Shown here: positions 1 through 64,000 of the stretch, piece by piece
Position numbering within the stretch: the stretch's first letter is position 1
Layout: each line of letters begins with the position of its first letter
NCBI RefSeq assembly: GCF_020731145.1
Contig: NZ_JAJFZN010000002.1
Coordinates: forward strand, 744,001-808,000
Length of the DNA: 64,000 bases
Direction of reading: 5' to 3'
Origin: Sneathiella sp. HT1-7
GTDB taxonomy: Bacteria; Pseudomonadota; Alphaproteobacteria; Sneathiellales; Sneathiellaceae
The notes under the pieces: generated by a model
Told to the model about the DNA's origin: nothing
The model's input: only the letters and a program-made list of their open reading frames with translations
Database searches by the model: none
Program-made: the position numbers and the translations under genes

Positions 1-2
1 CG

Positions 3-446
3 GGGAAGGATTTCAAGTCGGTTCTGAAAGGGCTGGAGGCCGATCTCATTCGTCTCGGCACAAAGACATTCACCTCGGCAGCGGGGCAGAGCCTTGGCGG
101 TTCCGGCGAACTGTTTGGTGAACTTGCGGGCGCGTTTTTCGGCGGTGGCGGTTCGTCGCTCGCCAGCCTGATCCCCGGTTTCTCCACCGGCGGGCAGTTC
201 ACCGTCGGCGGCGCGTCCGGGGTGGACCAGAATCTTGTCCCCCTTCGTCTGACGCGGGGCGAACGGGTGACGATCGAGACCCCGGCGCAGCAGCGGGGAA
301 ATAACGCCGCTGCCAGTCCGACGCCGGTTATCAATATGGCGTTCAACATCTCGACGCCCGACGCAGCAAGCTTTCGCCTCAGCCAGACGCAGATCCAGGG
401 CGAAGCACTCCGTCAGGCGCAACGCAGTCTTAGAAGGAACGGATAA
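3..446 (+). CDS. Phage tail tape measure protein, C-terminal end (partial)
   Basis: The reading frame is open from the left edge of the window and ends at TAA 444-446, so only the last 147 residues are present. The sequence is rich in Gly, Ala and Ser (a GGGGSS stretch around residues 52-57), followed by a conserved tail ending with the FSTGG, VPLRLTRGE and ISTPDAASF motifs. This is what lambda-type tape measure proteins of siphophages and gene transfer agents look like at their C-terminus. The next gene starts four bases later and is a DUF2460 tail protein, the usual downstream partner. The family sets tail length and is threaded through the tail tube. The bulk of the protein, including any transmembrane or peptidase segments, lies outside the window. 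Confidence 0.8.
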   Translation, partial: GKDFKSVLKGLEADLIRLGTKTFTSAAGQSLGGSGELFGELAGAFFGGGGSSLASLIPGFSTGGQFTVGGASGVDQNLVPLRLTRGERVTIETPAQQRGNNAAASPTPVINMAFNISTPDAASFRLSQTQIQGEALRQAQRSLRRNG

Positions 447-449
447 ACC

Positions 450-1058
450 ATGAGCTTTCATGACGTCAGATTCCCGACCCGTGTCTCTTATGGCGCGGTG
501 GGCGGGCCCCGCTTCTCGACCACGGTGCAGATTTTGAACTCCGGGTATGAGCAGCGCAATATCAACTGGGCGCAGGCACGGCGTGAATACACCGTCGATA
601 TCAGCCCGAGCCGGGGCGCGGAATGGACCGCCGTGCTTGATTTCTTTCACGCGCGGCGCGGCCGGGCCTATGGCTTTCGCCTGAAGGATTTTTCAGATTT
701 TGAAATGGCTGAACAATCTATCGGCACCGGCGATAACAGCACCACAGAATTTCAGATTGTCAAGCGCTACATCGACGATGATGAACTGGCCCCGCCCTAT
801 GACCGGGAGCTGAAGAAGATCGTCTCCGGCACGGTCGAGGTCTCCGTCGGCGGCGCACCCATGGTGAGCGGTTGGAGCGTGGATGAAACGACCGGCATCC
901 TCAGCTTTGATAGCGCGCCCGCGACGGACGCGGATATCGCGGTGGCTTGCGAGTTCGATGTGCCGGTCCGCTTCGATACGGACCTGATGCAGGCCGCCAT
1001 TCCGGGGCCGGACATCCATCACTGGCAGAGCGTTAAACTGGTGGAGATACGGATATGA
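450..1058 (+). CDS. DUF2460 phage/GTA distal tail protein
   Basis: 202 residues. The N-terminal half has the conserved pattern of the DUF2460 family (GTA gene 12 type): FHDVRFPTRVSYG near the start, then GYEQRNINW and the FFHARRGRAYGFRLKD segment near residue 70. The C-terminal half (from about residue 85) is a beta-rich domain ending with HHWQSVKLVEIRI, also typical. Family members form the distal tail ring of GTAs and siphophages, joining the tube to the baseplate hub. The ATG at 450 follows the tape measure stop by three bases, and the end overlaps the DUF2163 gene by ATGA. The order tape measure - DUF2460 - DUF2163 - NlpC - hub is the textbook distal tail order, which strongly supports the call. 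Confidence 0.9.
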   Translation: MSFHDVRFPTRVSYGAVGGPRFSTTVQILNSGYEQRNINWAQARREYTVDISPSRGAEWTAVLDFFHARRGRAYGFRLKDFSDFEMAEQSIGTGDNSTTEFQIVKRYIDDDELAPPYDRELKKIVSGTVEVSVGGAPMVSGWSVDETTGILSFDSAPATDADIAVACEFDVPVRFDTDLMQAAIPGPDIHHWQSVKLVEIRI

Positions 1059-1900
1059 AGTCTCTCAGTGCGGCCCTGAACAGCCATATCGCCGGGGAGG
1101 TGACCACACTCGCCACCTGCTGGGCGCTGACCCGGCAGGACGGGACGGAAATGTTCTTCACCGATTTCGATGAGGATCTGGAAATCGATGGCGACATCTA
1201 TCTGGCGGCCAGCGGTTATTCCCGCTCGGCTATTGCGAATTCCAGCAGCTTCAGCGTCGATAACCTCGATATCATCGGCAATCTCACCAGCGATGTCATC
1301 CGGGAGGAGGATCTCTTCGCGGGCCTTTATGACTTTGCCGAGGTGCGGATTTTCATGGTCAACTGGCAGGATCTCTCCCAGGGCACCATTCCGTTGCGGC
1401 GTGGCTGGATCGGGGAAGTCTCGGCGCATGATGGCGCCTTCACAGCGGAGCTGCGCGGCCTCGCCCAGGCGCTCCTTTATGAGGTTGGGGAGGTCTATTC
1501 CCCCCTCTGCGGCGCGGACCTCGGAGATAGTCGCTGTGGCGTCGATGTGGACGTACTGACTGAAACTGACGTGGTGGCGAGTGTCACTTCCCGCGATCAG
1601 TTCACGCTCACCGACTATAGCGGCGCGGATGATGTACTGAATGGCGGGGTGCTGACCTTTACCAGCGGTGCGAACGCCGGGCTCTCTTGCGAAATCCGTG
1701 ACTGGATGCAAACGGGTAAGACGCTGACCCTCTATCTGGAAATGCCGTACGAGGTTCAGGCGGGGGATGAGGTTTCCTTCTTTCCCGGTTGCGACAAGCG
1801 CTATGCGACCTGCCGCGATAGCTTCTCGAACCATCACAATTTCCGGGGTTTTCCGCATATTCCGGGCACTGATGCCCTGCTGGAGACCGGCGATGCTTGA
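1055..1900 (+). CDS. DUF2163 / phage BR0599-type baseplate hub protein
   Basis: 281 residues. The N-terminal DUF2163 part (about 1-160) contains TCWALTRQDG and a LRRGWIGEV-like segment. The C-terminal phage BR0599 domain carries cysteines in the GCDKRYATCRDSF and FRGFPHIPG motifs around residues 248-272. In the RcGTA particle the homologous protein (gene 13) is a hub component that binds an iron-sulphur cluster; the cysteines seen here (CGADLGDSRCG, GCDKRYATC) fit that, but cluster binding is an inference. The ATG overlaps the DUF2460 stop (ATGA) and its own TGA overlaps the next start, so translation is probably coupled through the block. Confidence 0.9.
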   Translation: MKSLSAALNSHIAGEVTTLATCWALTRQDGTEMFFTDFDEDLEIDGDIYLAASGYSRSAIANSSSFSVDNLDIIGNLTSDVIREEDLFAGLYDFAEVRIFMVNWQDLSQGTIPLRRGWIGEVSAHDGAFTAELRGLAQALLYEVGEVYSPLCGADLGDSRCGVDVDVLTETDVVASVTSRDQFTLTDYSGADDVLNGGVLTFTSGANAGLSCEIRDWMQTGKTLTLYLEMPYEVQAGDEVSFFPGCDKRYATCRDSFSNHHNFRGFPHIPGTDALLETGDA

Positions 1901-2306
1901 GCGCGAGGATATCATCACCGAGGCGCGGCGCTGGGTCGGCACGCCCTGGCGGCATCAGGGACGAAGCCGGGCGGGCGTCGATTGCGTCGGGCTGGTCGTT
2001 CTGGTGGCGCACACTCTCGGTCTCAAGCCCGAGGATGTGACCGGATATGCGCGGCGGCAGGATGGCCGGGCGCTTCTACGTCATCTTCACAAACAACTTG
2101 AGTTGCAACCATCAACTGACTGGAAAATAGGAAATATCGGTGTTTTCAAGGAAAGCGCTTTTCCCATCCATGTCGGGTTTTTAAGCGAACGCGATGGAGT
2201 GTCGACGGTCATCCATGCCCATGCCCGGAGAAGGCAGGTGATCGAGGAGGCGCTTGATCCTTACGGTACTCCGTTTGCCGTTTTCTCATTTCCGGAGGTT
2301 CTCTAA
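1893..2306 (+). CDS. NlpC/P60 family phage tail cysteine peptidase
   Basis: 137 residues from the ATG at 1893, chosen because it overlaps the upstream stop by 8 bases and begins the family-typical REDIITEARRWVGTPW sequence; longer starts would run far into DUF2163. The fold signature is clear: the catalytic Cys31 in the VDCVGLV motif, and the histidine of the dyad, His93, in IHVGFL. This is the phage/GTA branch of NlpC/P60 (GTA gene 14 type), a cell-wall endopeptidase carried at the tail tip that locally opens peptidoglycan during DNA delivery. TAATG couples it to the hub gene, and GGAGG at 2293-2297 provides the ribosome binding site for that gene. Confidence 0.9.
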   Translation: MLEREDIITEARRWVGTPWRHQGRSRAGVDCVGLVVLVAHTLGLKPEDVTGYARRQDGRALLRHLHKQLELQPSTDWKIGNIGVFKESAFPIHVGFLSERDGVSTVIHAHARRRQVIEEALDPYGTPFAVFSFPEVL

Positions 2307-5300
2307 TGGCGACTTTAGCACTTGGGCTCGCGGGCGCCGGTATCGGTGCGGTAACCGGTGTCGGCGCCGGGGCCGGTTGGCTTCTCGGCACCACGCTGGG
2401 CCGTGTTATGTTCCCCGAGAAGGGCGGCGCGTCCTCTGCGACGCGGCTCACCGACCTTAATGTCACCGGGGCGAGCTATGGCGCGGCGATCCCGCGTTTG
2501 TATGGCACCATGCGCCTTGCCGGGAATATCATCTGGGCGGGCGAGCTTAGAAGTGAGGCTGTGACCAGCAGCAGCGGCGGCGGCAAGGGCGGCGCGGGCG
2601 GTTCCTCACAGGTAACCGGTTACAATTATTACACCAGTTTCGCTGTCGCTATCTGCGAGGGAGAGGTATCGAACCTCCTTAAAATCTGGGCCGATGGGGA
2701 GGTCATCTATGATGCGGGCGCGGAGGGGGACGTGATCGCCTCCGATGTGCGGTTCCGCTTCTACCCCGGAGATGAGGAACAGCTCCCCGACAGCATTATC
2801 GAGGCGGCGGAAGGGGAGGACAATACGCCCGCCTATCGCGGGCTCTCCTATCTCGTGTTCGACGACCTGCCGCTGCGCGCCTTTGGCAACCGCATCCCGA
2901 ATATCGAGGTGCTGGTTACCACCGACGGGATCGGCGCCTATCCGGTCACGGATAGTGAAATTGCCTCCGTCGATGCGGGCAGCTTTGCCTATGATGCGGA
3001 GCGGGGCCTTGTCTACAGCTATGAGGTGGTGGGCGGTGTCGATACGGTTCGCAAGATCGATGCCCTGACGCTGGAGGAACTCGCGACAGCCGAGGTGGAG
3101 ACGGAATTTCCGCGCCTGCCCGATGCGGCGATCGGGTTTTCGCGGGATCGCAAGGGCAATTTCTGGATCGGCACGGGCGCAGCCCTGCTCGCCGGGCGGC
3201 AAATCCACCATGTGAACGGCGAGACAATGCAACTCAACGACAGCGCCGATCTGCCGAGTGGCGTCGGCGCGGTGACCCATTCGACCGATATCATCAACCC
3301 GCTTACCGGGGCGCAGTTCCAGGTCGCCGGATCGCAGCAGAGCTATCAGGTGGTGATCTTCGATGAGGCGCTGGAGGTGGTCGATACCATAACAACATCC
3401 GCACGCGTTTGCACGGGTGCGGTGACAGACGCAGAGGAAGTCGCCTGGGTCGTCCTGTCCGGCTGGGCAACCGGCCCGGTGTTCAGCGACCTTGAGATCG
3501 TCCGCGTGTCGGTTTTTGGCAGTCCGGGTGTTTCGGGCACGGACTATTCCGTCGAGAGTGAGATTTTTACCATCGCCACCGCCGATCTCACGCCACTTGG
3601 CGGGACGGGGAGCGAAACCAACAATATCACCCGTCTGGTCGCCTATCTGCCCGCGAGCGATGAGCTACTGTTCCAGAATGATTACCGTATTTTCAAATGG
3701 TCGACGGTCACGCAGGCCATCACCGCCAGTCGCGATGTGAGCGATTTGAGCGGCAGCCTCTCCCTCGTCCATACGCATAACGGTAGCGAGATCGTCTTTA
3801 TCAGCGCCGGGCGTTATGCGGTTTATTTGAGCGCCGAGACGCTCGAAGAGCTGGAGCGGGTCGATCTTTATCAGTTCGACGGGGTGGAGGCGTCCGTCAA
3901 TGGCGTCTATGACGTGGCGACGGACAGCCTGTTCGTTTTCAACAGTTCCTTCGGGGTGAAACGGCTTTTCTTGCGCCGCGCGAGCGGGGCGGGGGCCGAG
4001 CTTGCCGATATCGTCAGTGACCTCTGTGCGCGTGGGCGTCTGACGGATGAGGATGTCGATGTCTCCGCCCTTTCGGGCAGCATACCGGGCTATCTGGTGA
4101 GCCGTCCGATGTCGATTGCCGACGCGCTGACCCCGCTCAGCGATTATGCCTTCTTTGATGCGGTGGAAAGCGGCGATGTGCTGAAGTTCCTCCCGCGCAA
4201 CCAGGCCGACAGCGGCGTGACTATCACGGATGAGGAGATGATCGCGCCGCCCGCCTTGCGCCGGTTGCAGGAAAGCGAGCTGCCGGAGAGGATATCGCTC
4301 TCCTATCTTGCGTCCGATGCGGGCTACCAGATCGGTACGCAGATGGAGAAGCGGGCATTCCGTCCGATAGCCACCATGTTCGGGCGCAACCAGATTGCGC
4401 GGGATCTGCCGATGGCCCTGACCGCCGACCTGGCGCGGCAGGCGGCGGCGAAAACGCTCTATTCCGCCTGGGCCGAGCGACAGACGGTGAGCGCGGCTTT
4501 GCCGCTCAAATATCTCGCCCTCGATCCGGCGGATGTGCTGAGCCTTGAGATAAATGGTGCAACCAGCAGCGCCCGGCTGATGCAGTCCCATTTCGGCGCG
4601 GATATGACGATCGAGACCGAGGCCGTGACCCTTTCGCCCTTGAGCTATGACGCGGGCGAAACCGGGGATGCGGGCTCGGGCTATGAGCAGGTGCTGATCC
4701 GCCGTGGGACCTATGCGGAGCTGTTCCTGCTCGATCTGCCGCTGCTCAGGGATCAGGATGCGACGGCGGGGAACGGCAGCCGTTTCTATTTCGCCATGGA
4801 TGGCTACCAGTCCGGCTGGACGGGCGGCACCCTCTATTCCGCCTTCGATGAGGACAGCTATCAGGAGGAGGGGGCAATCAGCAACGAGGCTGTCTGGGGC
4901 GTGACATTAACCGCGCTCGCCGATACGGAAACGCCGTTCCAGACGGATGAAAGCTCGACCCTCGATATCCGTTTTGTGAGCGGCGGGGACGAACTCGAAA
5001 GCATTAACACATCCGCATTGTTGAACGGCGGTAATGCCCTGCTGGTGGGCGCAGAGATTATCCAGTTCGCCGATGTGTCGGAGAATGCGGATGGCAGCTA
5101 CCGTCTCTCGACCCTGCTCCGGGGACGTCGCGGGACAGAAGGGGCGACCGGCTCGCACAGGGTTGGGGAGCGGGCGATCCTGCTTCGCTCCGGCGATATC
5201 GGGGGGGGCTTTAGTGCCCTCAACACCCTCGACGTGCCGCGCCGCTGGAAAGCGGTGGGGGCGGGCCGCCTGATTGAGGAGGTTTCGCCCACCATCAAGG

Positions 5301-5647
5301 CCCTGACCGGCAATGACCTGCGGCCCTATGCCCCGGTCCAGATTACGGGCACGCGCGATGGCGGGGATCTCTCTCTCAGCTGGCAGCGGAGAACGCGGAT
5401 CGGCGGCGGCAGTTTGAGCGGCGGCGTCCCGCTCTCCGAAGCGTCGGAGCGGTATGAGCTGATCTTTACCCATGGCGGGGAGAGCGTCTCCAAATATGTA
5501 TCTGATGCCACGGAATATACTTATACGATCGCCGACTTTAATGCGGATTTCGGTCTATCGGAAACGGACGTACCGGAACTTTCGTTCACCCTCTATCAAC
5601 TCTCAGAAACCATAGGCCGGGGCTTTCCGGCAACGGAGATTATCTAG
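2306..5647 (+). CDS. Phage/GTA tail hub and host-specificity protein with a propeller-like insert
   Basis: 1113 residues. The N-terminus is a glycine/alanine-rich hydrophobic stretch followed by tail-hub sequence (ASYGAAIPRLYG, WAGELRSE, GYNYYTSFAVAICEG). A phage-tail-3 type domain follows the insert from about residue 568 (DLCARGRLTDEDVDV, LPERISLSYLA), and a fibronectin-like C-terminal region contains LSLSWQRRTRIGGGS. Between about residues 205 and 565 is a region of repeated beta-strand motifs (YDAERGLVY, FSRDRKGNFWIG, YDVATDSLFVFNSS) that resembles a beta-propeller. GTA hub proteins (gene 15) instead carry a TIM-barrel glycosidase-like domain, and I see no such barrel. The protein probably caps the tail and contacts the host surface. 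Hub assignment is firm; the propeller reading is inference. Confidence 0.85.
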   Translation: MATLALGLAGAGIGAVTGVGAGAGWLLGTTLGRVMFPEKGGASSATRLTDLNVTGASYGAAIPRLYGTMRLAGNIIWAGELRSEAVTSSSGGGKGGAGGSSQVTGYNYYTSFAVAICEGEVSNLLKIWADGEVIYDAGAEGDVIASDVRFRFYPGDEEQLPDSIIEAAEGEDNTPAYRGLSYLVFDDLPLRAFGNRIPNIEVLVTTDGIGAYPVTDSEIASVDAGSFAYDAERGLVYSYEVVGGVDTVRKIDALTLEELATAEVETEFPRLPDAAIGFSRDRKGNFWIGTGAALLAGRQIHHVNGETMQLNDSADLPSGVGAVTHSTDIINPLTGAQFQVAGSQQSYQVVIFDEALEVVDTITTSARVCTGAVTDAEEVAWVVLSGWATGPVFSDLEIVRVSVFGSPGVSGTDYSVESEIFTIATADLTPLGGTGSETNNITRLVAYLPASDELLFQNDYRIFKWSTVTQAITASRDVSDLSGSLSLVHTHNGSEIVFISAGRYAVYLSAETLEELERVDLYQFDGVEASVNGVYDVATDSLFVFNSSFGVKRLFLRRASGAGAELADIVSDLCARGRLTDEDVDVSALSGSIPGYLVSRPMSIADALTPLSDYAFFDAVESGDVLKFLPRNQADSGVTITDEEMIAPPALRRLQESELPERISLSYLASDAGYQIGTQMEKRAFRPIATMFGRNQIARDLPMALTADLARQAAAKTLYSAWAERQTVSAALPLKYLALDPADVLSLEINGATSSARLMQSHFGADMTIETEAVTLSPLSYDAGETGDAGSGYEQVLIRRGTYAELFLLDLPLLRDQDATAGNGSRFYFAMDGYQSGWTGGTLYSAFDEDSYQEEGAISNEAVWGVTLTALADTETPFQTDESSTLDIRFVSGGDELESINTSALLNGGNALLVGAEIIQFADVSENADGSYRLSTLLRGRRGTEGATGSHRVGERAILLRSGDIGGGFSALNTLDVPRRWKAVGAGRLIEEVSPTIKALTGNDLRPYAPVQITGTRDGGDLSLSWQRRTRIGGGSLSGGVPLSEASERYELIFTHGGESVSKYVSDATEYTYTIADFNADFGLSETDVPELSFTLYQLSETIGRGFPATEII

Positions 5648-5648
5648 C

Positions 5649-6467
5649 ATGTCAGAACTTGATTTACCGCAGATCGCAGAGAGCCAGGCGCTCGCCTATG
5701 TCACCTCCAACGACGCGGACGCAAAGTTGGAATCCGCACTCTGCGATGAAATTGCCAGCCATGATCCGACAGCCGGCGACGTGACGCTAACCGACGCCGA
5801 GTTTCGCGAGACCTGGCATCATGTTATCGGGGGTACCCCGGCAGCGGGATTTAATTTTATCGTACCGGAGATCAAGCGCCCTTTCATGGTCACCAACGGA
5901 AGCGGGGAGACGGCAACGGTCAAGACCGCCTCCGGTTCGGCGGGGCAGGTGCTGGACGGGGAAACCCGGCTCTTCTATTGCGACGGGACGGATGTCATCG
6001 GCCTGACGGACAGCACCTCGGGCGGTGGGGGCGGTGGAACCCACGCGGGGACGCTGGTCAAGATGAGTGCCAACCAGAGCATTGCCAATAACACCAACAT
6101 CACGCTCAACTGGGCGAGCGAAAGCTACGATACCGACAGCTATCACGACAACTCCACCAACAACAGCCGCCTGACCGTGCCAAGTGGGGTCTCCAAGGTG
6201 ATCGTGAGCGGGCAGGTCCGGTGGGACAATAATGGGACCGGCACGCGCGAAATCTTATTAGAGAAGAACGGGTCGAATAGCTTCGATGGCCGTCCGTTCG
6301 AGCATATCGAGGCGCAGACGGACCGCACCATGCAGAGCTTCGTCTCGCCGGTGCTGGCCGTGACGCCGGGGGACTATTTCGAGATGGTCGCCTGGCAGGA
6401 CAGCGGCGCCAGCCGGGACATCGAAAGTCATGTCGCCACCTGGTTCAGCATTCAGGCCATTGAATAG
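5649..6467 (+). CDS. Putative tail fibre / receptor-binding protein
   Basis: 272 residues, starting one base after the hub stop. The N-terminal third (1-120) is acidic and includes an FNFIVPEIKRPFMV segment like that found in proteins docking on the hub. A Gly-rich hinge (GGGGGG, about residues 125-130) leads to a C-terminal domain of about 140 residues with alternating strands (LTVPSGVSKVIVSGQVRWD, VLAVTPGDYFEMVAWQDSG) that looks like a C1q/TNF-like jelly roll. That architecture, hub anchor - flexible linker - trimeric jelly roll, is common in short receptor-binding fibres. I cannot name a family from sequence alone. Position and coupling with the hub support a tail-tip role. Confidence 0.6.
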   Translation: MSELDLPQIAESQALAYVTSNDADAKLESALCDEIASHDPTAGDVTLTDAEFRETWHHVIGGTPAAGFNFIVPEIKRPFMVTNGSGETATVKTASGSAGQVLDGETRLFYCDGTDVIGLTDSTSGGGGGGTHAGTLVKMSANQSIANNTNITLNWASESYDTDSYHDNSTNNSRLTVPSGVSKVIVSGQVRWDNNGTGTREILLEKNGSNSFDGRPFEHIEAQTDRTMQSFVSPVLAVTPGDYFEMVAWQDSGASRDIESHVATWFSIQAIE

Positions 6468-6476
6468 GGAGGTACT

Positions 6477-6827
6477 ATGAAAAAGCTGATAATTACCGCG
6501 GTCCTTGGGGCCGCTTTTTTTATGACCAATATGGTCGCAAGGGCCGCGCCAATCTGTCTGCCACGCAGTGAGCTCGCCGTGCATCTTGCGGAGAATTACG
6601 GCGAAGTGCTGATCGCGCAAGGGCTCAATAATCGCGGCGCATTGATCGAGGTGTTCACCACGAAATCGCGGGACCGCTGGACCCTCTCGGAAACCGACGC
6701 GAGCGGTCGCGCCTGCCTGATTGCAGCGGGAGAATACTGGAATTCGCTGGGTCTGCGCCCCACTGCGGCGCGACAACCGGCAGCGTTCGATTTACCTCCA
6801 AAGACAGCTGAGAGAGCATCGCCATGA
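6477..6827 (+). CDS. Small secreted protein of unknown function in the tail operon
   Basis: 116 residues with a clear Sec signal peptide (Lys-Lys followed by a hydrophobic core to about residue 24, cleavage probably after ARA). The mature part contains AENYGEVLIAQGLNN, LIEVFTT and a CLIAAGEYW segment near residues 82-90. Small exported proteins ending in this kind of C-L-x-A-A-G motif are widespread in alphaproteobacterial chromosomes, so this may be a host-derived passenger gene. GGAGG at 6468-6472 precedes the ATG. The stop overlaps the next start (ATGA), so it belongs to the same transcript as the tail genes. Two cysteines in the mature part may form a disulphide in the periplasm. Function unknown. 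Confidence 0.6.
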   Translation: MKKLIITAVLGAAFFMTNMVARAAPICLPRSELAVHLAENYGEVLIAQGLNNRGALIEVFTTKSRDRWTLSETDASGRACLIAAGEYWNSLGLRPTAARQPAAFDLPPKTAERASP

Positions 6828-7042
6828 ATAACCTTGAACAGGAAATGGGCGCCATGCGCGTCCGCATCGAAAATCTCCATCTCGATATGGTGGAACTACG
6901 CGACGACGTCAAAAGCCTGACGCTTCAGGTCAGCATGGGGCGCGGCGCGCTAAAAGTTATCGGCATCACAGGGACGGCCGTCGCGGCGTTAACCACCTTT
7001 GCCGCCTGGATCGGGCAGGCCTTCCGGCCGTTTAATCTGTAA
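6824..7042 (+). CDS. Small coiled-coil membrane protein (holin-associated type)
   Basis: 72 residues. The first 40 residues form an amphipathic helix with heptad spacing (MGAMRVRIENLHLDMVELRD), followed by one hydrophobic segment (about residues 45-65). This N-terminal coiled coil plus single C-terminal membrane span resembles the small XhlA-like or hemolysin-like proteins found beside phage holins. It overlaps the preceding gene by ATGA and lies just before another small membrane protein and a lipase, a grouping suggestive of cell-exit functions. Homology is not demonstrable by eye; the assignment rests on architecture and position. Confidence 0.5.
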   Translation: MNNLEQEMGAMRVRIENLHLDMVELRDDVKSLTLQVSMGRGALKVIGITGTAVAALTTFAAWIGQAFRPFNL

Positions 7043-7060
7043 ATCAAGAAGGAGAGCGAA

Positions 7061-7264
7061 TTGGGAGCTTTCGTCACAATCGGCGACGTGCTGCAGATCC
7101 TCTGGCTAGCATTTTTGGGATTGGCCTCTCTGGTTACTCTAACGACTGTCGTTACCGTAATGACTCCGACGCGCTGGCGCGCGAAACCTCTCGACCGGTT
7201 GTTTCAGATCCTCAACCTGATCGCCGGCAATGTCGGTCATAACCGAAATGCGGACGACAGATGA
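7061..7264 (+). CDS. Small membrane protein, possible holin
   Basis: 67 residues, initiated at TTG 7061, which is preceded at good distance by AAGGAGAG (7049-7056); no ATG is available in this frame. It has a long hydrophobic N-terminal half (ILWLAFLGLASLVTLTTVV) and a basic C-terminal half (TRWRAKPLDRLF). Its stop overlaps the ATG of the lipase gene (ATGA), so the two are translationally coupled. A short membrane protein immediately ahead of a hydrolase is the classic holin-hydrolase arrangement, but there is no family motif to prove it. Confidence 0.5.
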   Translation: MGAFVTIGDVLQILWLAFLGLASLVTLTTVVTVMTPTRWRAKPLDRLFQILNLIAGNVGHNRNADDR

Positions 7265-7923
7265 GCCCGTTTGAAGCCGCCATATGCGCGAAGATTGCCT
7301 ATGACCCGAAAGGGCCGGAGTGGGCCGCACGGCTCGGCTATACATTCCATCCGATCGCAGGACGGGATCATTTTGCGTGGATCGGCCGCAAGAGAGGGAT
7401 CACCATTGTCGGTTTTCGCGGGACGGCTCTGTTCGGGAGGGAGAAACGAAGCTATCGCAGTAACCTTTCCACCGACATGATCCCCTGGGCGGGCGCCGGT
7501 CTGGTCCATGAAGGATATTATCAGGCGCTTTGGCAGTTGCTCGCGGCGATCCGGCGTGAACTGAAGGGTGATAGGGAGATCATTCTCACTGGCCATTCGA
7601 TGGGTGCGGCACTGGCGACGCTGGCGGCGATGCTGCTGGAGGCTGACCGGGTTTATGCCTTTGCCTGCCCGCGTCTCGGGAATCGCGCCTTCGCCGATGG
7701 CTTTTCGCGAGATATTCGGGTGACGCGCTTCGTCAATCGTTGCGATGTGCTGGCCCGGTTGCCGCTTTCCGGTGACGTGCAAGGGAGTGATCCACTGACG
7801 CGAGAGTCATACTGGCATGTCGGTCGGACCGTCCGCCTGCCGGGGCTCGGCCATTCGATCAATGCCTATCTCACCGGCATCCGGATGCGGCGCCACGGAA
7901 AATATGTGTTCAACCAGCAATAA
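7261..7923 (+). CDS. Class 3 lipase (alpha/beta hydrolase) in the tail operon
   Basis: 220 residues, a compact single-domain Lipase_3 fold. The nucleophile elbow GHSMGAA places the catalytic serine at residue 113. The likely acid is Asp162 in NRCDVLARLP, and the catalytic histidine is His198 in GLGHSINAY, giving a complete triad with normal spacing. The oxyanion region is visible as VGFRGT near residue 54. No signal peptide is present, so export would need the holin-like partner, cell lysis, or incorporation in a particle. It is coupled by ATGA to the small membrane protein upstream and lies in the same transcriptional direction as the tail genes. Its substrate is unknown; phospholipid or other envelope ester is an inference from context. 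Confidence 0.8.
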   Translation: MSPFEAAICAKIAYDPKGPEWAARLGYTFHPIAGRDHFAWIGRKRGITIVGFRGTALFGREKRSYRSNLSTDMIPWAGAGLVHEGYYQALWQLLAAIRRELKGDREIILTGHSMGAALATLAAMLLEADRVYAFACPRLGNRAFADGFSRDIRVTRFVNRCDVLARLPLSGDVQGSDPLTRESYWHVGRTVRLPGLGHSINAYLTGIRMRRHGKYVFNQQ

Positions 7924-7940
7924 CAGGAAGGGAGCGAAGA

Positions 7941-8261
7941 ATGATTTCAATGAGCAGGGAGTATAAAATGGATCAAATGGAGACAGAGGAAGAGTTGCTG
8001 ATCGAGCGGAACGCCGAAGACCCTTATCTTCATTATTCCGGCGAGGAAGAGGAAGCGAACGACAACTTCCCTGACCATGAGATTTTGCAGGGCTGTATCT
8101 GGCGGGATACGGAAAGTTCACAGCAGCGTATCGGCCTGCAGGAAGAGGGGGGTATTGCTGACCACGCAGAGGAAATGATCAGTGGACGGGAGCTTGATTT
8201 TTCTGATGACCGGCGGCGCGTGCGTGGCTTTCTGGATGACGAGGTTGCGGCGGACGATTGA
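7941..8261 (+). CDS. Acidic hypothetical protein at the end of the tail operon
   Basis: 106 residues, strongly acidic (METEEELLIERNAEDP, YSGEEEEANDNF), with no membrane segment and no recognised domain. AGGAAGGGAG at 7924-7933 gives a strong ribosome binding site for the ATG at 7941; internal ATGs at 7950 and 7968 are possible alternatives. It is the last gene of the co-directional tail block before the convergent LysE-type gene. I do not recognise it. The high charge and lack of hydrophobic core suggest a largely disordered polypeptide. Confidence 0.5.
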   Translation: MISMSREYKMDQMETEEELLIERNAEDPYLHYSGEEEEANDNFPDHEILQGCIWRDTESSQQRIGLQEEGGIADHAEEMISGRELDFSDDRRRVRGFLDDEVAADD

Positions 8262-8295
8262 AGCGCATCTATTTAAGAACTGAAGCGCATGGGCG

Positions 8296-8910
8296 CTATT
8301 TCCGGTCCGCGAGTGCAAGGCCGATCCCGGCGGCAAACAGGAAGCCGCCGGTGATCCGGTTGCGGATATTCTGATAGCGGAGCATCAAGGGCCGAAGCGC
8401 GCCCGCGAATAACGCCCAGAGCGCATCACCGAGGGTGACAACCGACAAAAAGACGAAAGCGACCAGTGAGAGTTGCGCTATATAGTTTCCCTCCGGTGCG
8501 ACAAACTGCGGCAGCAGCGCCGCGTTGAAGACCAGGGTTTTGGGGTTCAGTATCGCCACCAACAGTCCGCGCCAGAAGAGCGTCCAGACTGGGGCCGGGA
8601 CGGCGCGAACGGCGGAGAGATCCTCCACCGGGGTCACCCAGCTTTTGATGCCAAGCCAGAGGAGATAGGCGACACCCACCCATTTCAGCCAAAACAGGAT
8701 ATCGGCGGCAATTTGCAGCAGAGTGCCGATTCCAAACACGACAAGCAATAACTGTATGCCGACGCCAGCCGTTGTCCCGACTACCGTGCAAAGGCCATAT
8801 AATGCCCCATACCGCAAGGAGTTTGCGACCGTCAGCGCGACATTCGGTCCTGGTATGGCGACGAGGCCGAAGGTGATCAGGACGAGAGCTAAAAGCGAAT
8901 CCATTTGCAT
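8296..8910 (-). CDS. LysE/RhtB family amino-acid exporter
   Basis: 204 residues with about six hydrophobic segments. The family signature near the N-terminus is present: AIPGPNVALTVANSLRYG (residues about 18-35), followed by GTTAGV and later the NPKTLVFNAALLPQF motif (around residue 122) that characterises LysE/RhtB permeases. The family exports amino acids and related metabolites by proton antiport across the inner membrane. Start codons at 8910 and 8904 are both possible; neither has a strong Shine-Dalgarno. It converges with the tail operon and sits alone, and the substrate cannot be predicted. Confidence 0.85.
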   Translation of the reverse strand: MQMDSLLALVLITFGLVAIPGPNVALTVANSLRYGALYGLCTVVGTTAGVGIQLLLVVFGIGTLLQIAADILFWLKWVGVAYLLWLGIKSWVTPVEDLSAVRAVPAPVWTLFWRGLLVAILNPKTLVFNAALLPQFVAPEGNYIAQLSLVAFVFLSVVTLGDALWALFAGALRPLMLRYQNIRNRITGGFLFAAGIGLALADRK

Positions 8911-9218
8911 AAAATACCATAAATCAGGGTGCGGACAATCGCATTTTCATAAAGCTGTCACAGGGTTTCAGTATGGCTTCGGGGTTAAATAGTCCCCAAC
9001 CGATTCCGTAATCAGGGAAGGAAAAGGGGATAACGAGGGAAATTTTGGTTTTATGTTGGAATAATTAACTATATTTGAGAATTTTCTGGATTTTAGTCAA
9101 AAAATTGGTAGAATTTGCCTATTAATCATCGAAAAATTTGTAGTTTGTTGTATTTTCAACAGTCGCTTTTCCGACGGTCAGTTGATTGGACAAAATTCAT
9201 TTTGAATGGAGACCGCCC
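8911..9218. other. AT-rich intergenic region with no gene seen
   Basis: About 300 bases with clearly higher AT content than the surroundings, especially 9040-9170 where long A and T runs occur. It separates the divergent LysE gene from the small exported protein gene at 9219, so it probably holds promoters for both. I could not identify a convincing -35/-10 pair, an operator palindrome or an RNA gene. GGAGA at about 9208-9212 is the ribosome binding site of the 9219 gene. Confidence 0.4.
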
Positions 9219-9614
9219 ATGACATTCAAATATTTGAATATAAAGCTCAGCGTTATTGCGCTGGGTCTTATCGTTGTTTTGGCAACATCATCACTTCTTG
9301 GTGCTAATGAGCAAGCGAGCGCGGCCACCACGTCGGTGGACTGCGGCAAGGTGTTGTCCGGACAGGTGCAATCATGTGAGGACGGAGTGGCCGGCGCCAC
9401 ATTTGTGAAAGCGGCCTCAACAGCTTGGCTCCTGCCGCCCCAGCAATCGAAAGTGGCGAACGATGGCATCAAATCTGTAAGCGTGAGTGGCACGGAGGAA
9501 AGCGGAGTTTCCACTAGCGGCTTGCCAGGTGAAGCATTCATCCTTTTTATGGCCGCCCTTGCGGGCATCGCTTTTCTTGGCCGCCGAAGAAAGATGCGGT
9601 TTCGCAGAAACTAG
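9219..9614 (+). CDS. Small exported protein with C-terminal sorting-signal-like tail
   Basis: 131 residues. An N-terminal signal sequence (hydrophobic run VIALGLIVVLATSSLLGA, cleavage probably near residue 33) is followed by a short Ser/Thr-rich mature region with two cysteines (VDCGKV and QSCEDG). The C-terminus is tripartite: LPGEAF, a 13-16 residue hydrophobic span (ILFMAALAGIAFL), then a basic cluster (GRRRKMRFRR). This resembles PEP-CTERM or VPLPA-CTERM sorting signals handled by exosortases, although the exact PEP motif is absent. The ATG at 9219 was preferred to TTG 9186 because of GGAGA just upstream. The gene is isolated, and no exosortase is visible in the window. Confidence 0.55.
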   Translation: MTFKYLNIKLSVIALGLIVVLATSSLLGANEQASAATTSVDCGKVLSGQVQSCEDGVAGATFVKAASTAWLLPPQQSKVANDGIKSVSVSGTEESGVSTSGLPGEAFILFMAALAGIAFLGRRRKMRFRRN

Positions 9615-9724
9615 CCTCGACCGAGTGAGGCGGTTAGGCGATGGGCTTGAATAATTGCCGGCTTTTTCAACGAAATACGCGAAATTTAAGCTTTGATTAG
9701 GGTCTCCCCGCTAGTTTGTCGTGC

Positions 9725-10468
9725 ATGGAAATGACGCATACAGTTAAGCCAACAACTTGTCTTCTTGAGGCGTTCCGTTTTGTGATCGGGCACCGCTGGT
9801 CCTGCCTGTTCCGGGCGGTGCCGGTGGTGATGATGACGGGGCTGATTGCCTGGTTGGAAACCAATATTCTGGCGGCTGCGGAATATTTTCGCCTGGTTGT
9901 AAATGAAATTTTCTACGCGATCTTTGCTGTCTATTGGCATCGCTTTACAGTATTCAAGTTTGAGCGACGCAACCCGTCCTTCGGGCTGCATTTCGGCCTT
10001 CGGGAAATTAAGTTCGCCGGATCGATGCTGGTCTATGTGGTCATTACTTACCTGCTGGCGCGCCTCTATGTGGTGAGCGGGGGGGATGCCTCCAGCGCGT
10101 CGATCGTGCTGTTTGTGGCGCTGCTCTGTCTTTGTTTTATGCCGCTGATGTTCGTCTTTCCGGCCATCGCTCTCGATCAGCCGTTGGCGCTCAAAGAATT
10201 TGCCAGAACGATAATCGATATGTTCCTGCCGCTCCTCGGCACGTTACTGCTGGGACTGGTGGCGGTGATCGGGCTTTATGTCCTGATATATATGCCGATG
10301 CTGCTGCTGATCCTGATGAACAAGCCGGATCTGGCGGGAATTGTATTCTTTGTGCTGTCCAGCTTCCTGATCATGCCCTTTATCATGGCTGTATTTATCT
10401 CATTCCTTTCGATCCTCTTTCGGGAAACTATCGGCATTCGGCCAATTAATTACGGCGCTCCTTATTGA
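9725..10468 (+). CDS. Polytopic membrane protein of unknown function
   Basis: About 247 residues with roughly six hydrophobic segments; short polar connectors include FKFERRNPSFGLHFG near residue 85. I do not recognise a family. The layout (six helices in about 250 residues, no cofactor or transport motif) resembles uncharacterised integral proteins of the DUF4013/YciC-like sort, but no diagnostic residue was found. Start codons at TTG 9716, ATG 9725 and ATG 9731 are all possible and none has a clear ribosome binding site; 9725 was chosen arbitrarily as the first ATG. It ends 57 bases before the GFA gene and could be co-transcribed with it. Confidence 0.6.
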   Translation: MEMTHTVKPTTCLLEAFRFVIGHRWSCLFRAVPVVMMTGLIAWLETNILAAAEYFRLVVNEIFYAIFAVYWHRFTVFKFERRNPSFGLHFGLREIKFAGSMLVYVVITYLLARLYVVSGGDASSASIVLFVALLCLCFMPLMFVFPAIALDQPLALKEFARTIIDMFLPLLGTLLLGLVAVIGLYVLIYMPMLLLILMNKPDLAGIVFFVLSSFLIMPFIMAVFISFLSILFRETIGIRPINYGAPY

Positions 10469-10525
10469 GGCTTGCCGAGGGAAGATAATTTTCCTAACGT
10501 TCCTGTAACGCAGAGGAAAATGATC

Positions 10526-10993
10526 ATGAGCGAGATTATTGAGGGGGGATGTGCTTGCGGCGATGTTCGCTACAAGCTGCAGATACCGCCGTTATTTGTG
10601 CATTGCTGCCATTGTCGCGAATGCCAGACCCATTCGGGCAGCGCTTTTGTCATCAATGCCTTGGTTGAGACGGACCGGATTGATCATTTCAGCGGCGAGC
10701 TTGTTGCTATTTCCGTGCCCACCAACAGCGGGGGCCCGCATGACATATATCATTGCGTGCGCTGCCAGACAGCCCTCTGGAGTGACTATGGACGGCGTGC
10801 CGGGATGCGATTTTTGCGCGTCGGTACGCTGGATGATCCTGCGAAGCTTCCGCCGGATGTTCATATTTTTACACGCTCCAAACTTCCCTGGGTCACCCTG
10901 CCGGAAGATGTACCGGCGTTCCGGGTCTATTATGATATGAAGGAAGTCTGGCCGGCGGACAGGCTCGCCCGGCGTCACGCAATTAAAAAATAA
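10526..10993 (+). CDS. GFA (glutathione-dependent formaldehyde-activating) family protein
   Basis: 155 residues. The zinc-binding cysteines typical of the GFA/CENP-V fold are present: GGCACGDVRY near the start, HCCHCRECQ around residues 31-39, and HCVRCQTALWSDYG around residue 76. Founding members were proposed to condense formaldehyde with glutathione, but most family members have no proven substrate, so a specific reaction should not be assumed. The ATG at 10526 is used because AGAGGA (10512-10517) sits 8 bases upstream; an upstream TTG at 10472 would add non-conserved residues. It is followed 11 bases later by the PanE-like reductase gene, likely in the same operon. Confidence 0.85.
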   Translation: MSEIIEGGCACGDVRYKLQIPPLFVHCCHCRECQTHSGSAFVINALVETDRIDHFSGELVAISVPTNSGGPHDIYHCVRCQTALWSDYGRRAGMRFLRVGTLDDPAKLPPDVHIFTRSKLPWVTLPEDVPAFRVYYDMKEVWPADRLARRHAIKK

Positions 10994-11004
10994 GGAAAAA
11001 AACA

Positions 11005-11928
11005 GTGAAAATCGGAATTGTCGGCGCAGGTGCCATTGGCGGATATTTTGCGGCCCAGCTGGTTGAGGCGGGATATGAGGTTGTGGTGCTGGCGCGCGGA
11101 AAGAACCGCGAGGTGCTTGAGCGCGACGGGCTTACCCTTACGTCGGAAAAAGGCGTTCTCACTGTGAAATTCGCGGCCGTCTCTGACAGTCCGGCGGAGC
11201 TTGGTGTTTGCGATGTGGTACTGTTCACGGTAAAGGGGCAGTCAACAGATCAGGCGGCGGAGGATATGCGGCCCATGATCGGCCCCAAAACCGAGATTAT
11301 CAGCCTGCAAAACGGCCTTTACGGGATTGAGCGGCTGGCCGCTAAATATGATGAGGGTCAGCTCTCGCCGGGCATTACGTATATTCCGGCGGTGGTTGAG
11401 GCACCGGGGCAGGTGTTGCGAACGGGCAGCCTGACGCGGACAGTTTTCGGTCCTCTCCATCCGCGTGACATGGAGATCCATGATGAACTGGCCGCGGCAC
11501 TTCAAAAACACGGAACCGATGCCATTGCTCTCAAAGAGCCGATGAAGGAAATCTGGACGAAATATGTCGTTCTGGCGCCCTTTCATCTGATTGGATGCCT
11601 GACCCGGTTGCCGGTTGGCGGCTGGATCGGGACGGAGGAAATGCAGGATCTTTTCCTGCGCGCGATGAAGGAAATTTGTGCGCTTGGCCGGGCCAAGGGC
11701 GCCGATGTGCCCGATACCATCGCCGAGAAACAGGTGCATTTCGTTAAGACCACCGCCAACCCGAAAACCAAGGCGTCGATGCTGGAGGATCTGGAGCGGG
11801 GCAAGCCGCTGGAGCTGGAAAGCATTGTCGGCTGGGTCTGCCGGGAGAGCAAGAAACTCGGCCTTGAAAGCCCGATCCATGACATGGCCTATGCACTTCT
11901 GCTCGCGCATAAGGATGGCCATCCCTAA
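11005..11928 (+). CDS. 2-dehydropantoate 2-reductase family (PanE/ApbA-like) oxidoreductase
   Basis: 307 residues, GTG start with AAGGA at 10992-10996. The N-terminal Rossmann fold shows the GAGAIGGYFAAQL dinucleotide-binding motif (residues 7-19). The C-terminal helical domain includes KEIWTKYVVLAPF with the conserved lysine around residue 180. PanE reduces 2-dehydropantoate to pantoate with NADPH in pantothenate synthesis, but alphaproteobacteria usually hold several paralogues acting on other 2-oxo acids. With no pan genes nearby, the biosynthetic role is uncertain. Its stop overlaps the stop of the convergent transporter gene by four bases. Confidence 0.85.
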   Translation: MKIGIVGAGAIGGYFAAQLVEAGYEVVVLARGKNREVLERDGLTLTSEKGVLTVKFAAVSDSPAELGVCDVVLFTVKGQSTDQAAEDMRPMIGPKTEIISLQNGLYGIERLAAKYDEGQLSPGITYIPAVVEAPGQVLRTGSLTRTVFGPLHPRDMEIHDELAAALQKHGTDAIALKEPMKEIWTKYVVLAPFHLIGCLTRLPVGGWIGTEEMQDLFLRAMKEICALGRAKGADVPDTIAEKQVHFVKTTANPKTKASMLEDLERGKPLELESIVGWVCRESKKLGLESPIHDMAYALLLAHKDGHP

Positions 11929-13079
11929 CCCACGGGCACCGCGAAAATCGTGATAAAGAGAAGCAGTGCCGCCAGCAGGGCGAGCGCGACCCTGTGGCCT
12001 GTCTTTTCCGCGACCTCCAGCCCGACAAGGCATTGCAGGAAGTAATAGAAGGCGAAGGCGCGCGAGGCAAGGGCGAGGATCTGGAAGGTATCTGCCGTCC
12101 AGGTGAGCAGAATGGCGAAGCCGCAGATAATTACATAGGTAAGCCGGACCGAGAGCCGGTGCCCAGTCATTTCCAGCAGATTGCCCGACGCACTGATGGC
12201 GTCGGCGGTGGCGGCGCTGAACTGGCTGAACACGGCCGCGAGTACGAGTGGCGGGGCAAGCCAGAAGGCGACCTCCTGAGCGAGCTCGATCAGCGCATTG
12301 CCGGAGACATCACCGCCCAGAATATGCATTAGCGGCAGAGAGACTGCGACAAACAGAATATAAACCGCGGTGGAGATAAGTTGCGAATTCCGGCTGGCCT
12401 TAATGCGGGTTTCAGCGTCGAACTCATCGCCGAGATAGCGGGTTGTCTCAAACCCCTGGACGACGATCAGGGTGCCCGCGAGGACCGTCACAATCTCCCA
12501 GGCCGAATGATCGGGAAGGGGCGGCAGGGTGACCGGTCCGGCGGAGATAACGCCTGCGTCATACCAAGCGAAGCTGCCGATCACCAGGAAGATGATGGCA
12601 ATGGTCGTGATCAGTGACCAGCGCTCCAGCCCCTCCAGCATCTTGAGGCCCTTGGCGAACCCGATAAACAGGATAAAGGCGATGATCGCGGTGGTCATCA
12701 TCCGTTCGTTATACTCTGTATTGACCCCGAAAAAGCCAAGGCCGTAGGACGCGAGTATCCGCAGATAAAGCGTCACCGAGATGATATAGGCCGGGATCAG
12801 GGCGATATCGGACACCCGTTCGAACAGGGTGAGAAGCCGGGGGCCGCGCCCGGATTTCAACGCCGGTTCCGCCTTGGCGATATTGTGGCGAATGACCATG
12901 CCAACCGCATAGGCGATCGCGCAGATCGCCGCCATCGCGAACAGGGAAAAGGGTCCTGTCGTATCCGCCAGAAGTGAAATGATCACCAAAAACCCGCTTC
13001 CGAAGATGGAGGCGAGCGGCGTCGTCGTGCCGTGGATAAAGCGGGCGAACGGGCCTTTTGGGTGGGTTGGTGTGCGCAT
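11925..13079 (-). CDS. Polytopic membrane transporter, APC-superfamily-like
   Basis: 384 residues from the ATG at 13079, which has AAGGG five bases upstream; a longer start at 13136 lacks support. About eleven hydrophobic helices are visible. An unwound-helix glycine motif FGSGFLVIIS lies near residue 25 and VLAGTLIVVQGFETTRYLG is found in the middle, a pattern reminiscent of APC-superfamily permeases (helix 1 and helix 6 breaks). It is shorter than the usual 450-500 residues. I cannot assign a substrate. It is divergent from the lysis-like cassette with a 61-base gap and converges on the PanE-like gene. Confidence 0.65.
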   Translation of the reverse strand: MRTPTHPKGPFARFIHGTTTPLASIFGSGFLVIISLLADTTGPFSLFAMAAICAIAYAVGMVIRHNIAKAEPALKSGRGPRLLTLFERVSDIALIPAYIISVTLYLRILASYGLGFFGVNTEYNERMMTTAIIAFILFIGFAKGLKMLEGLERWSLITTIAIIFLVIGSFAWYDAGVISAGPVTLPPLPDHSAWEIVTVLAGTLIVVQGFETTRYLGDEFDAETRIKASRNSQLISTAVYILFVAVSLPLMHILGGDVSGNALIELAQEVAFWLAPPLVLAAVFSQFSAATADAISASGNLLEMTGHRLSVRLTYVIICGFAILLTWTADTFQILALASRAFAFYYFLQCLVGLEVAEKTGHRVALALLAALLLFITIFAVPVG

Positions 13080-13140
13080 CGGGACCCTTATCGGTTTTCT
13101 GATACCCAAGGCCAGTTTGCGGCCCCTAAGGAGCAAGGTA

Positions 13141-13605
13141 ATGATTATTCAGGACTTACGCGAGCTTATTGTCCGTCCGACATTGAACGCACTTCATATG
13201 GGCGGTGTGAATGCCGAAAATCTCATCCTCGGTACCGGATTGGTAGAGAGCGGCTTCAGGCATCTCCGGCAAATACGCGGGCCCGCACTCGGCTTCTATC
13301 AATGCGAACCCGCGACCTATGACGATATCCTTCACTATCTCGGGCGCCGCCCCGCGCTGCTTCGGCGGCTCCGGCTTCTCATGGCGGGGGAAGGGGTGCC
13401 GAAAGTTACCCAGCTTGTCTGGAACCTCAAATTCGCGACCGCGATCTGCCGCATCCATTACTGGCGCAAACCCGGCGCGATCCCCGATAATCTGGAGGGG
13501 CAGGCGGCCTATTGGAAGTGCCATTACAACACCGCGCTCGGGCGTGGCACGGTGGAAAAATACCTGGAAAGCGCCCATCCCTTAACAGAAGGAATAACCT
13601 CATGA
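13141..13605 (+). CDS. Phage-type lysozyme/transglycosylase-like protein
   Basis: 154 residues starting at ATG 13141. The N-terminal half reads LIVRPTLNALHMGG, then LILGTGLVESGFRHLRQIRG, then ALGFYQCEPATYDDI. This pattern recurs in small phage proteins encoded next to holins, and the LVES segment resembles the Glu-Ser of lytic transglycosylases, making Glu (about residue 38) the candidate catalytic acid. The C-terminal half is helical and basic. Its stop overlaps the start of a holin-like gene (ATGA) and a lipoprotein follows, as in phage lysis cassettes. Muralytic activity is inferred from motif and context, not certain. Confidence 0.6.
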   Translation: MIIQDLRELIVRPTLNALHMGGVNAENLILGTGLVESGFRHLRQIRGPALGFYQCEPATYDDILHYLGRRPALLRRLRLLMAGEGVPKVTQLVWNLKFATAICRIHYWRKPGAIPDNLEGQAAYWKCHYNTALGRGTVEKYLESAHPLTEGITS

Positions 13606-13778
13606 AGACCTATTTGCAGGGTAAGAAAACCTATGTCACGGCGGCCCTCGCCATTATCGCGGCGGTGGGCAGTTATCTGCTCGATGAAATTCCGACGCAG
13701 GATATGATCGAGGCGATTTTCGCGGCGCTGACTGCGATGACCATCCGCGCCGCCATCAAAACGGAGGCCACCAAATGA
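13602..13778 (+). CDS. Small phage holin-like membrane protein
   Basis: 58 residues from ATG 13602. The sequence starts MKTYLQGKKTY, followed by a hydrophobic helix (AALAIIAAVGSYLLD), a short acidic connector and a second amphipathic/hydrophobic helix (IEAIFAALTAMTIRAAI). Small two-helix proteins with a basic N-terminus and the QGKKTY opening are often found as phage holin-like genes. ATGA overlaps on both sides link it to the lysozyme-like gene and the lipoprotein gene, so the three are probably made together. Role in membrane permeabilisation is inferred. Confidence 0.6.
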   Translation: MKTYLQGKKTYVTAALAIIAAVGSYLLDEIPTQDMIEAIFAALTAMTIRAAIKTEATK

Positions 13779-14098
13779 GACGGATAATCATTGCAGCGCT
13801 CCTGCTGGGGCTGGCGGCCTGCGCCGCTCCGCTGGGCCAGCTCTCAGCGCGCGATCAGCTGCTCGTCACCTGTGACGGCCTCGCCACCACCATGGGGATC
13901 GTGAAGAATTTTATCCTTGATGGCACGATTGATGACCCGAGGACGCTCCGAGATATTCGCGGGGCTTCGGTGATTGTCGAGCAAAGCTGCACCCGCGACA
14001 CTGACTATATGTCGGCCTTGAACCGTCTTGCGGCGCAATCGGTGATTTTGCTGGAAGCGCGGCTTGCCGCCGAGACTGAAATCGAGGAGAGGAGTTAG
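13775..14098 (+). CDS. Small lipoprotein in the lysis-like cassette
   Basis: 107 residues. A lipoprotein signal peptide is evident: MRR, hydrophobic core, and lipobox LAAC with the modified cysteine at residue 16, followed by Ala-Ala. The residue after the lipidated Cys is not Asp, so outer-membrane sorting is expected. The mature part (about 92 residues) is helical with two further cysteines (VTCDGLA and EQSCTRD). Its place after an endolysin-like gene and a holin-like gene fits an outer-membrane spanin subunit or a lysis accessory lipoprotein, but no inner-membrane spanin partner is obvious. Start overlaps the preceding stop (ATGA). Confidence 0.6.
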   Translation: MRRIIIAALLLGLAACAAPLGQLSARDQLLVTCDGLATTMGIVKNFILDGTIDDPRTLRDIRGASVIVEQSCTRDTDYMSALNRLAAQSVILLEARLAAETEIEERS

Positions 14099-14101
14099 CC
14101 C

Positions 14102-14287
14102 ATGGAAATCACATCCGCCTCCATCATTGCCCTGATCGAGGGCGGCGCGTTCCTCGTGAACACCGCCCTCCGCGCTCAAAAGGGCGAGCTTAGCCAAGCT
14201 GAAATTGACGCCATCCTCAACCATGTGGGGGAGGAGGCGAGCGACCTCCGCCGTGTTATCGACGCCGCGCTTGAAAAGAACGGCTGA
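14102..14287 (+). CDS. Small helical protein at the end of the lysis-like cassette
   Basis: 61 residues. Predominantly helical with no membrane segment or signal peptide: ASIIALIEGGAFLVNTALRA, then an acidic C-terminal helix EIDAILNHVGEEASDLRRV. It begins three bases after the lipoprotein stop and is followed by a rho-independent terminator, so it is the last gene of the cassette. Short proteins of this kind commonly accompany phage holin and lysozyme genes, but I do not recognise a named family. Confidence 0.5.
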   Translation: MEITSASIIALIEGGAFLVNTALRAQKGELSQAEIDAILNHVGEEASDLRRVIDAALEKNG

Positions 14288-14296
14288 TCCAAACGA

Positions 14297-14330
14297 AAAG
14301 GGAGGCTCTCACCGGCCTCCCTTTATTATT
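14297..14330. terminator. Rho-independent terminator between convergent genes
   Basis: Perfect 10-base inverted repeat (AAAGGGAGGC at 14297-14306, GCCTCCCTTT at 14315-14324) with an 8-base loop, flanked by A-rich sequence on one side and T-rich on the other. It sits between the end of the lysis-like cassette and the convergent lipoprotein gene, so it probably serves both strands. Confidence 0.8.
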
Positions 14331-14347
14331 CCATCAGATTTTCCCGC

Positions 14348-14638
14348 CTAAAACGCCTTTTCCGGCTGCTCCGGCCAGAGCACGGTGTTGCAGCCTTTAC
14401 GCTCCGCCAGCTCCTTCACCGAGATATTCCGGTCGATCAGATCGTTGGCCTGACCGGAGGTGGCCGTCTTTCCCGCAAGCTCCGTCGCACGGTCCGTATT
14501 CGCCGTATACTCAACGTTCAAATCCTGACAGCTCGCTGTTTTGTCACTCTCGCGCAGGTTCGAATAATCTATCGGCGGCTCATTGATCGTGCAGGCAGCG
14601 AGGAGGGTGAGGCCGAGCAGAGCGACAGTGACTTTCAT
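14348..14638 (-). CDS. Small lipoprotein of unknown function
   Basis: 96 residues from the ATG at 14638, selected because GGAGA lies five bases upstream and because this start gives a canonical lipoprotein signal (MKVTVALLGLTLLAAC, lipidated Cys16); upstream in-frame starts would bury it. The mature part contains SCQDLNVEY and a KGCNTVLWP segment, leaving two cysteines that could pair. The central region is helical (NTDRATELAGKTATSGQ). No recognised domain. It is a single gene converging on the lysis-like cassette. Confidence 0.65.
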   Translation of the reverse strand: MKVTVALLGLTLLAACTINEPPIDYSNLRESDKTASCQDLNVEYTANTDRATELAGKTATSGQANDLIDRNISVKELAERKGCNTVLWPEQPEKAF

Positions 14639-14697
14639 TCCATTCTCCATATGCGATGGTTTATGCCACTCAACCACAGGCGTTTGACGCCGTCAAC

Positions 14698-16191
14698 TCA
14701 CGCTTTCCCGCTCACATATTCCGCTGCGGATTTGCCCGCGATCTTGCCGAAAACGGCGCCGTTCATCAGGCCGGTGCCGCCGGGATAGTTGTTATAGAAT
14801 ATCCCGCCAACAAGTTCCCCTGCCGCGAACAGGCCGGGAATGGGGTGATAGTCCGTGCTCTGGACCTTTGCCGCCGTATCGATGCGGAGGCCGCCGAAGG
14901 TGAACGTAATCCCGCAGGTGATGGCATAGGCTTCGAATGGCCCCTCGGTCAGCTGGTTGGCCCAATTGCTTTTGGGCAGCGCGAGGCCTTTCGTTGCGCG
15001 ACCATCTTTCACATTTGGATTAAAGGGAATATCGGTCTGGACGGCGTCGTTATAGGCCTTCACCGTTGCAATAAAACCTTCCGGGTCAACGCCTTCCAGT
15101 TTTTGGGCAAGGTCCTCAATTGTGTCGGCGGTGACTTTGGTCACCTCCCGAATGCGGTATTCATCGCGCAGGAGATGGAGCGTTTTCTGATCGAAAATCT
15201 GCCAGGCAAAATGACCGGGCTGAGCCAGCACTTCGCGGCCATATTTTGCGTAAGTGTAGTTGCGGAAATCCGCCCCCTCATCAACGAACCGCTCCCCCTT
15301 TGCATTCACGATAATACCAAAAGGGTAGGAATGTTTCTGGAATCCGTCACCGACGGCAAGGTCGCCAAACTCCGGCGCGTTCCGTTCCCATCCGACAGCA
15401 TGACAACCGGACCAGTTGCCGGCGCTGCTGGCGCCGATGTCCATTGCCATGCGAATGCCGTCGCCGGTGTTATAGGGGGTGCCGCGAACTTTTGCGAGAT
15501 CCCAGTTCGGCCCGAGATACCGCGTGCGCATTTCGGTATTCGCCTGAAAACCACCAGCGGCAAGGATAACGGATTTTGCGGAAACCTCCTCGATCTTGCC
15601 GTTGCGGCGTATTTTCACGCCGGTGACGCCCGCGCCATCGGTGAGCAGTTCCAGTGCGCGCGCCTCATACCAGACATCGATGCCGCGTTTTTTTGCAGAG
15701 CTTATCAGTGCCTCCACCAGGCCAGGACCGCCGCCCCAGGCCTCCACGGTAAGCCCGCCCCAGAATTTGAACTTCCCGTCCACCTTGAACGCCTGCCGCC
15801 CGTAGATCGGTACGAAGCGCACGCCCTTCTCGCGCATCCAGCGGATGGTGGAAAAGCTTTGCCGTACAAGGGTTTCGCAAAGGTCCGGGTCGGTGCGGTG
15901 CTGCGTCACGCGGAACATATCATCGAAGAACTGATCTTCGGTATAGGTGCCGAAATCGGTGGTGGCGATCTCGTTTTCCGTGAGGTCTGGCATCACGGCC
16001 TGTAAATCCTCAAGGCCGTTATAGGCGAAGCGGATTGCGCCGGCGGTAAAGCGCGAGTTGCCGCCGCTCACGTCCTCTGGAGCGCATTCCAGGACGAGCA
16101 CGCGTGCACCGTTTTCTTCGGCGCTTAGCGCGGCGCAAAGGGCGGCGTTTCCCGCGCCCACAACCACGACATCATATTGGCTGTCCGCCAT
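14698..16191 (-). CDS. FAD-dependent dehydrogenase, tricarballylate dehydrogenase (TcuA)-like
   Basis: 497 residues. The N-terminal FAD-binding motif VVVVGAGNAALCAALSA (residues 8-24) is followed by SGGNSRFTAGAIRF, typical of the fumarate reductase/succinate dehydrogenase flavoprotein family in the TcuA branch. Further family motifs are VILAAGGFQAN (around residue 216) and the C-terminal GELVGGIFYNNYPGGTGLM that contacts FAD. TcuA oxidises tricarballylate to cis-aconitate in Salmonella, but homologues act on many carboxylic acids, so substrate is open. It is the last gene of a three-gene operon: its ATG overlaps the stop of the HIBADH-type gene by one base. Confidence 0.8.
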   Translation of the reverse strand: MADSQYDVVVVGAGNAALCAALSAEENGARVLVLECAPEDVSGGNSRFTAGAIRFAYNGLEDLQAVMPDLTENEIATTDFGTYTEDQFFDDMFRVTQHRTDPDLCETLVRQSFSTIRWMREKGVRFVPIYGRQAFKVDGKFKFWGGLTVEAWGGGPGLVEALISSAKKRGIDVWYEARALELLTDGAGVTGVKIRRNGKIEEVSAKSVILAAGGFQANTEMRTRYLGPNWDLAKVRGTPYNTGDGIRMAMDIGASSAGNWSGCHAVGWERNAPEFGDLAVGDGFQKHSYPFGIIVNAKGERFVDEGADFRNYTYAKYGREVLAQPGHFAWQIFDQKTLHLLRDEYRIREVTKVTADTIEDLAQKLEGVDPEGFIATVKAYNDAVQTDIPFNPNVKDGRATKGLALPKSNWANQLTEGPFEAYAITCGITFTFGGLRIDTAAKVQSTDYHPIPGLFAAGELVGGIFYNNYPGGTGLMNGAVFGKIAGKSAAEYVSGKA

Positions 16192-17078
16192 TATCTTTCC
16201 CCTTCAATCATTTTCAGCAGCACCGGGAAATATTCCGCGCCGTATCCGGCCGCGCTTGTTTTTTCCAGCATTTCTTTCGCAAGCTCTCCGGCGGGTGATT
16301 TGATGCCTGCATCTGCCGCCAGTTCAAGCGCATAGGTAATATCCTTGGTGGCATAATCCGTGCCAAACGCGCCAACCGGGAAGGTGCGCGGCAGCATCGC
16401 CTTCTTTACATGGTTGCGGAGCGCGAAGCTGTCCGCAGATCCTTTCGAGAGCGTCTCGACCAGCAGTTCGCGGTCCACTCCTGCGCGCTCCCCGATGGTC
16501 AGCGCCTCGCCGAGCGCGACGACGGACTGGATCAGCAGCATATTGTTCAGGAGCTTGACCACCTGACCCGTCCCCACACCGCCGCAATGGGTGATATCGG
16601 TTGCGGCGGTGGCGAGATAGGGTTGGATTGTCTCGAAGGTATCCTCATCGCTGCCGACCATAATGCTCAAGGTGCCGTCGATGGCGGCCTGCCGGGTACG
16701 GGCGACCGGTGCATCGGCAAAAATCATACCCTTTTCTTCGAGGGCGGCCGCCACCTTTCGCGCGATGGCAACAGGGCAGGTGCTCATATCGACGATGATC
16801 TGGCCTTTGCTCCCATTCTCAAGAAGGCCGTCTGGCCCCAGAATGATTTTTTCCACCTCCGTTCCGCCGGGGAGGGAGAGGAAAATGATATCGGCAGATT
16901 TCGCAAGCTCCGCCAAGGATGGCGCTCGGGTTGCGCCATCTGCTTCCAGCCGCGCGACAGGCCCCTCGGAGATATCGAACACGGTCATGGTGCCGAGGTC
17001 TGCTTTCGTCATATTGCGGCACATGGGCTCGCCCATGACCCCAAGGCCGACAAATCCGAGTGCGTTGTTGTCCGTCAT
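16191..17078 (-). CDS. NAD(P)-dependent beta-hydroxyacid dehydrogenase (HIBADH family)
   Basis: 295 residues. The N-terminal GFVGLGVMGEPMCRNM motif (residues 8-23) is the nucleotide-binding signature of the 3-hydroxyisobutyrate/6-phosphogluconate dehydrogenase family. The substrate-binding segment DAPVARTRQAA (around residue 121) replaces the usual DAPVSGG. The catalytic lysine is expected in GTGQVVKLLNNML (around residue 170). The family oxidises beta-hydroxyacids to semialdehydes, which the aldehyde dehydrogenase encoded upstream could then oxidise to acids. The departure from the SGG motif makes the substrate less predictable. Confidence 0.85.
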   Translation of the reverse strand: MTDNNALGFVGLGVMGEPMCRNMTKADLGTMTVFDISEGPVARLEADGATRAPSLAELAKSADIIFLSLPGGTEVEKIILGPDGLLENGSKGQIIVDMSTCPVAIARKVAAALEEKGMIFADAPVARTRQAAIDGTLSIMVGSDEDTFETIQPYLATAATDITHCGGVGTGQVVKLLNNMLLIQSVVALGEALTIGERAGVDRELLVETLSKGSADSFALRNHVKKAMLPRTFPVGAFGTDYATKDITYALELAADAGIKSPAGELAKEMLEKTSAAGYGAEYFPVLLKMIEGER

Positions 17079-17106
17079 CTTGTTTCCTTATCGTCGGGTG
17101 TTTGTC

Positions 17107-18558
17107 TTAAGTTCCGAGGCCACCAAGATAGATGCTCTTGGTCTGCTGATAGGCGCGGAGGCCTTGAATGCCTTTCTCTCGCCCAAGACCACTTTCTTTA
17201 TAGCCACCGAAGGGCGAAGCGATGCTGAGCTGCTTATAGGTATTGATCCAGATAGTTCCCGCCTTGATCTCACCCGCCACCCGCCAGGCTTTCGTGAGAT
17301 CCTGGCTCCAGATCCCGCAGGCGAGACCGAAGACTGTATCGTTCGCCTGTTCAATGAGATTCTCTTCTGACGTGAAGGGCAGGACGACGAGGACGCTGCC
17401 GAAGATTTCCTCCTGACAAACGGGGGAGCTATGATCCAACCCATCAATGATTGTTGGCAGGTAATAGGCACCGTCGCTATATTCTGGTCCATCAGGGCGC
17501 GTGCCGCCCAGGACAACTCGTCCGCCGTCTTTTTTTGCTATCTCCACATATCTTTCGATCCGCGATCGCTGCGTGTCTGACGCCATGGGGCCGATATTGC
17601 TCTCCTCATCGAGCGGCGGCCCGACTTTCAGTTTTTTCGAGACCGCGACGAGACGGTCCATAAACTCATCATAGATGCTTTGCTCGACGAAGAGGCGGGA
17701 CCCGGCAACGCAGGACTGCCCGCCGGAGCCGAATATGGCCGAAGAAACATCGGCAGCGGCCTTGTCGAGATCGGCATCGGCGAAGACAATGGTCGGCGAT
17801 TTGCCACCAAGCTCCAATATGGTCGGGATAAAGCGGCCCGCTACTGCTTCGGCAATCGCGCGGCCCGCATTGGTGCCACCGGTGAAGGAGACCATGGCGA
17901 GATCGGGGTGATTGATAATCGCTTCGCCAATCGTGTGATCACCGGGGAGCACGCTTAAAAGCCCCTCTGGCAGACCTGCATCGATAAAGGCGCGGGCAAG
18001 CTCGATAGAAACCAATGTTGTGAGTTCCGACGGTTTCAGAATGACGGCATTGCCGGCCGCCAGCGCCGGGGCAATTTTTTGCGCCGCCATAGTGAGGGGG
18101 GAATTCCACGGCGTAATCGCCGCGACGACGCCCAAGGGTTCATGGGTCGTAACGGAGAGATACGGGCCGCGGGGGGGCGGGGCCTCTGCCTCCACCGTTT
18201 CGCAGACGGAGGCGAAATAACGGACAATCCCCGCCGCCGCGCTTACCTGCCCTAGAGATTCTTTCAGTGTTTTGCCATTCTCGGATGTCTGCAATCCGGC
18301 GAGTGTCTCTTTGCGTTCCAGCATTAACTCGGCGGCCTTGAACAGGACGCTGGCCCGTTCATGGGGCGGGCGGGCAAACCAGTTATTTTTTGAAAGTGCC
18401 GCCATCGCCTGAGTGACGGCAAGGTCAACCTGTTCGGTCGATGCCATCCTGATCTCGGTAATGAGGGAACCGTCCGCCGGGTTCGTTACAGCGAGTATTC
18501 CTCCCGCTCCCTGCATCTCTTTCCCGGCAAGCAGCATTGTTTTTTTTATTATTGTCAT
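17107..18558 (-). CDS. NAD(P)-dependent aldehyde dehydrogenase
   Basis: 483 residues, full length for the family. The catalytic cysteine is Cys283 in GQSCVAGSR; the general base glutamate is in LELGGKSPTIV; the coenzyme-binding FTGGTNAGRAIAE segment is also present. ALDH oxidises aldehydes to carboxylic acids. As the first gene of an operon with a beta-hydroxyacid dehydrogenase and an FAD-dependent dicarboxylate-type dehydrogenase, it most likely takes part in step-wise oxidation of a side-chain alcohol or hydroxyacid. It is divergent from the LysR gene at 18667, whose product is the probable regulator. Confidence 0.9.
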   Translation of the reverse strand: MTIIKKTMLLAGKEMQGAGGILAVTNPADGSLITEIRMASTEQVDLAVTQAMAALSKNNWFARPPHERASVLFKAAELMLERKETLAGLQTSENGKTLKESLGQVSAAAGIVRYFASVCETVEAEAPPPRGPYLSVTTHEPLGVVAAITPWNSPLTMAAQKIAPALAAGNAVILKPSELTTLVSIELARAFIDAGLPEGLLSVLPGDHTIGEAIINHPDLAMVSFTGGTNAGRAIAEAVAGRFIPTILELGGKSPTIVFADADLDKAAADVSSAIFGSGGQSCVAGSRLFVEQSIYDEFMDRLVAVSKKLKVGPPLDEESNIGPMASDTQRSRIERYVEIAKKDGGRVVLGGTRPDGPEYSDGAYYLPTIIDGLDHSSPVCQEEIFGSVLVVLPFTSEENLIEQANDTVFGLACGIWSQDLTKAWRVAGEIKAGTIWINTYKQLSIASPFGGYKESGLGREKGIQGLRAYQQTKSIYLGGLGT

Positions 18559-18601
18559 AGTTCCCTCATATCGCTTGCAACAAAAAGACTACATCGCTTC
18601 T

Positions 18602-18643
18602 ATTAATATGATAAATAATAATTTCATGCTTATTGATATGAAT
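18602..18643. promoter_or_regulatory. Candidate LysR operator: direct repeats in the divergent promoter region
   Basis: Between the divergent aldehyde dehydrogenase and LysR genes the sequence is AT-rich and holds two near-identical copies of ATTRATATGAWW: ATTAATATGATA at 18602-18613 and ATTGATATGAAT at 18632-18643. Their starts are 30 bases apart, close to three helical turns. LysR regulators commonly bind repeated AT-rich T-N11-A type boxes in such a divergent region. Assignment is by position and repetition only. Confidence 0.4.
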
Positions 18644-18666
18644 TCTGTATAAATATAGGAGGTGGG

Positions 18667-19581
18667 ATGTATCGGCATTTTCAGGCCTTTGTCGCGGTGG
18701 CGCGGCATCTGCATTTCACCCGCGCGGCAGAGGAAATTCATATCACCCAGCCGTCGCTCTCGCTGCTGATCCGGCAGTTGGAAGAAAGGCTGAACGTCAA
18801 GTTGATCACGCGCAGCACACGGCAGGTCGCCCTGACCGAGATGGGCAAGACCTTTCTGCCGCTTGCCGAAAATGCGGTGAGTGACCTTGAGTCTGCCGTC
18901 CGACATATGAAGGACCTCTCCGATCTTCAGGCGGGTAAGGTGACCGTCGCGGCCTTCCCCTCAGTCGCGGCGAACCAGCTTCCACCGATCCTGGTGGCAT
19001 ACCACCGGCAATATCCGAAGGTGAAGGTGCAGGTTGTCGATGGGATATGGGGAACGGTTGTCGATACAGTGCGCGCCGGCATTGCCGATTTCGGTGTCGG
19101 GTCCGAGCCACCGGAGATGGAGAATCTCTCATTTCAGAAAATCTATGATGACGAGATTATGCTGCTTGCCAAGAAGGACCATCCGCTCGCAGGCAGGAAA
19201 AGCCTTCACTGGCAGGAGATTGACGGGGAAGAGATCGTCGTCCTCTCGGCGGACACGGGTGTTCGCCAGAGCATCGATGCCGCCCTTATGGGCACCGGGA
19301 TAACGCTTAATCCGATTATGGAGCCGGCGCTCGTGCAGACGGCGGCGGCGCTGGTCGTGGCGGGGGCGGGGCTTGGCGTTATTCTCTCCTCTTACCTGAC
19401 TGCGGTGCAGATGGACGGCCTTGTTGCGATCCCGCTTACAAAACCAAATATCCCGCGTCCCGTCGGAATTATCACCCGCCGCAACTGGCAGCTAACTCCC
19501 GCCGCTGAGGTTATGCTGGAGATGGTGGCGGCCAGCCTCAACACAAAAAAAGCCTCCGGAATTTCTTCCGAAGGCTTTTGA
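18667..19581 (+). CDS. LysR family transcriptional regulator
   Basis: 304 residues. The N-terminal winged HTH is unmistakable: FQAFVAVARHLHFTRAAEEI followed by TQPSLSLLIRQLEERLNVKL (to about residue 47). The effector-binding domain (about 90-295) has the two-lobed periplasmic-binding-like fold, with VTVAAFPSVAANQLPPIL and the GIADFGVGSEP segment. The ATG at 18667 has GGAGGTGG directly upstream. Divergent orientation to the aldehyde dehydrogenase operon with a 108-base shared region is the typical autoregulated LysR arrangement, so the operon's substrate or intermediate is the likely effector. Confidence 0.92.
   Translation: MYRHFQAFVAVARHLHFTRAAEEIHITQPSLSLLIRQLEERLNVKLITRSTRQVALTEMGKTFLPLAENAVSDLESAVRHMKDLSDLQAGKVTVAAFPSVAANQLPPILVAYHRQYPKVKVQVVDGIWGTVVDTVRAGIADFGVGSEPPEMENLSFQKIYDDEIMLLAKKDHPLAGRKSLHWQEIDGEEIVVLSADTGVRQSIDAALMGTGITLNPIMEPALVQTAAALVVAGAGLGVILSSYLTAVQMDGLVAIPLTKPNIPRPVGIITRRNWQLTPAAEVMLEMVAASLNTKKASGISSEGF
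19545..19580 (-). terminator. Terminator downstream of tRNA-Asn, overlapping the end of the LysR gene
   Basis: Imperfect inverted repeat (AAAAGCCTCCGGAA at 19548-19561 against TTCCGAAGGCTTTT at 19566-19579, one mismatch). Read on the minus strand it ends in seven T residues, which places a proper terminator four bases after the tRNA-Asn 3' end. On the plus strand the T tract is only four bases, so it may also slow LysR transcription. Confidence 0.75.
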
Positions 19582-19583
19582 AT

Positions 19584-19659
19584 TGGCTCCCCGAGCAGGA
19601 CTCGAACCTGCGACAGGCTGATTAACAGTCAGCTGCTCTACCAACTGAGCTATCGGGGA
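19584..19659 (-). tRNA. tRNA-Asn (GTT)
   Basis: A 76-base cloverleaf on the minus strand with a 7-bp acceptor stem (TCCCCGA/TCGGGGA), D-loop AGTTGGTA, anticodon loop CTGTTAA giving anticodon GTT, T-loop TTCGAGT and an encoded CCA end at 19584-19586. All stems pair. It is followed by a terminator. Confidence 0.97.
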
Positions 19660-19777
19660 TCAGGGCCCGAATTATATCGGGTTGGCGGCTTATAGCAATT
19701 GCGATTACCCCTGCCAAGCCTTGATTTACCAAATCGGCAAAAAATTTGCCTATATCCGGTCTGAGAGTAGGCCAGCG

Positions 19778-19969
19778 TTAATCCTGTCCGTGCGCGGCGG
19801 AGATTTTCTTGTCCGTATTATACTGGCTCAGCGCATAGACAGCCCAGATCGCAGCGGGAATCCAGCCGATCAATGTGATTTGCAGGATCAGACAGATAAT
19901 CCCCTGAAACGGCTTGCCAATGGTGAAGAAAACCAGAAACGGCAAGATAAGCGCGATAATCAGTCTCAT
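19778..19969 (-). CDS. YqaE/Pmp3 family small membrane protein
   Basis: 63 residues from ATG 19969, preceded by AGGGAG at suitable distance. Two membrane helices are visible (LIIALILPFLVFFTIG and IICLILQITLIGWIPAAIWAVYAL), with the family motif LPFLVFF-x-x-G and the W-x-P-A-x-x-W-A segment of Pmp3/YqaE/UPF0057 proteins. These small proteins affect membrane potential and ion tolerance in yeast and plants; the bacterial role is poorly defined. The gene stands alone between the two tRNA genes. Confidence 0.85.
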   Translation of the reverse strand: MRLIIALILPFLVFFTIGKPFQGIICLILQITLIGWIPAAIWAVYALSQYNTDKKISAAHGQD

Positions 19970-20171
19970 GACAACTCCCTTGAATAATAATACTGCAGCG
20001 CAGCTTACCCAACATCGTGCTGCTTGGCAAATGAAGGCGGCGGGGAAAGTAGTAATTTTCCGGGCTTGGCGGCCTTCGGCTTGCGGCGGTGCAGCGCATC
20101 TGGCGGCACCACAATCAGGACGCGGAAAGCCGCGCATCTGTGAGATATTCAGCGTAAAATTCGGGAAAAAT

Positions 20172-20245
20172 TGGAGGCCTGGACCGGAATCGAACCGGTG
20201 TACACGGATTTGCAATCCGCTGCGTCACCACTCCGCCACCAGGCC
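20172..20245 (-). tRNA. tRNA-Cys (GCA)
   Basis: A 74-base cloverleaf on the minus strand with acceptor stem GGCCTGG/CCAGGCC, anticodon loop TTGCAAA giving GCA, T-loop TTCGATT and an encoded CCA end (20172-20174). The intergenic stretch 19970-20171 to its left contains nothing else I can identify. Confidence 0.97.
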
Positions 20246-20349
20246 TCTAAATATGTGGTGTGTTGCTCGAAAGCCTTGGCGTTGTAAGGCTTTCGGCAGG
20301 GAGTGTCAAGCGCAACAATCGGCGCGGCTGGCTGCAGCGGAACAGGGGT

Positions 20350-21288
20350 TCAGGAGGTACCTTTTCCATTCCCTTGGAAATGATCCATCGGGCCATAAAG
20401 CTTTGTGATTTCGGCGAATTCATCCTGGTCGAAGAAGGCGCACGTGCCCTCGGTGAAGCTTTTCGCAACCTCCAGCGTGAAGCGCGCCGCAGCCTCGACA
20501 TCGGTGAGATGGGTCGCACCCGTTGCACAGCCTGCTACCGGCACTTCCGTCGTGATGGCGACACCAACAACCGGGGCTTCCGTCGCGGTGGAGGGCTGCA
20601 GAATGCTGTTCAGGTGATAGAGGCCGTTCCCATAGGGGGTGATGTCCTGCTGGGTGAGTGCAAATACATGCGGCATCTTGCCCGTCACCTGCGCCATGAG
20701 ATCAAGCAGGTCGTCGCTGGTCTTCAGGATATAGCCCGACTTCACGGTCGGGGAGATTGCAAAGCCGCGGTGATTGAGGATCTTGTTGCCCTTGGTCGTA
20801 TCAACGGAGAGGATCGCGTCCATCTCCTTGGAGACTTCCCACTCGTTCTTGATTTCCATCGGGATGGGCGAATCCATAAATGGCACCGGCTTGTGCGGTC
20901 GGGTTGGGGCGTTGGGGCAGATATGGGTGGTGATAATAACATCGCCCGCCACCCGATCGCCCTGCGCCGCCATCTTGCCAAGTTTCGCTGCCGCTGCCAG
21001 CACCGCGAGGGCACCATCGCCGTCAGAGACAAAGCCGATCCGTTCCGGGCGGGCGCCGATGCCGCCGAGTCGACCGATAATGCCGAATGTCGGGGCATCT
21101 CCGCCGCCTGCGCGCCCGTTTGTGCCGGGGATAGTAATGCGGATGAAGTCCGTCGCCCCCTTGTCGGAAGTGGCGCGCTTGATCTCGCACTCGACCTTCC
21201 CGGTTTCTATGAGATAGTCCCGCACCACAGCGCCACTGGCCGATGGTGCATCCAGAAGTTCAAAAATATCAATGATTTGTTTCAGCAT
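20350..21288 (-). CDS. DUF1177 family protein
   Basis: 312 residues. The whole length matches my recollection of DUF1177: the opening MLKQIIDIFELLDAPSASG, THICPNAPTRPHKPVPFM in the middle (around residue 125), and the ending FDQDEFAEITKLYGPMDHFQ. No enzymatic function is established for the family. Conserved His, Asp and Cys residues and glycine-rich loops (IGRLGGIG, ATGATH) suggest an enzyme rather than a structural protein. It lies beside an AroM-LuxR regulator, an AroM protein, a peptide-type ABC transporter, a DUF917 protein and a hydantoinase; from memory such partners recur together in other genomes. A shared catabolic pathway is inferred. Confidence 0.8.
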   Translation of the reverse strand: MLKQIIDIFELLDAPSASGAVVRDYLIETGKVECEIKRATSDKGATDFIRITIPGTNGRAGGGDAPTFGIIGRLGGIGARPERIGFVSDGDGALAVLAAAAKLGKMAAQGDRVAGDVIITTHICPNAPTRPHKPVPFMDSPIPMEIKNEWEVSKEMDAILSVDTTKGNKILNHRGFAISPTVKSGYILKTSDDLLDLMAQVTGKMPHVFALTQQDITPYGNGLYHLNSILQPSTATEAPVVGVAITTEVPVAGCATGATHLTDVEAAARFTLEVAKSFTEGTCAFFDQDEFAEITKLYGPMDHFQGNGKGTS

Positions 21289-21364
21289 GTCTCATATTCT
21301 TTTTGTTACTAAATCCCAGTCTGAAATTTAGACCGCGTGCGCGAAGGTTGAATATGAGGGTGAC

Positions 21365-21370
21365 TACGTA
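21365..21370. promoter_or_regulatory. TACGTA palindrome, candidate regulator site (1 of 3)
   Basis: TACGTA followed by CCTGCGAAA, in the 97-base gap between the DUF1177 start (21288) and the end of the first AroM-LuxR gene (21386), so upstream of DUF1177. Two other intergenic regions of the same cluster hold the same palindrome (22377-22382 and 29827-29832). NarL/FixJ-type HTH proteins often recognise TAC/GTA half sites, which makes this a candidate site for one of the AroM-LuxR regulators. Confidence 0.35.
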
Positions 21371-21385
21371 CCTGCGAAATGTGGA

Positions 21386-22297
21386 CTAGAGCATCAGCAC
21401 CTGACGGATGAGGCCTGAGACTGTGGTAACGCCGAGCTTTTTCATCACCCGGCTGCGGTGGATTTCCACGGTCCGATGGCTGATATCGAGGGTACGGGCG
21501 ATTTCCTTGTTGGAGAGGCCAGCGACCACATTCTCCGCAACTTCAAGTTCACGGCGGGTCAGCTGCGGATAGGCTTGCGCCATCCGCACGGCGAGATTCT
21601 TCTTCTCGCGCGGACGGGTATCGGTCATGGAGTTGAGCTGCATCCGCAGGGAACTACTGAGGATATTGCGTGCGGTGGCAACGGGTTTTCCGCTCTGGGC
21701 GCTGACTTTCCGGGCCATCTCCCCTGAATAGGCCATACTGTACATGACGATGAAGTCGCAGTTCTTGAGGTTGCGCGTTATGTCGTCGATATTCCCGCTC
21801 GGGCCGGGCAGGGTATAGCTGACCGACTGGCGGATCGCTGAACCATGGGTGAAGATATTCTCGGTTCCCTGCAGATCGACGGAATAGATGATACCGACGC
21901 GGCAGCCCACCATGGTGAGGGATTGAACCCAGGATTCTACAATGGTTTGCGCGTTGAGCAAGGGGGTCTTGGTCGTGATTTCATTGCGCAGGCCCGTACT
22001 GACGACAACGATGAAATCGTAATTTTCCTTGTCCAGCCGCTCGCAGAGTGCCGCAATCCGCCGCTCCACAATATCCGCAGAGACGATCTTGTATTCCCCA
22101 TTGGCGAAGCGCGTATGCAGCGTTATCTGGTTGGGCGCCTGAGGAAGGCCGTCAAACTCGGCCGGGTCGATCCCGTCAAGGGCGCCGAACTCCTCGACAA
22201 TGATCTGGGTGTCGAGTTGCCGAATGAGCTGTGGCACGATGTCCGGACGCGGCGCCTGACCGATGGTGACAAAAGCAATTCTCGGCAGCCGTGCCAT
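21386..22297 (-). CDS. AroM-domain / LuxR-type HTH fusion regulator (copy 1)
   Basis: 303 residues from ATG 22297, which has AAGGG six bases upstream and starts right at the domain ([15 protein letters not shown]). Residues 1-215 form an AroM domain (Asp/Glu/hydantoin racemase-like superfamily; shared EEFGALDG motif). Residues 245-303 are a LuxR/FixJ-type HTH ([34 protein letters not shown]). At the two positions where the neighbouring free-standing AroM has cysteine, this protein has serine (Ser100 in VVVSTG, Ser187 in VMYSMA), so racemase chemistry is unlikely and the domain probably serves as ligand sensor. It diverges from the aroM-ABC transporter operon at 22465, its likely target. The function as a one-component regulator is inference. 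Confidence 0.85.
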
Positions 22298-22376
22298 CTT
22301 TAACCCTTCATGGAAAACATTGTTATATACGCCCCGGCGCGCGGAATTCATGGCGTCCAACATGTGTAAGGGCTTT

Positions 22377-22382
22377 TACGTA
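22377..22382. promoter_or_regulatory. TACGTA palindrome, candidate regulator site (2 of 3)
   Basis: TACGTA followed by TTTAACGAA, in the 167-base divergent region between AroM-LuxR copy 1 and the aroM - ABC transporter operon. The downstream bases resemble those at the third site (TACGTATTTTAGCGA at 29827). It is about 80 bases upstream of the aroM start, a reasonable activator position. Confidence 0.4.
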
Positions 22383-22464
22383 TTTAACGAAACTGTCACA
22401 AGGTTCAAACTTCTCACACTGGATAAAGCGATTTTCAGAAAAATCAGGGGGCGAGTCAATACGC

Positions 22465-23154
22465 ATGGAACAGATACGAGGCAAAAGGCTGGCACTGGTA
22501 ACCATCGGACAGGCGCCCCGGGTTGATATTACCCCGGACATGATGCGCGGCTTCGAAGATACTTACGATATTACCGAGTTTGGCGCCCTTGACGGCATGA
22601 CCCGGGAAGAAGTGGCCGCGCTCGCCCCGAAGGACGGGGAGGAACGGCTGGTAAGTCGTATGGTCGATGGGGAGGAGGTTGTCTGCTCCCACGCTGCGAT
22701 TGAGGCTCGGCTTGCCGATCTGTTCGCTCGTATTGATGCGGATGAGTTCGATGCAATCCTGATGCTGTGTTCGGGCAAGCTGACTGAGGCGAGCCATAAG
22801 CTACCCGTCTTTTCACCTTATGATACACTGAATACCGAAATTGCCGAAAGCCGCGCGCGCGGTGACGTGATAGGCATGATCTCCCCACTGGCTGAGCAGA
22901 TGGAGAAAAATGAGTCCCTGTTCGACAAGCCTGAAGAGGCGCGTTTCGCCCATGTATCGCCCTATGGCGGCGGTGAATTCGAGACGGTGGGCGAGGCGCT
23001 TAACGACACCGACGTCATTATCATGAACTGCATGGGCTTTGACAGCGAGATGGCCGCGAAGGTTGAAAAGGCCGCCGCCGTGCCAACGCTGACCGTTCGG
23101 CAGATTTTCATGAAGCATATCGAACGGGCGCTATCGAAGGATGCTGCGGCCTGA
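22465..23154 (+). CDS. AroM family protein with both racemase-type cysteines
   Basis: 229 residues, ATG 22465; longer in-frame starts add non-homologous sequence. The domain begins [19 protein letters not shown] and contains EFGALDGMTREEV, as in AroM. Cys102 (LMLCSGK) and Cys189 (IMNCMGF) sit at the two positions used as acid/base cysteines in Asp/Glu and hydantoin racemases, so this member could be an active racemase or isomerase, unlike the two HTH-fused relatives flanking the cluster. AroM of E. coli has no clear established function. It is the first gene of the transporter operon (71 bases to the binding-protein gene) and may convert an imported D-configured or cyclic amino-acid derivative; the substrate is unknown. 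Confidence 0.8.
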   Translation: MEQIRGKRLALVTIGQAPRVDITPDMMRGFEDTYDITEFGALDGMTREEVAALAPKDGEERLVSRMVDGEEVVCSHAAIEARLADLFARIDADEFDAILMLCSGKLTEASHKLPVFSPYDTLNTEIAESRARGDVIGMISPLAEQMEKNESLFDKPEEARFAHVSPYGGGEFETVGEALNDTDVIIMNCMGFDSEMAAKVEKAAAVPTLTVRQIFMKHIERALSKDAAA

Positions 23155-23225
23155 ACGCCGTCGCCCGCGTGATCCATAATAATAACGGGAATACTGTGCA
23201 AGAATTCAACCTGGAGGAAGAAAGA

Positions 23226-24833
23226 ATGAAAGACTTAAGCAGACGTAGTTTTGGCCGGCTGGTGAAAGCCTGCGCCGTTGCGGGACTGGCCGTTGCCAGC
23301 CTGGGCGCGGCGATGGAACCGGCGACTGCCTTTGAGCGCGTGGACGGGGGCAAGATTCTCGTTATTGCCGGTCGGCAGCCGGTGTCCACCTTGGACCCGA
23401 GCATTAAATACAACGCGTCCATTCGCAGCCTGCAACAGGCACTTTATGATGCGCTGGTAAAATATGAAGACACCCCGCCGACGGTGAAGCCCTGGCTCGC
23501 CGAGAGCTGGGAATCCAGTGAAGATGGCAAGACATGGACCTTCAATCTGGTCAAAGATGCCAAGTTCCATAGCGGTAATCCGGTTAACGCGGAAGCGATC
23601 AAATACAGCTTCACCCGGACGCTGGAACTTAACAAGGGTCCTGCCTGGATGCTGTCCGACTTCCTGAAGCCCGAAGGGATTGAGGTGGTTGACGACTACA
23701 CTGTAAAATTCAATCTTGAAAAGCCTTATGCGGCGTTTCTGTCCTTCCTGCCTTGGTGGTACATCATGGACCCGGCGGTTGTGAATGCTCATGTTGAGGA
23801 TGATGACTATGGCCAGAAATGGATGACCGAAAATGAAGCCGGAAGCGGCCCCTACAAGCTGAAACGCTTCGATCAGGGCACGCTCTATGAGGTGGAACGG
23901 GTCAAGGATTACTGGAAAGGCGATGGCGGTTCCAATATCGAGGGGATCGTTTACAAGCTGATGCGGGAAACTTCCGCCCAGCGCGCGGCCCTGATGACCG
24001 GCAAAGCGGATATCGTGCTTGATCTTTCTCCTGATGAATTCGATCAGGTGGCCAAAGCCAAGGGCATCAAAACCTCGACCGAGCCAGCCCTGACTGCGTT
24101 TGGCCTGAAGTTCAACACCAAGGGCAAATATATGTCCGACAAAAACCTGCGCAAAGCGGTGGCCTATGCCTTCGATTATGATGCGTTGATTGCTATCTTC
24201 AACGGCAAGGCGGTTCTGCAGACGAGCCCCTTTACCGATGATATCAAGGGCAAGATCGAGGTGCCGGGCATTGCGCGCCATGACATGGAAAAAGCCAAGG
24301 AATATCTGGCGAAATCCCAGTGGCCTGAAGGCGGAATTGAACTTGAATACGTCTATGTTCAGGGTCTCGAGATTGAGCGTTTGATGGGTCTCGTGCTGAT
24401 CGATAATCTGAAGCCGCTCAATATCACCGTGAAAATGGTGCCGCTGACCTGGCCGAACCTGGTTGCCCGTGGATCGAAGCCGGAAACATCGGCAGACATG
24501 ATGGCGATTTTTGCAACGCCGGTTTCTACCGACCCGGATGCAGTGGCCTATCAGTATCACCCCGAATCCTGGGGTAAATACTATGGCTCGCATTTCTACG
24601 ACAATCCGAAGGTTACGGAACTGATCGAGAAGGCCCGCTACACCACTGATTGGGAAGAACGCGCCCCGATGTATGCGGAAATCCAGAAAATGATCGTTGA
24701 GGATCAGCCGGAAATCTTCGGCATGATGCGTAAGCGTCTCATCGCCTACCGCGATTATGTGACGGGTTTCTCCTATACTCCGGTCCGGATGACGTCTGAG
24801 GTTGATTATTACGGCCTCGGTATCGGAAAATAA
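23226..24833 (+). CDS. ABC transporter substrate-binding protein, peptide type (SBP_bac_5), Tat-exported
   Basis: 535 residues from ATG 23226 (GGAGGAAG upstream). The N-terminus has a twin-arginine motif (LSRRSFGRL) ahead of a hydrophobic stretch ending ASLGAA, so Tat export to the periplasm is expected. The mature protein is a class C binding protein of the DppA/OppA family: the LDPSIKYNASIR start, the PWLAESWESSEDGKTWTF signature near residue 95, and KAVAYAFDYDALI around residue 320. The family binds peptides, nickel chelates, opines and similar compounds. The four following genes complete the importer. Ligand inferred from context: a hydantoin-like or D-amino-acid-containing compound. Confidence 0.92.
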   Translation: MKDLSRRSFGRLVKACAVAGLAVASLGAAMEPATAFERVDGGKILVIAGRQPVSTLDPSIKYNASIRSLQQALYDALVKYEDTPPTVKPWLAESWESSEDGKTWTFNLVKDAKFHSGNPVNAEAIKYSFTRTLELNKGPAWMLSDFLKPEGIEVVDDYTVKFNLEKPYAAFLSFLPWWYIMDPAVVNAHVEDDDYGQKWMTENEAGSGPYKLKRFDQGTLYEVERVKDYWKGDGGSNIEGIVYKLMRETSAQRAALMTGKADIVLDLSPDEFDQVAKAKGIKTSTEPALTAFGLKFNTKGKYMSDKNLRKAVAYAFDYDALIAIFNGKAVLQTSPFTDDIKGKIEVPGIARHDMEKAKEYLAKSQWPEGGIELEYVYVQGLEIERLMGLVLIDNLKPLNITVKMVPLTWPNLVARGSKPETSADMMAIFATPVSTDPDAVAYQYHPESWGKYYGSHFYDNPKVTELIEKARYTTDWEERAPMYAEIQKMIVEDQPEIFGMMRKRLIAYRDYVTGFSYTPVRMTSEVDYYGLGIGK

Positions 24834-24843
24834 CGTCGAAACT

Positions 24844-24875
24844 GTTCTGCCGGGTCTATACTGATCCGGCAGAAC
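24844..24875 (+). promoter_or_regulatory. Intercistronic hairpin after the binding-protein gene
   Basis: Perfect 10-base inverted repeat GTTCTGCCGG (24844-24853) / CCGGCAGAAC (24866-24875) with a 12-base loop, lying between the binding-protein stop and the first permease start. There is no T tract, so it is more likely an mRNA-stabilising or partially attenuating hairpin, commonly found after binding-protein genes to raise their expression over the membrane components. Confidence 0.65.
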
Positions 24876-24897
24876 CCTTCAATCCATAGGAGATGTT

Positions 24898-25908
24898 ATG
24901 CTGCAGATGATTGGCAAGCGCAGTATCCTGATGCTGGGCATGCTGTTGGGATTGCTGGTGATCACCTTCTCCATCTCCCATATAGCGCCCGGTGATCCCG
25001 CTGCCCTTGCGGCTGGACCGGATGCCACGCAGGAGATGATCGACCAGGTCCGGGAAGAATACGGCTTCGACAAGCCGCTGGTGGAACAGTTCTTTATCTA
25101 TGTTGGGGGCATTTTCGAGGGGAACCTCGGCCGCTCCGTCTATACCACGCGGCCGGTGGCACAGGACTTGATGGTTTACTTCCCGGCGACGCTGGAACTG
25201 GTGATCTATTCGATCCTGTTCGCGATCGTTCTTGGCATTCCCATGGGTGTCATCTCCGCTGTCAAGCAGAACGGCTGGGTGGATAATCTTGTTCGTATTA
25301 TTTCCTCCTCCGGTGTCGGGTTGCCGATGTTCTGGCTTGGTCTGATGCTGCAATTATATTTCGGCCTTAAGCTCGGATGGTTTCCTCTAGGGGGACGTCT
25401 GGACCTGATGACCGATCCGCCGACGACGATCACCGGCATGTATACGATCGACGCGCTGCTGACGCTTCGCTTCGGTGTTTTCTTCGAGGCGCTGAACTAT
25501 CTTGTGTTGCCTGCGGTTGCCTTGAGCTTTCCGGCGCTGGCCTCCATCGTCCGGGTCAACCGCGCGGAGATGATAGAGACACTTAGTCTCGATTATGTGA
25601 CCAACGCCCGCGCGCAAGGAATCTCGAAGTTTCGCATGATCGCGGTCTATGCGCTTAAAAACGCGATGCTGCCGACGTTGGCGATTATCGGCCTGCGTTT
25701 CGGTTGGATGCTGGGCGGCACGGTCCTGATCGAAAGCGTTTTTGACTGGCCCGGCGTCGGGCTTTATGCGCTGCAGGCGGTCACCGCCTCGGATTTTGAG
25801 CCGGTGATGGCAGTAACGCTGATCCTTGGGGCCTGGTTCATGCTGACCAATTTTCTTATTGATATTATTTACGGTGTACTCGACCCTCGCGTACGCGGCC
25901 GGGCATAG
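24898..25908 (+). CDS. ABC transporter permease, DppB/OppB type
   Basis: 336 residues, ATG 24898 with AGGAGA directly upstream. Typical DppB layout: an N-terminal helix, then the RSVYTTRPVAQDLM periplasmic part, and about six membrane helices. The DFSISHIAPGDP-like opening segment (here FSISHIAPGDPAAL) and the cytoplasmic EAA-like loop (DYVTNARAQGISKFRMI, around residue 230) that docks on the ATPase are clear. It forms the inner-membrane channel with the DppC-like product of the next gene. Encoded 65 bases after the binding-protein gene. Confidence 0.93.
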   Translation: MLQMIGKRSILMLGMLLGLLVITFSISHIAPGDPAALAAGPDATQEMIDQVREEYGFDKPLVEQFFIYVGGIFEGNLGRSVYTTRPVAQDLMVYFPATLELVIYSILFAIVLGIPMGVISAVKQNGWVDNLVRIISSSGVGLPMFWLGLMLQLYFGLKLGWFPLGGRLDLMTDPPTTITGMYTIDALLTLRFGVFFEALNYLVLPAVALSFPALASIVRVNRAEMIETLSLDYVTNARAQGISKFRMIAVYALKNAMLPTLAIIGLRFGWMLGGTVLIESVFDWPGVGLYALQAVTASDFEPVMAVTLILGAWFMLTNFLIDIIYGVLDPRVRGRA

Positions 25909-25919
25909 GGGCAGGGCAG

Positions 25920-26828
25920 ATGACAGATATTCTAGAAAACCCCGCCGAGCCGACGTTCCGCGAACGGCACGCCAGTTCCATTCGCACAATGCGGCTCTAT
26001 GCCCGGACGTTTCGCAATAACGGCGCGGCAATGATCGGCCTGTTCATTATTGTCGGGTTTATGTTCCTGGTGATTTTTGGTCCCTCCATTGTGCCCTATC
26101 CCGAAGACGCCCTCGGCGCGACGCATATCGAACAAAAGCTACAGCCGCCGAGCGAAAAACACTGGTTCGGTACTGATGAGGTCGGCAATGACGTCTTCAC
26201 CCGCGTCGTCGTCGGCGCTCGTGTCTCGCTCCAAATCGGTCTGATCATCACCGGCATTTCGATGCTGATCGGCGTGCCACTCGGGATTATTGCGGGCTAT
26301 GTTGGTGGTTGGGTCGAAGAAAGTATCATGCGCATCACCGATATTTTCCTCTCTATCCCCGGGCTGATCCTCGCCATTGCGATCGTCGGCGTGCTGGGGC
26401 CGGGGATCGGAAATGCCATGCTCGCCATCTCGCTGGTCTGGTGGCCAGGCTATGTCCGGTTGGTGCAGGCGAAAACACTCTCGTTAAAAAGCGCGATCTA
26501 TGTGGATGCTGCCCGCTCCATGGGGGCGAGCAAGATGCGGATTGTTTTTGTGCATATCCTGCCCAACTGCCTGTCGCCGATTATCGTGAAGGTCAGCATG
26601 GATATGGGTATGGCCATTCTTTATGCGGCCAGCCTTGGTTTCCTTGGCCTTGGCGCACAGCCACCATTTCCCGAATGGGGGGCGATGATCAGCGTCGGGC
26701 GGAACTATCTGCCAGATTGGTGGTGGTATTCTTTCTTCCCGGGCCTTGCGATTTTTCTGACGGTGCTTGGCTTTAACCTGCTGGGCGATGGCCTGCGCGA
26801 TATCCTTGATCCAAAGGGGAGAGAATAA
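25920..26828 (+). CDS. ABC transporter permease, DppC/OppC type
   Basis: 302 residues. The N-terminal region ends with a first membrane helix and the family motif HWFGTDEVGNDVFTRVVVGA (around residues 81-100), followed by five more helices. The EAA loop reads YVDAARSMGASKMRIVFVHI (around residue 195). The C-terminus shows the conserved GFNLLGDGLRDILDPK ending. It pairs with the DppB-like protein. The ATG at 25920 follows the previous stop by 11 bases; its own stop overlaps the next ATG by one base (TAATG). Confidence 0.93.
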   Translation: MTDILENPAEPTFRERHASSIRTMRLYARTFRNNGAAMIGLFIIVGFMFLVIFGPSIVPYPEDALGATHIEQKLQPPSEKHWFGTDEVGNDVFTRVVVGARVSLQIGLIITGISMLIGVPLGIIAGYVGGWVEESIMRITDIFLSIPGLILAIAIVGVLGPGIGNAMLAISLVWWPGYVRLVQAKTLSLKSAIYVDAARSMGASKMRIVFVHILPNCLSPIIVKVSMDMGMAILYAASLGFLGLGAQPPFPEWGAMISVGRNYLPDWWWYSFFPGLAIFLTVLGFNLLGDGLRDILDPKGRE

Positions 26829-27838
26829 TGACGGAACTTCCGGTTTTGGAGATTCGCGATTATCGCTTGAATTTCAATACGTTTGACGGCGTTTATCATG
26901 CGCTCGACGGGGTTAATCTCGCGGTCGGGAAGGGCCAGTCCCTCGGCATCGTGGGGGAGACGGGCTGCGGCAAATCGGTGACGGTGCGCAATGTGCTCGG
27001 CCTGTTGCCATCGCCGCCCGCCGAAGTGATCTCTGGCGAGATCCTCTATAACGGCTTGGATATGCTGAAGGTCACGCCGGCCGAGATGCGGAAAATCCGA
27101 GGGATCGAGATTGCGATGATCTTTCAGGATCCGATGACCTATCTCAACCCGGTGTTCACCATTGGCACACAGATGATTGATGTGATCCTTGCCCATCAGA
27201 AGGCGCTGGGCAGGCACGCCCGCAAGAACAAAAAGGAAGCCCGGGCCCATGCCATCGAGATGCTCCGCAAGGTGCATCTGCCAAACCCGGAAAGTCAGAT
27301 CGACCGTTATCCGCATGAGCTGTCGGGCGGGATGCGGCAGCGCGTGCTGATCGCCATGGCGCTCTCGGGCTCGCCAAAATTGCTGATCGCGGATGAGCCG
27401 ACGACCGCGCTCGATGTGACGATCCAGGCGCAAATCCTCGATCTCATCGCCGAGCTGGTGGAAGATATGGGCCTTTCCGTCATCATCATTACTCATGATC
27501 TCGGTGTGGTCGCGAAAGTCTGCGATAATGTCGCGGTGATGTATGCGGGGCAGGTGGTCGAATATGGCACGATCGAGGAGGTGTTCGGGCGGCCCAAGCA
27601 TCCCTATACGGAAGGTCTTTTGAAATCCATTCCGCATCCGGGAAAACCGCCGGAGGAACTCTACGGCATTCCGGGTTTCCTGCCCAACCTTCTGACCCCG
27701 CCGGCGGGCTGCCGGTTTCAGGAACGCTGCACGAAGGCGATGGATATCTGCGGTACGCCACCCCCGGACCGGAACAACGCGGCGCATGACAGGACTGTGC
27801 TCTGCCACCTCTATGAGGAAGGATTTGAGGATGCTTGA
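26828..27838 (+). CDS. ABC transporter ATP-binding protein, DppD/OppD type
   Basis: 336 residues. Walker A is [10 protein letters not shown] (around residue 43), the ABC signature is LSGGMRQRV (around residue 161) and Walker B is [12 protein letters not shown]. The C-terminal oligopeptide/dipeptide extension contains the cysteine cluster [14 protein letters not shown], which in this family can bind a 4Fe-4S cluster. It powers uptake through the DppBC-like pore together with the next gene's product. Coupled to both neighbours by overlapping start and stop codons. Confidence 0.93.
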
Positions 27839-28805
27839 AACCCGCGATCTTACGGTAAATTTTCCGGTTAAATCCGGTGGCAAGAAGGCCCTTTTGACGG
27901 CGGTAAACCACGTTAATCTTCATATTGAGAAAGGCGATGCGCTGGGCTTGGTGGGCGAATCCGGGTCTGGCAAGTCCACTGTGGGGCGGACGATCCTGCA
28001 TCTCAACAAATCGTCTGGCGGCAATGTCATCCTCGACGGACAGGATATCACGCATCTGAAAGCAGCGGATGAGAAAATCCTCCGCCGACGGGCGCAGATG
28101 GTGTTTCAGGATCCTCATTCGGCGCTCAACCCGCGCATGACGATCATGCGCTCGGTCGCGGAGCCCTTGATCCTGCATACTAAACTTCGCGGTGCGCCTC
28201 TGCGGGAGAAAGTCGGCTCGCTCTTGGAGATTGTCGGCCTGCAAAAGCAGTTCCTTTATCGCTATCCGCATGAGCTTTCCGGCGGTCAGAAACAGCGCGT
28301 CTGCATCGCCCGCGCTATTGCGCTCAACCCGGAGCTTCTGGTGCTGGACGAGCCGACGTCGGCGCTTGACGTGTCGGTGCAGGCGCAAATCCTCGAATTC
28401 CTGAAGTCGATCCAGAAGGAACTCGATCTCACATATCTGTTCATCTCCCATAACCTCGCGGTGATCCGTTATGTCTGCAACCGTATCGCGGTGATGTATT
28501 TGGGCCAGATCGTGGAGCAGGGGGAGACGGAGGAAATCTTCAACAACCCCAAGCATCCCTATACAAAGGCCCTGCTGGAGGCGGTGCCGCTGCCCGAACC
28601 GGGCCAGCCCCGGCGGGGCAAGCCGTTGGTGGGCGATATCCCGAGCCCGCTCGACCTGCCGAAAGGGTGCTTTTTCAACAACCGCTGCGAAAAGGCGATA
28701 GCCGGGGTCTGCGATGTCGCACCGGTCCCGAATTTCACCGTGGAGAACGGGCGAGAAGTGCGCTGCGTTCTGTATGATCCGGACTTACAACGCCAGACGG
28801 CCTGA
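27831..28805 (+). CDS. ABC transporter ATP-binding protein, DppF/OppF type
   Basis: 324 residues from ATG 27831, which overlaps the previous gene by 8 bases and has GGAAGGA upstream; earlier in-frame ATGs would extend into DppD. Walker A GESGSGKST, signature LSGGQKQRV and Walker B LLVLDEPTSALD are intact. The C-terminal extension has the matching cysteines (CFFNNRCEKAIAGVC). This completes the importer: binding protein, two permeases and two ATPases. It ends six bases from the convergent AroM-LuxR copy 2. Confidence 0.93.
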   Translation: MLETRDLTVNFPVKSGGKKALLTAVNHVNLHIEKGDALGLVGESGSGKSTVGRTILHLNKSSGGNVILDGQDITHLKAADEKILRRRAQMVFQDPHSALNPRMTIMRSVAEPLILHTKLRGAPLREKVGSLLEIVGLQKQFLYRYPHELSGGQKQRVCIARAIALNPELLVLDEPTSALDVSVQAQILEFLKSIQKELDLTYLFISHNLAVIRYVCNRIAVMYLGQIVEQGETEEIFNNPKHPYTKALLEAVPLPEPGQPRRGKPLVGDIPSPLDLPKGCFFNNRCEKAIAGVCDVAPVPNFTVENGREVRCVLYDPDLQRQTA

Positions 28806-28811
28806 GCTTCC

Positions 28812-29726
28812 CTAAATCCGCGCGTTCGAGATATTTCGGACGATCAGTCGCATCAACTCGCCGCCCGTGGATACCCCCATTTTTGCGAGCATGCGGGCGC
28901 GATGGATTTCGACCGTGCGGGGGCTGATGCCGAGTTCTGCCGCAATCTCCTTGTTGGCGAAACCCTTGATCAGTAACTCGAACACTTCATGCTCCCGCTT
29001 GGTCAGTTTTTCAAGGCGCAGGCTGAGCGCGCTTCCCTCCAGAAGGTCTGCCCCGCTTGAGGTATTGCGGCTTTGCTTGATCATCTTGGCGACGGTGCCA
29101 GCAATGATCCGCCTCATTTGCACCACGGGCCGGCCAGAGGCGTCCCGGACGAGATCAATCACTTGCTGGTCATACCCCATGGAGTTGAGGACAATCATGT
29201 CCTGATCCTGAAGTTCCTTCGCCGCGTGGAGCAGGGCGTCCTGATTATAGGCGGGGGCGTAGACCGATTTGACGCGGGAATCCCGGATTTCCTTGCCCCG
29301 GGTGAGTTGACCTTTCAATGGGCGTATCTGGCCGACCTTCTGCCCTGCGATCAGGATCGATTCCGTGAATTTATCGAGGGCGTTCTGTGCATGGATAACA
29401 TACGGATTGGTGGTGCCAAGATCGAATACTCCGGTGGAGGCAATCACGGTGAGATCATTGACCGTCTTGCCGCGCCCTTCACACATCTCTAGTATTTTCT
29501 GCCGCAGCCAGCTTTCGGAGATGGCGACGATGGACCCGTCCCTGAGCGTGGTGGCAATTCCAGCTTCGTCGGGTCGTGGTTCCAACTCCATGATTTCTGG
29601 GGGACTAAGATCGTCAAGCGCGCCCCGCTCGACAATCTCGACATCTTCGGGCAGATGGGCGAGGATTTCGTCGATCATGTCCTGCCGGGGTGATTGCCCA
29701 GCCGTAATAAAAGTCAGTCGTTGCAA
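28812..29726 (-). CDS. AroM-domain / LuxR-type HTH fusion regulator (copy 2)
   Basis: 304 residues from TTG 29726, chosen because GAGGAA lies six bases upstream and the domain starts here (RLTFITAGQSPRQDM); the next upstream start (TTG 29813) adds a basic, non-conserved tail. Residues 1-210 are an AroM domain and 239-300 a LuxR-type HTH (LTKREHEVFELLIKGFANKE, TVEIHRARMLAKMG). As in copy 1, both racemase cysteines are serine (Ser97 in VIASTG, Ser182 in VLNSMG). It diverges from the DUF917 - hydantoinase operon at 29871, so each regulator faces its own operon. Sequence similarity between the two copies outside the motifs is moderate, so they are old paralogues with perhaps different ligands. 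Confidence 0.85.
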   Translation of the reverse strand: MQRLTFITAGQSPRQDMIDEILAHLPEDVEIVERGALDDLSPPEIMELEPRPDEAGIATTLRDGSIVAISESWLRQKILEMCEGRGKTVNDLTVIASTGVFDLGTTNPYVIHAQNALDKFTESILIAGQKVGQIRPLKGQLTRGKEIRDSRVKSVYAPAYNQDALLHAAKELQDQDMIVLNSMGYDQQVIDLVRDASGRPVVQMRRIIAGTVAKMIKQSRNTSSGADLLEGSALSLRLEKLTKREHEVFELLIKGFANKEIAAELGISPRTVEIHRARMLAKMGVSTGGELMRLIVRNISNARI

Positions 29727-29826
29727 ACAGGTTTCCTCTTTCGCGCGGCGCAACCGTTTCCGCCATACTATATCGCGCTGATCGACCTGCGCCAGCCTAA
29801 AGAGAGTGGGCAAGTCTAGGTATCGG

Positions 29827-29832
29827 TACGTA
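29827..29832. promoter_or_regulatory. TACGTA palindrome, candidate regulator site (3 of 3)
   Basis: TACGTA followed by TTTTAGCGACG, 44 bases upstream of the DUF917 ATG in the divergent region shared with AroM-LuxR copy 2. The extended TACGTATTT-A-RCGA pattern is shared with the site upstream of aroM (22377). Candidate operator for one or both AroM-LuxR proteins. Confidence 0.4.
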
Positions 29833-29870
29833 TTTTAGCGACGTTTTCTTCGCGATAGGCTGAACACTCA

Positions 29871-31031
29871 ATGCAGAAAGAAACATGTGAGAAGAAAATG
29901 GCTGAACAGTTAGGTGCCGCCGTCAGGGCGCAAGACGAAGAACGCCCGCTCGGGCCGGGAGAACGCTATATCACCGCCGAGGAAGTCGAGGCGCTTGCGC
30001 TGGGCGCTTGGATCCTCGGGACCGGCGGCGGTGGTTCGCCCTACCTCAACCTCCTGAACGTGCGGGAACTGTACAAGCAGGGGCATAAAGTTGTCCTGAA
30101 AGACCCGATGACCTTGCCCGATGACGCGCTGGTCGCCGTTCTTTCCACACAGGGTGCGCCGGTTGTCGGCATGGAACGCTTGGCCGATCCGGAAAACTCC
30201 CTGAAGCCGTTGCGCATTCTCGAAGACTATCTCGGACGCAAGTTCGACGCTGTGATGCCGGTGGAGATCGGCGGCGGTAATGGCGTGATGCCGCTCATGG
30301 TCTCGGCCATTTCCGGCCTGCCGACCATCGATGCAGACAGCATGGGGCGGGCCTATCCGGAGGCCCAGATGACCAGCTTCTCCGCAGCCGGGTTGCAATG
30401 CTTCCCGCTGGCGATGGCGGATGTGCGCGACAATGAAATCCTGATCAAGAAGGCCGATAGCTGGAAATGGATGGAACGGATCAGTCGCAAGATCTGCACC
30501 GAGATGGGATCTACCGCCTCTACCTGCAAGGCTCCGCGCTCCGGCGCCGAGGTCAAGAAATTCGGCGTGCTGCACACGACAACAAAGGCAATCAGTCTCG
30601 GCCGCGCCGTGTTCGAGGCGCGTAAAAATCATACGGATCCAGTGGCGGCGATCGTCGAGAATTGCGCCGGGCTCAAGCTGTTCAAGGGCAAGATTACGGA
30701 TATCGAGCGACGCGCGACGGAAGGCTTCCTGCGCGGTCGGGCCGAGCTGGAAGGCATGGATGAGGATCAGGGCATGCAGTTCACCCTCGATTTCCAGAAT
30801 GAATTTTCCGTCGGATCGCAGAATGGTGAGCCCGTGGTGATGACGCCAGACCTGATCTGTGTGGTCGACAGCGTCAATGGGGACGGGATCGCGACAGAGA
30901 CCATTCGCTATGGTCAGCGGGTAACGGTTCTGGCGCTGCCCGCGCCGGATATCTTCCTGACCCCGCGTGGGCTTGAGCTTGTTGGGCCGCGCGCCTTTGG
31001 GTTCGATTTCGATTATAAATCAGTATTTTAA
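29871..31031 (+). CDS. DUF917 family protein (S-methyl-thiohydantoin desulfurase-like)
   Basis: 386 residues; ATG 29898 is a possible shorter start with GAGAAG close upstream. The family opening ALALGAWILGTGGGGSPYL (around residues 42-60) and VMPVEIGGGNGVMP (around residue 125) are clear marks of DUF917, later named after an S-methyl-thiohydantoin desulfurase and often found with, or fused to, hydantoinase/oxoprolinase subunits. Here it directly precedes a hydantoinase gene (12-base gap), so the two probably act on the same cyclic ureide-like or thiohydantoin-like compound. The exact reaction is not known for most members. Confidence 0.85.
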   Translation: MQKETCEKKMAEQLGAAVRAQDEERPLGPGERYITAEEVEALALGAWILGTGGGGSPYLNLLNVRELYKQGHKVVLKDPMTLPDDALVAVLSTQGAPVVGMERLADPENSLKPLRILEDYLGRKFDAVMPVEIGGGNGVMPLMVSAISGLPTIDADSMGRAYPEAQMTSFSAAGLQCFPLAMADVRDNEILIKKADSWKWMERISRKICTEMGSTASTCKAPRSGAEVKKFGVLHTTTKAISLGRAVFEARKNHTDPVAAIVENCAGLKLFKGKITDIERRATEGFLRGRAELEGMDEDQGMQFTLDFQNEFSVGSQNGEPVVMTPDLICVVDSVNGDGIATETIRYGQRVTVLALPAPDIFLTPRGLELVGPRAFGFDFDYKSVF

Positions 31032-31043
31032 GGAATTAAATTC

Positions 31044-32591
31044 ATGCAACGCATTGGCATTGATGTTGGTGGGACCAATACGGACGCGGTTCTGGTCGAT
31101 CAGGACAAGGTGGTTGGCGCGGTCAAGACCCCGACCACACGCGACGTGACCGGGGGTGTCGCCACGGCGCTGGAAGACCTGATCTCGCTGGTCGGGCCGG
31201 AGGCGAAGAACGCGAGCTCGGTGACGGTCGGGACCACGCATTTCCTGAACGCCGTGGTCGAGCGGCGCCGACTGAACAAGGTGGCCGCGGTGCGGATTTC
31301 CTTGCCGGCGTCGGCGAGCCTGCCGCCCTTTGTCGACTGGCCAGAGGATGTGGCGGCGATCGCCAACGGTGGCTATTACATGGTGCGCGGCGGGCATGAA
31401 TATGACGGGCGGGAGATTGTCCCGCTGGATGAGGAGGAACTCGCGCGCGTTGGCCGTGAAATCCGGGAGGCGGGGATCACTTCTGTGGCGATCAGCGCGG
31501 TTTTCTCGCCGCTCAATGCCGAGTTCGAGGAACGGGCAAGAGAAATTATTGAGGCTGAATGCCCCAGCGTGCGGGTGACCTGCTCGCACAGCCTTGGTCG
31601 GCTTGGCCTGCTGGAACGGGAAAATGCAACGCTTCTCAATGCCGCACTGCTGGATCTTGCGGAGGAGGCGACCAGCGCCTTTCAGGACGCGCTTGAGCAG
31701 CTTGGCATCACTGCGCCGCTTTATATTGCGCTCAATGACGGGACGGTGACGAACGCGGAAATGACGCGGAAATTCCCGGTCTACTGCTTTGCGTCGGGCG
31801 CGACCAACAGCATGCGCGGCGCAGCGTTCCTCTCAAAAATCGAGAATGCCATCGTCTGCGATGTCGGCGGCACAACGACGGATATCGGCTCCCTCGTCAA
31901 CGGCTTCCCGCGGGAGGCCAACAGCACGGTTACCGTCGGCGGGGTCCGTACCCTGTTTCGCATGCCGGACCTTATTTCCATCGGCATCGGCGGCGGCACG
32001 CGGGTGCATGACGATCCGCTGGATGTCGGCCCGGATAGCGTCGGCTTCCGCCTGACGAAGGATGCGCGGGTCTTTGGCGGCGCGCAGATGACGCTCACTG
32101 ATGCGGCGGTCTCCAAAGGGTTGATGGAGGCCGGGGACGCGTCCAGAATTGCCGATCTCGAGGCCGGCTATGTGGATGATATCCTCGCCATCGTGCATGA
32201 GCGGATCGCCAGCAATGTGGACCGGATAAAGACCGAGGCGACGGAAGTGCCGCTGATTGCGGTAGGGGGTGGTGCACCGCTGATCCCGACCGAAATCCCG
32301 GGTATTTCGCGGGTGCATCATGTCGAGAATTACTCCGTTGCCAATGCGGTCGGGGCGGCCATCGCCCAGATCAGCGGCGAGGCGGACCAAGTGTTTCAGG
32401 GGCTCAGCCGCGATGAGGCGTTGGCGGAAGCCCTGAAGATCGCCGAGGAGAAGGCGATCAGCTCCGGCGCGGCAGCGGATACGCTGAAAACCATCGAGAT
32501 GGAAGACCTGCCCATCGCCTATCTTCCCGGCCATGCCATCCGCGCACGGGTGAGGGTGATCGGGGATATTGCCGCGCTCGCAGAGACATAA
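31044..32591 (+). CDS. Hydantoinase/oxoprolinase family protein, short HyuA-type
   Basis: 515 residues. The actin-like ATPase motifs are present: IGIDVGGTNTDAVLVD (residues 4-19) and IVCDVGGTTTDIGSLV (around residue 270), with the GTTHFLNAVVERR segment of hydantoinase A near residue 70. Typical HyuA/5-oxoprolinase A subunits are about 650-700 residues, so this one lacks the usual C-terminal extension, and no HyuB gene follows. The family uses ATP to open cyclic amides such as N-methylhydantoin or 5-oxoproline. With the DUF917 protein encoded 12 bases upstream it probably forms a two-protein ring-opening system. Confidence 0.88.
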   Translation: MQRIGIDVGGTNTDAVLVDQDKVVGAVKTPTTRDVTGGVATALEDLISLVGPEAKNASSVTVGTTHFLNAVVERRRLNKVAAVRISLPASASLPPFVDWPEDVAAIANGGYYMVRGGHEYDGREIVPLDEEELARVGREIREAGITSVAISAVFSPLNAEFEERAREIIEAECPSVRVTCSHSLGRLGLLERENATLLNAALLDLAEEATSAFQDALEQLGITAPLYIALNDGTVTNAEMTRKFPVYCFASGATNSMRGAAFLSKIENAIVCDVGGTTTDIGSLVNGFPREANSTVTVGGVRTLFRMPDLISIGIGGGTRVHDDPLDVGPDSVGFRLTKDARVFGGAQMTLTDAAVSKGLMEAGDASRIADLEAGYVDDILAIVHERIASNVDRIKTEATEVPLIAVGGGAPLIPTEIPGISRVHHVENYSVANAVGAAIAQISGEADQVFQGLSRDEALAEALKIAEEKAISSGAAADTLKTIEMEDLPIAYLPGHAIRARVRVIGDIAALAET

Positions 32592-32707
32592 ATCAGAAAT
32601 TTCTTCTATTCGACGCATGAATTGAGTAGCATAGCCCGCCAAAGTTGGGGCCTTGCCCTGTAAACTCAATTTGTGCTGTCGGGGGCGCACCCCGCTGGGG
32701 AAATCTG

Positions 32708-33892
32708 GTGCCGGTGACAAACTTCCTTCGTATAGTTCCAACCCTTCGCCTTTCCCTGGTTCTTCTTTTATTACTGCAACCGTTGCTGCCCGCTAGCGCT
32801 GCGGAGGGGATCCATAATGGCGAAATCCTGTTTGGCCAGAGCGCTGCGTTTGAGGGCCAATCAGCGGCACTGGGAGAGGGGATGCGCGATGGCATCCTCG
32901 CCGCATTTGAGGAGGCAAATCGTGACGGGGGCATTCATGGTCGTAAGATCCGCCTGCTTTCCTATGACGATGGATACAAGCCCGCCTTGGCTATCGAGAA
33001 TGTCAATCGGCTGATCAGTCATGACAAGGTTTTCGCGCTGGTCGGCTGCGTCGGAACACCCACCAGCAAGGCCATTGCCCCGATTACGGCGGCGGCGAAC
33101 GTTCCCTTGATTGGTCCGTTCACAGGCGCGAAATTCCTGCGGGATTCCGATCAGTCTAATGTGGTCAATCTCCGTGCTTCCTACGAGCAGGAGACGGAAG
33201 CATGGATCCAGCATCTGACAGAGGATCTGGGTATCAAACGCGTGGCGGTCTTCTATCAGGATGACAGCTTTGGCCGCGCGGGCCTCGCCGGTGTGCGGGA
33301 CGCGCTGGCGCGCCGGGGTCTCGATATCGTTGGGGAGGGGCGCTATATGCGCAACACCACGGCGGTGAAACGGGCGCTACTCTCGATCCGCGACAGTGAG
33401 CCGGAGGCCATTGCCATGATCGGCGCCTATAAGGCGAGTGCGGCCTTTATCCGGTTGGCGCGTGATCTCGGCCTCAATGTGATTTTCATGAATATCTCTT
33501 TTGTTGGATCGAAAGCGCTCTCAGCGGAACTTGATGGCGATGGCCGGGGCGTTTTTGTCACACAGGTTGTGCCTTTTCCTGACGACAGGACTATTCCCGT
33601 CGTCGATGCCTATCGCAAGGCGCTGACGGCCTATAATCCGGCACTCGATCCCGGTTTTGTCTCGTTGGAAGGATATCTGGTCGGGCGGTTTGTGATGGCA
33701 GTATTGGAGGAACTCGGGCCGGAGCCGACGCGGGAGAAATTTCTCGCCGCCGTCAAATCAATCCGCCGTTTCGATATCGATGGGTTCGAACTGATCTTCG
33801 GTCCCGGCGATAATCAGGGACTGGATAAAGTGTTTCTTACCGAAATTCTCGGTGATGGCAGTTTCCGCGCCATTGATCGGATGACAAAATGA
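32708..33892 (+). CDS. Periplasmic ligand-binding protein (Peripla_BP_6) paired with an adenylyl cyclase
   Basis: 394 residues from GTG 32708, which has GGGGA seven bases upstream and gives a clean signal peptide (LSLVLLLLLQPLLPASA); earlier starts add a Cys/Pro-rich stretch. The mature protein is a type I binding protein of the branched-chain amino acid family: ILFGQSAAFEGQSAALG start, FALVGCVGTPTSKAIAP around residue 120, and VAVFYQDDSFGRAG around 180. No ABC permease or ATPase genes follow; instead the stop overlaps the cyclase ATG by four bases (ATGA). That suggests a dedicated sensor, as with TorT and its partner TorS. The ligand is unknown. Confidence 0.85.
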   Translation: MPVTNFLRIVPTLRLSLVLLLLLQPLLPASAAEGIHNGEILFGQSAAFEGQSAALGEGMRDGILAAFEEANRDGGIHGRKIRLLSYDDGYKPALAIENVNRLISHDKVFALVGCVGTPTSKAIAPITAAANVPLIGPFTGAKFLRDSDQSNVVNLRASYEQETEAWIQHLTEDLGIKRVAVFYQDDSFGRAGLAGVRDALARRGLDIVGEGRYMRNTTAVKRALLSIRDSEPEAIAMIGAYKASAAFIRLARDLGLNVIFMNISFVGSKALSAELDGDGRGVFVTQVVPFPDDRTIPVVDAYRKALTAYNPALDPGFVSLEGYLVGRFVMAVLEELGPEPTREKFLAAVKSIRRFDIDGFELIFGPGDNQGLDKVFLTEILGDGSFRAIDRMTK

Positions 33893-36864
33893 CGGATCAA
33901 CGTATAGACAGCAATCAGGTGCGCGGCCTTAAGATCAATGGCAAGCTAGTCCTCGCGCTCGGCTTTCTCGCGGCGATGAGCGTTGTTGCCGGGGTCATCG
34001 CCTGGTATTCCTTCGATCATGTGTCGCAATCGACCGAGAAAATTACGCGCGGCAGCATCCCCGAGATTGAGGTAGCGTTGCAACTCGCGCAGATCAGCGC
34101 AGAGATTGCCGCCTCTGCCCCGGACTTGATGGCAAATACAGCGCTGGATGATCACAAAAAGACCGTCGAGGCGCTCAACCAGCGGGCCTTTCGGCTCTCC
34201 GAACTGACCGACCGATCGCGCGATGTTTTTGGAGAGTCGGAGAATTGGCGGAAGCTTAAGGAAATCGAGCATGAACTTGTGCTCAGTCTTGGCACCCTTA
34301 AAAACGAAGTGGAAACCCGGCTGACGGAGCGGGAGGAGCGGCAGGAGGGTGCCGAGCAACTCACCCGCCTGCACCAGACTTTCCTGCTTCGGATGGAACC
34401 TTTAATCGATGATGCGGTGTTTGATTTTGTCATGCAAGGGGAATGGCTCTCTGCCAAGAGCAATGTCTATATCGCGGATTTGATTGAAAAATCGACCCAG
34501 AAGGTTGGCGAGTTTCTGAAGTTCGGGGAGACACTAGACGAACTGGAAGGGGTACTATCGGCGGTCATTCTGGCGCCCGATCTCGACAGCTTCGGACCTC
34601 TTCAGATACGCTACAGCGCGCTTGAGGCAGAGATTGAGGAAAATGTCGCGCTATGGGCAGCGGAAACGGGGGAGCCCGCCTTTGTTGATCTTGCGCAGAA
34701 TATCCTCGATTTTGGGCGGGGCCTCGATAATGTTTTCATCCTGAAAGAGAAGGAACTCTGGCAGACGCCACCGGGACAAAGTCCGACGCTTTCACCGAGG
34801 CTTGTTCAGAAGGGAAACCTCCTCAGGCTCGCCCATGAGAGCTTTCACACGGTCTATTCAAATGCTCTGGTCGATGTGGTGAAGAATCTTGAAACAAGAT
34901 CACAGAGTGAAACCCGACAGTCGGGCAGCGAGCTTGGCGATCTTATTCTTGATGGCGCAAACACACTGCATCTCCTGTTGTCGCTCCGGGCGGAGGGAAA
35001 TCTGGTGGCGAGCATTCTTGGAGAAATGTCGAATGTGCCGGATGTTGCTAATATCGGCCCCTTTGCCGAGCGGTTCGAGGCGTCGGAGGCGCGGATCAAG
35101 GATATGCTGGCCGATCTCGGGACCGCACGGGAAAAGACGGAACTTCGGAATATTACCCTGAGCTTGCTGAGTATCGGGACAGGGGAGAATAACCTGTTTG
35201 AAATACATCAGGCGGAGCTGGAAAGCAGCGCGCGGGCCGTGTCGGCCCTGGCCGCCAGCCGTGAACATGCAGAAAGTCTGCAGGCGGAGGTCGCAAAACT
35301 GGTCGCCGCCGCGCGCGATCGCGGTGTCACGGCTGAAGGGCATTCCGCCGAAGTGATTGAGCTCGGTCGCTATCTTTTGGTGCTTGTGGCGGTAGCCAGT
35401 CTCGCAACCGCACTCCTTGTCATGCTGTTTTATATCCGCCCGCGCATTATTCGTCCGCTTGAAAATATAACCGATGCGATGACCAGTCTGGCGGAAGGGG
35501 ATACTGGCGTTGATATTCCCTATCGTGGCCGGAACGACGAGGTGGGGGACATGGCCAATGCCCTCGCCGTGTTCCGTGATACGGCCATCGAGATACAGGA
35601 GTCTAATCACCGTGAGATAGAGGAGGGTCGTCGCCGCCTGATCAGCGCAATCGAGAATATCTCCGAAGGTTTTTCACTATATGATGCCAATGACAAGTTG
35701 GTCGTTTGCAACAGCGTTTATCGCGATCTGTTCTTCCCGAAAAAGATTATCGAGAGCGAAATCGGCAAGGGTTTCGAGGAAATTATGAGGCAGGCGACGA
35801 AGCAGGGGCTGATCAAGGATGCGTGGGACCAGGAAGAGGTCTGGCTGCGTGAACGCCTTCAAAATCACCGTAAGCGGCTCAACACAGATATGCAGCGGCG
35901 GGCCGATGATCGCTGGATCCTGATCAATGAACGCAAGACGGAGGACGGCAGCACCGTTGCCGTTTATTCCGATATCACCCAGATCAAGCAGCAGGAGCAG
36001 GCAATCTCGGAGCAGTCGCAGGCGCTGGAGCGGCTTTCCAACCAGCTTGCGAAATATCTTTCGCCTCAGGTTTATGCCTCTATTTTTGAGGGCCGCAACA
36101 GCGGCGACATTGCTAGTCGGCGTAAGAAGCTGACGGTATTTTTCTCCGATATTGTCGGCTTTACAGAAATAACAGAGCAGATGGAGGCGGAGGACCTGAC
36201 CCGCATCCTCAATCAGTATCTGACCGAGATGTCGGAGATTGCACTCGAATACGGGGCGACCATCGATAAATTCGTCGGCGACGCCATCGTTATCTTTTTC
36301 GGCGATCCGGAAAGCAAGGGCGTGAAGGAAGATGCCATCGCTTGTGTGAAGATGGCGCTGGCGATGAAAAAGAGGTTGGAGGAGTTGAACGAGCTTTGGT
36401 CTGAAATGGGCATCGAGAAACCATTACAATGCCGGGTGGGGATCAACACCGGCTATTGCACGGTCGGCAATTTCGGCAGCAGCGAACGGATGGATTACAC
36501 GGCCATAGGCAACGGCGTCAATCTTGCCTCCCGCCTGGAATCGACCGCGGCGACGGGGGAAATCCGCATTTCCCATGAAACCTATGCCAATGTGAAGGAT
36601 GATGTCGTTTGCGGCAAGCGGAAGGAAATCACGGTCAAGGGGTTCCATCTTCCGATCAACACCTATGTCGCGATGGCAGAAAGTGATACAGCGTCAGGAG
36701 AGGGGGTAACCACTCTTGAAGAACTGCAAAATATTCGTTTGGATATCGATTTGAAGAATATGACCCCGACAGTGCGGCGTAAGACGGAGGCGCTGCTTCA
36801 AAAGGTTCTGACTCAAATTTCAACCGGCGGGCCGGAGGGGCCATCTGATCAGGAGAATGACTAG
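33889..36864 (+). CDS. Membrane adenylyl cyclase with periplasmic sensor, HAMP and PAS domains
   Basis: 991 residues. Order: TM1 (about 21-43), a long helical periplasmic domain (44-490) whose start (ITRGSIPEIEVALQLAQISA) resembles TorS-like sensor bundles, TM2 (491-515), HAMP (516-563), a PAS domain (about 581-700, ENISEGFSLYDANDKLVVC), a short coiled coil, and a class III cyclase domain (about 740-935). The cyclase motifs are complete: metal-binding FFSDIVGFT and FVGDAIVIFFG, the Lys in IDKFVGD and Asp in RMDYTAIG expected for ATP specificity, and NLASRLES for the transition state. So it should make cAMP under control of the overlapping binding-protein gene. The coupling to a periplasmic binding protein is inferred from overlap and architecture. 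Confidence 0.88.
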   Translation: MTDQRIDSNQVRGLKINGKLVLALGFLAAMSVVAGVIAWYSFDHVSQSTEKITRGSIPEIEVALQLAQISAEIAASAPDLMANTALDDHKKTVEALNQRAFRLSELTDRSRDVFGESENWRKLKEIEHELVLSLGTLKNEVETRLTEREERQEGAEQLTRLHQTFLLRMEPLIDDAVFDFVMQGEWLSAKSNVYIADLIEKSTQKVGEFLKFGETLDELEGVLSAVILAPDLDSFGPLQIRYSALEAEIEENVALWAAETGEPAFVDLAQNILDFGRGLDNVFILKEKELWQTPPGQSPTLSPRLVQKGNLLRLAHESFHTVYSNALVDVVKNLETRSQSETRQSGSELGDLILDGANTLHLLLSLRAEGNLVASILGEMSNVPDVANIGPFAERFEASEARIKDMLADLGTAREKTELRNITLSLLSIGTGENNLFEIHQAELESSARAVSALAASREHAESLQAEVAKLVAAARDRGVTAEGHSAEVIELGRYLLVLVAVASLATALLVMLFYIRPRIIRPLENITDAMTSLAEGDTGVDIPYRGRNDEVGDMANALAVFRDTAIEIQESNHREIEEGRRRLISAIENISEGFSLYDANDKLVVCNSVYRDLFFPKKIIESEIGKGFEEIMRQATKQGLIKDAWDQEEVWLRERLQNHRKRLNTDMQRRADDRWILINERKTEDGSTVAVYSDITQIKQQEQAISEQSQALERLSNQLAKYLSPQVYASIFEGRNSGDIASRRKKLTVFFSDIVGFTEITEQMEAEDLTRILNQYLTEMSEIALEYGATIDKFVGDAIVIFFGDPESKGVKEDAIACVKMALAMKKRLEELNELWSEMGIEKPLQCRVGINTGYCTVGNFGSSERMDYTAIGNGVNLASRLESTAATGEIRISHETYANVKDDVVCGKRKEITVKGFHLPINTYVAMAESDTASGEGVTTLEELQNIRLDIDLKNMTPTVRRKTEALLQKVLTQISTGGPEGPSDQEND

Positions 36865-36949
36865 GACAGCTTTTGCCTCTCTGTGAAGATTAGCATAGGT
36901 CCCTTCATTTTGTAGTTGCACCGCAGCATAAATTCTCTACTCTATTCTT

Positions 36950-38377
36950 ATGGAGAAGACCCAGACTGTTTTCGATGAAATGAATGGGGAGGCGGGCGAC
37001 GTTCGCTATCCCTATGAAGAATACCAGAAATGGCTGTCGAGTGAAGACCCGGCACGGCTCCGCCGAAAGTCAACCGACGCAGAAACATTCTTCCGCCGCA
37101 CCGGCATCACCTTCAATGTTTATGGACGCGAAGAGGCCGCAGAACGGCTGATCCCGTTTGATGTTATTCCCCGGGTCATATCGGCGCGGGAATGGGCTCG
37201 GCTGGAGCGGGGCATAGAACAGCGGGTGCGGGCGATCAATGCCTTTCTCCATGATATCTACCACCGGCAGGAAATCCTCCGGGCAGGGCGTATTCCGAAA
37301 GAGCTGATCGCCAATAATGACGCTTTTCTTCCGCAAATGATTGGCGTCTCGCCACCAGGAAATGTTTATACGCATATCGTCGGCACCGACCTTGTCAGGA
37401 CGGGAGAGGATGAGTTCTACGTCCTTGAGGACAACGCGCGCACCCCCTCCGGCGTGTCCTATATGCTGGAAAACCGCGAAACGATGCTGCATATGTTTCC
37501 CGAGCTGTTCTCGCAGGTGCGAGTCCGGTCGGTTAGCAATTACCCGAAAAACCTGCGCCGCTCCCTTGGCGACTGCGCGCCGCCGGCCTGTGACGGCAAA
37601 CCGGTTATTGCTGTGCTGACTCCCGGCATTCATAACTCCGCCTATTTCGAACATTCGTTTCTGGCCGATCAGATGGGCGCAGAGCTGGTGGAAGGTCATG
37701 ATCTGCGCGTAATTGACGGGCGTGTTGCCATGCGAACGACGCAGGGCTTTGACCCGATCGATGTGCTATATCGCCGGGTTGATGACGAATATCTTGATCC
37801 ATTGAACTTCAATCCCGGATCACAGCTAGGCGTTGCCGGGATTATGGATGTCTATCGGGCGGGCGGGATTACGATTGCGAATGCGCCGGGCACCGGCATT
37901 GCCGATGATAAGGCGATTTATTCCTATATTCCGGAGATTGTTGAATTCTACACCGGCGAAAGCGCGATATTGAAGAATGTGCCGACATGGCGCTGCGCAG
38001 AGCCGGAGGCACTCTCTTACGTCCTTGATAATCTGGAAGAGCTGGTGGTGAAGGAAGTACATGGTTCCGGTGGCTATGGTATGCTGGTCGGCCCGGCGGC
38101 GAGCAAGCGGGAAATTTCCGCTTTCCGCCGAAAACTGAAAGCTAAGCCCGGAAATTATATTGCGCAGCCAACTCTTGCCCTTTCCACGGTGCCGATCCTG
38201 ACCAAAAAAGGTCTCGCGCCGAGGCATGTGGATTTGCGCCCCTTCGTTCTTGTGTCCCCGCGCAGCGTGAATATCACGCCCGGAGGCCTGACGCGTGTGG
38301 CGTTGAAGGCCGGGTCGCTTGTCGTGAATTCAAGCCAGGGCGGCGGTACAAAAGACACATGGGTGTTGGAGGAGTGA
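36950..38377 (+). CDS. Circularly permuted ATP-grasp ligase
   Basis: 475 residues. Family segments of the circularly permuted ATP-grasp type 2 proteins (former DUF404/DUF407) are evident: FFRRTGITFNVYG, IIPRVISA-like PFDVIPRVISAREW, GTDLVRTGEDEFYVLEDNAR (around residue 145) and VVKEVHGSGGYGMLVGP (around residue 365). These enzymes are predicted peptide-bond-forming amidoligases. The gene is followed by alpha-E, transglutaminase and Anbu genes, the conserved operon in which comparative genomics places this ligase, proposed to make and process a small peptide. No clear ribosome binding site precedes ATG 36950; ATG 36980 is an alternative. Confidence 0.88.
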   Translation: MEKTQTVFDEMNGEAGDVRYPYEEYQKWLSSEDPARLRRKSTDAETFFRRTGITFNVYGREEAAERLIPFDVIPRVISAREWARLERGIEQRVRAINAFLHDIYHRQEILRAGRIPKELIANNDAFLPQMIGVSPPGNVYTHIVGTDLVRTGEDEFYVLEDNARTPSGVSYMLENRETMLHMFPELFSQVRVRSVSNYPKNLRRSLGDCAPPACDGKPVIAVLTPGIHNSAYFEHSFLADQMGAELVEGHDLRVIDGRVAMRTTQGFDPIDVLYRRVDDEYLDPLNFNPGSQLGVAGIMDVYRAGGITIANAPGTGIADDKAIYSYIPEIVEFYTGESAILKNVPTWRCAEPEALSYVLDNLEELVVKEVHGSGGYGMLVGPAASKREISAFRRKLKAKPGNYIAQPTLALSTVPILTKKGLAPRHVDLRPFVLVSPRSVNITPGGLTRVALKAGSLVVNSSQGGGTKDTWVLEE

Positions 38378-38384
38378 TCGGGCA

Positions 38385-39326
38385 ATGCTAGGCAAAACCG
38401 CAGGGGGGCTGTTCTGGATGTTCCGCTTTCTCGAACGCAGCGAGAACACGGCCCGGATGCTTGACGCGGGGTTTCATATTGCCCTGACGCGATCCACGGC
38501 GGCGGAAAATGAATGGTCATCCGTGGTTGCCGCCACAGGGGTGACAGACGCTTACAGGGCCAAGTATGACCAGTTTACCGCCAGCAATGTGATCGATTTT
38601 CTGCTCCGTGACAAAAGTAATTCATCCAGCGTCTGGTCTGTTATTGAAGGCGCCCGCAACAATGCCCGGATGGTCCGCACGGCGCTCACCCGCGAGGTGT
38701 GGGAAGCGACGAATGAATGCTGGATCACGCTGAAGGACCTTCTCGCCCAACCAGTGTCACAGCGAGACTTGCCGGAAGTGCTGGCCACGATCCGTCAGCA
38801 AAGTGCGCTCGTGCGCGGCGCGCTGCATGGGACGATGCTGCGTAATGATATTTTCAACTTTGCCCGTCTCGGCACCTTTCTGGAGCGGGCGGACAATACG
38901 GCGCGAATCCTTGACGTGAAATATTACGTCTTGCTGCCCTCTGCCTCCTTCATCGGTTCCTCACTTGATAATGTGCAGTGGGAATCGATCCTGCGTTCTG
39001 TCTCCGCGCAGCGGGCCTTCCGTTGGCTCAACCCCGGGGAAATCAACCCGATAAGCATTGCCGAATTTATCATTCTCGACCGGCGGCTGCCTCGGTCATT
39101 AACCTTCTGCTATGCGAAAATAGTTGATAATCTTGGCTATCTCGCCGATGATTACGGCCTCCGGCTTCAAAGCCACGAGATGGCGACCCCTATACTTGAC
39201 AGATTAAAAAGCAGCACAATCAATTCCATCGTTGATGAGGGATTGCACGAATTTATCACGGCTTTCATCCAGGACAACATGGCGCTGGGCAGTCAGATTG
39301 AACAGGATTATCGCTTTATCGGATGA
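38385..39326 (+). CDS. Alpha-E domain protein
   Basis: 313 residues. The conserved alpha-E (former DUF403) opening WMFRFLERSENTARMLDAGF (from about residue 10) and a second occurrence of the pattern, FARLGTFLERADNTARILDV (around residue 160), define the family. The protein is all-helical and soluble. Its exact function is unknown; it always accompanies the permuted ATP-grasp ligase and is thought to assist peptide synthesis. Starts eight bases after the ligase gene and ends four bases before the transglutaminase gene. Confidence 0.9.
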   Translation: MLGKTAGGLFWMFRFLERSENTARMLDAGFHIALTRSTAAENEWSSVVAATGVTDAYRAKYDQFTASNVIDFLLRDKSNSSSVWSVIEGARNNARMVRTALTREVWEATNECWITLKDLLAQPVSQRDLPEVLATIRQQSALVRGALHGTMLRNDIFNFARLGTFLERADNTARILDVKYYVLLPSASFIGSSLDNVQWESILRSVSAQRAFRWLNPGEINPISIAEFIILDRRLPRSLTFCYAKIVDNLGYLADDYGLRLQSHEMATPILDRLKSSTINSIVDEGLHEFITAFIQDNMALGSQIEQDYRFIG

Positions 39327-39330
39327 CTAT

Positions 39331-40131
39331 ATGATTCTGAAAATTTCGCATTCTACCAAATACTATTTCGAGGAGCCTGTGCATTATGCGTTGCAGCAGC
39401 TCCGGCTTTTGCCGAAATCCGGTGTTGGTCAGAATGTGGTCTATTGGGATGTGACGGTGAATGGTGGCGTGAAGGAACTGGAATTTGATGATCAGTTCAA
39501 TAACAATGTCATGCTCGTCAATATCAACCCTGGTGAAAAAGAGGTTTCCATCCTCTGTGAAGGGGAGGTCGATACGACCAATCTGCATGGTGTCATCGGG
39601 CAGAATAATGGCTTTGCGCCGCTGTGGTTTTTCCTCCGATCAACACCTCTGACACAGCCGGGAAGCCAGATACAGAATTTGATCAAGCGGCTAGGTAAGG
39701 ATCATGAAACAGAAGTGACCATGATGCATACGCTCTCGCGCCTTATTGGTGAGGTGGTGCCCTATCAGACAGGCGAAACCCACTCTGAAACCACTGCCGA
39801 GGAAGCGCTGACCTCCGCCAGTGGCGTGTGCCAGGATCATGCACATATCTTTGTCACGGCGGTTCGGCAGATGGGATTTCCCGCCCGGTACGTTAGCGGC
39901 TATCTGATGATGGATGATCGCATTGAGCAGGACGCAACCCACGCCTGGGCTGAAGCCTATCTGCCCGATCTCGGCTGGGTGGGGTTTGATGTCTCCAACG
40001 GGATTTCGCCGGATGATCGCTATATTCGGGTTGCGACCGGGCTGGATTACAAGGACGCGGCGCCGATTTCAGGCTTGCGGATGGGCGCGGGCGGTGAACA
40101 TATGGACGTAACCTTACAGGTGCAACAGTAA
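39331..40131 (+). CDS. Transglutaminase-like cysteine protease
   Basis: 266 residues from ATG 39331. The N-terminal domain (ISHSTKYYFEEPVHYALQQL) is the bacterial transglutaminase N-terminal domain; the catalytic core holds Cys in SGVCQDHAHIFV (around residue 168), His in DATHAWAEAYLP (around 208) and Asp in GWVGFDVSNG (around 223), completing the triad. Such proteins probably cleave or transfer peptides made by the ATP-grasp partner. No signal peptide is present, so it acts in the cytoplasm, alongside the Anbu peptidase encoded next. Confidence 0.9.
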   Translation: MILKISHSTKYYFEEPVHYALQQLRLLPKSGVGQNVVYWDVTVNGGVKELEFDDQFNNNVMLVNINPGEKEVSILCEGEVDTTNLHGVIGQNNGFAPLWFFLRSTPLTQPGSQIQNLIKRLGKDHETEVTMMHTLSRLIGEVVPYQTGETHSETTAEEALTSASGVCQDHAHIFVTAVRQMGFPARYVSGYLMMDDRIEQDATHAWAEAYLPDLGWVGFDVSNGISPDDRYIRVATGLDYKDAAPISGLRMGAGGEHMDVTLQVQQ

Positions 40132-40163
40132 GGGATTCCAGGGTTAGGGAATAGAGAACCAGA

Positions 40164-40910
40164 ATGACATATTGTATTGGATTGAGGCTCAATAAGGGCC
40201 TCGTTTTTATGTCGGACACTCGCACGAATGCGGGTGTCGATAATGTTTCTGTCTTCAAGAAAATGCATAGCTGGGTCATCCCCGGAGAGCGCGTTATTAC
40301 CATGATGACCGCGGGCAATCTTGCGACGACACAGGCCATCATCAGCACGCTTGACGAACGCTCAAAGGCGCCGGAGGATCGTAATCCGTCAATATTGGAG
40401 GCGCCGTCCATGTTTCAGGTCGCCCGTCTGGTCGGTGAAACCATTCGCGGGGAAATTCACGGGGCTACCATAGAAGGGCAGGAAGCGGATTCCGCTTTCA
40501 ATGCAACCCTGATCCTCGGTGGGCAGATCAAGGGGAGCGAGCCACGCCTGTTTCTCATCTACCCGGAAGGTAACTTTATCGAGGCCTCTGCCGAGACTCC
40601 ATTCTTCCAGATTGGCGAAACCAAATACGGTCGACCGATCCTCGTCCGGGCCTATGATCCGGACATGAGTTTTGAAGAGGCGGTCAAGCTGATGCTGGTG
40701 TCCTTTGATTCGACCATAAAGGCCAATCTTTCGGTTGGCCTGCCGCTCGACCTTCAGGTCTATGAGAATGATAGCTTCAAGATTGGGAAGGAACGGCGTA
40801 TCCCGCTGGATGATCCCTATTTCAACCAGATTTCCACCGGGTGGGGCGATGCCTTGCGGGAAGCGTTCCGTTCCTTGCCCAATTTTGAATTTTCCGGACC
40901 GGATCAATAA
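40164..40910 (+). CDS. Anbu, proteasome-related peptidase
   Basis: 248 residues. The start MTYCIGLRLNKGLVFMSDTRTN matches Anbu proteins: after Met removal Thr2 becomes the N-terminal nucleophile of a 20S proteasome beta-like fold. VITMMTAGNLATTQ around residue 45 is also typical of the family. Anbu assembles into large open rings and is regarded as an ancestral proteasome-like protein. It closes the ATP-grasp / alpha-E / transglutaminase operon, starting 32 bases after the transglutaminase stop. Confidence 0.9.
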   Translation: MTYCIGLRLNKGLVFMSDTRTNAGVDNVSVFKKMHSWVIPGERVITMMTAGNLATTQAIISTLDERSKAPEDRNPSILEAPSMFQVARLVGETIRGEIHGATIEGQEADSAFNATLILGGQIKGSEPRLFLIYPEGNFIEASAETPFFQIGETKYGRPILVRAYDPDMSFEEAVKLMLVSFDSTIKANLSVGLPLDLQVYENDSFKIGKERRIPLDDPYFNQISTGWGDALREAFRSLPNFEFSGPDQ

Positions 40911-40946
40911 AATTTTAAGGCGCGCCGAATAATATGAGGAAGCTTG

Positions 40947-40999
40947 CCGTGGTTACCTTATGGCTTGCGCAAGAGGGCGGTAATTCAGTATAACCACGG
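40947..40999. repeat. Nested inverted repeats upstream of the isoaspartyl methyltransferase gene
   Basis: An outer perfect repeat CCGTGGTTA (40947-40955) / TAACCACGG (40991-40999) encloses a 10-base palindrome CTTGCGCAAG (40964-40973). It lies between the Anbu stop and the pcm start. It lacks a T tract and so is not an obvious terminator; an operator or structured leader is possible. Confidence 0.5.
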
Positions 41000-41028
41000 A
41001 AAGTTCCATTAGGGGGTGATCGGAAAAC

Positions 41029-41685
41029 ATGATCTCTGAAAAATTCGCGGAAGCGCGCCATCATATGGTGCTCAGTCAATTACGGCCGAACCGGGTAACA
41101 AACGATCGGGTGGCTGAGGCTATGGATACGGTCCCACGCGAGGAGTTCGTGCCAAAAGAACTGCGCGGTGTGGCCTATCTGGATGAAGATCTGGAAGTTG
41201 CTCCGGGCCGATTTATTGTTGAGCCGAGGGTTTTCGGACGTCTCCTGCAGGAAGCCGATATTCAGTCCACGGATGTCGTGCTCGATATCGGGTGTGGCAC
41301 GGGATATTCTTCTGCCGTTCTCGGGTTTCTAGCGCAAGCTGTGGTCGCAATCGAGAGTGATCCGGCACTGGTGGAAACCGCTAGCGAAACCCTGAGTCGG
41401 CTGGAATGTGACAATGTCGCTGTTGTTGAAGGGGCGCTGGTCGATGGGAACGCCAAGCAGGGGCCCTATAACGTCATTCATATCAATGGCGCGATTTCGA
41501 GTGCGCCACAAAGCTTGCTGGACCAACTCGCCGAAGGTGGCAGGCTGGTCTGTGTGCTCGGCTCAAACCCGGGTGTTGCAACTATATACCGTCGTCAGGG
41601 AGACAGGTTTTTTCCGCGGGCGGCGTTTGATGCGTCGGTTCCGGCCCTGCCGGATCTGATGAGTGCCACCTCCTTCGAGTTTTGA
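41029..41685 (+). CDS. pcm: Protein-L-isoaspartate O-methyltransferase
   Basis: 218 residues. The SAM-binding motif VLDIGCGTGYSSAVLGFLA (around residues 84-102) and the PCMT opening ARHHMVLSQLRPNRVTNDRV are typical, with IEPRVFGRL-like VEPRVFGRLLQEA before motif I. The canonical enzyme methylates isoaspartyl residues for protein repair; this bacterial branch, encoded just ahead of tolC-like genes in alphaproteobacteria, lacks part of the C-terminal region of E. coli Pcm and its repair activity has not always been shown. Cytoplasmic. Confidence 0.85.
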   Translation: MISEKFAEARHHMVLSQLRPNRVTNDRVAEAMDTVPREEFVPKELRGVAYLDEDLEVAPGRFIVEPRVFGRLLQEADIQSTDVVLDIGCGTGYSSAVLGFLAQAVVAIESDPALVETASETLSRLECDNVAVVEGALVDGNAKQGPYNVIHINGAISSAPQSLLDQLAEGGRLVCVLGSNPGVATIYRRQGDRFFPRAAFDASVPALPDLMSATSFEF

Positions 41686-41879
41686 TCGAGAGGGCATGGC
41701 CACAATTTTGTCATGCTTACCGGGAATAACGGTGGCATAGACGCAACGCTGATCGGTCCATATATCAGGTTTCATTTAAACGATTTACTTAAAATTGTTG
41801 ATTGAAACCGGTATCGGGACTAAATTCGGCTATGGTTAATTTATAAGCGGCCTGATTTTGGGTTCGAGAGGCAAGTTTG

Positions 41880-43241
41880 ATGAAAAAAGTAGCTTTGACC
41901 GTTGCATCCGTATTAGCCGTTACGATGCCAGCCACTCTGGTGAATGCTGAAACGCTGCGCGATGCACTGGCATCAACTTATCAGAATAATCCGAGCCTGC
42001 TGGCGGAGCGGGCCAATGTGCGCGGGGTTGATGAAAATGTGCCGCAGGCTTTGTCCGGCTGGCGCCCCGAAGTCTATGCAACCGGCGAAGTCGCCGCACA
42101 GCATACGTCGTCAAATTCCATGAGTTCAACTCTCGACAAGGACTCCAATCCGCGCGAGGCTTCCTTAATCGTATCTCAGCCCATATATACGGGCGGGCAG
42201 ACTGTTGCGTCCACGCAATCTGCGGAAGCCGGTGTGCTGGCCGCACGGGCGGGATTGCTCTCGACGGAGCAGAACGTCTTCCAGTCCGCGGTCGAGGCTT
42301 ATATGAACGTCCTGCGTGATGAGGCGCTGGTCGAGTTGAATCGCAACAATAATGTGGTGCTGCGCCGTCAGCTCGAGGCGGCGAATGACCGCTTCCAGGT
42401 TGGTGAAATCACCCGGACGGACGTGGCGCAATCCGAAGCCCGTCTGGCAGACTCTATTTCAAACCTGATTCAGGCCGAAGGTAACCTTCGGTCCACCCGG
42501 GCCAATTTTGAAAGGATTGTCGGTCGCCCGCCAGAGAGCCTTGAAGACCCTTTGGTACCCGCCGACTTCCCGGAGTCGGAGGAGGCAGCACTGGCGATCG
42601 CCCTTGATAACCATCCGGATATCCAGGCCGCAAGATTTTTTGAGGAAAGTTCCCGCTATGACATCCGGGCAACGTCCGGACAGCTGCTCCCGTCTGTTGA
42701 GGTGAATGGTAGCCTGACGTCGGGCAAGGACACATCTTTTTCAGGGTCCAATGGGGATACTGCCCGGGTTGGTGCCGTTCTGACCGTGCCGCTTTATCAG
42801 TCCGGCTCTGTTTACAGCCAGGTCCGTCAGGCCCGGCAGGTAAACAGTCAGCGGATGCAGGAGATCGAAGAAACAGTTCGTTTCGTTCGTGAATCTGTTA
42901 TTCAGTCGTGGGAGCTGTTGGAAACGTCCCGGTCACGGATCGGCGCGAATGAAGAGGCGGTTCGTGCCAACACCATTGCGCTGGAAGGTGTTGAACAGGA
43001 AGCCCAGGTTGGATCCCGCACCACGCTGGACGTGTTGAACGCGGAGCAGGAGCTCCTCCAGAGCAAGGTCGATCTTGTAACGGCGCGACGTGACCAGTAT
43101 GTGGCTATTTATACGGTCCTTTCCGCGATCGGTAAGCTGAATGCGCGGGATCTAAATCTTGATGTTGACTACTATGATCCGACAACGAACTACGACAGGG
43201 TTCGGAATAAGTGGTTCGGGACAGATGGTGGATTGGATTAA
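41880..43241 (+). CDS. TolC family outer-membrane efflux protein
   Basis: 453 residues from ATG 41880 (GAGAGG eight bases upstream; a TTG at 41877 is also in frame). A signal peptide ends near residue 23 (VNAE). Two internally repeated helical-hairpin regions of the OEP type are visible: LRDALASTYQNNPSLLAERAN in the first half and ALAIALDNHPDIQAARFFEE in the second, with the VGEITRTDVAQSEARL and VGSRTTLDVLNAEQELLQSK helices. TolC trimers form the outer-membrane and periplasmic duct of efflux and type I secretion systems. The inner-membrane partners are not in this window. Confidence 0.92.
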   Translation: MKKVALTVASVLAVTMPATLVNAETLRDALASTYQNNPSLLAERANVRGVDENVPQALSGWRPEVYATGEVAAQHTSSNSMSSTLDKDSNPREASLIVSQPIYTGGQTVASTQSAEAGVLAARAGLLSTEQNVFQSAVEAYMNVLRDEALVELNRNNNVVLRRQLEAANDRFQVGEITRTDVAQSEARLADSISNLIQAEGNLRSTRANFERIVGRPPESLEDPLVPADFPESEEAALAIALDNHPDIQAARFFEESSRYDIRATSGQLLPSVEVNGSLTSGKDTSFSGSNGDTARVGAVLTVPLYQSGSVYSQVRQARQVNSQRMQEIEETVRFVRESVIQSWELLETSRSRIGANEEAVRANTIALEGVEQEAQVGSRTTLDVLNAEQELLQSKVDLVTARRDQYVAIYTVLSAIGKLNARDLNLDVDYYDPTTNYDRVRNKWFGTDGGLD

Positions 43242-43347
43242 GAAATAATTAAATTAAACCGGCCATAGTTGACTGAATGAGCGATGAATATCGATGAGGT
43301 GCATGCTCGTCGTGAACTAGGCCCCCGGATTCAATGGTGAATTGACT

Positions 43348-44088
43348 ATGAGCGATCCAACGACAGAACAAGAACCGACGATGGAAGAGATTCTTGCCTC
43401 CATCCGCCGTATCATCTCCGAAGATGGAGACGAAGAAGGCCAGGAGGAGGGCGCCGCCGCAGCCGAGGCTGGCGCTGACGAAGGGGAAGAGGCCATCGAG
43501 CTTGATACTGCTGCGGACGCAGAGACAGAAGCCGAACCGGAAGCAATGGCCGAAGCTGATCCAGAGCCCGAACCGGAACCAGAACCTGAGCCGGAAGCCG
43601 AAGCTGACGCTGAGGATGATTTTTTGGAATTGACGGACGAGGTCGAGGAAGAAGACATTCTCACCCTTGACGAGGAAGTCGAGGAAGAAGTCGAACTTGA
43701 TGTTGAGGCTTTTGATGAGCCGGAAGCTGAAGCCGAAGAAGAGGCTGAGGTGGAAGAAGAGGCGGAACCCGAAGTCGCATTTGAGGCTGAGGAAGAAGCT
43801 GAACCTGAAAACGATGTGGCGGAAGAAGCGCCCACCATCACAACAAACAGCCTGTTGGCTGACCCCACCATCGCCGCAACGACGACCGCCTTCGCCAGCC
43901 TGGCCGGTGCTGTTGCTTCATCACGAGGATTGCAAATGGGTAAAAATGCAACTTTGGAAGACATGGTCAAAGATATGCTTCGTCCGATATTGAAGGACTG
44001 GCTCGATCACAACCTCCCTCAGATCGTGCAGCGCATTGTCGAGCGCGAAGTGAGCAAGCTCGCGGACCGGGCGGATGACGACGAATAA
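43348..44088 (+). CDS. popZ: PopZ / DUF2497 polar organising protein
   Basis: 246 residues from ATG 43348. The N-terminal helix PTMEEILASIRRIISEDG is the conserved interaction motif of PopZ. A very long acidic, Pro/Glu-rich region (about 30-165) follows, then the C-terminal oligomerisation helices LEDMVKDMLRPILKDWLDHN and LPQIVQRIVEREVSKL. PopZ forms a polar condensate that anchors the ParB-parS centromere and cell-cycle regulators. The acidic linker is unusually long compared with Caulobacter PopZ (177 residues in total). The position 79 bases upstream of valS is the usual alphaproteobacterial arrangement. Confidence 0.9.
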   Translation: MSDPTTEQEPTMEEILASIRRIISEDGDEEGQEEGAAAAEAGADEGEEAIELDTAADAETEAEPEAMAEADPEPEPEPEPEPEAEADAEDDFLELTDEVEEEDILTLDEEVEEEVELDVEAFDEPEAEAEEEAEVEEEAEPEVAFEAEEEAEPENDVAEEAPTITTNSLLADPTIAATTTAFASLAGAVASSRGLQMGKNATLEDMVKDMLRPILKDWLDHNLPQIVQRIVEREVSKLADRADDDE

Positions 44089-44167
44089 AGTCCTTCCTCC
44101 CGGGATGTGAGCCGACTATATTACTCCCGAATTTTTTGCCGAAGAATAAATAAAGAAAGGTTCAGCA

Positions 44168-46807
44168 ATGCTGGACAAGTCTTATCGACCCGATGAGGTC
44201 GAAGGAAAGCTCTATTCAAAATGGATGGAGCAAGGGGCGTTTGCTTGCGGCCGCGCCAAATCCGACGATAGCTACACGATTGTGATCCCGCCGCCGAACG
44301 TGACGGGCAGCCTGCATATGGGCCATGCGCTCAATAACACGTTGCAGGATGTGCTGATCCGGTTCGAGCGGATGCGGGGCAAGGATACGCTCTGGCAGCC
44401 GGGCATGGACCACGCCGGTATCGCCACCCAGATGGTCGTGGAGCGCCAGCTTGGCGAACAGGGGATGACCCGCCATGATCTCGGCCGCGAGAAATTCATC
44501 GACAAGGTCTGGGAATGGAAAGACCAGTCCGGGGGCCAGATTTTCGAACAGCTTCAGCGCCTTGGCGCGACCTGTGACTGGGATCGCGAACGCTTCACCA
44601 TGGATGAAGGCCTCTCCAAGGCCGTGCGCAAGGTGTTCGTCCAGCTCTATAAGGAAGGCCTGATCTATCGCGACAAGCGGCTGGTCAACTGGGACCCGAA
44701 ATTCCATACGGCGATTTCCGACCTTGAGGTTGAGCAGAAGGAAGTCAACGGCCATATGTGGCACTTCCGCTATCCGGTCGAGGGGGAAGAGGGGCGCTTT
44801 ATCACCGTTGCGACCACACGCCCCGAAACCATGCTTGGCGATACGGGCATTGCGGTTCACCCGGAGGATGAGCGTTACAAGGATCTTGTCGGCAAGTTTG
44901 CCATCCTGCCAATCGTTGGGCGGCGTATCCCGATTGTCGCCGATGACTATGCGGACCCGGAACAGGGGTCCGGCGCGGTGAAAATCACGCCTGCCCATGA
45001 TTTCAACGACTTTGAGGTTGGCAAGCGAGCCGGTCTCGATGTCATCAATATCATGGACGAGAACGCGCATCTGAACGACACGGTGCCCGAAGCCTATCGG
45101 GGCATGGAACGGTTCGAGGCGCGCAAGAAAGTCGTCGCCGAGATGGAAAACCTCGGGCTTCTCGAAAAGATCGATGATCATCCGCATACGGTGCCTTATG
45201 GCGACCGCTCCGGTGTGATCATTGAGCCCTTGCTCACCGATCAGTGGTTCGCCGATGCAGCAACGCTGGCCCAGCCCGCCATTCGCGCGGTGGAAAGCGG
45301 CAAGACGAAATTTGTGCCCGAGAAATGGACGAACACCTATTACGACTGGATGCGCAATATCCAGCCCTGGTGCATCTCGCGTCAGCTCTGGTGGGGCCAT
45401 CGTATTCCCGCCTGGTTTGGCCCGGACGGGATGATCTTCGTTGAGGAAACGGAAGAGGCGGCCTTTGCCGCCGCCGAAGCGCATTACGGCAAGAAAGAGG
45501 AAATCACCCGCGATACGGACGTGTTGGACACCTGGTTCTCCTCCGCGCTCTGGCCGTTCTCGACTCTCGGCTGGCCCGACAAGACGCCGGAACTTGCGCG
45601 ATACTATCCGACGGATGTGCTGGTCACCGGCTTCGATATCATCTTCTTCTGGGTCGCCCGGATGATGATGATGGGCCTGCATTTCATGGACGAGGTGCCG
45701 TTCCACACGGTCTATATTCATGCGCTGGTCCGTGACGAACATGGTGCGAAGATGTCGAAATCCAAGGGCAATGTGGTCGATCCGCTGGAGCTGATGGATA
45801 AATACGGCGCCGATGCGCTGCGGTTCTTCCTCTCCACCAGTGCGGCGCAGGGCCGCGATGTCCGCCTCTCCGAACAGCGGGTCGAGGGGTACCGCAATTT
45901 TGCGACCAAGCTATGGAATGCGGCACGCTTCTGCGAGATGAATGAGTGCAAGGTGCCGGACGGCTTCGATCCCTTTACGGTCAAGGAAACCATCAATCAA
46001 TGGATTGTCGGCGAGACGGTCAAATGTGAGGCGGCAGTGCGTGCCGCGCTTGAAAGCTATCGTTTTAACGATGCGTCCAACGCCATCTATGCCTTCACCT
46101 GGAATGTCTTCTGCGACTGGTATCTCGAATTCGCGAAGCTGCCCTTCCAGGGGGATGACAAGGCGGAGACACAGGCAACGGCCGCCTGGGCGTTCGACCA
46201 GATCCTGAAAATCCTGCATCCCTTCATGCCCTTCGTCACCGAGGAACTTTGGGGCAGTGTGGCCGCAGAGCGGAGCAGCGACCTGATTGTCGCCGACTGG
46301 CCCGTCTATCCGGCGGACGCCGTCAATGCGTCAGCCAGTGAGGAAATGGACTGGGTGCAGGAGCTGATCACCGGCATCCGCGGTGTGCGCAGCGAAATGA
46401 ACGTCCCGGCGGGCGCGAAAATCCCGCTCATCTTCAATGACGGCAGCGCGGACGACAAGGCGCGGCTTGAAAAGCATTGGAACATCATCGCTCGCATGGC
46501 GCGGCTGGAGTCTTATGAGACCGATGCCGAGGTGCCGAAAGGCGCACTCCAGTTCGTGCATAAGGGCGCGACGGTTATCCTCCCGCTCGCGGGCGCGATG
46601 GATCTGGATGCGGAAAAAGCACGGCTTCAAAAAGAGATCGGCAAGCTTTCTGGCTATATGACGGGCCTCAATAAGAAGCTCGGCAATGAGAAGTTCGTCG
46701 CCAATGCCCCGGCTGATGTCGTCGAGGGGGAGAAGGCGAAGCTTGCGGATGCTGAAACCCAACTCGCCAAGTTGAATGACGCGGCGGCCCGCCTCGCGGA
46801 ACTTTAG
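44168..46807 (+). CDS. valS: Valyl-tRNA synthetase
   Basis: 879 residues. Class I signatures: the HIGH-type PNVTGSLHMGHALNN (residues about 40-54) and KMSKSKGNVVDP (around residue 529). The inserted CP1 editing domain has TTRPETMLGDTGIAV. The C-terminal coiled coil typical of ValRS (residues about 815-879, ending LAKLNDAAARLAEL) is present. It charges tRNA-Val and hydrolyses mischarged Thr-tRNA-Val. The ATG at 44168 has AAAGG upstream. Essential housekeeping gene. Confidence 0.98.
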   Translation: MLDKSYRPDEVEGKLYSKWMEQGAFACGRAKSDDSYTIVIPPPNVTGSLHMGHALNNTLQDVLIRFERMRGKDTLWQPGMDHAGIATQMVVERQLGEQGMTRHDLGREKFIDKVWEWKDQSGGQIFEQLQRLGATCDWDRERFTMDEGLSKAVRKVFVQLYKEGLIYRDKRLVNWDPKFHTAISDLEVEQKEVNGHMWHFRYPVEGEEGRFITVATTRPETMLGDTGIAVHPEDERYKDLVGKFAILPIVGRRIPIVADDYADPEQGSGAVKITPAHDFNDFEVGKRAGLDVINIMDENAHLNDTVPEAYRGMERFEARKKVVAEMENLGLLEKIDDHPHTVPYGDRSGVIIEPLLTDQWFADAATLAQPAIRAVESGKTKFVPEKWTNTYYDWMRNIQPWCISRQLWWGHRIPAWFGPDGMIFVEETEEAAFAAAEAHYGKKEEITRDTDVLDTWFSSALWPFSTLGWPDKTPELARYYPTDVLVTGFDIIFFWVARMMMMGLHFMDEVPFHTVYIHALVRDEHGAKMSKSKGNVVDPLELMDKYGADALRFFLSTSAAQGRDVRLSEQRVEGYRNFATKLWNAARFCEMNECKVPDGFDPFTVKETINQWIVGETVKCEAAVRAALESYRFNDASNAIYAFTWNVFCDWYLEFAKLPFQGDDKAETQATAAWAFDQILKILHPFMPFVTEELWGSVAAERSSDLIVADWPVYPADAVNASASEEMDWVQELITGIRGVRSEMNVPAGAKIPLIFNDGSADDKARLEKHWNIIARMARLESYETDAEVPKGALQFVHKGATVILPLAGAMDLDAEKARLQKEIGKLSGYMTGLNKKLGNEKFVANAPADVVEGEKAKLADAETQLAKLNDAAARLAEL

Positions 46808-46821
46808 GGCTTATCGGACGC

Positions 46822-47592
46822 TTACGGGCGTCCGGCCCAACTCTGCATAAAGGCAGGGACTTTTCTCCATCCCCAGTTAAGAAGGCTGTCTATCCAGCGG
46901 ACAAGCGGGCAGATTTTCAGCCACGGCAGCAGGATCAGGCAGGCCGCACCGCCACCGACGATCACGTCGGTAAACCAGTGTCCGCCACCCGCGAGGCGTG
47001 GGACGCTGACGAATACCATCAGCAGAATGCTTAATGTGGCGATATAGGGACGATTCCGAAACAGCATAATAACCCCGCCCGCAAACAATGCGCTGGTCAT
47101 GGCATGATCGCCGGGGAAGGAGTTGTCGGTCGAAGTTTTGACCGTATAGCCGGTGATATAGTCATTTATGTTGTTAAACGGGGTGAGGGCGAGACCGGGG
47201 CTTGGGTGAATAAACTCGCCAACCCCCTTTTTTGACACTAGCAAGGCAATCAGTATCAGAAAGGTGATCGATCCGATCTTGGCCATCACCTCTATCCGGT
47301 CTTTCCGCTCCGTTGATAGCACTATGTAAACACAGATAAGCAGCATGGCGACAAAGGTTCCCTGATCGAAGGTCTTGCTGTTCGTCCAGGCCCAGAACTG
47401 GGTGAGGTACCCATCTGGCGTCACCGTGCTGTTCAGGCTGCGGAATACCCGCGTATCAAGGCTTTTCCAGATGCCATTATAAAATTCAGTCAAGTTGGAC
47501 GCGAGTAGGAGCACGGCCAACAGCGTACAGACGATCATCAGGACAACGCGGTTGCGCAGCGGTGTCTTCGCGGGAGAAGGAGAAGGGGACAT
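46822..47592 (-). CDS. PAP2-superfamily membrane phosphatase
   Basis: 256 residues from ATG 47592 (TTG 47601 also possible). Six membrane segments are likely. The phosphatase motifs are FPGDHAMTSALFAGG (motif 2, around residue 157) and VPRLAGGGHWFTDVIVGG (motif 3, around 205), in which the usual SGH is replaced by PGDH. The family dephosphorylates lipid phosphates such as undecaprenyl pyrophosphate, phosphatidate or lipid A. It converges with valS and stands alone. Substrate unknown. Confidence 0.8.
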   Translation of the reverse strand: MSPSPSPAKTPLRNRVVLMIVCTLLAVLLLASNLTEFYNGIWKSLDTRVFRSLNSTVTPDGYLTQFWAWTNSKTFDQGTFVAMLLICVYIVLSTERKDRIEVMAKIGSITFLILIALLVSKKGVGEFIHPSPGLALTPFNNINDYITGYTVKTSTDNSFPGDHAMTSALFAGGVIMLFRNRPYIATLSILLMVFVSVPRLAGGGHWFTDVIVGGGAACLILLPWLKICPLVRWIDSLLNWGWRKVPAFMQSWAGRP

Positions 47593-47788
47593 GGCGATCA
47601 ATCTTACTCTGGCATTGCAACAAAAACGTCATACTATCTGCTTTTTGTAGCGAGGGAAATGCGCATGTCAATGCAGGCTTTTCACTTTGTCGTTGAGACA
47701 GGAGGGAAAATGGACTTACACTTCAACTTATAATTTCAGGAAATGAAAAACCGGGAATACCCGGCGTCAGCAAAGAGGGAACATATCC

Positions 47789-49243
47789 ATGACAGATATT
47801 CATTTTGCGTCCGCCCATGAACAGGCGGCGAAAATCGCTCAAGGGGAAATCGGGGCGGAGGAGTTGCTCGATCACTATCTTGCGCGGATCGGAAAATATA
47901 ACGGCGATCTCAATGCCGTGATCTGGATGGATGAGGTGGGCGCGCGGAAACGGGCGCGGGACGCAGACGCGGCGCGCAGCAGAGGCGACCGGCTCGGCCC
48001 GCTGCATGGGGTGCCGATGACGATCAAGGAAAGCTATAACCTTGTCGGCAGTCCATCCACATGGGGCAATCCGGCGTGGAAGGATCATTTCCCGGAGAAG
48101 AATGCCTTAAGTGTGCAGAGGCTCCTCGATTCGGGCGCGAATATCTTTGGCAAGACCAATGTGCCCTTCATGCTCGCCGACTGGCAGAGCTTTAACGATA
48201 TCTACGGTACAACGAACAACCCTTGGGATATGAGCCTGACACCGGGGGGGTCCTCGGGCGGCTCGGCGGCGGCGCTGGCAGCGGGGCTTTCCGGGATCGA
48301 GACCGGCTCTGACATTGGTGCGTCCATCCGTAATCCCGCCCATTATTGTGGTGTGTGTGGCCATAAGCCGACCTACGGCGTTATTCCGGGGCACGGCCAG
48401 AAGCCACCGGGGATTGTCGCCGACAGCGATATAGCCGTGCTAGGGCCACTTGCTCGCTCCGCGTTCGACCTGGAGATCGCGCTTGATGTGATGGCGGGGG
48501 CGGGAAGCCCGCAGAATTCGGCATGGGCCCTTGATCTGAAGCCCGCGCGTCATCGGCACCTTAAAGACTTCCGCGTTGCCGTGATGACAAGTGCGGAGGG
48601 CTTCGATGTGGACAATGACTATCAGGCGGCGTTAAATGGCATTGCCGACAAGCTGGAGGCGGCGGGTGCCCGCGTGAGCCGCACCGCGCGGCCGGATATC
48701 CCGATTGCTGCGGCCTATGAGACCTATATCCTGCTGCTGCGGGCGGCAACCTCCGGCGCGCTTTCCGATGAGCAACAGGAACGGTTCCGTAAAATCGTTG
48801 CCGAAGCCGATCCTGACGATAAAAGCTATCTCACCCTGATGGCGCGGGCGGGGACACTGCCGCATAAGGAATGGTTACGCATCAATAACGAGCGGCATTT
48901 GATGGCGCGGAAATGGGCGTCGTTCTTTGAGGAATGGGATATCCTTATCTGCCCCGCCGCCGCCGGGCCCGCCTTCCCACAAAACCAGAAGGGAGAGCGG
49001 CAGGATCGGATGATTGATATCAATGGCAATCTGCAGCCGAGCACGGATCAGATGTTTTGGGCGGGCTACCCGAATATGGTCGACCTGCCCTCCACCGTTG
49101 TGCCGGCCGGAATTACGCCAGCCGGTCTTCCCGTCGGGTTGCAGGCTGTCGCGGCCTATGGTGAGGATAAAACCTCCCTCAAGCTGTGTCAGCTGATTGA
49201 GGAGGCGTTTGGCGGCTTTACGCCACCTCCCGGCTATGAATAG
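47789..49243 (+). CDS. Amidase (amidase signature family)
   Basis: 484 residues. The Ser-cisSer-Lys triad is visible: Lys in GVPMTIKESYN (around residue 76), cis-Ser in PGGSSGGSAAAL (around 154) and nucleophile Ser in GSDIGASIRNPA (around 179). The GADLGGSIR-type stretch and LGPLARSAFDLE after it are family conserved. The enzyme hydrolyses amides or transfers ammonia; as a free-standing gene separate from gatB/gatC it is more likely a catabolic amidase than GatA. No signal peptide. Confidence 0.9.
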   Translation: MTDIHFASAHEQAAKIAQGEIGAEELLDHYLARIGKYNGDLNAVIWMDEVGARKRARDADAARSRGDRLGPLHGVPMTIKESYNLVGSPSTWGNPAWKDHFPEKNALSVQRLLDSGANIFGKTNVPFMLADWQSFNDIYGTTNNPWDMSLTPGGSSGGSAAALAAGLSGIETGSDIGASIRNPAHYCGVCGHKPTYGVIPGHGQKPPGIVADSDIAVLGPLARSAFDLEIALDVMAGAGSPQNSAWALDLKPARHRHLKDFRVAVMTSAEGFDVDNDYQAALNGIADKLEAAGARVSRTARPDIPIAAAYETYILLLRAATSGALSDEQQERFRKIVAEADPDDKSYLTLMARAGTLPHKEWLRINNERHLMARKWASFFEEWDILICPAAAGPAFPQNQKGERQDRMIDINGNLQPSTDQMFWAGYPNMVDLPSTVVPAGITPAGLPVGLQAVAAYGEDKTSLKLCQLIEEAFGGFTPPPGYE

Positions 49244-49502
49244 GCAGGGGCTGCCATATCCTCGAAAACTCCCCGAAAATGTCATAATTTCGACGGGCTT
49301 TTATAAGATGTTGTATTTAAACGAGAAATGATTTTCCGGGCGACCGGACGATAAAGTTTTCGTAAAAATGCAGACAGATAGCAAGACTTTGTAAAGAAAT
49401 TCTTGCTACCTCTTGTCGCAGGAGAAAAGCGCCGAAACACACCGATCAGGGCGACAATTATGGATCGGGGTGACGGCAGAACTTCTGCTTTGGAGGCAAA
49501 AA

Positions 49503-49925
49503 ATGGCCTACGCCATTCCGATGATCGAGTCGCAGACCCGTAAGCGGGCGATTGCCTATACGGGGATCTCTTGGACGTGCTTGTTTTTCGGGCCGTTCCC
49601 GGCACTGTACCGGGGCCATATTCTCGGCTTTGTCGGCATGTCGCTGGTCAATTTGGCGACGCTTGGCTTTTCCATGCCGGTCTTTATTTTCGTCTATAAC
49701 GCCTGGCATTATCACTCTCTGTTGTCGCGGGGCTATCGTCCGGCGCGGGAGAGTTACGGCGCGGATACGGAAGAATTCGTTCGCGTTCCACCAAGCTTTC
49801 AGGATAATGAAGATATTTATGACACCGGGGAAGCCCCGCAGAGACAGCGGATCCGACTGGCGTCGCCGAAACTATCCGACCGATTGATCGATGATCATCG
49901 GCAGGGATCATTCCTGAAGAAATAA
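49503..49925 (+). CDS. Small membrane protein of unknown function
   Basis: 140 residues from ATG 49503, selected because GGAGG (49491-49495) precedes it; an in-frame start at 49413 lacks such a signal. Two hydrophobic segments (YTGISWTCLFFGPFPALYRG and GFVGMSLVNLATLGFSMPVFIFVYNAW) are followed by a soluble C-terminal region. The arrangement is reminiscent of DUF2628-like proteins (FFGPFPALYRGH), but this is weak. Encoded alone; convergent with the thioesterase gene, whose stop is 8 bases away. Confidence 0.6.
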   Translation: MAYAIPMIESQTRKRAIAYTGISWTCLFFGPFPALYRGHILGFVGMSLVNLATLGFSMPVFIFVYNAWHYHSLLSRGYRPARESYGADTEEFVRVPPSFQDNEDIYDTGEAPQRQRIRLASPKLSDRLIDDHRQGSFLKK

Positions 49926-49933
49926 CCGACGCG

Positions 49934-50347
49934 TTATAGCAGCATGACGCTGGTCGTCACATGGGCGACCGGTTTTGCCGCATCTCCCATATGTAAATTC
50001 ACATCCCCATAAACGAGCCGCTTTCCAGATTTCACGATTTGCGCCACGGCGTAAAGTTCTTCCCCTTCCGCCGGACGCAGGAAGGTCGTCTGCATATTGA
50101 CCGAGGTCATGGAGACAAATGATCCCGCATTGGCGGCGACAGCAAAGACCATTGCCGTATCGGCAAGCGCCATGATCGCCTGACCGCAGATCATTCCGCC
50201 GAGGCGATTGATCCTGTCAGTTGCCGGAATGCGCATCGTTGCGCTGTCCTTCGTAATGTCGGTGATGGTGATGTCCAGATCCTTGATCCAGTCGGCGAAG
50301 CTGTTGTCGAAGAAGTCTCGTGCTTCTGTCAGGGTGATTTCAGACAT
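49934..50347 (-). CDS. PaaI-type hotdog-fold thioesterase
   Basis: 137 residues from ATG 50347. The hotdog signature includes NRLGGMICGQAIMALADTAMVFAV (around residues 46-69), with the GG-x-x-CGQ loop and Asp as the likely catalytic residue, and VSMTSVNMQTTFLRPA (around 78). The family hydrolyses acyl-CoA thioesters. It diverges from the acyl-CoA ligase gene at 50507, with a 159-base shared promoter region, which suggests a linked acyl-CoA function. Confidence 0.85.
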   Translation of the reverse strand: MSEITLTEARDFFDNSFADWIKDLDITITDITKDSATMRIPATDRINRLGGMICGQAIMALADTAMVFAVAANAGSFVSMTSVNMQTTFLRPAEGEELYAVAQIVKSGKRLVYGDVNLHMGDAAKPVAHVTTSVMLL

Positions 50348-50506
50348 GCGGCCCTTTATTGTTAGATTTCTGCCAAAACCACAATGGCGCAAGTTTCGGC
50401 GGTGGGCAATATGCAATGTATTCGCCCATTTCCTGCGATGGCATCCTTTCTCTTTACCTTCCTCCCGAATTCTCTAATACTTCGAAAAATAAAAAGGGAG
50501 CAGGGA

Positions 50507-52066
50507 ATGTTTATATCACAGTTATTGTCACGGGCCGTCCAGACCAAGGGTGATTGCCTAGCCACAATTTGCGCCGGTCGGGAGAGGACCTATAGTGAAT
50601 TTGGGGGGCGGGTGCAGAAATTTGCAGGTGCGCTACGCGAACTAGGGATTACAAAGGGGGAGCGGGTGGCCATTCTTGCCCATAACTCCGACCGATATCT
50701 GGAGTTCTATTATGCGACACCATGGGCGGGGGGGGTGTTCGTTCCGGTCAATACGCGCCTCGCGGTGCCGGAATTTGCCTACTGGCTGGATGATTCCGGC
50801 TCGGAAGTGCTGCTCGTCGATGATGCTTTTGCACCGGCTGTGCCAGAGCTGAAAAAGCGGGTCGCGAGCCTGCGGGAAATTATCTATATCGGTGATGGGG
50901 ATACGCCGGAAGGGATGCTTAACTACGAAGCCCTGATTGAGCGCCATGAACCGGTAGCGGACGCGGGGCGAGGCTACGACGACATTGCCGGGCTTTTCTA
51001 TACCGGCGGGACGACAGGCGTCTCCAAGGGGGTGATGCTGAGCCACACGAACTTTGTTGTCAATACGTTGAACGCAATGCCTTGCTTCAGTTTCGAGGAA
51101 AACGCCCGATGGCTGCATGTGGCGCCGATGTTTCATATCGCCGATGGCGCTGCGGTCTTCGGGACGACCATGGGCCTGGGCACGCATGTCTTTATTCCGG
51201 GGTTTACGCCGCAGGGCACAATGGAGGCAGTGGAGAAATACAAAATCACCAACACGCTGCTGGTACCGACAATGGTCAATATGGTGGTCAATGACCCGGC
51301 GCTTCCTAACTATGACATGTCGAGCCTGAAAGATATTATTTATGGCGCGTCGCCCATGCCGGAAGCGGTCATCAAGAAGGCGCTGGAAGTTTTGCCTGAC
51401 GCGGGCTTTACCCATGCCTATGGCCAGACCGAATGTGCACCGCTGGTCACTTTTACCGGGCCTGAATTCCATGTGCTGGAGGGGCCGAATGCGGGGCGCT
51501 TCAAATCGGCGGGCCGGGCGGTCTATTCCAGCGAGGTACGGATCCTGGATGCCAACGATGAAGAGGTGCCCTATGGCACCGTCGGGCAGGTTTGCGTGCG
51601 CGGCGCCAATGTCATGCTTGGATATTGGAACAAGCCCGAACAAACAGCGGAAGCGCTTCGCGGTGGCTGGATGCATTCCGGCGACGGTGGCTATATGGAT
51701 GAGCAGGGTTTTGTCTATATTGTTGACCGGGTGAAGGACATGATCATCTCCGGCGGGGAGAATGTCTATTCTGCTGAGGTGGAAAATGCGGTCTATCAGC
51801 ATCCGGCGGTCGCTGAATGCGCGGTGATCGGCATCCCGCATGAAACCTGGGGTGAGCAGGTCCATGCCATCGTCCGCCTGCATGAGGGGCAGGAGGCGAC
51901 GGATGCCGAGATCATCGAGTTCAGTCATACCCTGATCGCCGGTTTTAAATGCCCGCGCAGCATCGGTTTTGTGGAAGACCCGCTGCCTCTTTCCGGGGCT
52001 GGGAAAATCCTAAAAACCGAGCTGCGCAAGCCCTATTGGTCGGACAAGGAAAAACAGGTGAGTTGA
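50507..52066 (+). CDS. Acyl-CoA synthetase (AMP-forming)
   Basis: 519 residues from ATG 50507, which has AGGGAG and CAGGGA upstream; a longer in-frame start at 50384 overlaps the promoter region. The adenylation motifs are YTGGTTGVSKGVMLSH (A3, around residue 168), HAYGQTECAPLVTF (A5, around 304), SGDGGYMDEQGF (A7) and the A10 lysine in LPLSGAGKILKTELR near the C-terminus. It activates a carboxylic acid with ATP and CoA; medium or long-chain fatty acid is likely but not certain. Divergent from the thioesterase gene. Confidence 0.9.
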   Translation: MFISQLLSRAVQTKGDCLATICAGRERTYSEFGGRVQKFAGALRELGITKGERVAILAHNSDRYLEFYYATPWAGGVFVPVNTRLAVPEFAYWLDDSGSEVLLVDDAFAPAVPELKKRVASLREIIYIGDGDTPEGMLNYEALIERHEPVADAGRGYDDIAGLFYTGGTTGVSKGVMLSHTNFVVNTLNAMPCFSFEENARWLHVAPMFHIADGAAVFGTTMGLGTHVFIPGFTPQGTMEAVEKYKITNTLLVPTMVNMVVNDPALPNYDMSSLKDIIYGASPMPEAVIKKALEVLPDAGFTHAYGQTECAPLVTFTGPEFHVLEGPNAGRFKSAGRAVYSSEVRILDANDEEVPYGTVGQVCVRGANVMLGYWNKPEQTAEALRGGWMHSGDGGYMDEQGFVYIVDRVKDMIISGGENVYSAEVENAVYQHPAVAECAVIGIPHETWGEQVHAIVRLHEGQEATDAEIIEFSHTLIAGFKCPRSIGFVEDPLPLSGAGKILKTELRKPYWSDKEKQVS

Positions 52067-52070
52067 CCGC

Positions 52071-52087
52071 CGAGGGTTTTACCCTCG
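52071..52087. terminator. Hairpin between convergent acyl-CoA ligase and OmpA-domain genes
   Basis: CGAGGG (52071-52076) and CCCTCG (52082-52087) form a short stem with loop TTTTA, in the 12-base gap between the two convergent stop codons and reaching into the minus-strand gene end. There is no long T tract, so a terminator role is tentative. Confidence 0.35.
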
Positions 52088-53740
52088 ACGTGAGCAATCC
52101 CTGATTTCCACCCGTCGTTGGGGCAGGTTATTACTGGTATCCTCGCCCCGGCCTATCATATAGAGCGCGGTCTTGTTGAGGCCGACATCCGTCATCAGGT
52201 CGGTTACCGCTGCCGCGCGCTGGCGGGACAGGCGATAATTATCAAAGCTTGAACCGCTGGGGTCTGAATGACCCGAAATGACAATGAAATGGGCACCGCT
52301 GTCAAGATAGCGACCCGCGAGTTCGCGGATCAGCTTTTTTGTTTTCGCGCCGGAAACGGCTGTGGAGCCGATTTTGAAGGTGACCACCATATGCGGAGAT
52401 TGATTCCAGCAGTAGTCTGGTATGGTGGCCACAATGCGTTTAGTGTGATCGAGTTCCACTTCGTTAAGCGCGTAAGAGATCCGGCCGAGGCTTTTTTCAA
52501 GCGTGTTGAGCGCCATCTCGGATTTTGCGGCGCTCCGTTCCAGTGAGTCGAGTTTCAATTTGAGGTTCGCAGTGTCAGTCTGTTCGCGTTGCTGTGTTGA
52601 CTTGGTGAGGGTTGCGATATCTTCGGAGTTTGCCCGCGCCAGCTTTTCGACTGTATCGATCTTGCTCTCAATTTCGGCAAAATTGATTTCTTTCTCGCCC
52701 CGGTCCTGCTCATAGAGGGGCCCGAGATTTTGCACCGGCACGGCGAAGGGCAGGCGGGTGCTGCCGTTAAAGAACAGCTCAAACCGGGAGGTCGAACCAA
52801 GGTAGAGAACCGGCTCCGCGCTATCTTTCTGGTTCAACTGCACGACAGGGAAGCTGAAAAAATTGGTCAGGCTGCGTTGGAATTTTTTCGACACGTCGAC
52901 CTCTTCGGGTAAGTCGGCCAAATCGCTATGACAAAGGTTTGAAATATTAAGTGCCGGATAGAGAGTTTCAGTCTCTGTTGCGGCAGGGACGATCTTCTTG
53001 TCGGCCACCATGATGATACATTCGCGTAAATCCTGCGCCTGATGACCAGCATAGAGGATTGAGCCGGTGGAGGCCAGTACGAGAAGCAGGATGGTCACGA
53101 AGAAACGGTGATTGTTGAAAGTACACACTGCCAGAAACCGGCGATAGACGGTGCGCGCAGTATTGACCGCTTCGGGACCGGCGGCCGGGTGGAGCGCTTT
53201 CTTATGGCGATGAAGGGAAAGTGCCAGATGCTCCCTCCCGATTAGAATTTGGGACGGGTTCTTGCGGTTGCGCTTGGGCAGGAGGAACACGAACATATGC
53301 AGGACGTTTAGGATGAAAATTCCGAGGCTGAGGCCGATGATTTTGAGTCGCCGGACGGGTTTCAGATGCTTGTGCGAGGTGGACAAAGTGACCTTGATCA
53401 AAAGCCAGATACCGAAAATAACGGCAAGAATAATCGTATAAAAAATCCAGGATTTCAGGATAATAACCGTCAACACACCGCCGTTCCTGAGTGCGCTGAT
53501 GAAAAAATCATCAAGCCCTGCAAACTTCAGATACTGGATGTCGAACACGCCGTAGTGCAGCGTTTCAAAAAATAACCCGAAGACAAAGAAATAGCAGAGC
53601 AACAGCGTGGTCAGAAACGGGACCAGCAGGGCGAGGTTATAGGTGCGGTTGACCCGCATATGTATCTCGCAGAAGATTTCATCATCCAGGGCGTTATTTC
53701 GACAGCGCTGCCCGGCGCGCGTTATTCCTTCGCATTGCAT
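52079..53740 (-). CDS. Membrane protein with N-terminal Cys/His cluster and C-terminal OmpA domain
   Basis: 553 residues. The first 30 residues hold a CEGITRAGQRCRNN...CEIH pattern (C-x8-C-x11-C-x2-H), like the small zinc-binding motif of DUF5763-type proteins. Three membrane segments follow: residues 33-60, 86-115 and near 210-225. After an intermediate domain and a coiled coil (about 355-445), the C-terminus is an OmpA-like peptidoglycan-binding domain with VISGHSDPSGSSFDNYRLSRQ (around residue 495) and GRGEDTS near 535. The whole gene is on the minus strand, converging with the acyl-CoA ligase. An inner-membrane protein reaching peptidoglycan through an OmpA domain resembles MotB-like anchors, but no ion-channel helix is evident. 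I do not know the function. Confidence 0.75.
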   Translation of the reverse strand: MQCEGITRAGQRCRNNALDDEIFCEIHMRVNRTYNLALLVPFLTTLLLCYFFVFGLFFETLHYGVFDIQYLKFAGLDDFFISALRNGGVLTVIILKSWIFYTIILAVIFGIWLLIKVTLSTSHKHLKPVRRLKIIGLSLGIFILNVLHMFVFLLPKRNRKNPSQILIGREHLALSLHRHKKALHPAAGPEAVNTARTVYRRFLAVCTFNNHRFFVTILLLVLASTGSILYAGHQAQDLRECIIMVADKKIVPAATETETLYPALNISNLCHSDLADLPEEVDVSKKFQRSLTNFFSFPVVQLNQKDSAEPVLYLGSTSRFELFFNGSTRLPFAVPVQNLGPLYEQDRGEKEINFAEIESKIDTVEKLARANSEDIATLTKSTQQREQTDTANLKLKLDSLERSAAKSEMALNTLEKSLGRISYALNEVELDHTKRIVATIPDYCWNQSPHMVVTFKIGSTAVSGAKTKKLIRELAGRYLDSGAHFIVISGHSDPSGSSFDNYRLSRQRAAAVTDLMTDVGLNKTALYMIGRGEDTSNNLPQRRVEIRDCSRRG

Positions 53741-53925
53741 TGTTTCAACGCCTCTTGGTTTAAGAAGTAAATAATCTTAAAAATAGTAAATAAAATATTA
53801 TAAACAAGTATAAGGAGTATTTGCGTGAAAAATATCCTTGTGACCCTTGTAAATCCGGGCTTGCGCTTGTCCTTGCTCGCCGATCGTATTAACTAGAGGG
53901 AATAGATTTCAAGAAAGAGAAGAAT

Positions 53926-55779
53926 ATGCCCCAGTATCGATCGAAGACCACCACGCAGGGACGTAACATGGCAGGTGCCCGCGCGCTCTGGCGCGCCACC
54001 GGCATGACGGACGGCGATTTCGACAAGCCGATTATCGCGATTGCCAACAGCTTCACCCAGTTTGTGCCCGGTCATGTGCATCTGAAGGACCTCGGCCAGA
54101 TGGTTGCGCGGGAAATCGAAAAATGCGGTGGTGTTGCCAAGGAATTCAACACCATCGCTGTCGATGACGGGATCGCAATGGGCCATGACGGAATGCTTTA
54201 CAGCCTGCCGTCGCGGGAGGTGATCGCCGATGCCGTGGAATATATGGTCAATGGCCATTGCGCCGATGCGTTAGTCTGCATTTCCAACTGTGACAAGATC
54301 ACACCCGGTATGTTAATGGCGGCGATGCGGCTGAATATCCCGGTGGTGTTCGTTTCCGGCGGCCCGATGGAGGCCGGGAAGGGAATGGCCGACGGCAAGG
54401 AAATCGGCCTTGATCTCATTGATGCGATGATCCAGGCGGCGGATCCGAATGTGAGCGATGCGGAAGTTGCGGAAGTAGAACGCTCTGCCTGTCCGACCTG
54501 CGGGTCCTGCTCGGGCATGTTCACTGCCAACTCCATGAACTGCCTGACAGAAGCACTTGGCCTTGCGCTTCCCGGGAACGGTAGCATGCTCGCGACCCAT
54601 GCGGACCGCAAGCAGCTCTTTCTTGATGCGGCGCGGACCATTGTTGATATTACGCGCCGCCACTATGAAATGGATGAACCGGGCTTGCTGCCGCGCGAAA
54701 TCGCCAGTTTCGAGGCGTTCGAAAATGCAATGACGCTGGATATCGCCATGGGCGGTTCGACCAATACCGTCCTTCATCTTCTTGCTGCCGCGCAGGAAGG
54801 GGAGGTCGATTTCAAGATGGAGGATATTGACCGCCTAAGCCGTGGTGTGCCGCATCTATGTAAAGTCGCGCCAAGTATCCAAACCTATCATATGGAGGAT
54901 GTGCATCGCGCTGGCGGGATCATGGGCCTGTTGGGGGAGCTGTCCCGGGCAGAGCTTTTGCATACCGATGTGCCGACGGTGCATTCGCCGACAATGGCGG
55001 AGGCGATTGAGCTTTGGGATGTTGTCAAAACCCGCAGTAACACAGTGCAGGAGTTTTACCGCGCCGGCCCCGGCGGGGTCCGCACGACGGAGGCGTTCAG
55101 CCAGTCTAAGCGCTATCCCAGCCTTGATGTAGACCGGGAAAATGGTTGTATCCGTGCGAAGGAGCATGCCTATTCACAGGATGGCGGGCTTGCCGTTCTT
55201 TACGGGAATATTGCGCTGGATGGTTGTATAGTCAAGACAGCGGGTGTTGATGAGGGCAGTCTTGTTTTCTCCGGTCCGGTCCGTGTTTTCGAAAGTCAGG
55301 ACGCGGCGGTTGAGGGCATCCTTGGTGATGAGATCAAGGCGGGCGATGTTGTGGTTATCGTCTATGAAGGGCCGAAGGGCGGCCCAGGTATGCAGGAAAT
55401 GCTGTACCCGACCTCCTACCTCAAATCGAAGGGCCTCGGCAAGCAATGCGCGTTGCTGACCGACGGACGTTTTTCCGGCGGCACGTCCGGCCTCTCTATC
55501 GGCCATGTCTCTCCGGAAGCGGCGGAAGGCGGGGCGATCGGCTTGGTGGAGGAAGGGGATATCATCGATATCGACATCCCGAACCGGACCATAAACCTGC
55601 GAATTTCCGATGAGGAAATGGCGGACCGGCGGATCAAGATGGATGCGAAAGGCGATGCCGGATGGGCACCGACCGCACCGCGTGCCCGCAAGATTACCAC
55701 CGCGCTACGGGCCTATGCTGCGCTCACCACCAGCGCCGCGCGCGGCGCCGTCCGCGACGTGGATCAGCTCAAGCGCTAA
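53926..55779 (+). CDS. ilvD: Dihydroxy-acid dehydratase
   Basis: 617 residues. The Fe-S ligands are in [12 protein letters not shown] (around residues 119-130) and [19 protein letters not shown] (around 188-206), both characteristic of IlvD; the C-terminal [21 protein letters not shown] (around 513) is also conserved. It dehydrates 2,3-dihydroxy-isovalerate and -methylvalerate in valine, leucine and isoleucine synthesis. ATG 53926 has AGAGAAGA upstream. The 185 bases upstream are AT-rich and divergent from the OmpA-domain gene. A rho-independent terminator follows. No other ilv genes are in the window. Confidence 0.97.
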
Positions 55780-55790
55780 GCCAGCTTCAA

Positions 55791-55832
55791 CCATAAAAAA
55801 GCCCGCCCTTCACCCGGCGGGATTTTTTATGG
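55791..55832 (+). terminator. Rho-independent terminator after ilvD
   Basis: Long inverted repeat: CCATAAAAAAGCCCGCC (55791-55807) pairs with GGCGGGATTTTTTATGG (55816-55832) with one mismatch; a GC-rich stem followed by six T residues on the plus strand. It ends the ilvD transcript 12 bases after the stop. Confidence 0.9.
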
Positions 55833-55954
55833 TTAATATCATATTCTATCATAGGCTGGTGTCAAATTACCTTGACTTCACGCGGGGTGACACCTTTAAT
55901 GGTTGTAAAACGACGCAAATTTTGCGCGTTTTATGCAATTCGACAGGGAGCATT

Positions 55955-56389
55955 ATGATTCTGCGTTGTCTATTGATACTATTTATCTCTGCCATTGTGA
56001 CCGGATGCGAGACCAAAGATACCATCGGCGATATCAGTTATCGTCCTTATGATCCCGGCTTTCAAAGAATAACCTTGACTTCGAATGGTACTTTCGCGGA
56101 CGAAAAGACAGATATCTATATGCGCAGGCTGCAAAATGGCGGAAAACTTGAAATTTGTGGCTTTTACATCATGAGCAGCGGCATTAGCGAGGATCTGACT
56201 TCAGAATGGCTGAAATATGCGAAAGTTACCATTGATGGAGAGGAAATTGTTTCCAGCAAATTCCTACGTCCTCAGGAACGTCTTGAAGGTGCAAAATCCA
56301 ATTGTGTAGTAACGGTTAAGACATATCAGACAGATCTCTTAAAAGGAAGAATGTCGTTAAGAGGGCGTGCCATTCGCCTCCTATATTGA
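55955..56389 (+). CDS. Putative lipoprotein, first of an AT-rich trio
   Basis: 144 residues from ATG 55955 with AGGGAG seven bases upstream; much longer in-frame starts lie inside ilvD and cross the terminator, so were rejected. A lipoprotein signal is clear (lipobox VTGC, lipidated Cys18). The mature sequence is beta-rich, with cysteines in LEICGFYI and KSNCVVTV that may pair. No known domain. The TGA overlaps the next reading frame's first possible start. Base composition is more AT-rich than in the flanking ilvD and xthA regions, as for the two genes that follow, suggesting recent acquisition or fast evolution. Confidence 0.6.
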   Translation: MILRCLLILFISAIVTGCETKDTIGDISYRPYDPGFQRITLTSNGTFADEKTDIYMRRLQNGGKLEICGFYIMSSGISEDLTSEWLKYAKVTIDGEEIVSSKFLRPQERLEGAKSNCVVTVKTYQTDLLKGRMSLRGRAIRLLY

Positions 56390-57189
56390 CGAGCTTTAGT
56401 GATGGAATTTGTCATGCGGTTTTCTTTTATTCTTCTTGCAGTTTTCCCTTGTTAGCCTGCCAGACGCCCCAGAAAAGTGACCCTGTTTTTAGTGATGCAG
56501 AGGTCAAGAAGATGGTTGCACAGATGGAGCAGGACATGGACCGAGGCGAAATTCTAGACAAGCACCAAATAAATACCTTGTTAGCTAAGAAGAACGTTCG
56601 GGGTGTTACTCGAGAAGGAGAAAGAATTGGATTCTCTCTTTCAAACTGGAAACATACGCACGATTTATTCTCGTATTATTATGACGAACACGGACGGGAA
56701 ACCGGGCGCGACAAGGGAAGCTGGTGGATTGCCGGCTTGATCAAGCTTTGCGGTCGTTTGCAGAATTTTGATAATGCGAAGTCCCATTGCTTTACAGTAA
56801 CGAAACAAGATGAGGAATTTGCTTTGATCAATGGCAGGAGCGAGCAGGTTTACCGGTTTCGCGTGGTTGGCGATTATGATCCGTCAGCAAGCTCTCAGCA
56901 CAGCGCCAGCAAGAATTCGAACGACAATGAAAAGGAGCCTGGCGAATATCATATTGGCCGCCTGATCGGCTATACTCAGATTTGCGGCGAATTTCGCGGG
57001 TCCGGGGCTGACCCACAAATGATTAACACTATCAAGCAGCTGTTTGCCACTAATCCAGATTTCAAGCGCGGCTATGCCGAGTTCGACAATTTCACGGGAT
57101 TTGATTTTGTGACAGGTTTGAACAATTGCGAAGAAGTGAAAGCAGGTGTTGAGAAAATTTATAGCGCAATAAAAGCCACGGCTGGTTAG
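56386..57189 (+). CDS. Putative lipoprotein with an apparent frameshift in the signal peptide
   Basis: The long frame (about 240 residues of mature sequence starting CQTPQKSDPVF) has no proper start: within it the N-terminus would begin at TTG 56386 and read a poor leader before the lipobox LLAC (Cys25). In the +1 frame, ATG 56402 or ATG 56414 opens an ideal signal peptide (MRFSFILLAVF) that hits TAG at 56453. One extra T in the TTTT run at 56442-56445 would join the two as MRFSFILLAVFPLLAC, a canonical lipoprotein leader. So either a one-base deletion inactivates export, or the tract is variable, or there is a sequence error. The mature protein is paralogous to the next gene: GVTREGERIGFSL matches GVTRDGQRVVFSL, and KGSWWIAGLIKLCGRL matches EGLWWTEVPDRICGSL. 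Function unknown. Confidence 0.55.
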   Translation: MTSFSDGICHAVFFYSSCSFPLLACQTPQKSDPVFSDAEVKKMVAQMEQDMDRGEILDKHQINTLLAKKNVRGVTREGERIGFSLSNWKHTHDLFSYYYDEHGRETGRDKGSWWIAGLIKLCGRLQNFDNAKSHCFTVTKQDEEFALINGRSEQVYRFRVVGDYDPSASSQHSASKNSNDNEKEPGEYHIGRLIGYTQICGEFRGSGADPQMINTIKQLFATNPDFKRGYAEFDNFTGFDFVTGLNNCEEVKAGVEKIYSAIKATAG

Positions 57190-57230
57190 GGGCGATATAC
57201 GTCCGCTGTATTGATAAAGGCCCGAATATC

Positions 57231-58046
57231 TTGAGAGTCAATTTCTTCAGCTGGAAGTTTTTCCTAGTGTTTCTGATGATCTCGCTTTTGGCTTCCTGCT
57301 GGGAGGAGCATACGGACAGGAATGGCATTTCAGATAAGGTCAGCACGGCAAAATTGAAGGAAATCGCGACCTCCCTGCGGGAAAACAAATTCGAGGGGCG
57401 GTTCCTTCATGCGGAACAAATAAAGCTATTCGTCCAGGGTGCCAATATTATCGGGGTTACGAGGGACGGGCAGAGGGTTGTCTTTTCCCTGACGGAAGAG
57501 GGGGGAGAAAGGAAGAAACTAATAGCCACCTTTTATGACGAAAGCTGGATGACGATGCGCAAGAGTGAGGGGTTATGGTGGACCGAGGTGCCGGACAGGA
57601 TATGTGGTAGCCTGAAGCTTTATCGTCAGAGCCAAGAGATATCCGGATGCTATGGAGCGCTATGGGTTGAAGAAAATCTGGTCCTTGAAAATGAAGAGGG
57701 AGATCAGGTTTTCTGGGCGGTTCTGGATAGCCTCTATGATCCCTCGAGGGGCAATCGTCCTTTTCTCTTGCAGCCCAATAAGTTACACGAGAAATCGGAT
57801 GCTTGGATGTATGGTGTGACTGTCCGCTATAGCGAGATATGCAATGAATATCATCATACAGGCATAAGCGAAACCGCACTTAAGCTATATAAGGACATCT
57901 ATCGGGAGGATGCTGACTTTGCGATCGCGTACGGCCTTCTGGGTGAACCCGAGAGGCCAGGTGCTGTGGTCAAGATAGCAAACTGCCTAGAAATGCAAAA
58001 AATGGTTGAGAGATTTTCTAACTTTCATAAGGCATTGAACCAGTGA
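57231..58046 (+). CDS. Putative lipoprotein, paralogue of the preceding gene
   Basis: 271 residues from TTG 57231 with a weak ribosome binding site; a lipoprotein signal peptide (FFLVFLMISLLASC, lipidated Cys23) is evident. Central motifs GVTRDGQRVVFSL, EGLWWTEVPDRICGSL, a DSLYDPS segment and YSEICNEY align with GVTREGERIGFSL, KGSWWIAGLIKLCGRL, VGDYDPS and YTQICGEF in the upstream gene, and both end in NC-x-E followed by an amphipathic helix. They arose by tandem duplication. The conserved cysteines suggest disulphides in a periplasm-facing domain. Convergent with the next gene on the minus strand. No known family recognised. Confidence 0.65.
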   Translation: MRVNFFSWKFFLVFLMISLLASCWEEHTDRNGISDKVSTAKLKEIATSLRENKFEGRFLHAEQIKLFVQGANIIGVTRDGQRVVFSLTEEGGERKKLIATFYDESWMTMRKSEGLWWTEVPDRICGSLKLYRQSQEISGCYGALWVEENLVLENEEGDQVFWAVLDSLYDPSRGNRPFLLQPNKLHEKSDAWMYGVTVRYSEICNEYHHTGISETALKLYKDIYREDADFAIAYGLLGEPERPGAVVKIANCLEMQKMVERFSNFHKALNQ

Positions 58047-58061
58047 TGGGATTTCCACCCC

Positions 58062-58967
58062 TCACAAACTCTTCAGATATTGATGCGCTTCGGTGAGCGA
58101 AAAGCCATGGATTTCACGCACGAGCGCGGCGGCACCGATGGCGTCGCCGCGGCGGACCATCTCGCGCAGGCGATCTTCCTGGTGCTCCTTTGAGAGGGTA
58201 AGGAGCGGGGCTTCCTCCGCGGCTTCCTCCTTTTCCGTTAGGTAAATCCCGTCCAGAATAGTTTCGGCCTCCTTCAAGGGAGGGGTGAGGCGGGTTTTGC
58301 GGGTATTCCAGTCGACGCGGATGATGCCGGTCTCCGCCATTAGCTTGATGTCCGCGCCCTTGGCGTTCGCGGTCACCCCCTTGATCCATGTCGGACCCTT
58401 GCGGGTACGTTCTTTTCCAAGGGCGTCGTCGATCAGGGTAAGATCGGTCCCATAGAGCGCAATTTCAAGCCATTCTTCCTTGTGAAGATGCTTATCCTCC
58501 GGGATGTCTGGATCGGTTACCATGCGGGTTTTCTGCCCCATGAAGTGAAGCGCTCGGATCTCCCGCTTCGGAATAAAGGCGACGATGGGATCGGTGGCAT
58601 TCAAGCGGTAATCGCCGTAATTGCGAAGCTTGAGATAGAGCCCCTCCGGCGTGGCACGGAGCGTCCAGTTGCTGTGCCGCATGGCGGCGAAGGCGGAAAA
58701 AAGAAAGATAAGGCCGACCAGGGCGCAGGTCAGGACAATGAGGCCGCAAAAGATCCAGATAAAGACACCGAAAAGGAGGCTGAAAAGCGAGCCCCCGATG
58801 TTGAAGAGGCTGTTGATCCCAAGGAATGCAGGAAATCCGATGCTCCAGCCCAAGAGGAACAGCGCGACGATGAAATGCCTTTTCCAGGACATTTTTGCGG
58901 CCAAGAGCGCTGGGTTTTGCCGCGCTTCTGCCTCGGTGATCAGTTCAATATTTGCATACCGGCCCAT
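58062..58967 (-). CDS. Membrane protein with a C-terminal L7/L12-like helical motif
   Basis: 301 residues. Two or three hydrophobic segments (about residues 30-60 and 65-95) are followed by a soluble beta-rich domain (about 100-240, WTLRATPEGLYLKLRNYGDY). The C-terminal 35 residues read DRLREMVRRGDAIGAAALVREIHGFSLTEAHQYLKSL across 265-301, which resembles the ribosomal L7/L12 C-terminal helix-loop-helix pattern (I-x-LVR-x-x-x-G-x-x-L-x-EA) sometimes seen as a tail in bacterial membrane proteins. No catalytic motif is visible. Stands alone, convergent with the lipoprotein genes. Function unknown. Confidence 0.65.
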   Translation of the reverse strand: MGRYANIELITEAEARQNPALLAAKMSWKRHFIVALFLLGWSIGFPAFLGINSLFNIGGSLFSLLFGVFIWIFCGLIVLTCALVGLIFLFSAFAAMRHSNWTLRATPEGLYLKLRNYGDYRLNATDPIVAFIPKREIRALHFMGQKTRMVTDPDIPEDKHLHKEEWLEIALYGTDLTLIDDALGKERTRKGPTWIKGVTANAKGADIKLMAETGIIRVDWNTRKTRLTPPLKEAETILDGIYLTEKEEAAEEAPLLTLSKEHQEDRLREMVRRGDAIGAAALVREIHGFSLTEAHQYLKSL

Positions 58968-59030
58968 AATCCCACCTCTTCAGGCATCGAAAGGCGCAGC
59001 ATAGTCGGAAATCCTTAATATTTTTCTGAT

Positions 59031-59798
59031 CTAGTCCGCAAGATTGACCCAGATCGGCGTATGGTCGGAAGGTTTTTCCTGCCCGCGCGGGCCCTTGTCG
59101 ATGCCAACCTCCGTCATTCGGTCGGCAGCCTGTGGGGAGAGGAGGAGATGATCAATGCGGATGCCGTTATCCTTCTGCCACGCGCCGCGCTGATAGTCCC
59201 AATAGGTGTAGTTCACCTCACTCGTAAAGGCGCGATAGGCGTCGGTGTAGCCGAGATTGAGGATCTGGCGGAAGCGGTTACGGCTCTCCGGACGGGTGAG
59301 GGCGTCGCCTTCCCAGGCTTTAGGATCGTAGCAATCCTCATCCTGTGGGATGACGTTATAGTCACCGCCAAGCACAGTGGGTTCCTCCAGCGTGAGGAGG
59401 TAATTCGCACGGGTTATCAATCGGTCCATCCAGCCAAGCTTATAGGGAAATTTCTCCGTATCCGTTGGATTTCCGTTCGGCAGATAGATAGAGGCAATGC
59501 GGACATTCTCGATAGTTGCCTCGATATAGCGGGCCTGCTCGTCCGCGTCATCGCCCGGAAGGCCGCGCATCACATCCTCGATCGGGGATTTGGAAAGGAT
59601 CGCCACTCCATTATAGGTCTTCTGGCCATGGGTCTCGACATTATAGCCAAGGTCCTCCACCTCAAGCCGGGGGAAGGCATCGTCAATGACCTTCAATTCC
59701 TGCAGGCAGAGTACATCCGGGGCATAGTTTTTGAGATAATCGACAAGCCGCGGCAGGCGGGCTTTCACCGAATTGACATTCCAGCTGGCTATCTTCAT
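59031..59798 (-). CDS. xthA: Exodeoxyribonuclease III
   Basis: 255 residues with all AP-endonuclease/exonuclease III motifs: IASWNVNSVKARL at the start, LQELKV (metal-binding Glu), SIYLPNGNP, GGDYNVIP, NGIRIDHLLLSP and the C-terminal SDHTPIWVNL with the catalytic Asp-His. It cleaves abasic sites and degrades DNA 3' to 5' in base-excision repair. Encoded downstream of erpA on the same strand; a terminator lies between them. Confidence 0.95.
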   Translation of the reverse strand: MKIASWNVNSVKARLPRLVDYLKNYAPDVLCLQELKVIDDAFPRLEVEDLGYNVETHGQKTYNGVAILSKSPIEDVMRGLPGDDADEQARYIEATIENVRIASIYLPNGNPTDTEKFPYKLGWMDRLITRANYLLTLEEPTVLGGDYNVIPQDEDCYDPKAWEGDALTRPESRNRFRQILNLGYTDAYRAFTSEVNYTYWDYQRGAWQKDNGIRIDHLLLSPQAADRMTEVGIDKGPRGQEKPSDHTPIWVNLAD

Positions 59799-59810
59799 CT
59801 CTTACCCCAC

Positions 59811-59843
59811 AAAAAAGCCCGGTATTCCGCCGGGCCCTTTTTC
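59811..59843 (-). terminator. Rho-independent terminator after erpA
   Basis: GCCCGG (59817-59822) pairs with CCGGGC (59830-59835); read on the minus strand the stem is followed by six T residues. It lies between the erpA stop and the xthA start, so xthA probably has its own promoter or relies on readthrough. Confidence 0.8.
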
Positions 59844-59863
59844 TAACATTTTTAGGGAGTCAA

Positions 59864-60214
59864 TCAAATGGCAAATGACGATCCGCAGGAGCAGGACGCC
59901 GTCGCGTTGGGGTTCTTGATCTGGAATGACGCACCGATCATATCCTCGACGAAATCGATTTCTGATCCAGCGAGATACAACAGCGACATTTGGTCCACCA
60001 ACAGGGTCGCGCCCTTGTTGATGACCGCCACATCGTCCGGATTTTGCGTATCCTCCAGATCGAAGCTGTATTGAAAGCCGGAGCAGCCGCCGCCATTAAC
60101 TGCGACACGCAGCATTTTCTTGTCGGAGTTCATTTCCTCGACAATGGCATTGATCCGCTCCGCCGCCGATTCCGACAACTTGACGGGAGGCTCCATATTA
60201 TCCATGACAGACAT
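59864..60214 (-). CDS. erpA: Iron-sulphur cluster insertion protein ErpA (HesB/IscA family)
   Basis: 116 residues. The three cluster-binding cysteines are Cys44 (NGGGCSGFQY), Cys108 and Cys110 (ASCSCGSSF), with the C-x63-C-x-C spacing exactly that of A-type carriers. Core segments LSESAAERINAIV and LVDQMSLLYLAGSEIDFVE fit ErpA. It carries Fe-S clusters to apoproteins. In many alphaproteobacteria the divergent neighbours are dgt and argS; here the divergent gene is the truncated argS-like one at 60334, with no dgt between. Start could also be ATG 60205. Confidence 0.93.
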   Translation of the reverse strand: MSVMDNMEPPVKLSESAAERINAIVEEMNSDKKMLRVAVNGGGCSGFQYSFDLEDTQNPDDVAVINKGATLLVDQMSLLYLAGSEIDFVEDMIGASFQIKNPNATASCSCGSSFAI

Positions 60215-60333
60215 TGTACTTAAATTCCCAACTTACAAAGGCAACTGGCCTTCGTTATAGAGACTATATAGCAAATGATGTATTAATCCTAAGCTTGTTT
60301 GTCAATCGACGGTCCGGAAAAGTAATCTGTATT

Positions 60334-61347
60334 ATGTCCATGAGTTATATAACCCAGGCCCGCGCGGCGCTGAATGCCGTCCTTGATACGGTTGAGTTTC
60401 CCGATGCGGCGTTGAGGCGGCAGATAACCTTACGACCACCGAAAGAAAAGTCCTATGGTGATTTATCATCAAATTCATTTATATTATTGAAATCAATAGA
60501 AAATATTGACTTTAATTTACTCTCACAAAAACTCCGTGACGCCTTTGAGAAATTGGACGGTATTGCCGATGTCCGACTGGAGGATAATGGCTATCTCAAT
60601 CTTAAATACAATATTATTTACTGGTTAAATAATATAATACCGGTTTTTGAAGAAGGGCCGGAATTTGGTATTAGGGGGATGGCGTCGAAAAAATACACTT
60701 TTCCAGCGCCGGAAGAAGTTGTCGATCTTGCGAGTTACCGTCAGCAGGTGAATTTCGAGGCCTTGTCGCGGATCGCAACAACGGTGGGCGCATATGTTGA
60801 ACGAGAAACCAGGCCTGCGCGGGAAGCTGAGGGATTTCCCCATACCACGGCAATAGCAAAATGCACCGAGGCAAAGGCGCGCTTTGCCGTTCTGGCCAAT
60901 CCGCCCGGGTTTATCGACGCGTTCAGCCCTATTTTGGCCATAGACCGGCGTTATGATAATCCTGTTTTCGCGATACCTTACGCCCGCCTGATGCTGCAAC
61001 GGCTCGGCGCGACGGCGGAGGCAGCGGAAACCGGGGTGAGTGATGGGGTGGATATGTCAGTTTTAGTATTGCCGGAGGAAGTGATGCTGGCGCGGCAGCT
61101 GAATGACTGGCCACTCGCGCTCGAACAGGCTTTAGGTAAGCGAGATGCTTTTTATCTCGCCTCTTTCCTCCAGGAGCTTTCCTTGCTATTTTTCCGTCTT
61201 GTAGAGCGAGTGCATCCCATATCGTCAAACTATCTGATGGCGGAGGCGGAGGGATCGGCGCGGCATTGCTTGTTGGGCGCGCTCGACAGAATTTTAAGCG
61301 GCGGCGTGGGGCTTCTCGGCGTTGATACAGTAAGGGAGTATGGTTAA
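60334..61347 (+). CDS. ArgS-like protein lacking the aminoacylation core
   Basis: 337 residues from ATG 60334 (60340 also possible; no strong ribosome binding site). Residues about 1-100 correspond to the N-terminal additional domain of arginyl-tRNA synthetase (ITLRPPKEKSYGDLSSNSF, ADVRLEDNGYLNLKYN). Residues about 210-337 correspond to the anticodon-binding DALR domain (RYDNPVFAIPYARLM, RQLNDWPLALEQALGKRDAF, ILSGGVGLLGV at the end). The Rossmann catalytic domain with the HIGH and KMSK motifs, some 320 residues in normal ArgS, is missing and replaced by about 105 residues of unrelated sequence. It sits at the usual argS position, before the SPOR and nagZ genes. It cannot charge tRNA, so another argS must exist elsewhere. 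Tail end of the frame is open and in phase, arguing for a retained product rather than a random remnant. Confidence 0.75.
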   Translation: MSMSYITQARAALNAVLDTVEFPDAALRRQITLRPPKEKSYGDLSSNSFILLKSIENIDFNLLSQKLRDAFEKLDGIADVRLEDNGYLNLKYNIIYWLNNIIPVFEEGPEFGIRGMASKKYTFPAPEEVVDLASYRQQVNFEALSRIATTVGAYVERETRPAREAEGFPHTTAIAKCTEAKARFAVLANPPGFIDAFSPILAIDRRYDNPVFAIPYARLMLQRLGATAEAAETGVSDGVDMSVLVLPEEVMLARQLNDWPLALEQALGKRDAFYLASFLQELSLLFFRLVERVHPISSNYLMAEAEGSARHCLLGALDRILSGGVGLLGVDTVREYG

Positions 61348-62223
61348 GTGACTGGCGAAGATGACTACCTGGACGACGACTTCTACGATGGTGATGACGA
61401 ACCCCGCTTCAGCCGCAAGAAATGGATCGGCGGTATTCTAGCCATTCTGATTGTCGGCGGTTTCGGTGTCGGTATTTGGTACGCCTATGATCAGGGCGTA
61501 AAAAAAGGCGTTCAACTTGCCCCGCCTATCATTAGCGCCGACACATCGCCCGTCAAGGTCAAGCCCGACGATCCGGGCGGGATGGACATTCCCAATCAGG
61601 ATAAAGAGGTTTTCAGCGTTCTCCAGTCTGGCGATGCGCCGGAAAAGGTGGAGAAGCTGATGCCGCCGCCGGAAGACGCGATCAAGGATGACGTGGCCGA
61701 ACAAGCGGCCGATGCCGCGGTGAGTACGGCGGAAAAGGCCGCCGACGACAGTAAGCTTGAAACCCTGATCGAGAAGGCGACGAAAGACGCTCCGTCGGCA
61801 GCGGAGGCAGCATCGAAGGCGGCGAACACGTCAGGAGCAAGCGAGAGCGCGACAGTTGCGGTCAAAAAGCCGGAAGTTGTTGTCGAGAAAGTTGCCCCTG
61901 AAGTGGAAGAGAAAAAGGTCGAAGTGGTGGCCGCTCCGGTTCCTAAAAAGGTTGAGGAGCCTAAAGCAAGCGGCCCTCGCTATCGGGTGCAGGTTGGCTC
62001 TTTTCGCTCTGCCGACGCGGCGGAGAAACAATGGTCAATGCTTTCTTCCAAGCATAAATCACTTCTCTCCGGCCTTAGCTATCGGGTGCAGGATGTCGAT
62101 GTGAAGGACAAAGGCACATATTACCGTCTGCAACTCGGGGCTTATGGCAGCCGGGATAGTGCGAACAAGCTCTGTAATGATTTAAAGGCGCAAAAGCAGG
62201 ATTGTCTCGTTGTCAGCGGCTGA
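61348..62223 (+). CDS. SPOR-domain membrane protein
   Basis: 291 residues, GTG 61348 directly after the previous stop with AAGGGAG upstream. Architecture: acidic cytoplasmic N-terminus (residues 1-28), one membrane helix (WIGGILAILIVGGFGVGIWYA, about 29-48), a long Ala/Glu/Lys-rich periplasmic linker, and a C-terminal SPOR domain (RYRVQVGSFRSADAAEKQW from about 211; YYRLQLGAYGSRDSANKLC repeat from about 254). SPOR domains bind denuded glycan strands at the division septum. In alphaproteobacteria this gene lies between argS and nagZ, as here. Its stop overlaps the nagZ start. Confidence 0.93.
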   Translation: MTGEDDYLDDDFYDGDDEPRFSRKKWIGGILAILIVGGFGVGIWYAYDQGVKKGVQLAPPIISADTSPVKVKPDDPGGMDIPNQDKEVFSVLQSGDAPEKVEKLMPPPEDAIKDDVAEQAADAAVSTAEKAADDSKLETLIEKATKDAPSAAEAASKAANTSGASESATVAVKKPEVVVEKVAPEVEEKKVEVVAAPVPKKVEEPKASGPRYRVQVGSFRSADAAEKQWSMLSSKHKSLLSGLSYRVQDVDVKDKGTYYRLQLGAYGSRDSANKLCNDLKAQKQDCLVVSG

Positions 62224-63250
62224 TCTATCAAAATGCCGCTCTGTCATTTTTGGCTGCGAGGGGACTAAACTTTCCGCGGCGGAGAAGAAATTTTTCAAGG
62301 CGGAGCAGCCTTTCGGATTTATCCTTTTTGCCCGCAATGTGGAAACGCCGAAACAGCTCAGGAAACTGGTGAAAGCCCTGCGTACGGCGGTTGGCCGACC
62401 CGATGCGCCGGTCCTGATCGATCAAGAAGGGGGGCGGGTGCAGCGCTTGCGCGGCCCCCACTGGTTCGAGGCGAAGCCCTTTGGGTATTTCGGCGAACTC
62501 TATCAGAACAACCCGGAGAAGGCGATTGAGACCCTGCGCCTTACGACGCGGTTGATCGCGGCGGACTTGCAAGATGCGGGGATCACTGTTGATTGCACGC
62601 CTTGTCTAGATCTTTCCCTGCCGGAAACGGTGGATGCTATCGGGAACCGCGCTTTTGCGGAGGATCCGCAAGTTGTTGCCCGCCTCGGTGCGGTAGTCGC
62701 GGAAGAAATGCTGACCGCCGGGATCATTCCGGTGATCAAGCATATGCCGGGCCATGGCCGCGCAACGGTGGATAGTCACCACACGCTACCCCATGTCGAG
62801 ACAGCACCGGAGACTTTGCAGGAAACCGATTTCCTCCCTTTCAAGGCGCTCTCTGTGTTACCGTGGGGAATGACCAGCCATATCGTGTTTGAGGCCATTG
62901 ACGCGGACCATCCTGCGACCCAGTCAGCGAAGATTATCAAGGATATTATCCGGGGCGAGATAGGTTTCAATGGCCTGTTGCTAACCGATGACCTCAATAT
63001 GGAGGCTCTGTCGGGCAGTCTGCCAGAACGGGCTACTGCCGCGCTGGAGGCCGGAGTGGATATCGTGCTGCATTGTTCGGGCGTACTCGCGGAAATGCAG
63101 GACGTCGCGGCCGTTTGCCCGCCTTTGACGGAGGAAACGCAAACTCGCATTGCCCTTGGCAACCGTGTGTTCGATCACGCACCTGACAAGTTAGATGCAA
63201 TGGCGGACCTAGCACAGCTAAACAAACTTTTTGAAACGGACGCCGCCTGA
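62210..63250 (+). CDS. nagZ: Beta-N-acetylhexosaminidase NagZ
   Basis: 346 residues. The GH3 NagZ signature is KHMPGHGRATVDSH (around residue 177), including the catalytic His; the nucleophile Asp is in LLTDDLNMEALSG (around 262). The DQEGGRVQRL motif is at about residue 65. The enzyme removes GlcNAc from anhydromuropeptides in cell-wall recycling. Its only plausible start is TTG 62210, overlapping the SPOR gene by 14 bases. The gene order SPOR - nagZ is the normal one. Confidence 0.93.
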   Translation: MSAADLSKCRSVIFGCEGTKLSAAEKKFFKAEQPFGFILFARNVETPKQLRKLVKALRTAVGRPDAPVLIDQEGGRVQRLRGPHWFEAKPFGYFGELYQNNPEKAIETLRLTTRLIAADLQDAGITVDCTPCLDLSLPETVDAIGNRAFAEDPQVVARLGAVVAEEMLTAGIIPVIKHMPGHGRATVDSHHTLPHVETAPETLQETDFLPFKALSVLPWGMTSHIVFEAIDADHPATQSAKIIKDIIRGEIGFNGLLLTDDLNMEALSGSLPERATAALEAGVDIVLHCSGVLAEMQDVAAVCPPLTEETQTRIALGNRVFDHAPDKLDAMADLAQLNKLFETDAA

Positions 63251-63936
63251 TGGATTTTGGCAATATTCTCTACCAGATTTCTGTCTGGATTATCCCGGCG
63301 CTTACCGCCATCACTCTGCATGAGGCTGCGCATGGCTTTGTTGCCTGGAAACTCGGCGATGATACGGCGAAGCGGCAGGGACGGGTGACTTTCAATCCAT
63401 TCAAACATATCGATCTTATGGGAACGATCATCATTCCGGGATTCCTGTTGTTGATCAAGGCTCCGTTCCTGTTTGGTTATGCGAAGCCGGTGCCGGTGAA
63501 CTTCGGCCGCTTGGGTAATCCACGCCGTGATATGATCTGGGTGGCGCTGGCCGGGCCGGGGATGAATTTTCTGCTCGCCTTCCTCTTTGCACTTGGGATT
63601 CATCTTCTGCCGCTTTTTCCGGGAGAAGTCGCTCAATGGCTCGCACATAACTGTAAAAATGGTATTATTCTCAATGTTGTATTGGGCGTTTTTAACCTAC
63701 TTCCGCTGCCGCCGCTCGATGGCGGGCGGGTCGCGGTTGGAATCCTGCCGGATAGTCTTGCCCTGCCACTCGCCCGGCTGGAACGCTATGGCTTCTTCAT
63801 CCTGATCGGCGTGATTTTTCTTCTTCCCATGATCACGCGTCAGCTCGGCATGGAGGTCGATTTGCTGAACTGGCTGTTCACCGGGCCCATCAGCTATGTG
63901 GTCAATCTGATTGCCAATCTGGCCGGTCTGGGATAG
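63250..63936 (+). CDS. Site-2 protease family (M50) membrane metalloprotease
   Basis: 228 residues, ATG overlapping the nagZ stop by one base. The zinc-binding motif is HEAAH (His24, Glu25, His28, in ITLHEAAHGFVAWKLGD), and the third ligand Asp lies in LPLPPLDGGRVAVG (around residue 157), as in rhomboid-unrelated S2P proteases. About six membrane segments fit the small group III site-2 proteases. It cuts membrane-embedded segments of substrate proteins. The last 64 bases of the window hold no complete gene; a GTG at 63986 (VDKGS) might be the start of scpA, which normally follows, but five codons are not enough to say. Confidence 0.88.
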   Translation: MDFGNILYQISVWIIPALTAITLHEAAHGFVAWKLGDDTAKRQGRVTFNPFKHIDLMGTIIIPGFLLLIKAPFLFGYAKPVPVNFGRLGNPRRDMIWVALAGPGMNFLLAFLFALGIHLLPLFPGEVAQWLAHNCKNGIILNVVLGVFNLLPLPPLDGGRVAVGILPDSLALPLARLERYGFFILIGVIFLLPMITRQLGMEVDLLNWLFTGPISYVVNLIANLAGLG

Positions 63937-64000
63937 GCTTTTGCAATGCTGACAGGCTCACAATTTGCAATAGAGGCGGCGCGCCGTGGATAAGGGATCC

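Follow-up and report, generated by a model that had tools for sequence, protein, structure and literature searches.

The window, a 64,000-nucleotide stretch of the genome of Sneathiella sp. HT1-7 (positions 744,001 to 808,000 of contig NZ_JAJFZN010000002.1), encodes a 337-amino-acid protein that is almost certainly the native alphaproteobacterial arginyl-tRNA synthetase (ArgS), retired in place and kept under selection. We consider the chances about even that the retired enzyme has also been turned into a noncatalytic adaptor or regulator that binds tRNA-Arg. Its ancestry, the loss of the catalytic motifs, the presence of the gene in two genera, purifying selection, and the newly fixed residues were all computed directly.

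A noncatalytic remnant of ArgS at the usual argS site

The remnant (60334..61347, plus strand) is a single intact ORF with an ATG start; it has matches in Pfam, in NCBIfam and to a profile of native ArgS, and it is kept across the genus. In Pfam, residues 10-91 match Arg_tRNA_synt_N (26.7 bits; the cut-off is 21.5) and residues 230-334 match DALR_1 (26.0 bits; the cut-off is 22.3), and there is no match to tRNA-synt_1d at E = 10. This agrees with the initial annotation, which described ArgS N-terminal and C-terminal anticodon-binding domains without a catalytic domain. Among the 21 members of the family in the genus, at E = 0.01, Arg_tRNA_synt_N matches 16 and DALR_1 matches 20, and tRNA-synt_1d is listed for none. 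Viewed as a potential ArgS ligase, the protein has both end domains and descent from ArgS, but it has neither the catalytic domain nor HIGH.

We divide the gene into four parts, all on the plus strand. The N-terminal (D-arm) domain (residues 1-117; 60334..60684) keeps G42-D43, N47, Y87, and N89. It is followed by a linker of about 50 residues (118-168; 60685..60837), by a segment that corresponds to the stem-contact segment after KMSK in native ArgS (residues 171-217; 60844..60984), and by a DALR domain of the anticodon-binding type (residues 218-337; 60985..61344). A structure prediction built from only three alignment rows had a pLDDT of 41.8 and was set aside. The isoelectric point is below 6 in 7 of the 9 fragments tested, but this says little, because it is also below 6 in 3 of 4 native ArgS (and 6.1 in the fourth).

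Upstream, erpA (an iron-sulfur carrier; 59864..60214, minus strand; named by eye from the ORF list) is divergently transcribed, and the 119 bases in between (60215..60333; GC 0.36) have no Rfam match above the gathering score. Downstream, a SPOR-domain protein (61348..62223, plus strand; from the ORF list) starts with GTG straight after the stop codon of the remnant, and nagZ (beta-hexosaminidase; 62210..63250, plus strand; named by the initial annotation and by eye, from the ORF and its homologs) is next in the row. The proposal that this place, beside erpA and before SPOR-nagZ, is the usual site of argS in Alphaproteobacteria is borne out by three relatives with the native type of enzyme, which have a full argS there (L105-L107, by motif scan). 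Within the genus, erpA is present in 20 of 21 loci, this one included; the remaining locus is cut (L012, which has no erpA on its contig).

We searched 56000-64000 for structural RNAs with Rfam and obtained three matches, none of them near its gathering score. In a consensus scan of 59780-61400, we found 2 promoter-like sites where 1.9 would be expected by chance, and 5 terminator-like sites where 1.7 would be. The GC content is 0.40 in the first third of the gene (60334-60669) versus 0.56 for the window, and some close relatives have a lower GC3 in the N-terminal part, although the genus as a whole does not. Further upstream in the window, two adjoining ORFs (56386-57189 and 57231-58046) look by eye like related lipoproteins, with similar layouts and a Cys after a hydrophobic start.

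The remnant descends from native ArgS

For comparison, we defined native ArgS as the 24 of 32 loci from outside the genus (L023-L031 and L060-L082) whose longest ORF carries NPTGP..HxGH. Using hhalign, a profile of 21 fragments gives an end-to-end match of 339 columns to the profile of these 24 proteins (E = 3.9e-29). When it is compared to a profile of 25 E. coli-type ArgS, the two top matches are separate pieces (E = 4.2e-6 and 5.4e-6).

We also built an unrooted tree of 55 sequences: 20 fragments, the homologous protein from the sister genus (G024), 24 native ArgS, and 10 E. coli-type ArgS. The fragments and the G024 protein form a split with a UFBoot support of 100, and the E. coli-type ArgS form another, also with 100. 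If the tree is rooted on the E. coli type, then the fragments nest inside native ArgS: splits with support of 98 and 97 leave out one and two native sequences, respectively. The remaining nesting splits within native ArgS have support of 31-63. Because the split for the exact sister has a support of only 44 (unrooted), we claim no sister group for the fragments. The profile match, the tree, and the locus agree that the protein is what remains of the native argS, still in its original position, as had been supposed.

A few sequences needed special handling. Rows L108-L111 and L174 are not in the analyses. L013, which is ended by a contig edge, was left out of the codon, joint and shuffle analyses. 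L019 (from G008) was used from the start of its match, and L005 kept an N-terminal extension of 13 residues (354 amino acids).

A second ArgS of the E. coli type

The genome, which is 99.96% complete, holds one match to the catalytic domain of ArgS: a complete ORF of 589 amino acids on another contig. With NVAK..HVGH and no match to the KMSK pattern, this is an E. coli-type enzyme. The second argS of different ancestry that the initial annotation had anticipated is thus present. NVAK..HVGH was found in 21 of the 22 ArgS loci that were read from the genus (including this strain), and the ArgS frame is at least 592 amino acids in 21 of the 22 found (again including this strain). The 22nd of the loci that were read, from G008, is broken: its only full ArgS match (L059) is split over two frames, one of which contains a stop. 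The fragment from the same genome (L019) has no clear start codon. Our guess is that both are sequencing errors.

In a sample of 385 genomes from the class, 57 rows (including this strain) have a match to PF00750 of over 200 bits, which we took as E. coli-type ArgS. Most of the other genomes have weak matches to PF00750, as the native NPTGP..HxGH type gives. The strong matches are scattered through the Alphaproteobacteria, which may reflect repeated replacement of native ArgS. In a tree of 17 E. coli-type ArgS (3 of 20 rows were skipped), the full ArgS of the sister genus (G024) groups with seven ArgS from Sneathiella, with a local support of 0.995. The simplest account is a single replacement before the two genera parted.

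Besides G024, we obtained six nagZ-region loci from genomes outside the genus that have a strong PF00750 match. All six were scanned for motifs, and ORF lists were made for three. Five of these genomes, from three other families, have no argS signature at the native site (L099-L102 and L104; by motif scan alone for L101 and L102), and the sixth locus (L103) ends too early. At this site, all five have dgt, which was recognized by eye in L104 and from its motif in the other four; in some related genomes, dgt lies between erpA and SPOR. We considered whether dgt was lost from Sneathiella along with a rearrangement of the locus and rejected this, because dgt was found away from the locus in all seven genomes of Sneathiella and the sister genus that we searched (at 75606-76856 of contig C1 in this strain).

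Distribution of the remnant

When we searched 60 relatives with the window protein, we found homologs of the fragment in 20 of the 23 other genomes from the genus, with the same layout and at the same place. The three genomes without it (G005, G009, and G016) are only 66, 65 and 56% complete; two of them have no match to nagZ, and the third has nagZ at the start of a contig. None of the 21 loci in the genus has a stop within the match, although one of them is ended by a contig edge, and 14 residues are invariant over the 21 members. Outside the genus, the matches are in ArgS-sized frames (at least 449 amino acids) and in two short frames (140 and 267 amino acids), which we took as pieces of ArgS.

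We then searched 54 genomes with the 21-member profile: the 52 rows from outside the genus with strong PF00750 matches, G024, and G068. There were matches in 13 genomes, and all of these lie within frames of at least 569 amino acids except for the one from the sister genus. The match in G024 sits between SPOR and erpA and corresponds to a divergent protein of 329 amino acids (we chose its start codon by hand). In a search of 160 genomes from the phylum, the score was 477.5 bits for the gene in the window itself and 76.9 bits for the match that ranked second. Among the matches listed, two are in frames of under 400 amino acids (G406 and G531); they cover the C-terminal part only, and in both cases the contig starts no more than about 650 bases away. 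A search of plasmids gave a single matching record, which is an annotated argS.

The fragment and a full ArgS occur together in 19 of the 23 other genomes of the genus, in this strain, and in the sister genus. In G002 (91% complete), the fragment is split over two contigs and there is no match to the catalytic domain of ArgS, which is probably due to a gap in the assembly.

The remnant evolves quickly but under purifying selection

Using codon models, we estimated omega as 0.276 for 20 fragments and 0.302 for seven close fragments. Since deep divergence saturates synonymous sites, the seven close members are the better guide, and for them omega = 1 is worse by 149 lnL units. The initial annotation had argued that an intact ORF with conserved ends implies selection, and this estimate supports it. 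With another argS in the genome and no sign of a pseudogene under relaxed selection, neither of the two findings that had been expected to overturn the idea of a retained remnant was obtained.

For the same seven genomes, omega is 0.057 for ArgS and 0.028 for ErpA, so omega is roughly five times as high for the fragment as for ArgS. In other words, it is evolving fast under purifying selection. The eight farthest members are just 30-35% identical to the window protein, while their ErpA proteins are 73-82% identical to that of this strain, and the ArgS proteins of the seven that are in the ArgS set are 72-75% identical. (The codon set for ArgS included 19 of the 24 genomes from the genus: the gene is broken in G008, there was no match in G002 or G016, and G005 and G009 were left out.) By region, omega is 0.328 for the N-terminal part, 0.321 for the middle, 0.127 for residues 171-222, and 0.307 for the C-terminal part. 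Constraint is strongest in the post-KMSK segment rather than in the parts that correspond to the D-arm and anticodon domains.

Of the 403 Arg codons in 20 fragments, 268 are AGA, AGG, CGA or CGG, versus 276 of 706 in 19 ArgS genes from the genus (L013 was left out). Seen against ArgS alone, the heavier use of these codons may reflect low expression only.

What is left of the catalytic core

The initial annotation described about 105 residues of unrelated sequence between the two ends, and this does not hold: about 50 of these residues derive from just after KMSK, and another 24 or so are possibly a dead HIGH helix. Taken by themselves, residues 166-217 match the stretch of native ArgS that follows KMSK (E = 2.7e-6), with a score of 41.9, compared to a maximum of 21.9 from 100 column shuffles; residues 171-205 alone have no significant match. 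In hhalign, the two ends match native ArgS with E = 5.3e-20 (residues 25-112) and E = 1.4e-11 (residues 218-337), and each scores above all 100 column shuffles. Given the match for residues 166-217, the part with no significant counterpart in native ArgS shrinks to about 50 residues (118-168).

On score alone, this linker is not significant: residues 113-165 score 16.5 (the maximum from 100 shuffles is 18.3), and residues 119-160 score 16.3 (maximum 21.3). The best place for residues 113-165 is the helix straight after HIGH (24 residues). In 150 further shuffles, 7 overlapped the same place and 5 reached a score of 16.5. HMMER places this stretch on HIGH in the ArgRS of P. horikoshii and human, and our joint alignment also places it on HIGH; in the end-to-end match from hhalign, the middle is scattered and is not placed on HIGH. 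Because of the best placement just after HIGH and the placement by HMMER, residues 113-165 are likely to be a dead HIGH unit. The linker would then comprise a degenerate HIGH loop and helix (HVGHxR changed to DLxSxR), followed by the deletion point.

At both places of the HIGH histidines, His is absent from all 20 fragments and present in all 24 native ArgS. The fragments instead have D (19) or G (1) at position 131 and S (14), A (3), G (1), E (1), or N (1) at position 134. Relative to native ArgS, the deletion spans about 250 codons.

These results suggest the following history. Before Sneathiella and its sister genus parted, their ancestor would have acquired an E. coli-type argS, which would now be responsible for aminoacylation. 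A deletion of about 250 codons in the native argS would have followed, starting after the HIGH region and ending beyond KMSK, and its HIGH residues would have been lost as well. The D-arm domain, the stem-contact segment, and the DALR domain would have been kept and refitted.

Does the remnant bind tRNA-Arg?

The fragments keep 12 of the 35 positions that are conserved in the N-terminal domain of native ArgS, 4 of 28 in the HIGH unit, 1 of 6 in the link, 11 of 28 in the post-KMSK segment, and 13 of 46 in the DALR domain. Since so few of the positions in the N-terminal and DALR domains are kept, tRNA binding may have changed or gone. Conversely, of 72 positions that are conserved among the fragments, 34 differ from the native consensus. 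The newly fixed residues in 171-222 include C177, F193, S198, P199, Y207, and P215, and the DALR part has gained SLLFF and SSxYL.

In the E. coli enzyme, the pocket that binds A20 of tRNA-Arg is described as F36, Q40, A78, F82, and N84, with N84 being central to the recognition of A20 (PMC8975779). Mapped by motif, N84 corresponds to N89 of the remnant, which is Asn in all 20 fragments and in the sister genus, and F82 corresponds to Y87, which is Tyr in 17 of 20. The residues aligned to F36 are W or Y in 16 of 20 fragments, those aligned to Q40 are C or S in 19 of 20, and those aligned to A78 are E (8), S (6), or A (6). At these five places, the residues of native ArgS are H, A/S/T, A, F, and N; F36 and Q40 of the E. 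coli enzyme have no counterpart in native ArgS or in the fragments. ArgRS enzymes with a poorly discernible GDYQ motif are described as accepting U, C or A at position 20 (PMC8975779), so the kept Asn does not prove that A20 is read.

We read the tRNA genes of this genome with ARAGORN, starting from 47 Rfam matches. The four kinds of tRNA-Arg that we found (ACG, CCG, CCU, and UCU) all have GGA in the D-loop, that is, A20 by our numbering. Among the tRNA genes of this genome, there was no tRNA-Arg that lacks A20 and would be unreadable by the new ArgS.

From the kept Asn, the aromatic residue, and the two-domain frame, we infer that the remnant would hold tRNA-Arg by the D-arm. Weighing the residues on both sides, we judge that binding of tRNA-Arg may equally prove right or wrong. 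If it does bind, it would do so chiefly via the D-arm pocket, and it could serve as a regulator or adaptor, much as DALRD3 presents tRNA-Arg to METTL2. The changed positions in the DALR domain, together with the constrained post-KMSK segment, suggest a changed contact there, but a protein partner would fit equally well.

This brings us to the most serious alternative, which is that the remnant no longer binds tRNA and that its fold is reused for a protein-protein role, such as a subunit or a scaffold. The number of new conserved positions (34 of 72), the strong constraint on residues 171-222 with their newly fixed residues, and the new SLLFF and SSxYL in the DALR part speak for this scenario. 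But the Asn and the aromatic residue of the D-arm pocket would not be expected to persist in a protein that does not bind RNA, and we consider a protein-protein role less probable, though credible.

Alternatives to the proposed tRNA-Arg-binding adaptor

Another potential role is as an accessory subunit that acts in trans with the new ArgS and helps it to hold tRNA-Arg. This could explain why the fragment and the full ArgS are usually found together. However, G002 has the fragment and no ArgS match (perhaps because of the assembly gap), and nearly all of the ArgS frames in the genus are of full length (at least 592 amino acids in 21 of 22). Also, the GGA in the D-loops of all four kinds of tRNA-Arg suits an E. 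coli-type ArgS, and in the search of 54 other genomes, every match except the one from the sister genus lay in an ArgS-sized frame. We think that an accessory subunit is improbable.

In all 20 loci with the 3' end of the gene (out of 21 in the genus, including this one), the start of SPOR lies 0, -1, or -4 bases from the stop codon of the fragment. In principle, the ORF could be kept only for translational coupling to SPOR and nagZ and not for its protein. This is very unlikely, because the constraint is at the level of the protein (omega = 0.30, with omega = 1 rejected, and 14 invariant residues over 21 members) and because genomes that lack argS at the site keep SPOR anyway (L099, L100, and L104).

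The best NCBIfam model for the window protein is NF045898 (NrtL, "ArgS-related anticodon-binding protein"), which it matches from end to end, and 20 of the 21 members match this model at E = 0.001. NrtL is known from Actinobacteria. Judging from the length and name of the model, it resembles the remnant in size (327 positions) and in having the ends of ArgS without the catalytic core, so the fragment could be an NrtL that was acquired from elsewhere. But the score of 62.9 bits is far under the cut-off of 340, which no protein in the 385 genomes of the class sample exceeds, and the fragment is no closer to the model than ordinary ArgS are: the native ArgS of three genomes score more for each listed half (88.1-107.8 and 68.1-78.9 bits). 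Furthermore, TIGR00456, the model for plain argS, matches all 21 members, and the position of the gene and the tree point to native ArgS. We rejected membership in NrtL as highly improbable.

Finally, although the gene evolves faster than ArgS and the G008 member lacks a clear start codon, we rejected a decaying pseudogene or an assembly error, which has scarcely any probability left given the shared layout and place, the 21 loci without an internal stop, and an omega of 0.30.

Comparison with other proteins derived from synthetases

The remnant shares with native alphaproteobacterial ArgS its ancestry, its place in the genome, the N-terminal domain, the post-KMSK segment, and the DALR domain. 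It differs in lacking about 250 catalytic residues and KMSK, in its replaced HIGH residues, and in many refixed positions. Contrary to the initial annotation, which knew of no such design from ArgS, there are precedents in NrtL and in human DALRD3. In the open-access literature, among the matches listed, we found no paper on NrtL with arginyl-tRNA synthetase and none that names NrtL; similarly, judging by titles and the starts of abstracts, the matches listed for ArgS-like or truncated ArgRS proteins or for the argS of Sneathiella included nothing on such a fragment.

DALRD3 of vertebrates is described as having the DALR domain of ArgRS without the catalytic motif, alongside working ArgRS enzymes (PMC7237682). 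Its partner is METTL2, and its specificity for tRNA-Arg (CCU and UCU) was measured (PMC7237682). Like DALRD3, the fragment has a DALR domain, lacks the catalytic domain, and exists beside a complete ArgRS gene. In contrast, DALRD3 is eukaryotic, with METTL2 as its partner and a measured specificity, whereas for the Sneathiella protein the putative binding of tRNA-Arg is suggested indirectly, by the kept Asn of the pocket. The two proteins appear to have separate origins.

Other proteins with new jobs are also derived from synthetases. HisZ is one such protein, and it corresponds to a catalytic part. GluQ-RS is likewise described as the catalytic part of a synthetase, while SLIMP, a relative of SerRS, is described as having kept tRNA binding without aminoacylation (PMC9437257). 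Unlike HisZ and GluQ-RS, the Sneathiella remnant consists only of noncatalytic parts, and unlike all three, it is the native gene itself, displaced, and not an additional copy. What is new here is that, in two genera, a displaced native argS has stayed in its original position and been refitted.

It is conceivable, if somewhat short of probable, that a synthetase displaced by a foreign gene gave up catalysis in its own place and now serves an entire bacterial family as a regulator or adaptor dedicated to binding tRNA-Arg, a counterpart of DALRD3 that arose from a retired enzyme and not from a duplicate. In five genomes from three other families with a strong match to E. coli-type ArgS, the native site has no argS signature, whereas in Sneathiella the old gene stayed, became noncatalytic, and was refitted. 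Since both states can be compared and outgroups are available, this is a testable case of what the noncatalytic parts of a synthetase do alone, and it bears on whether bacteria have tRNA-Arg adaptors like DALRD3.
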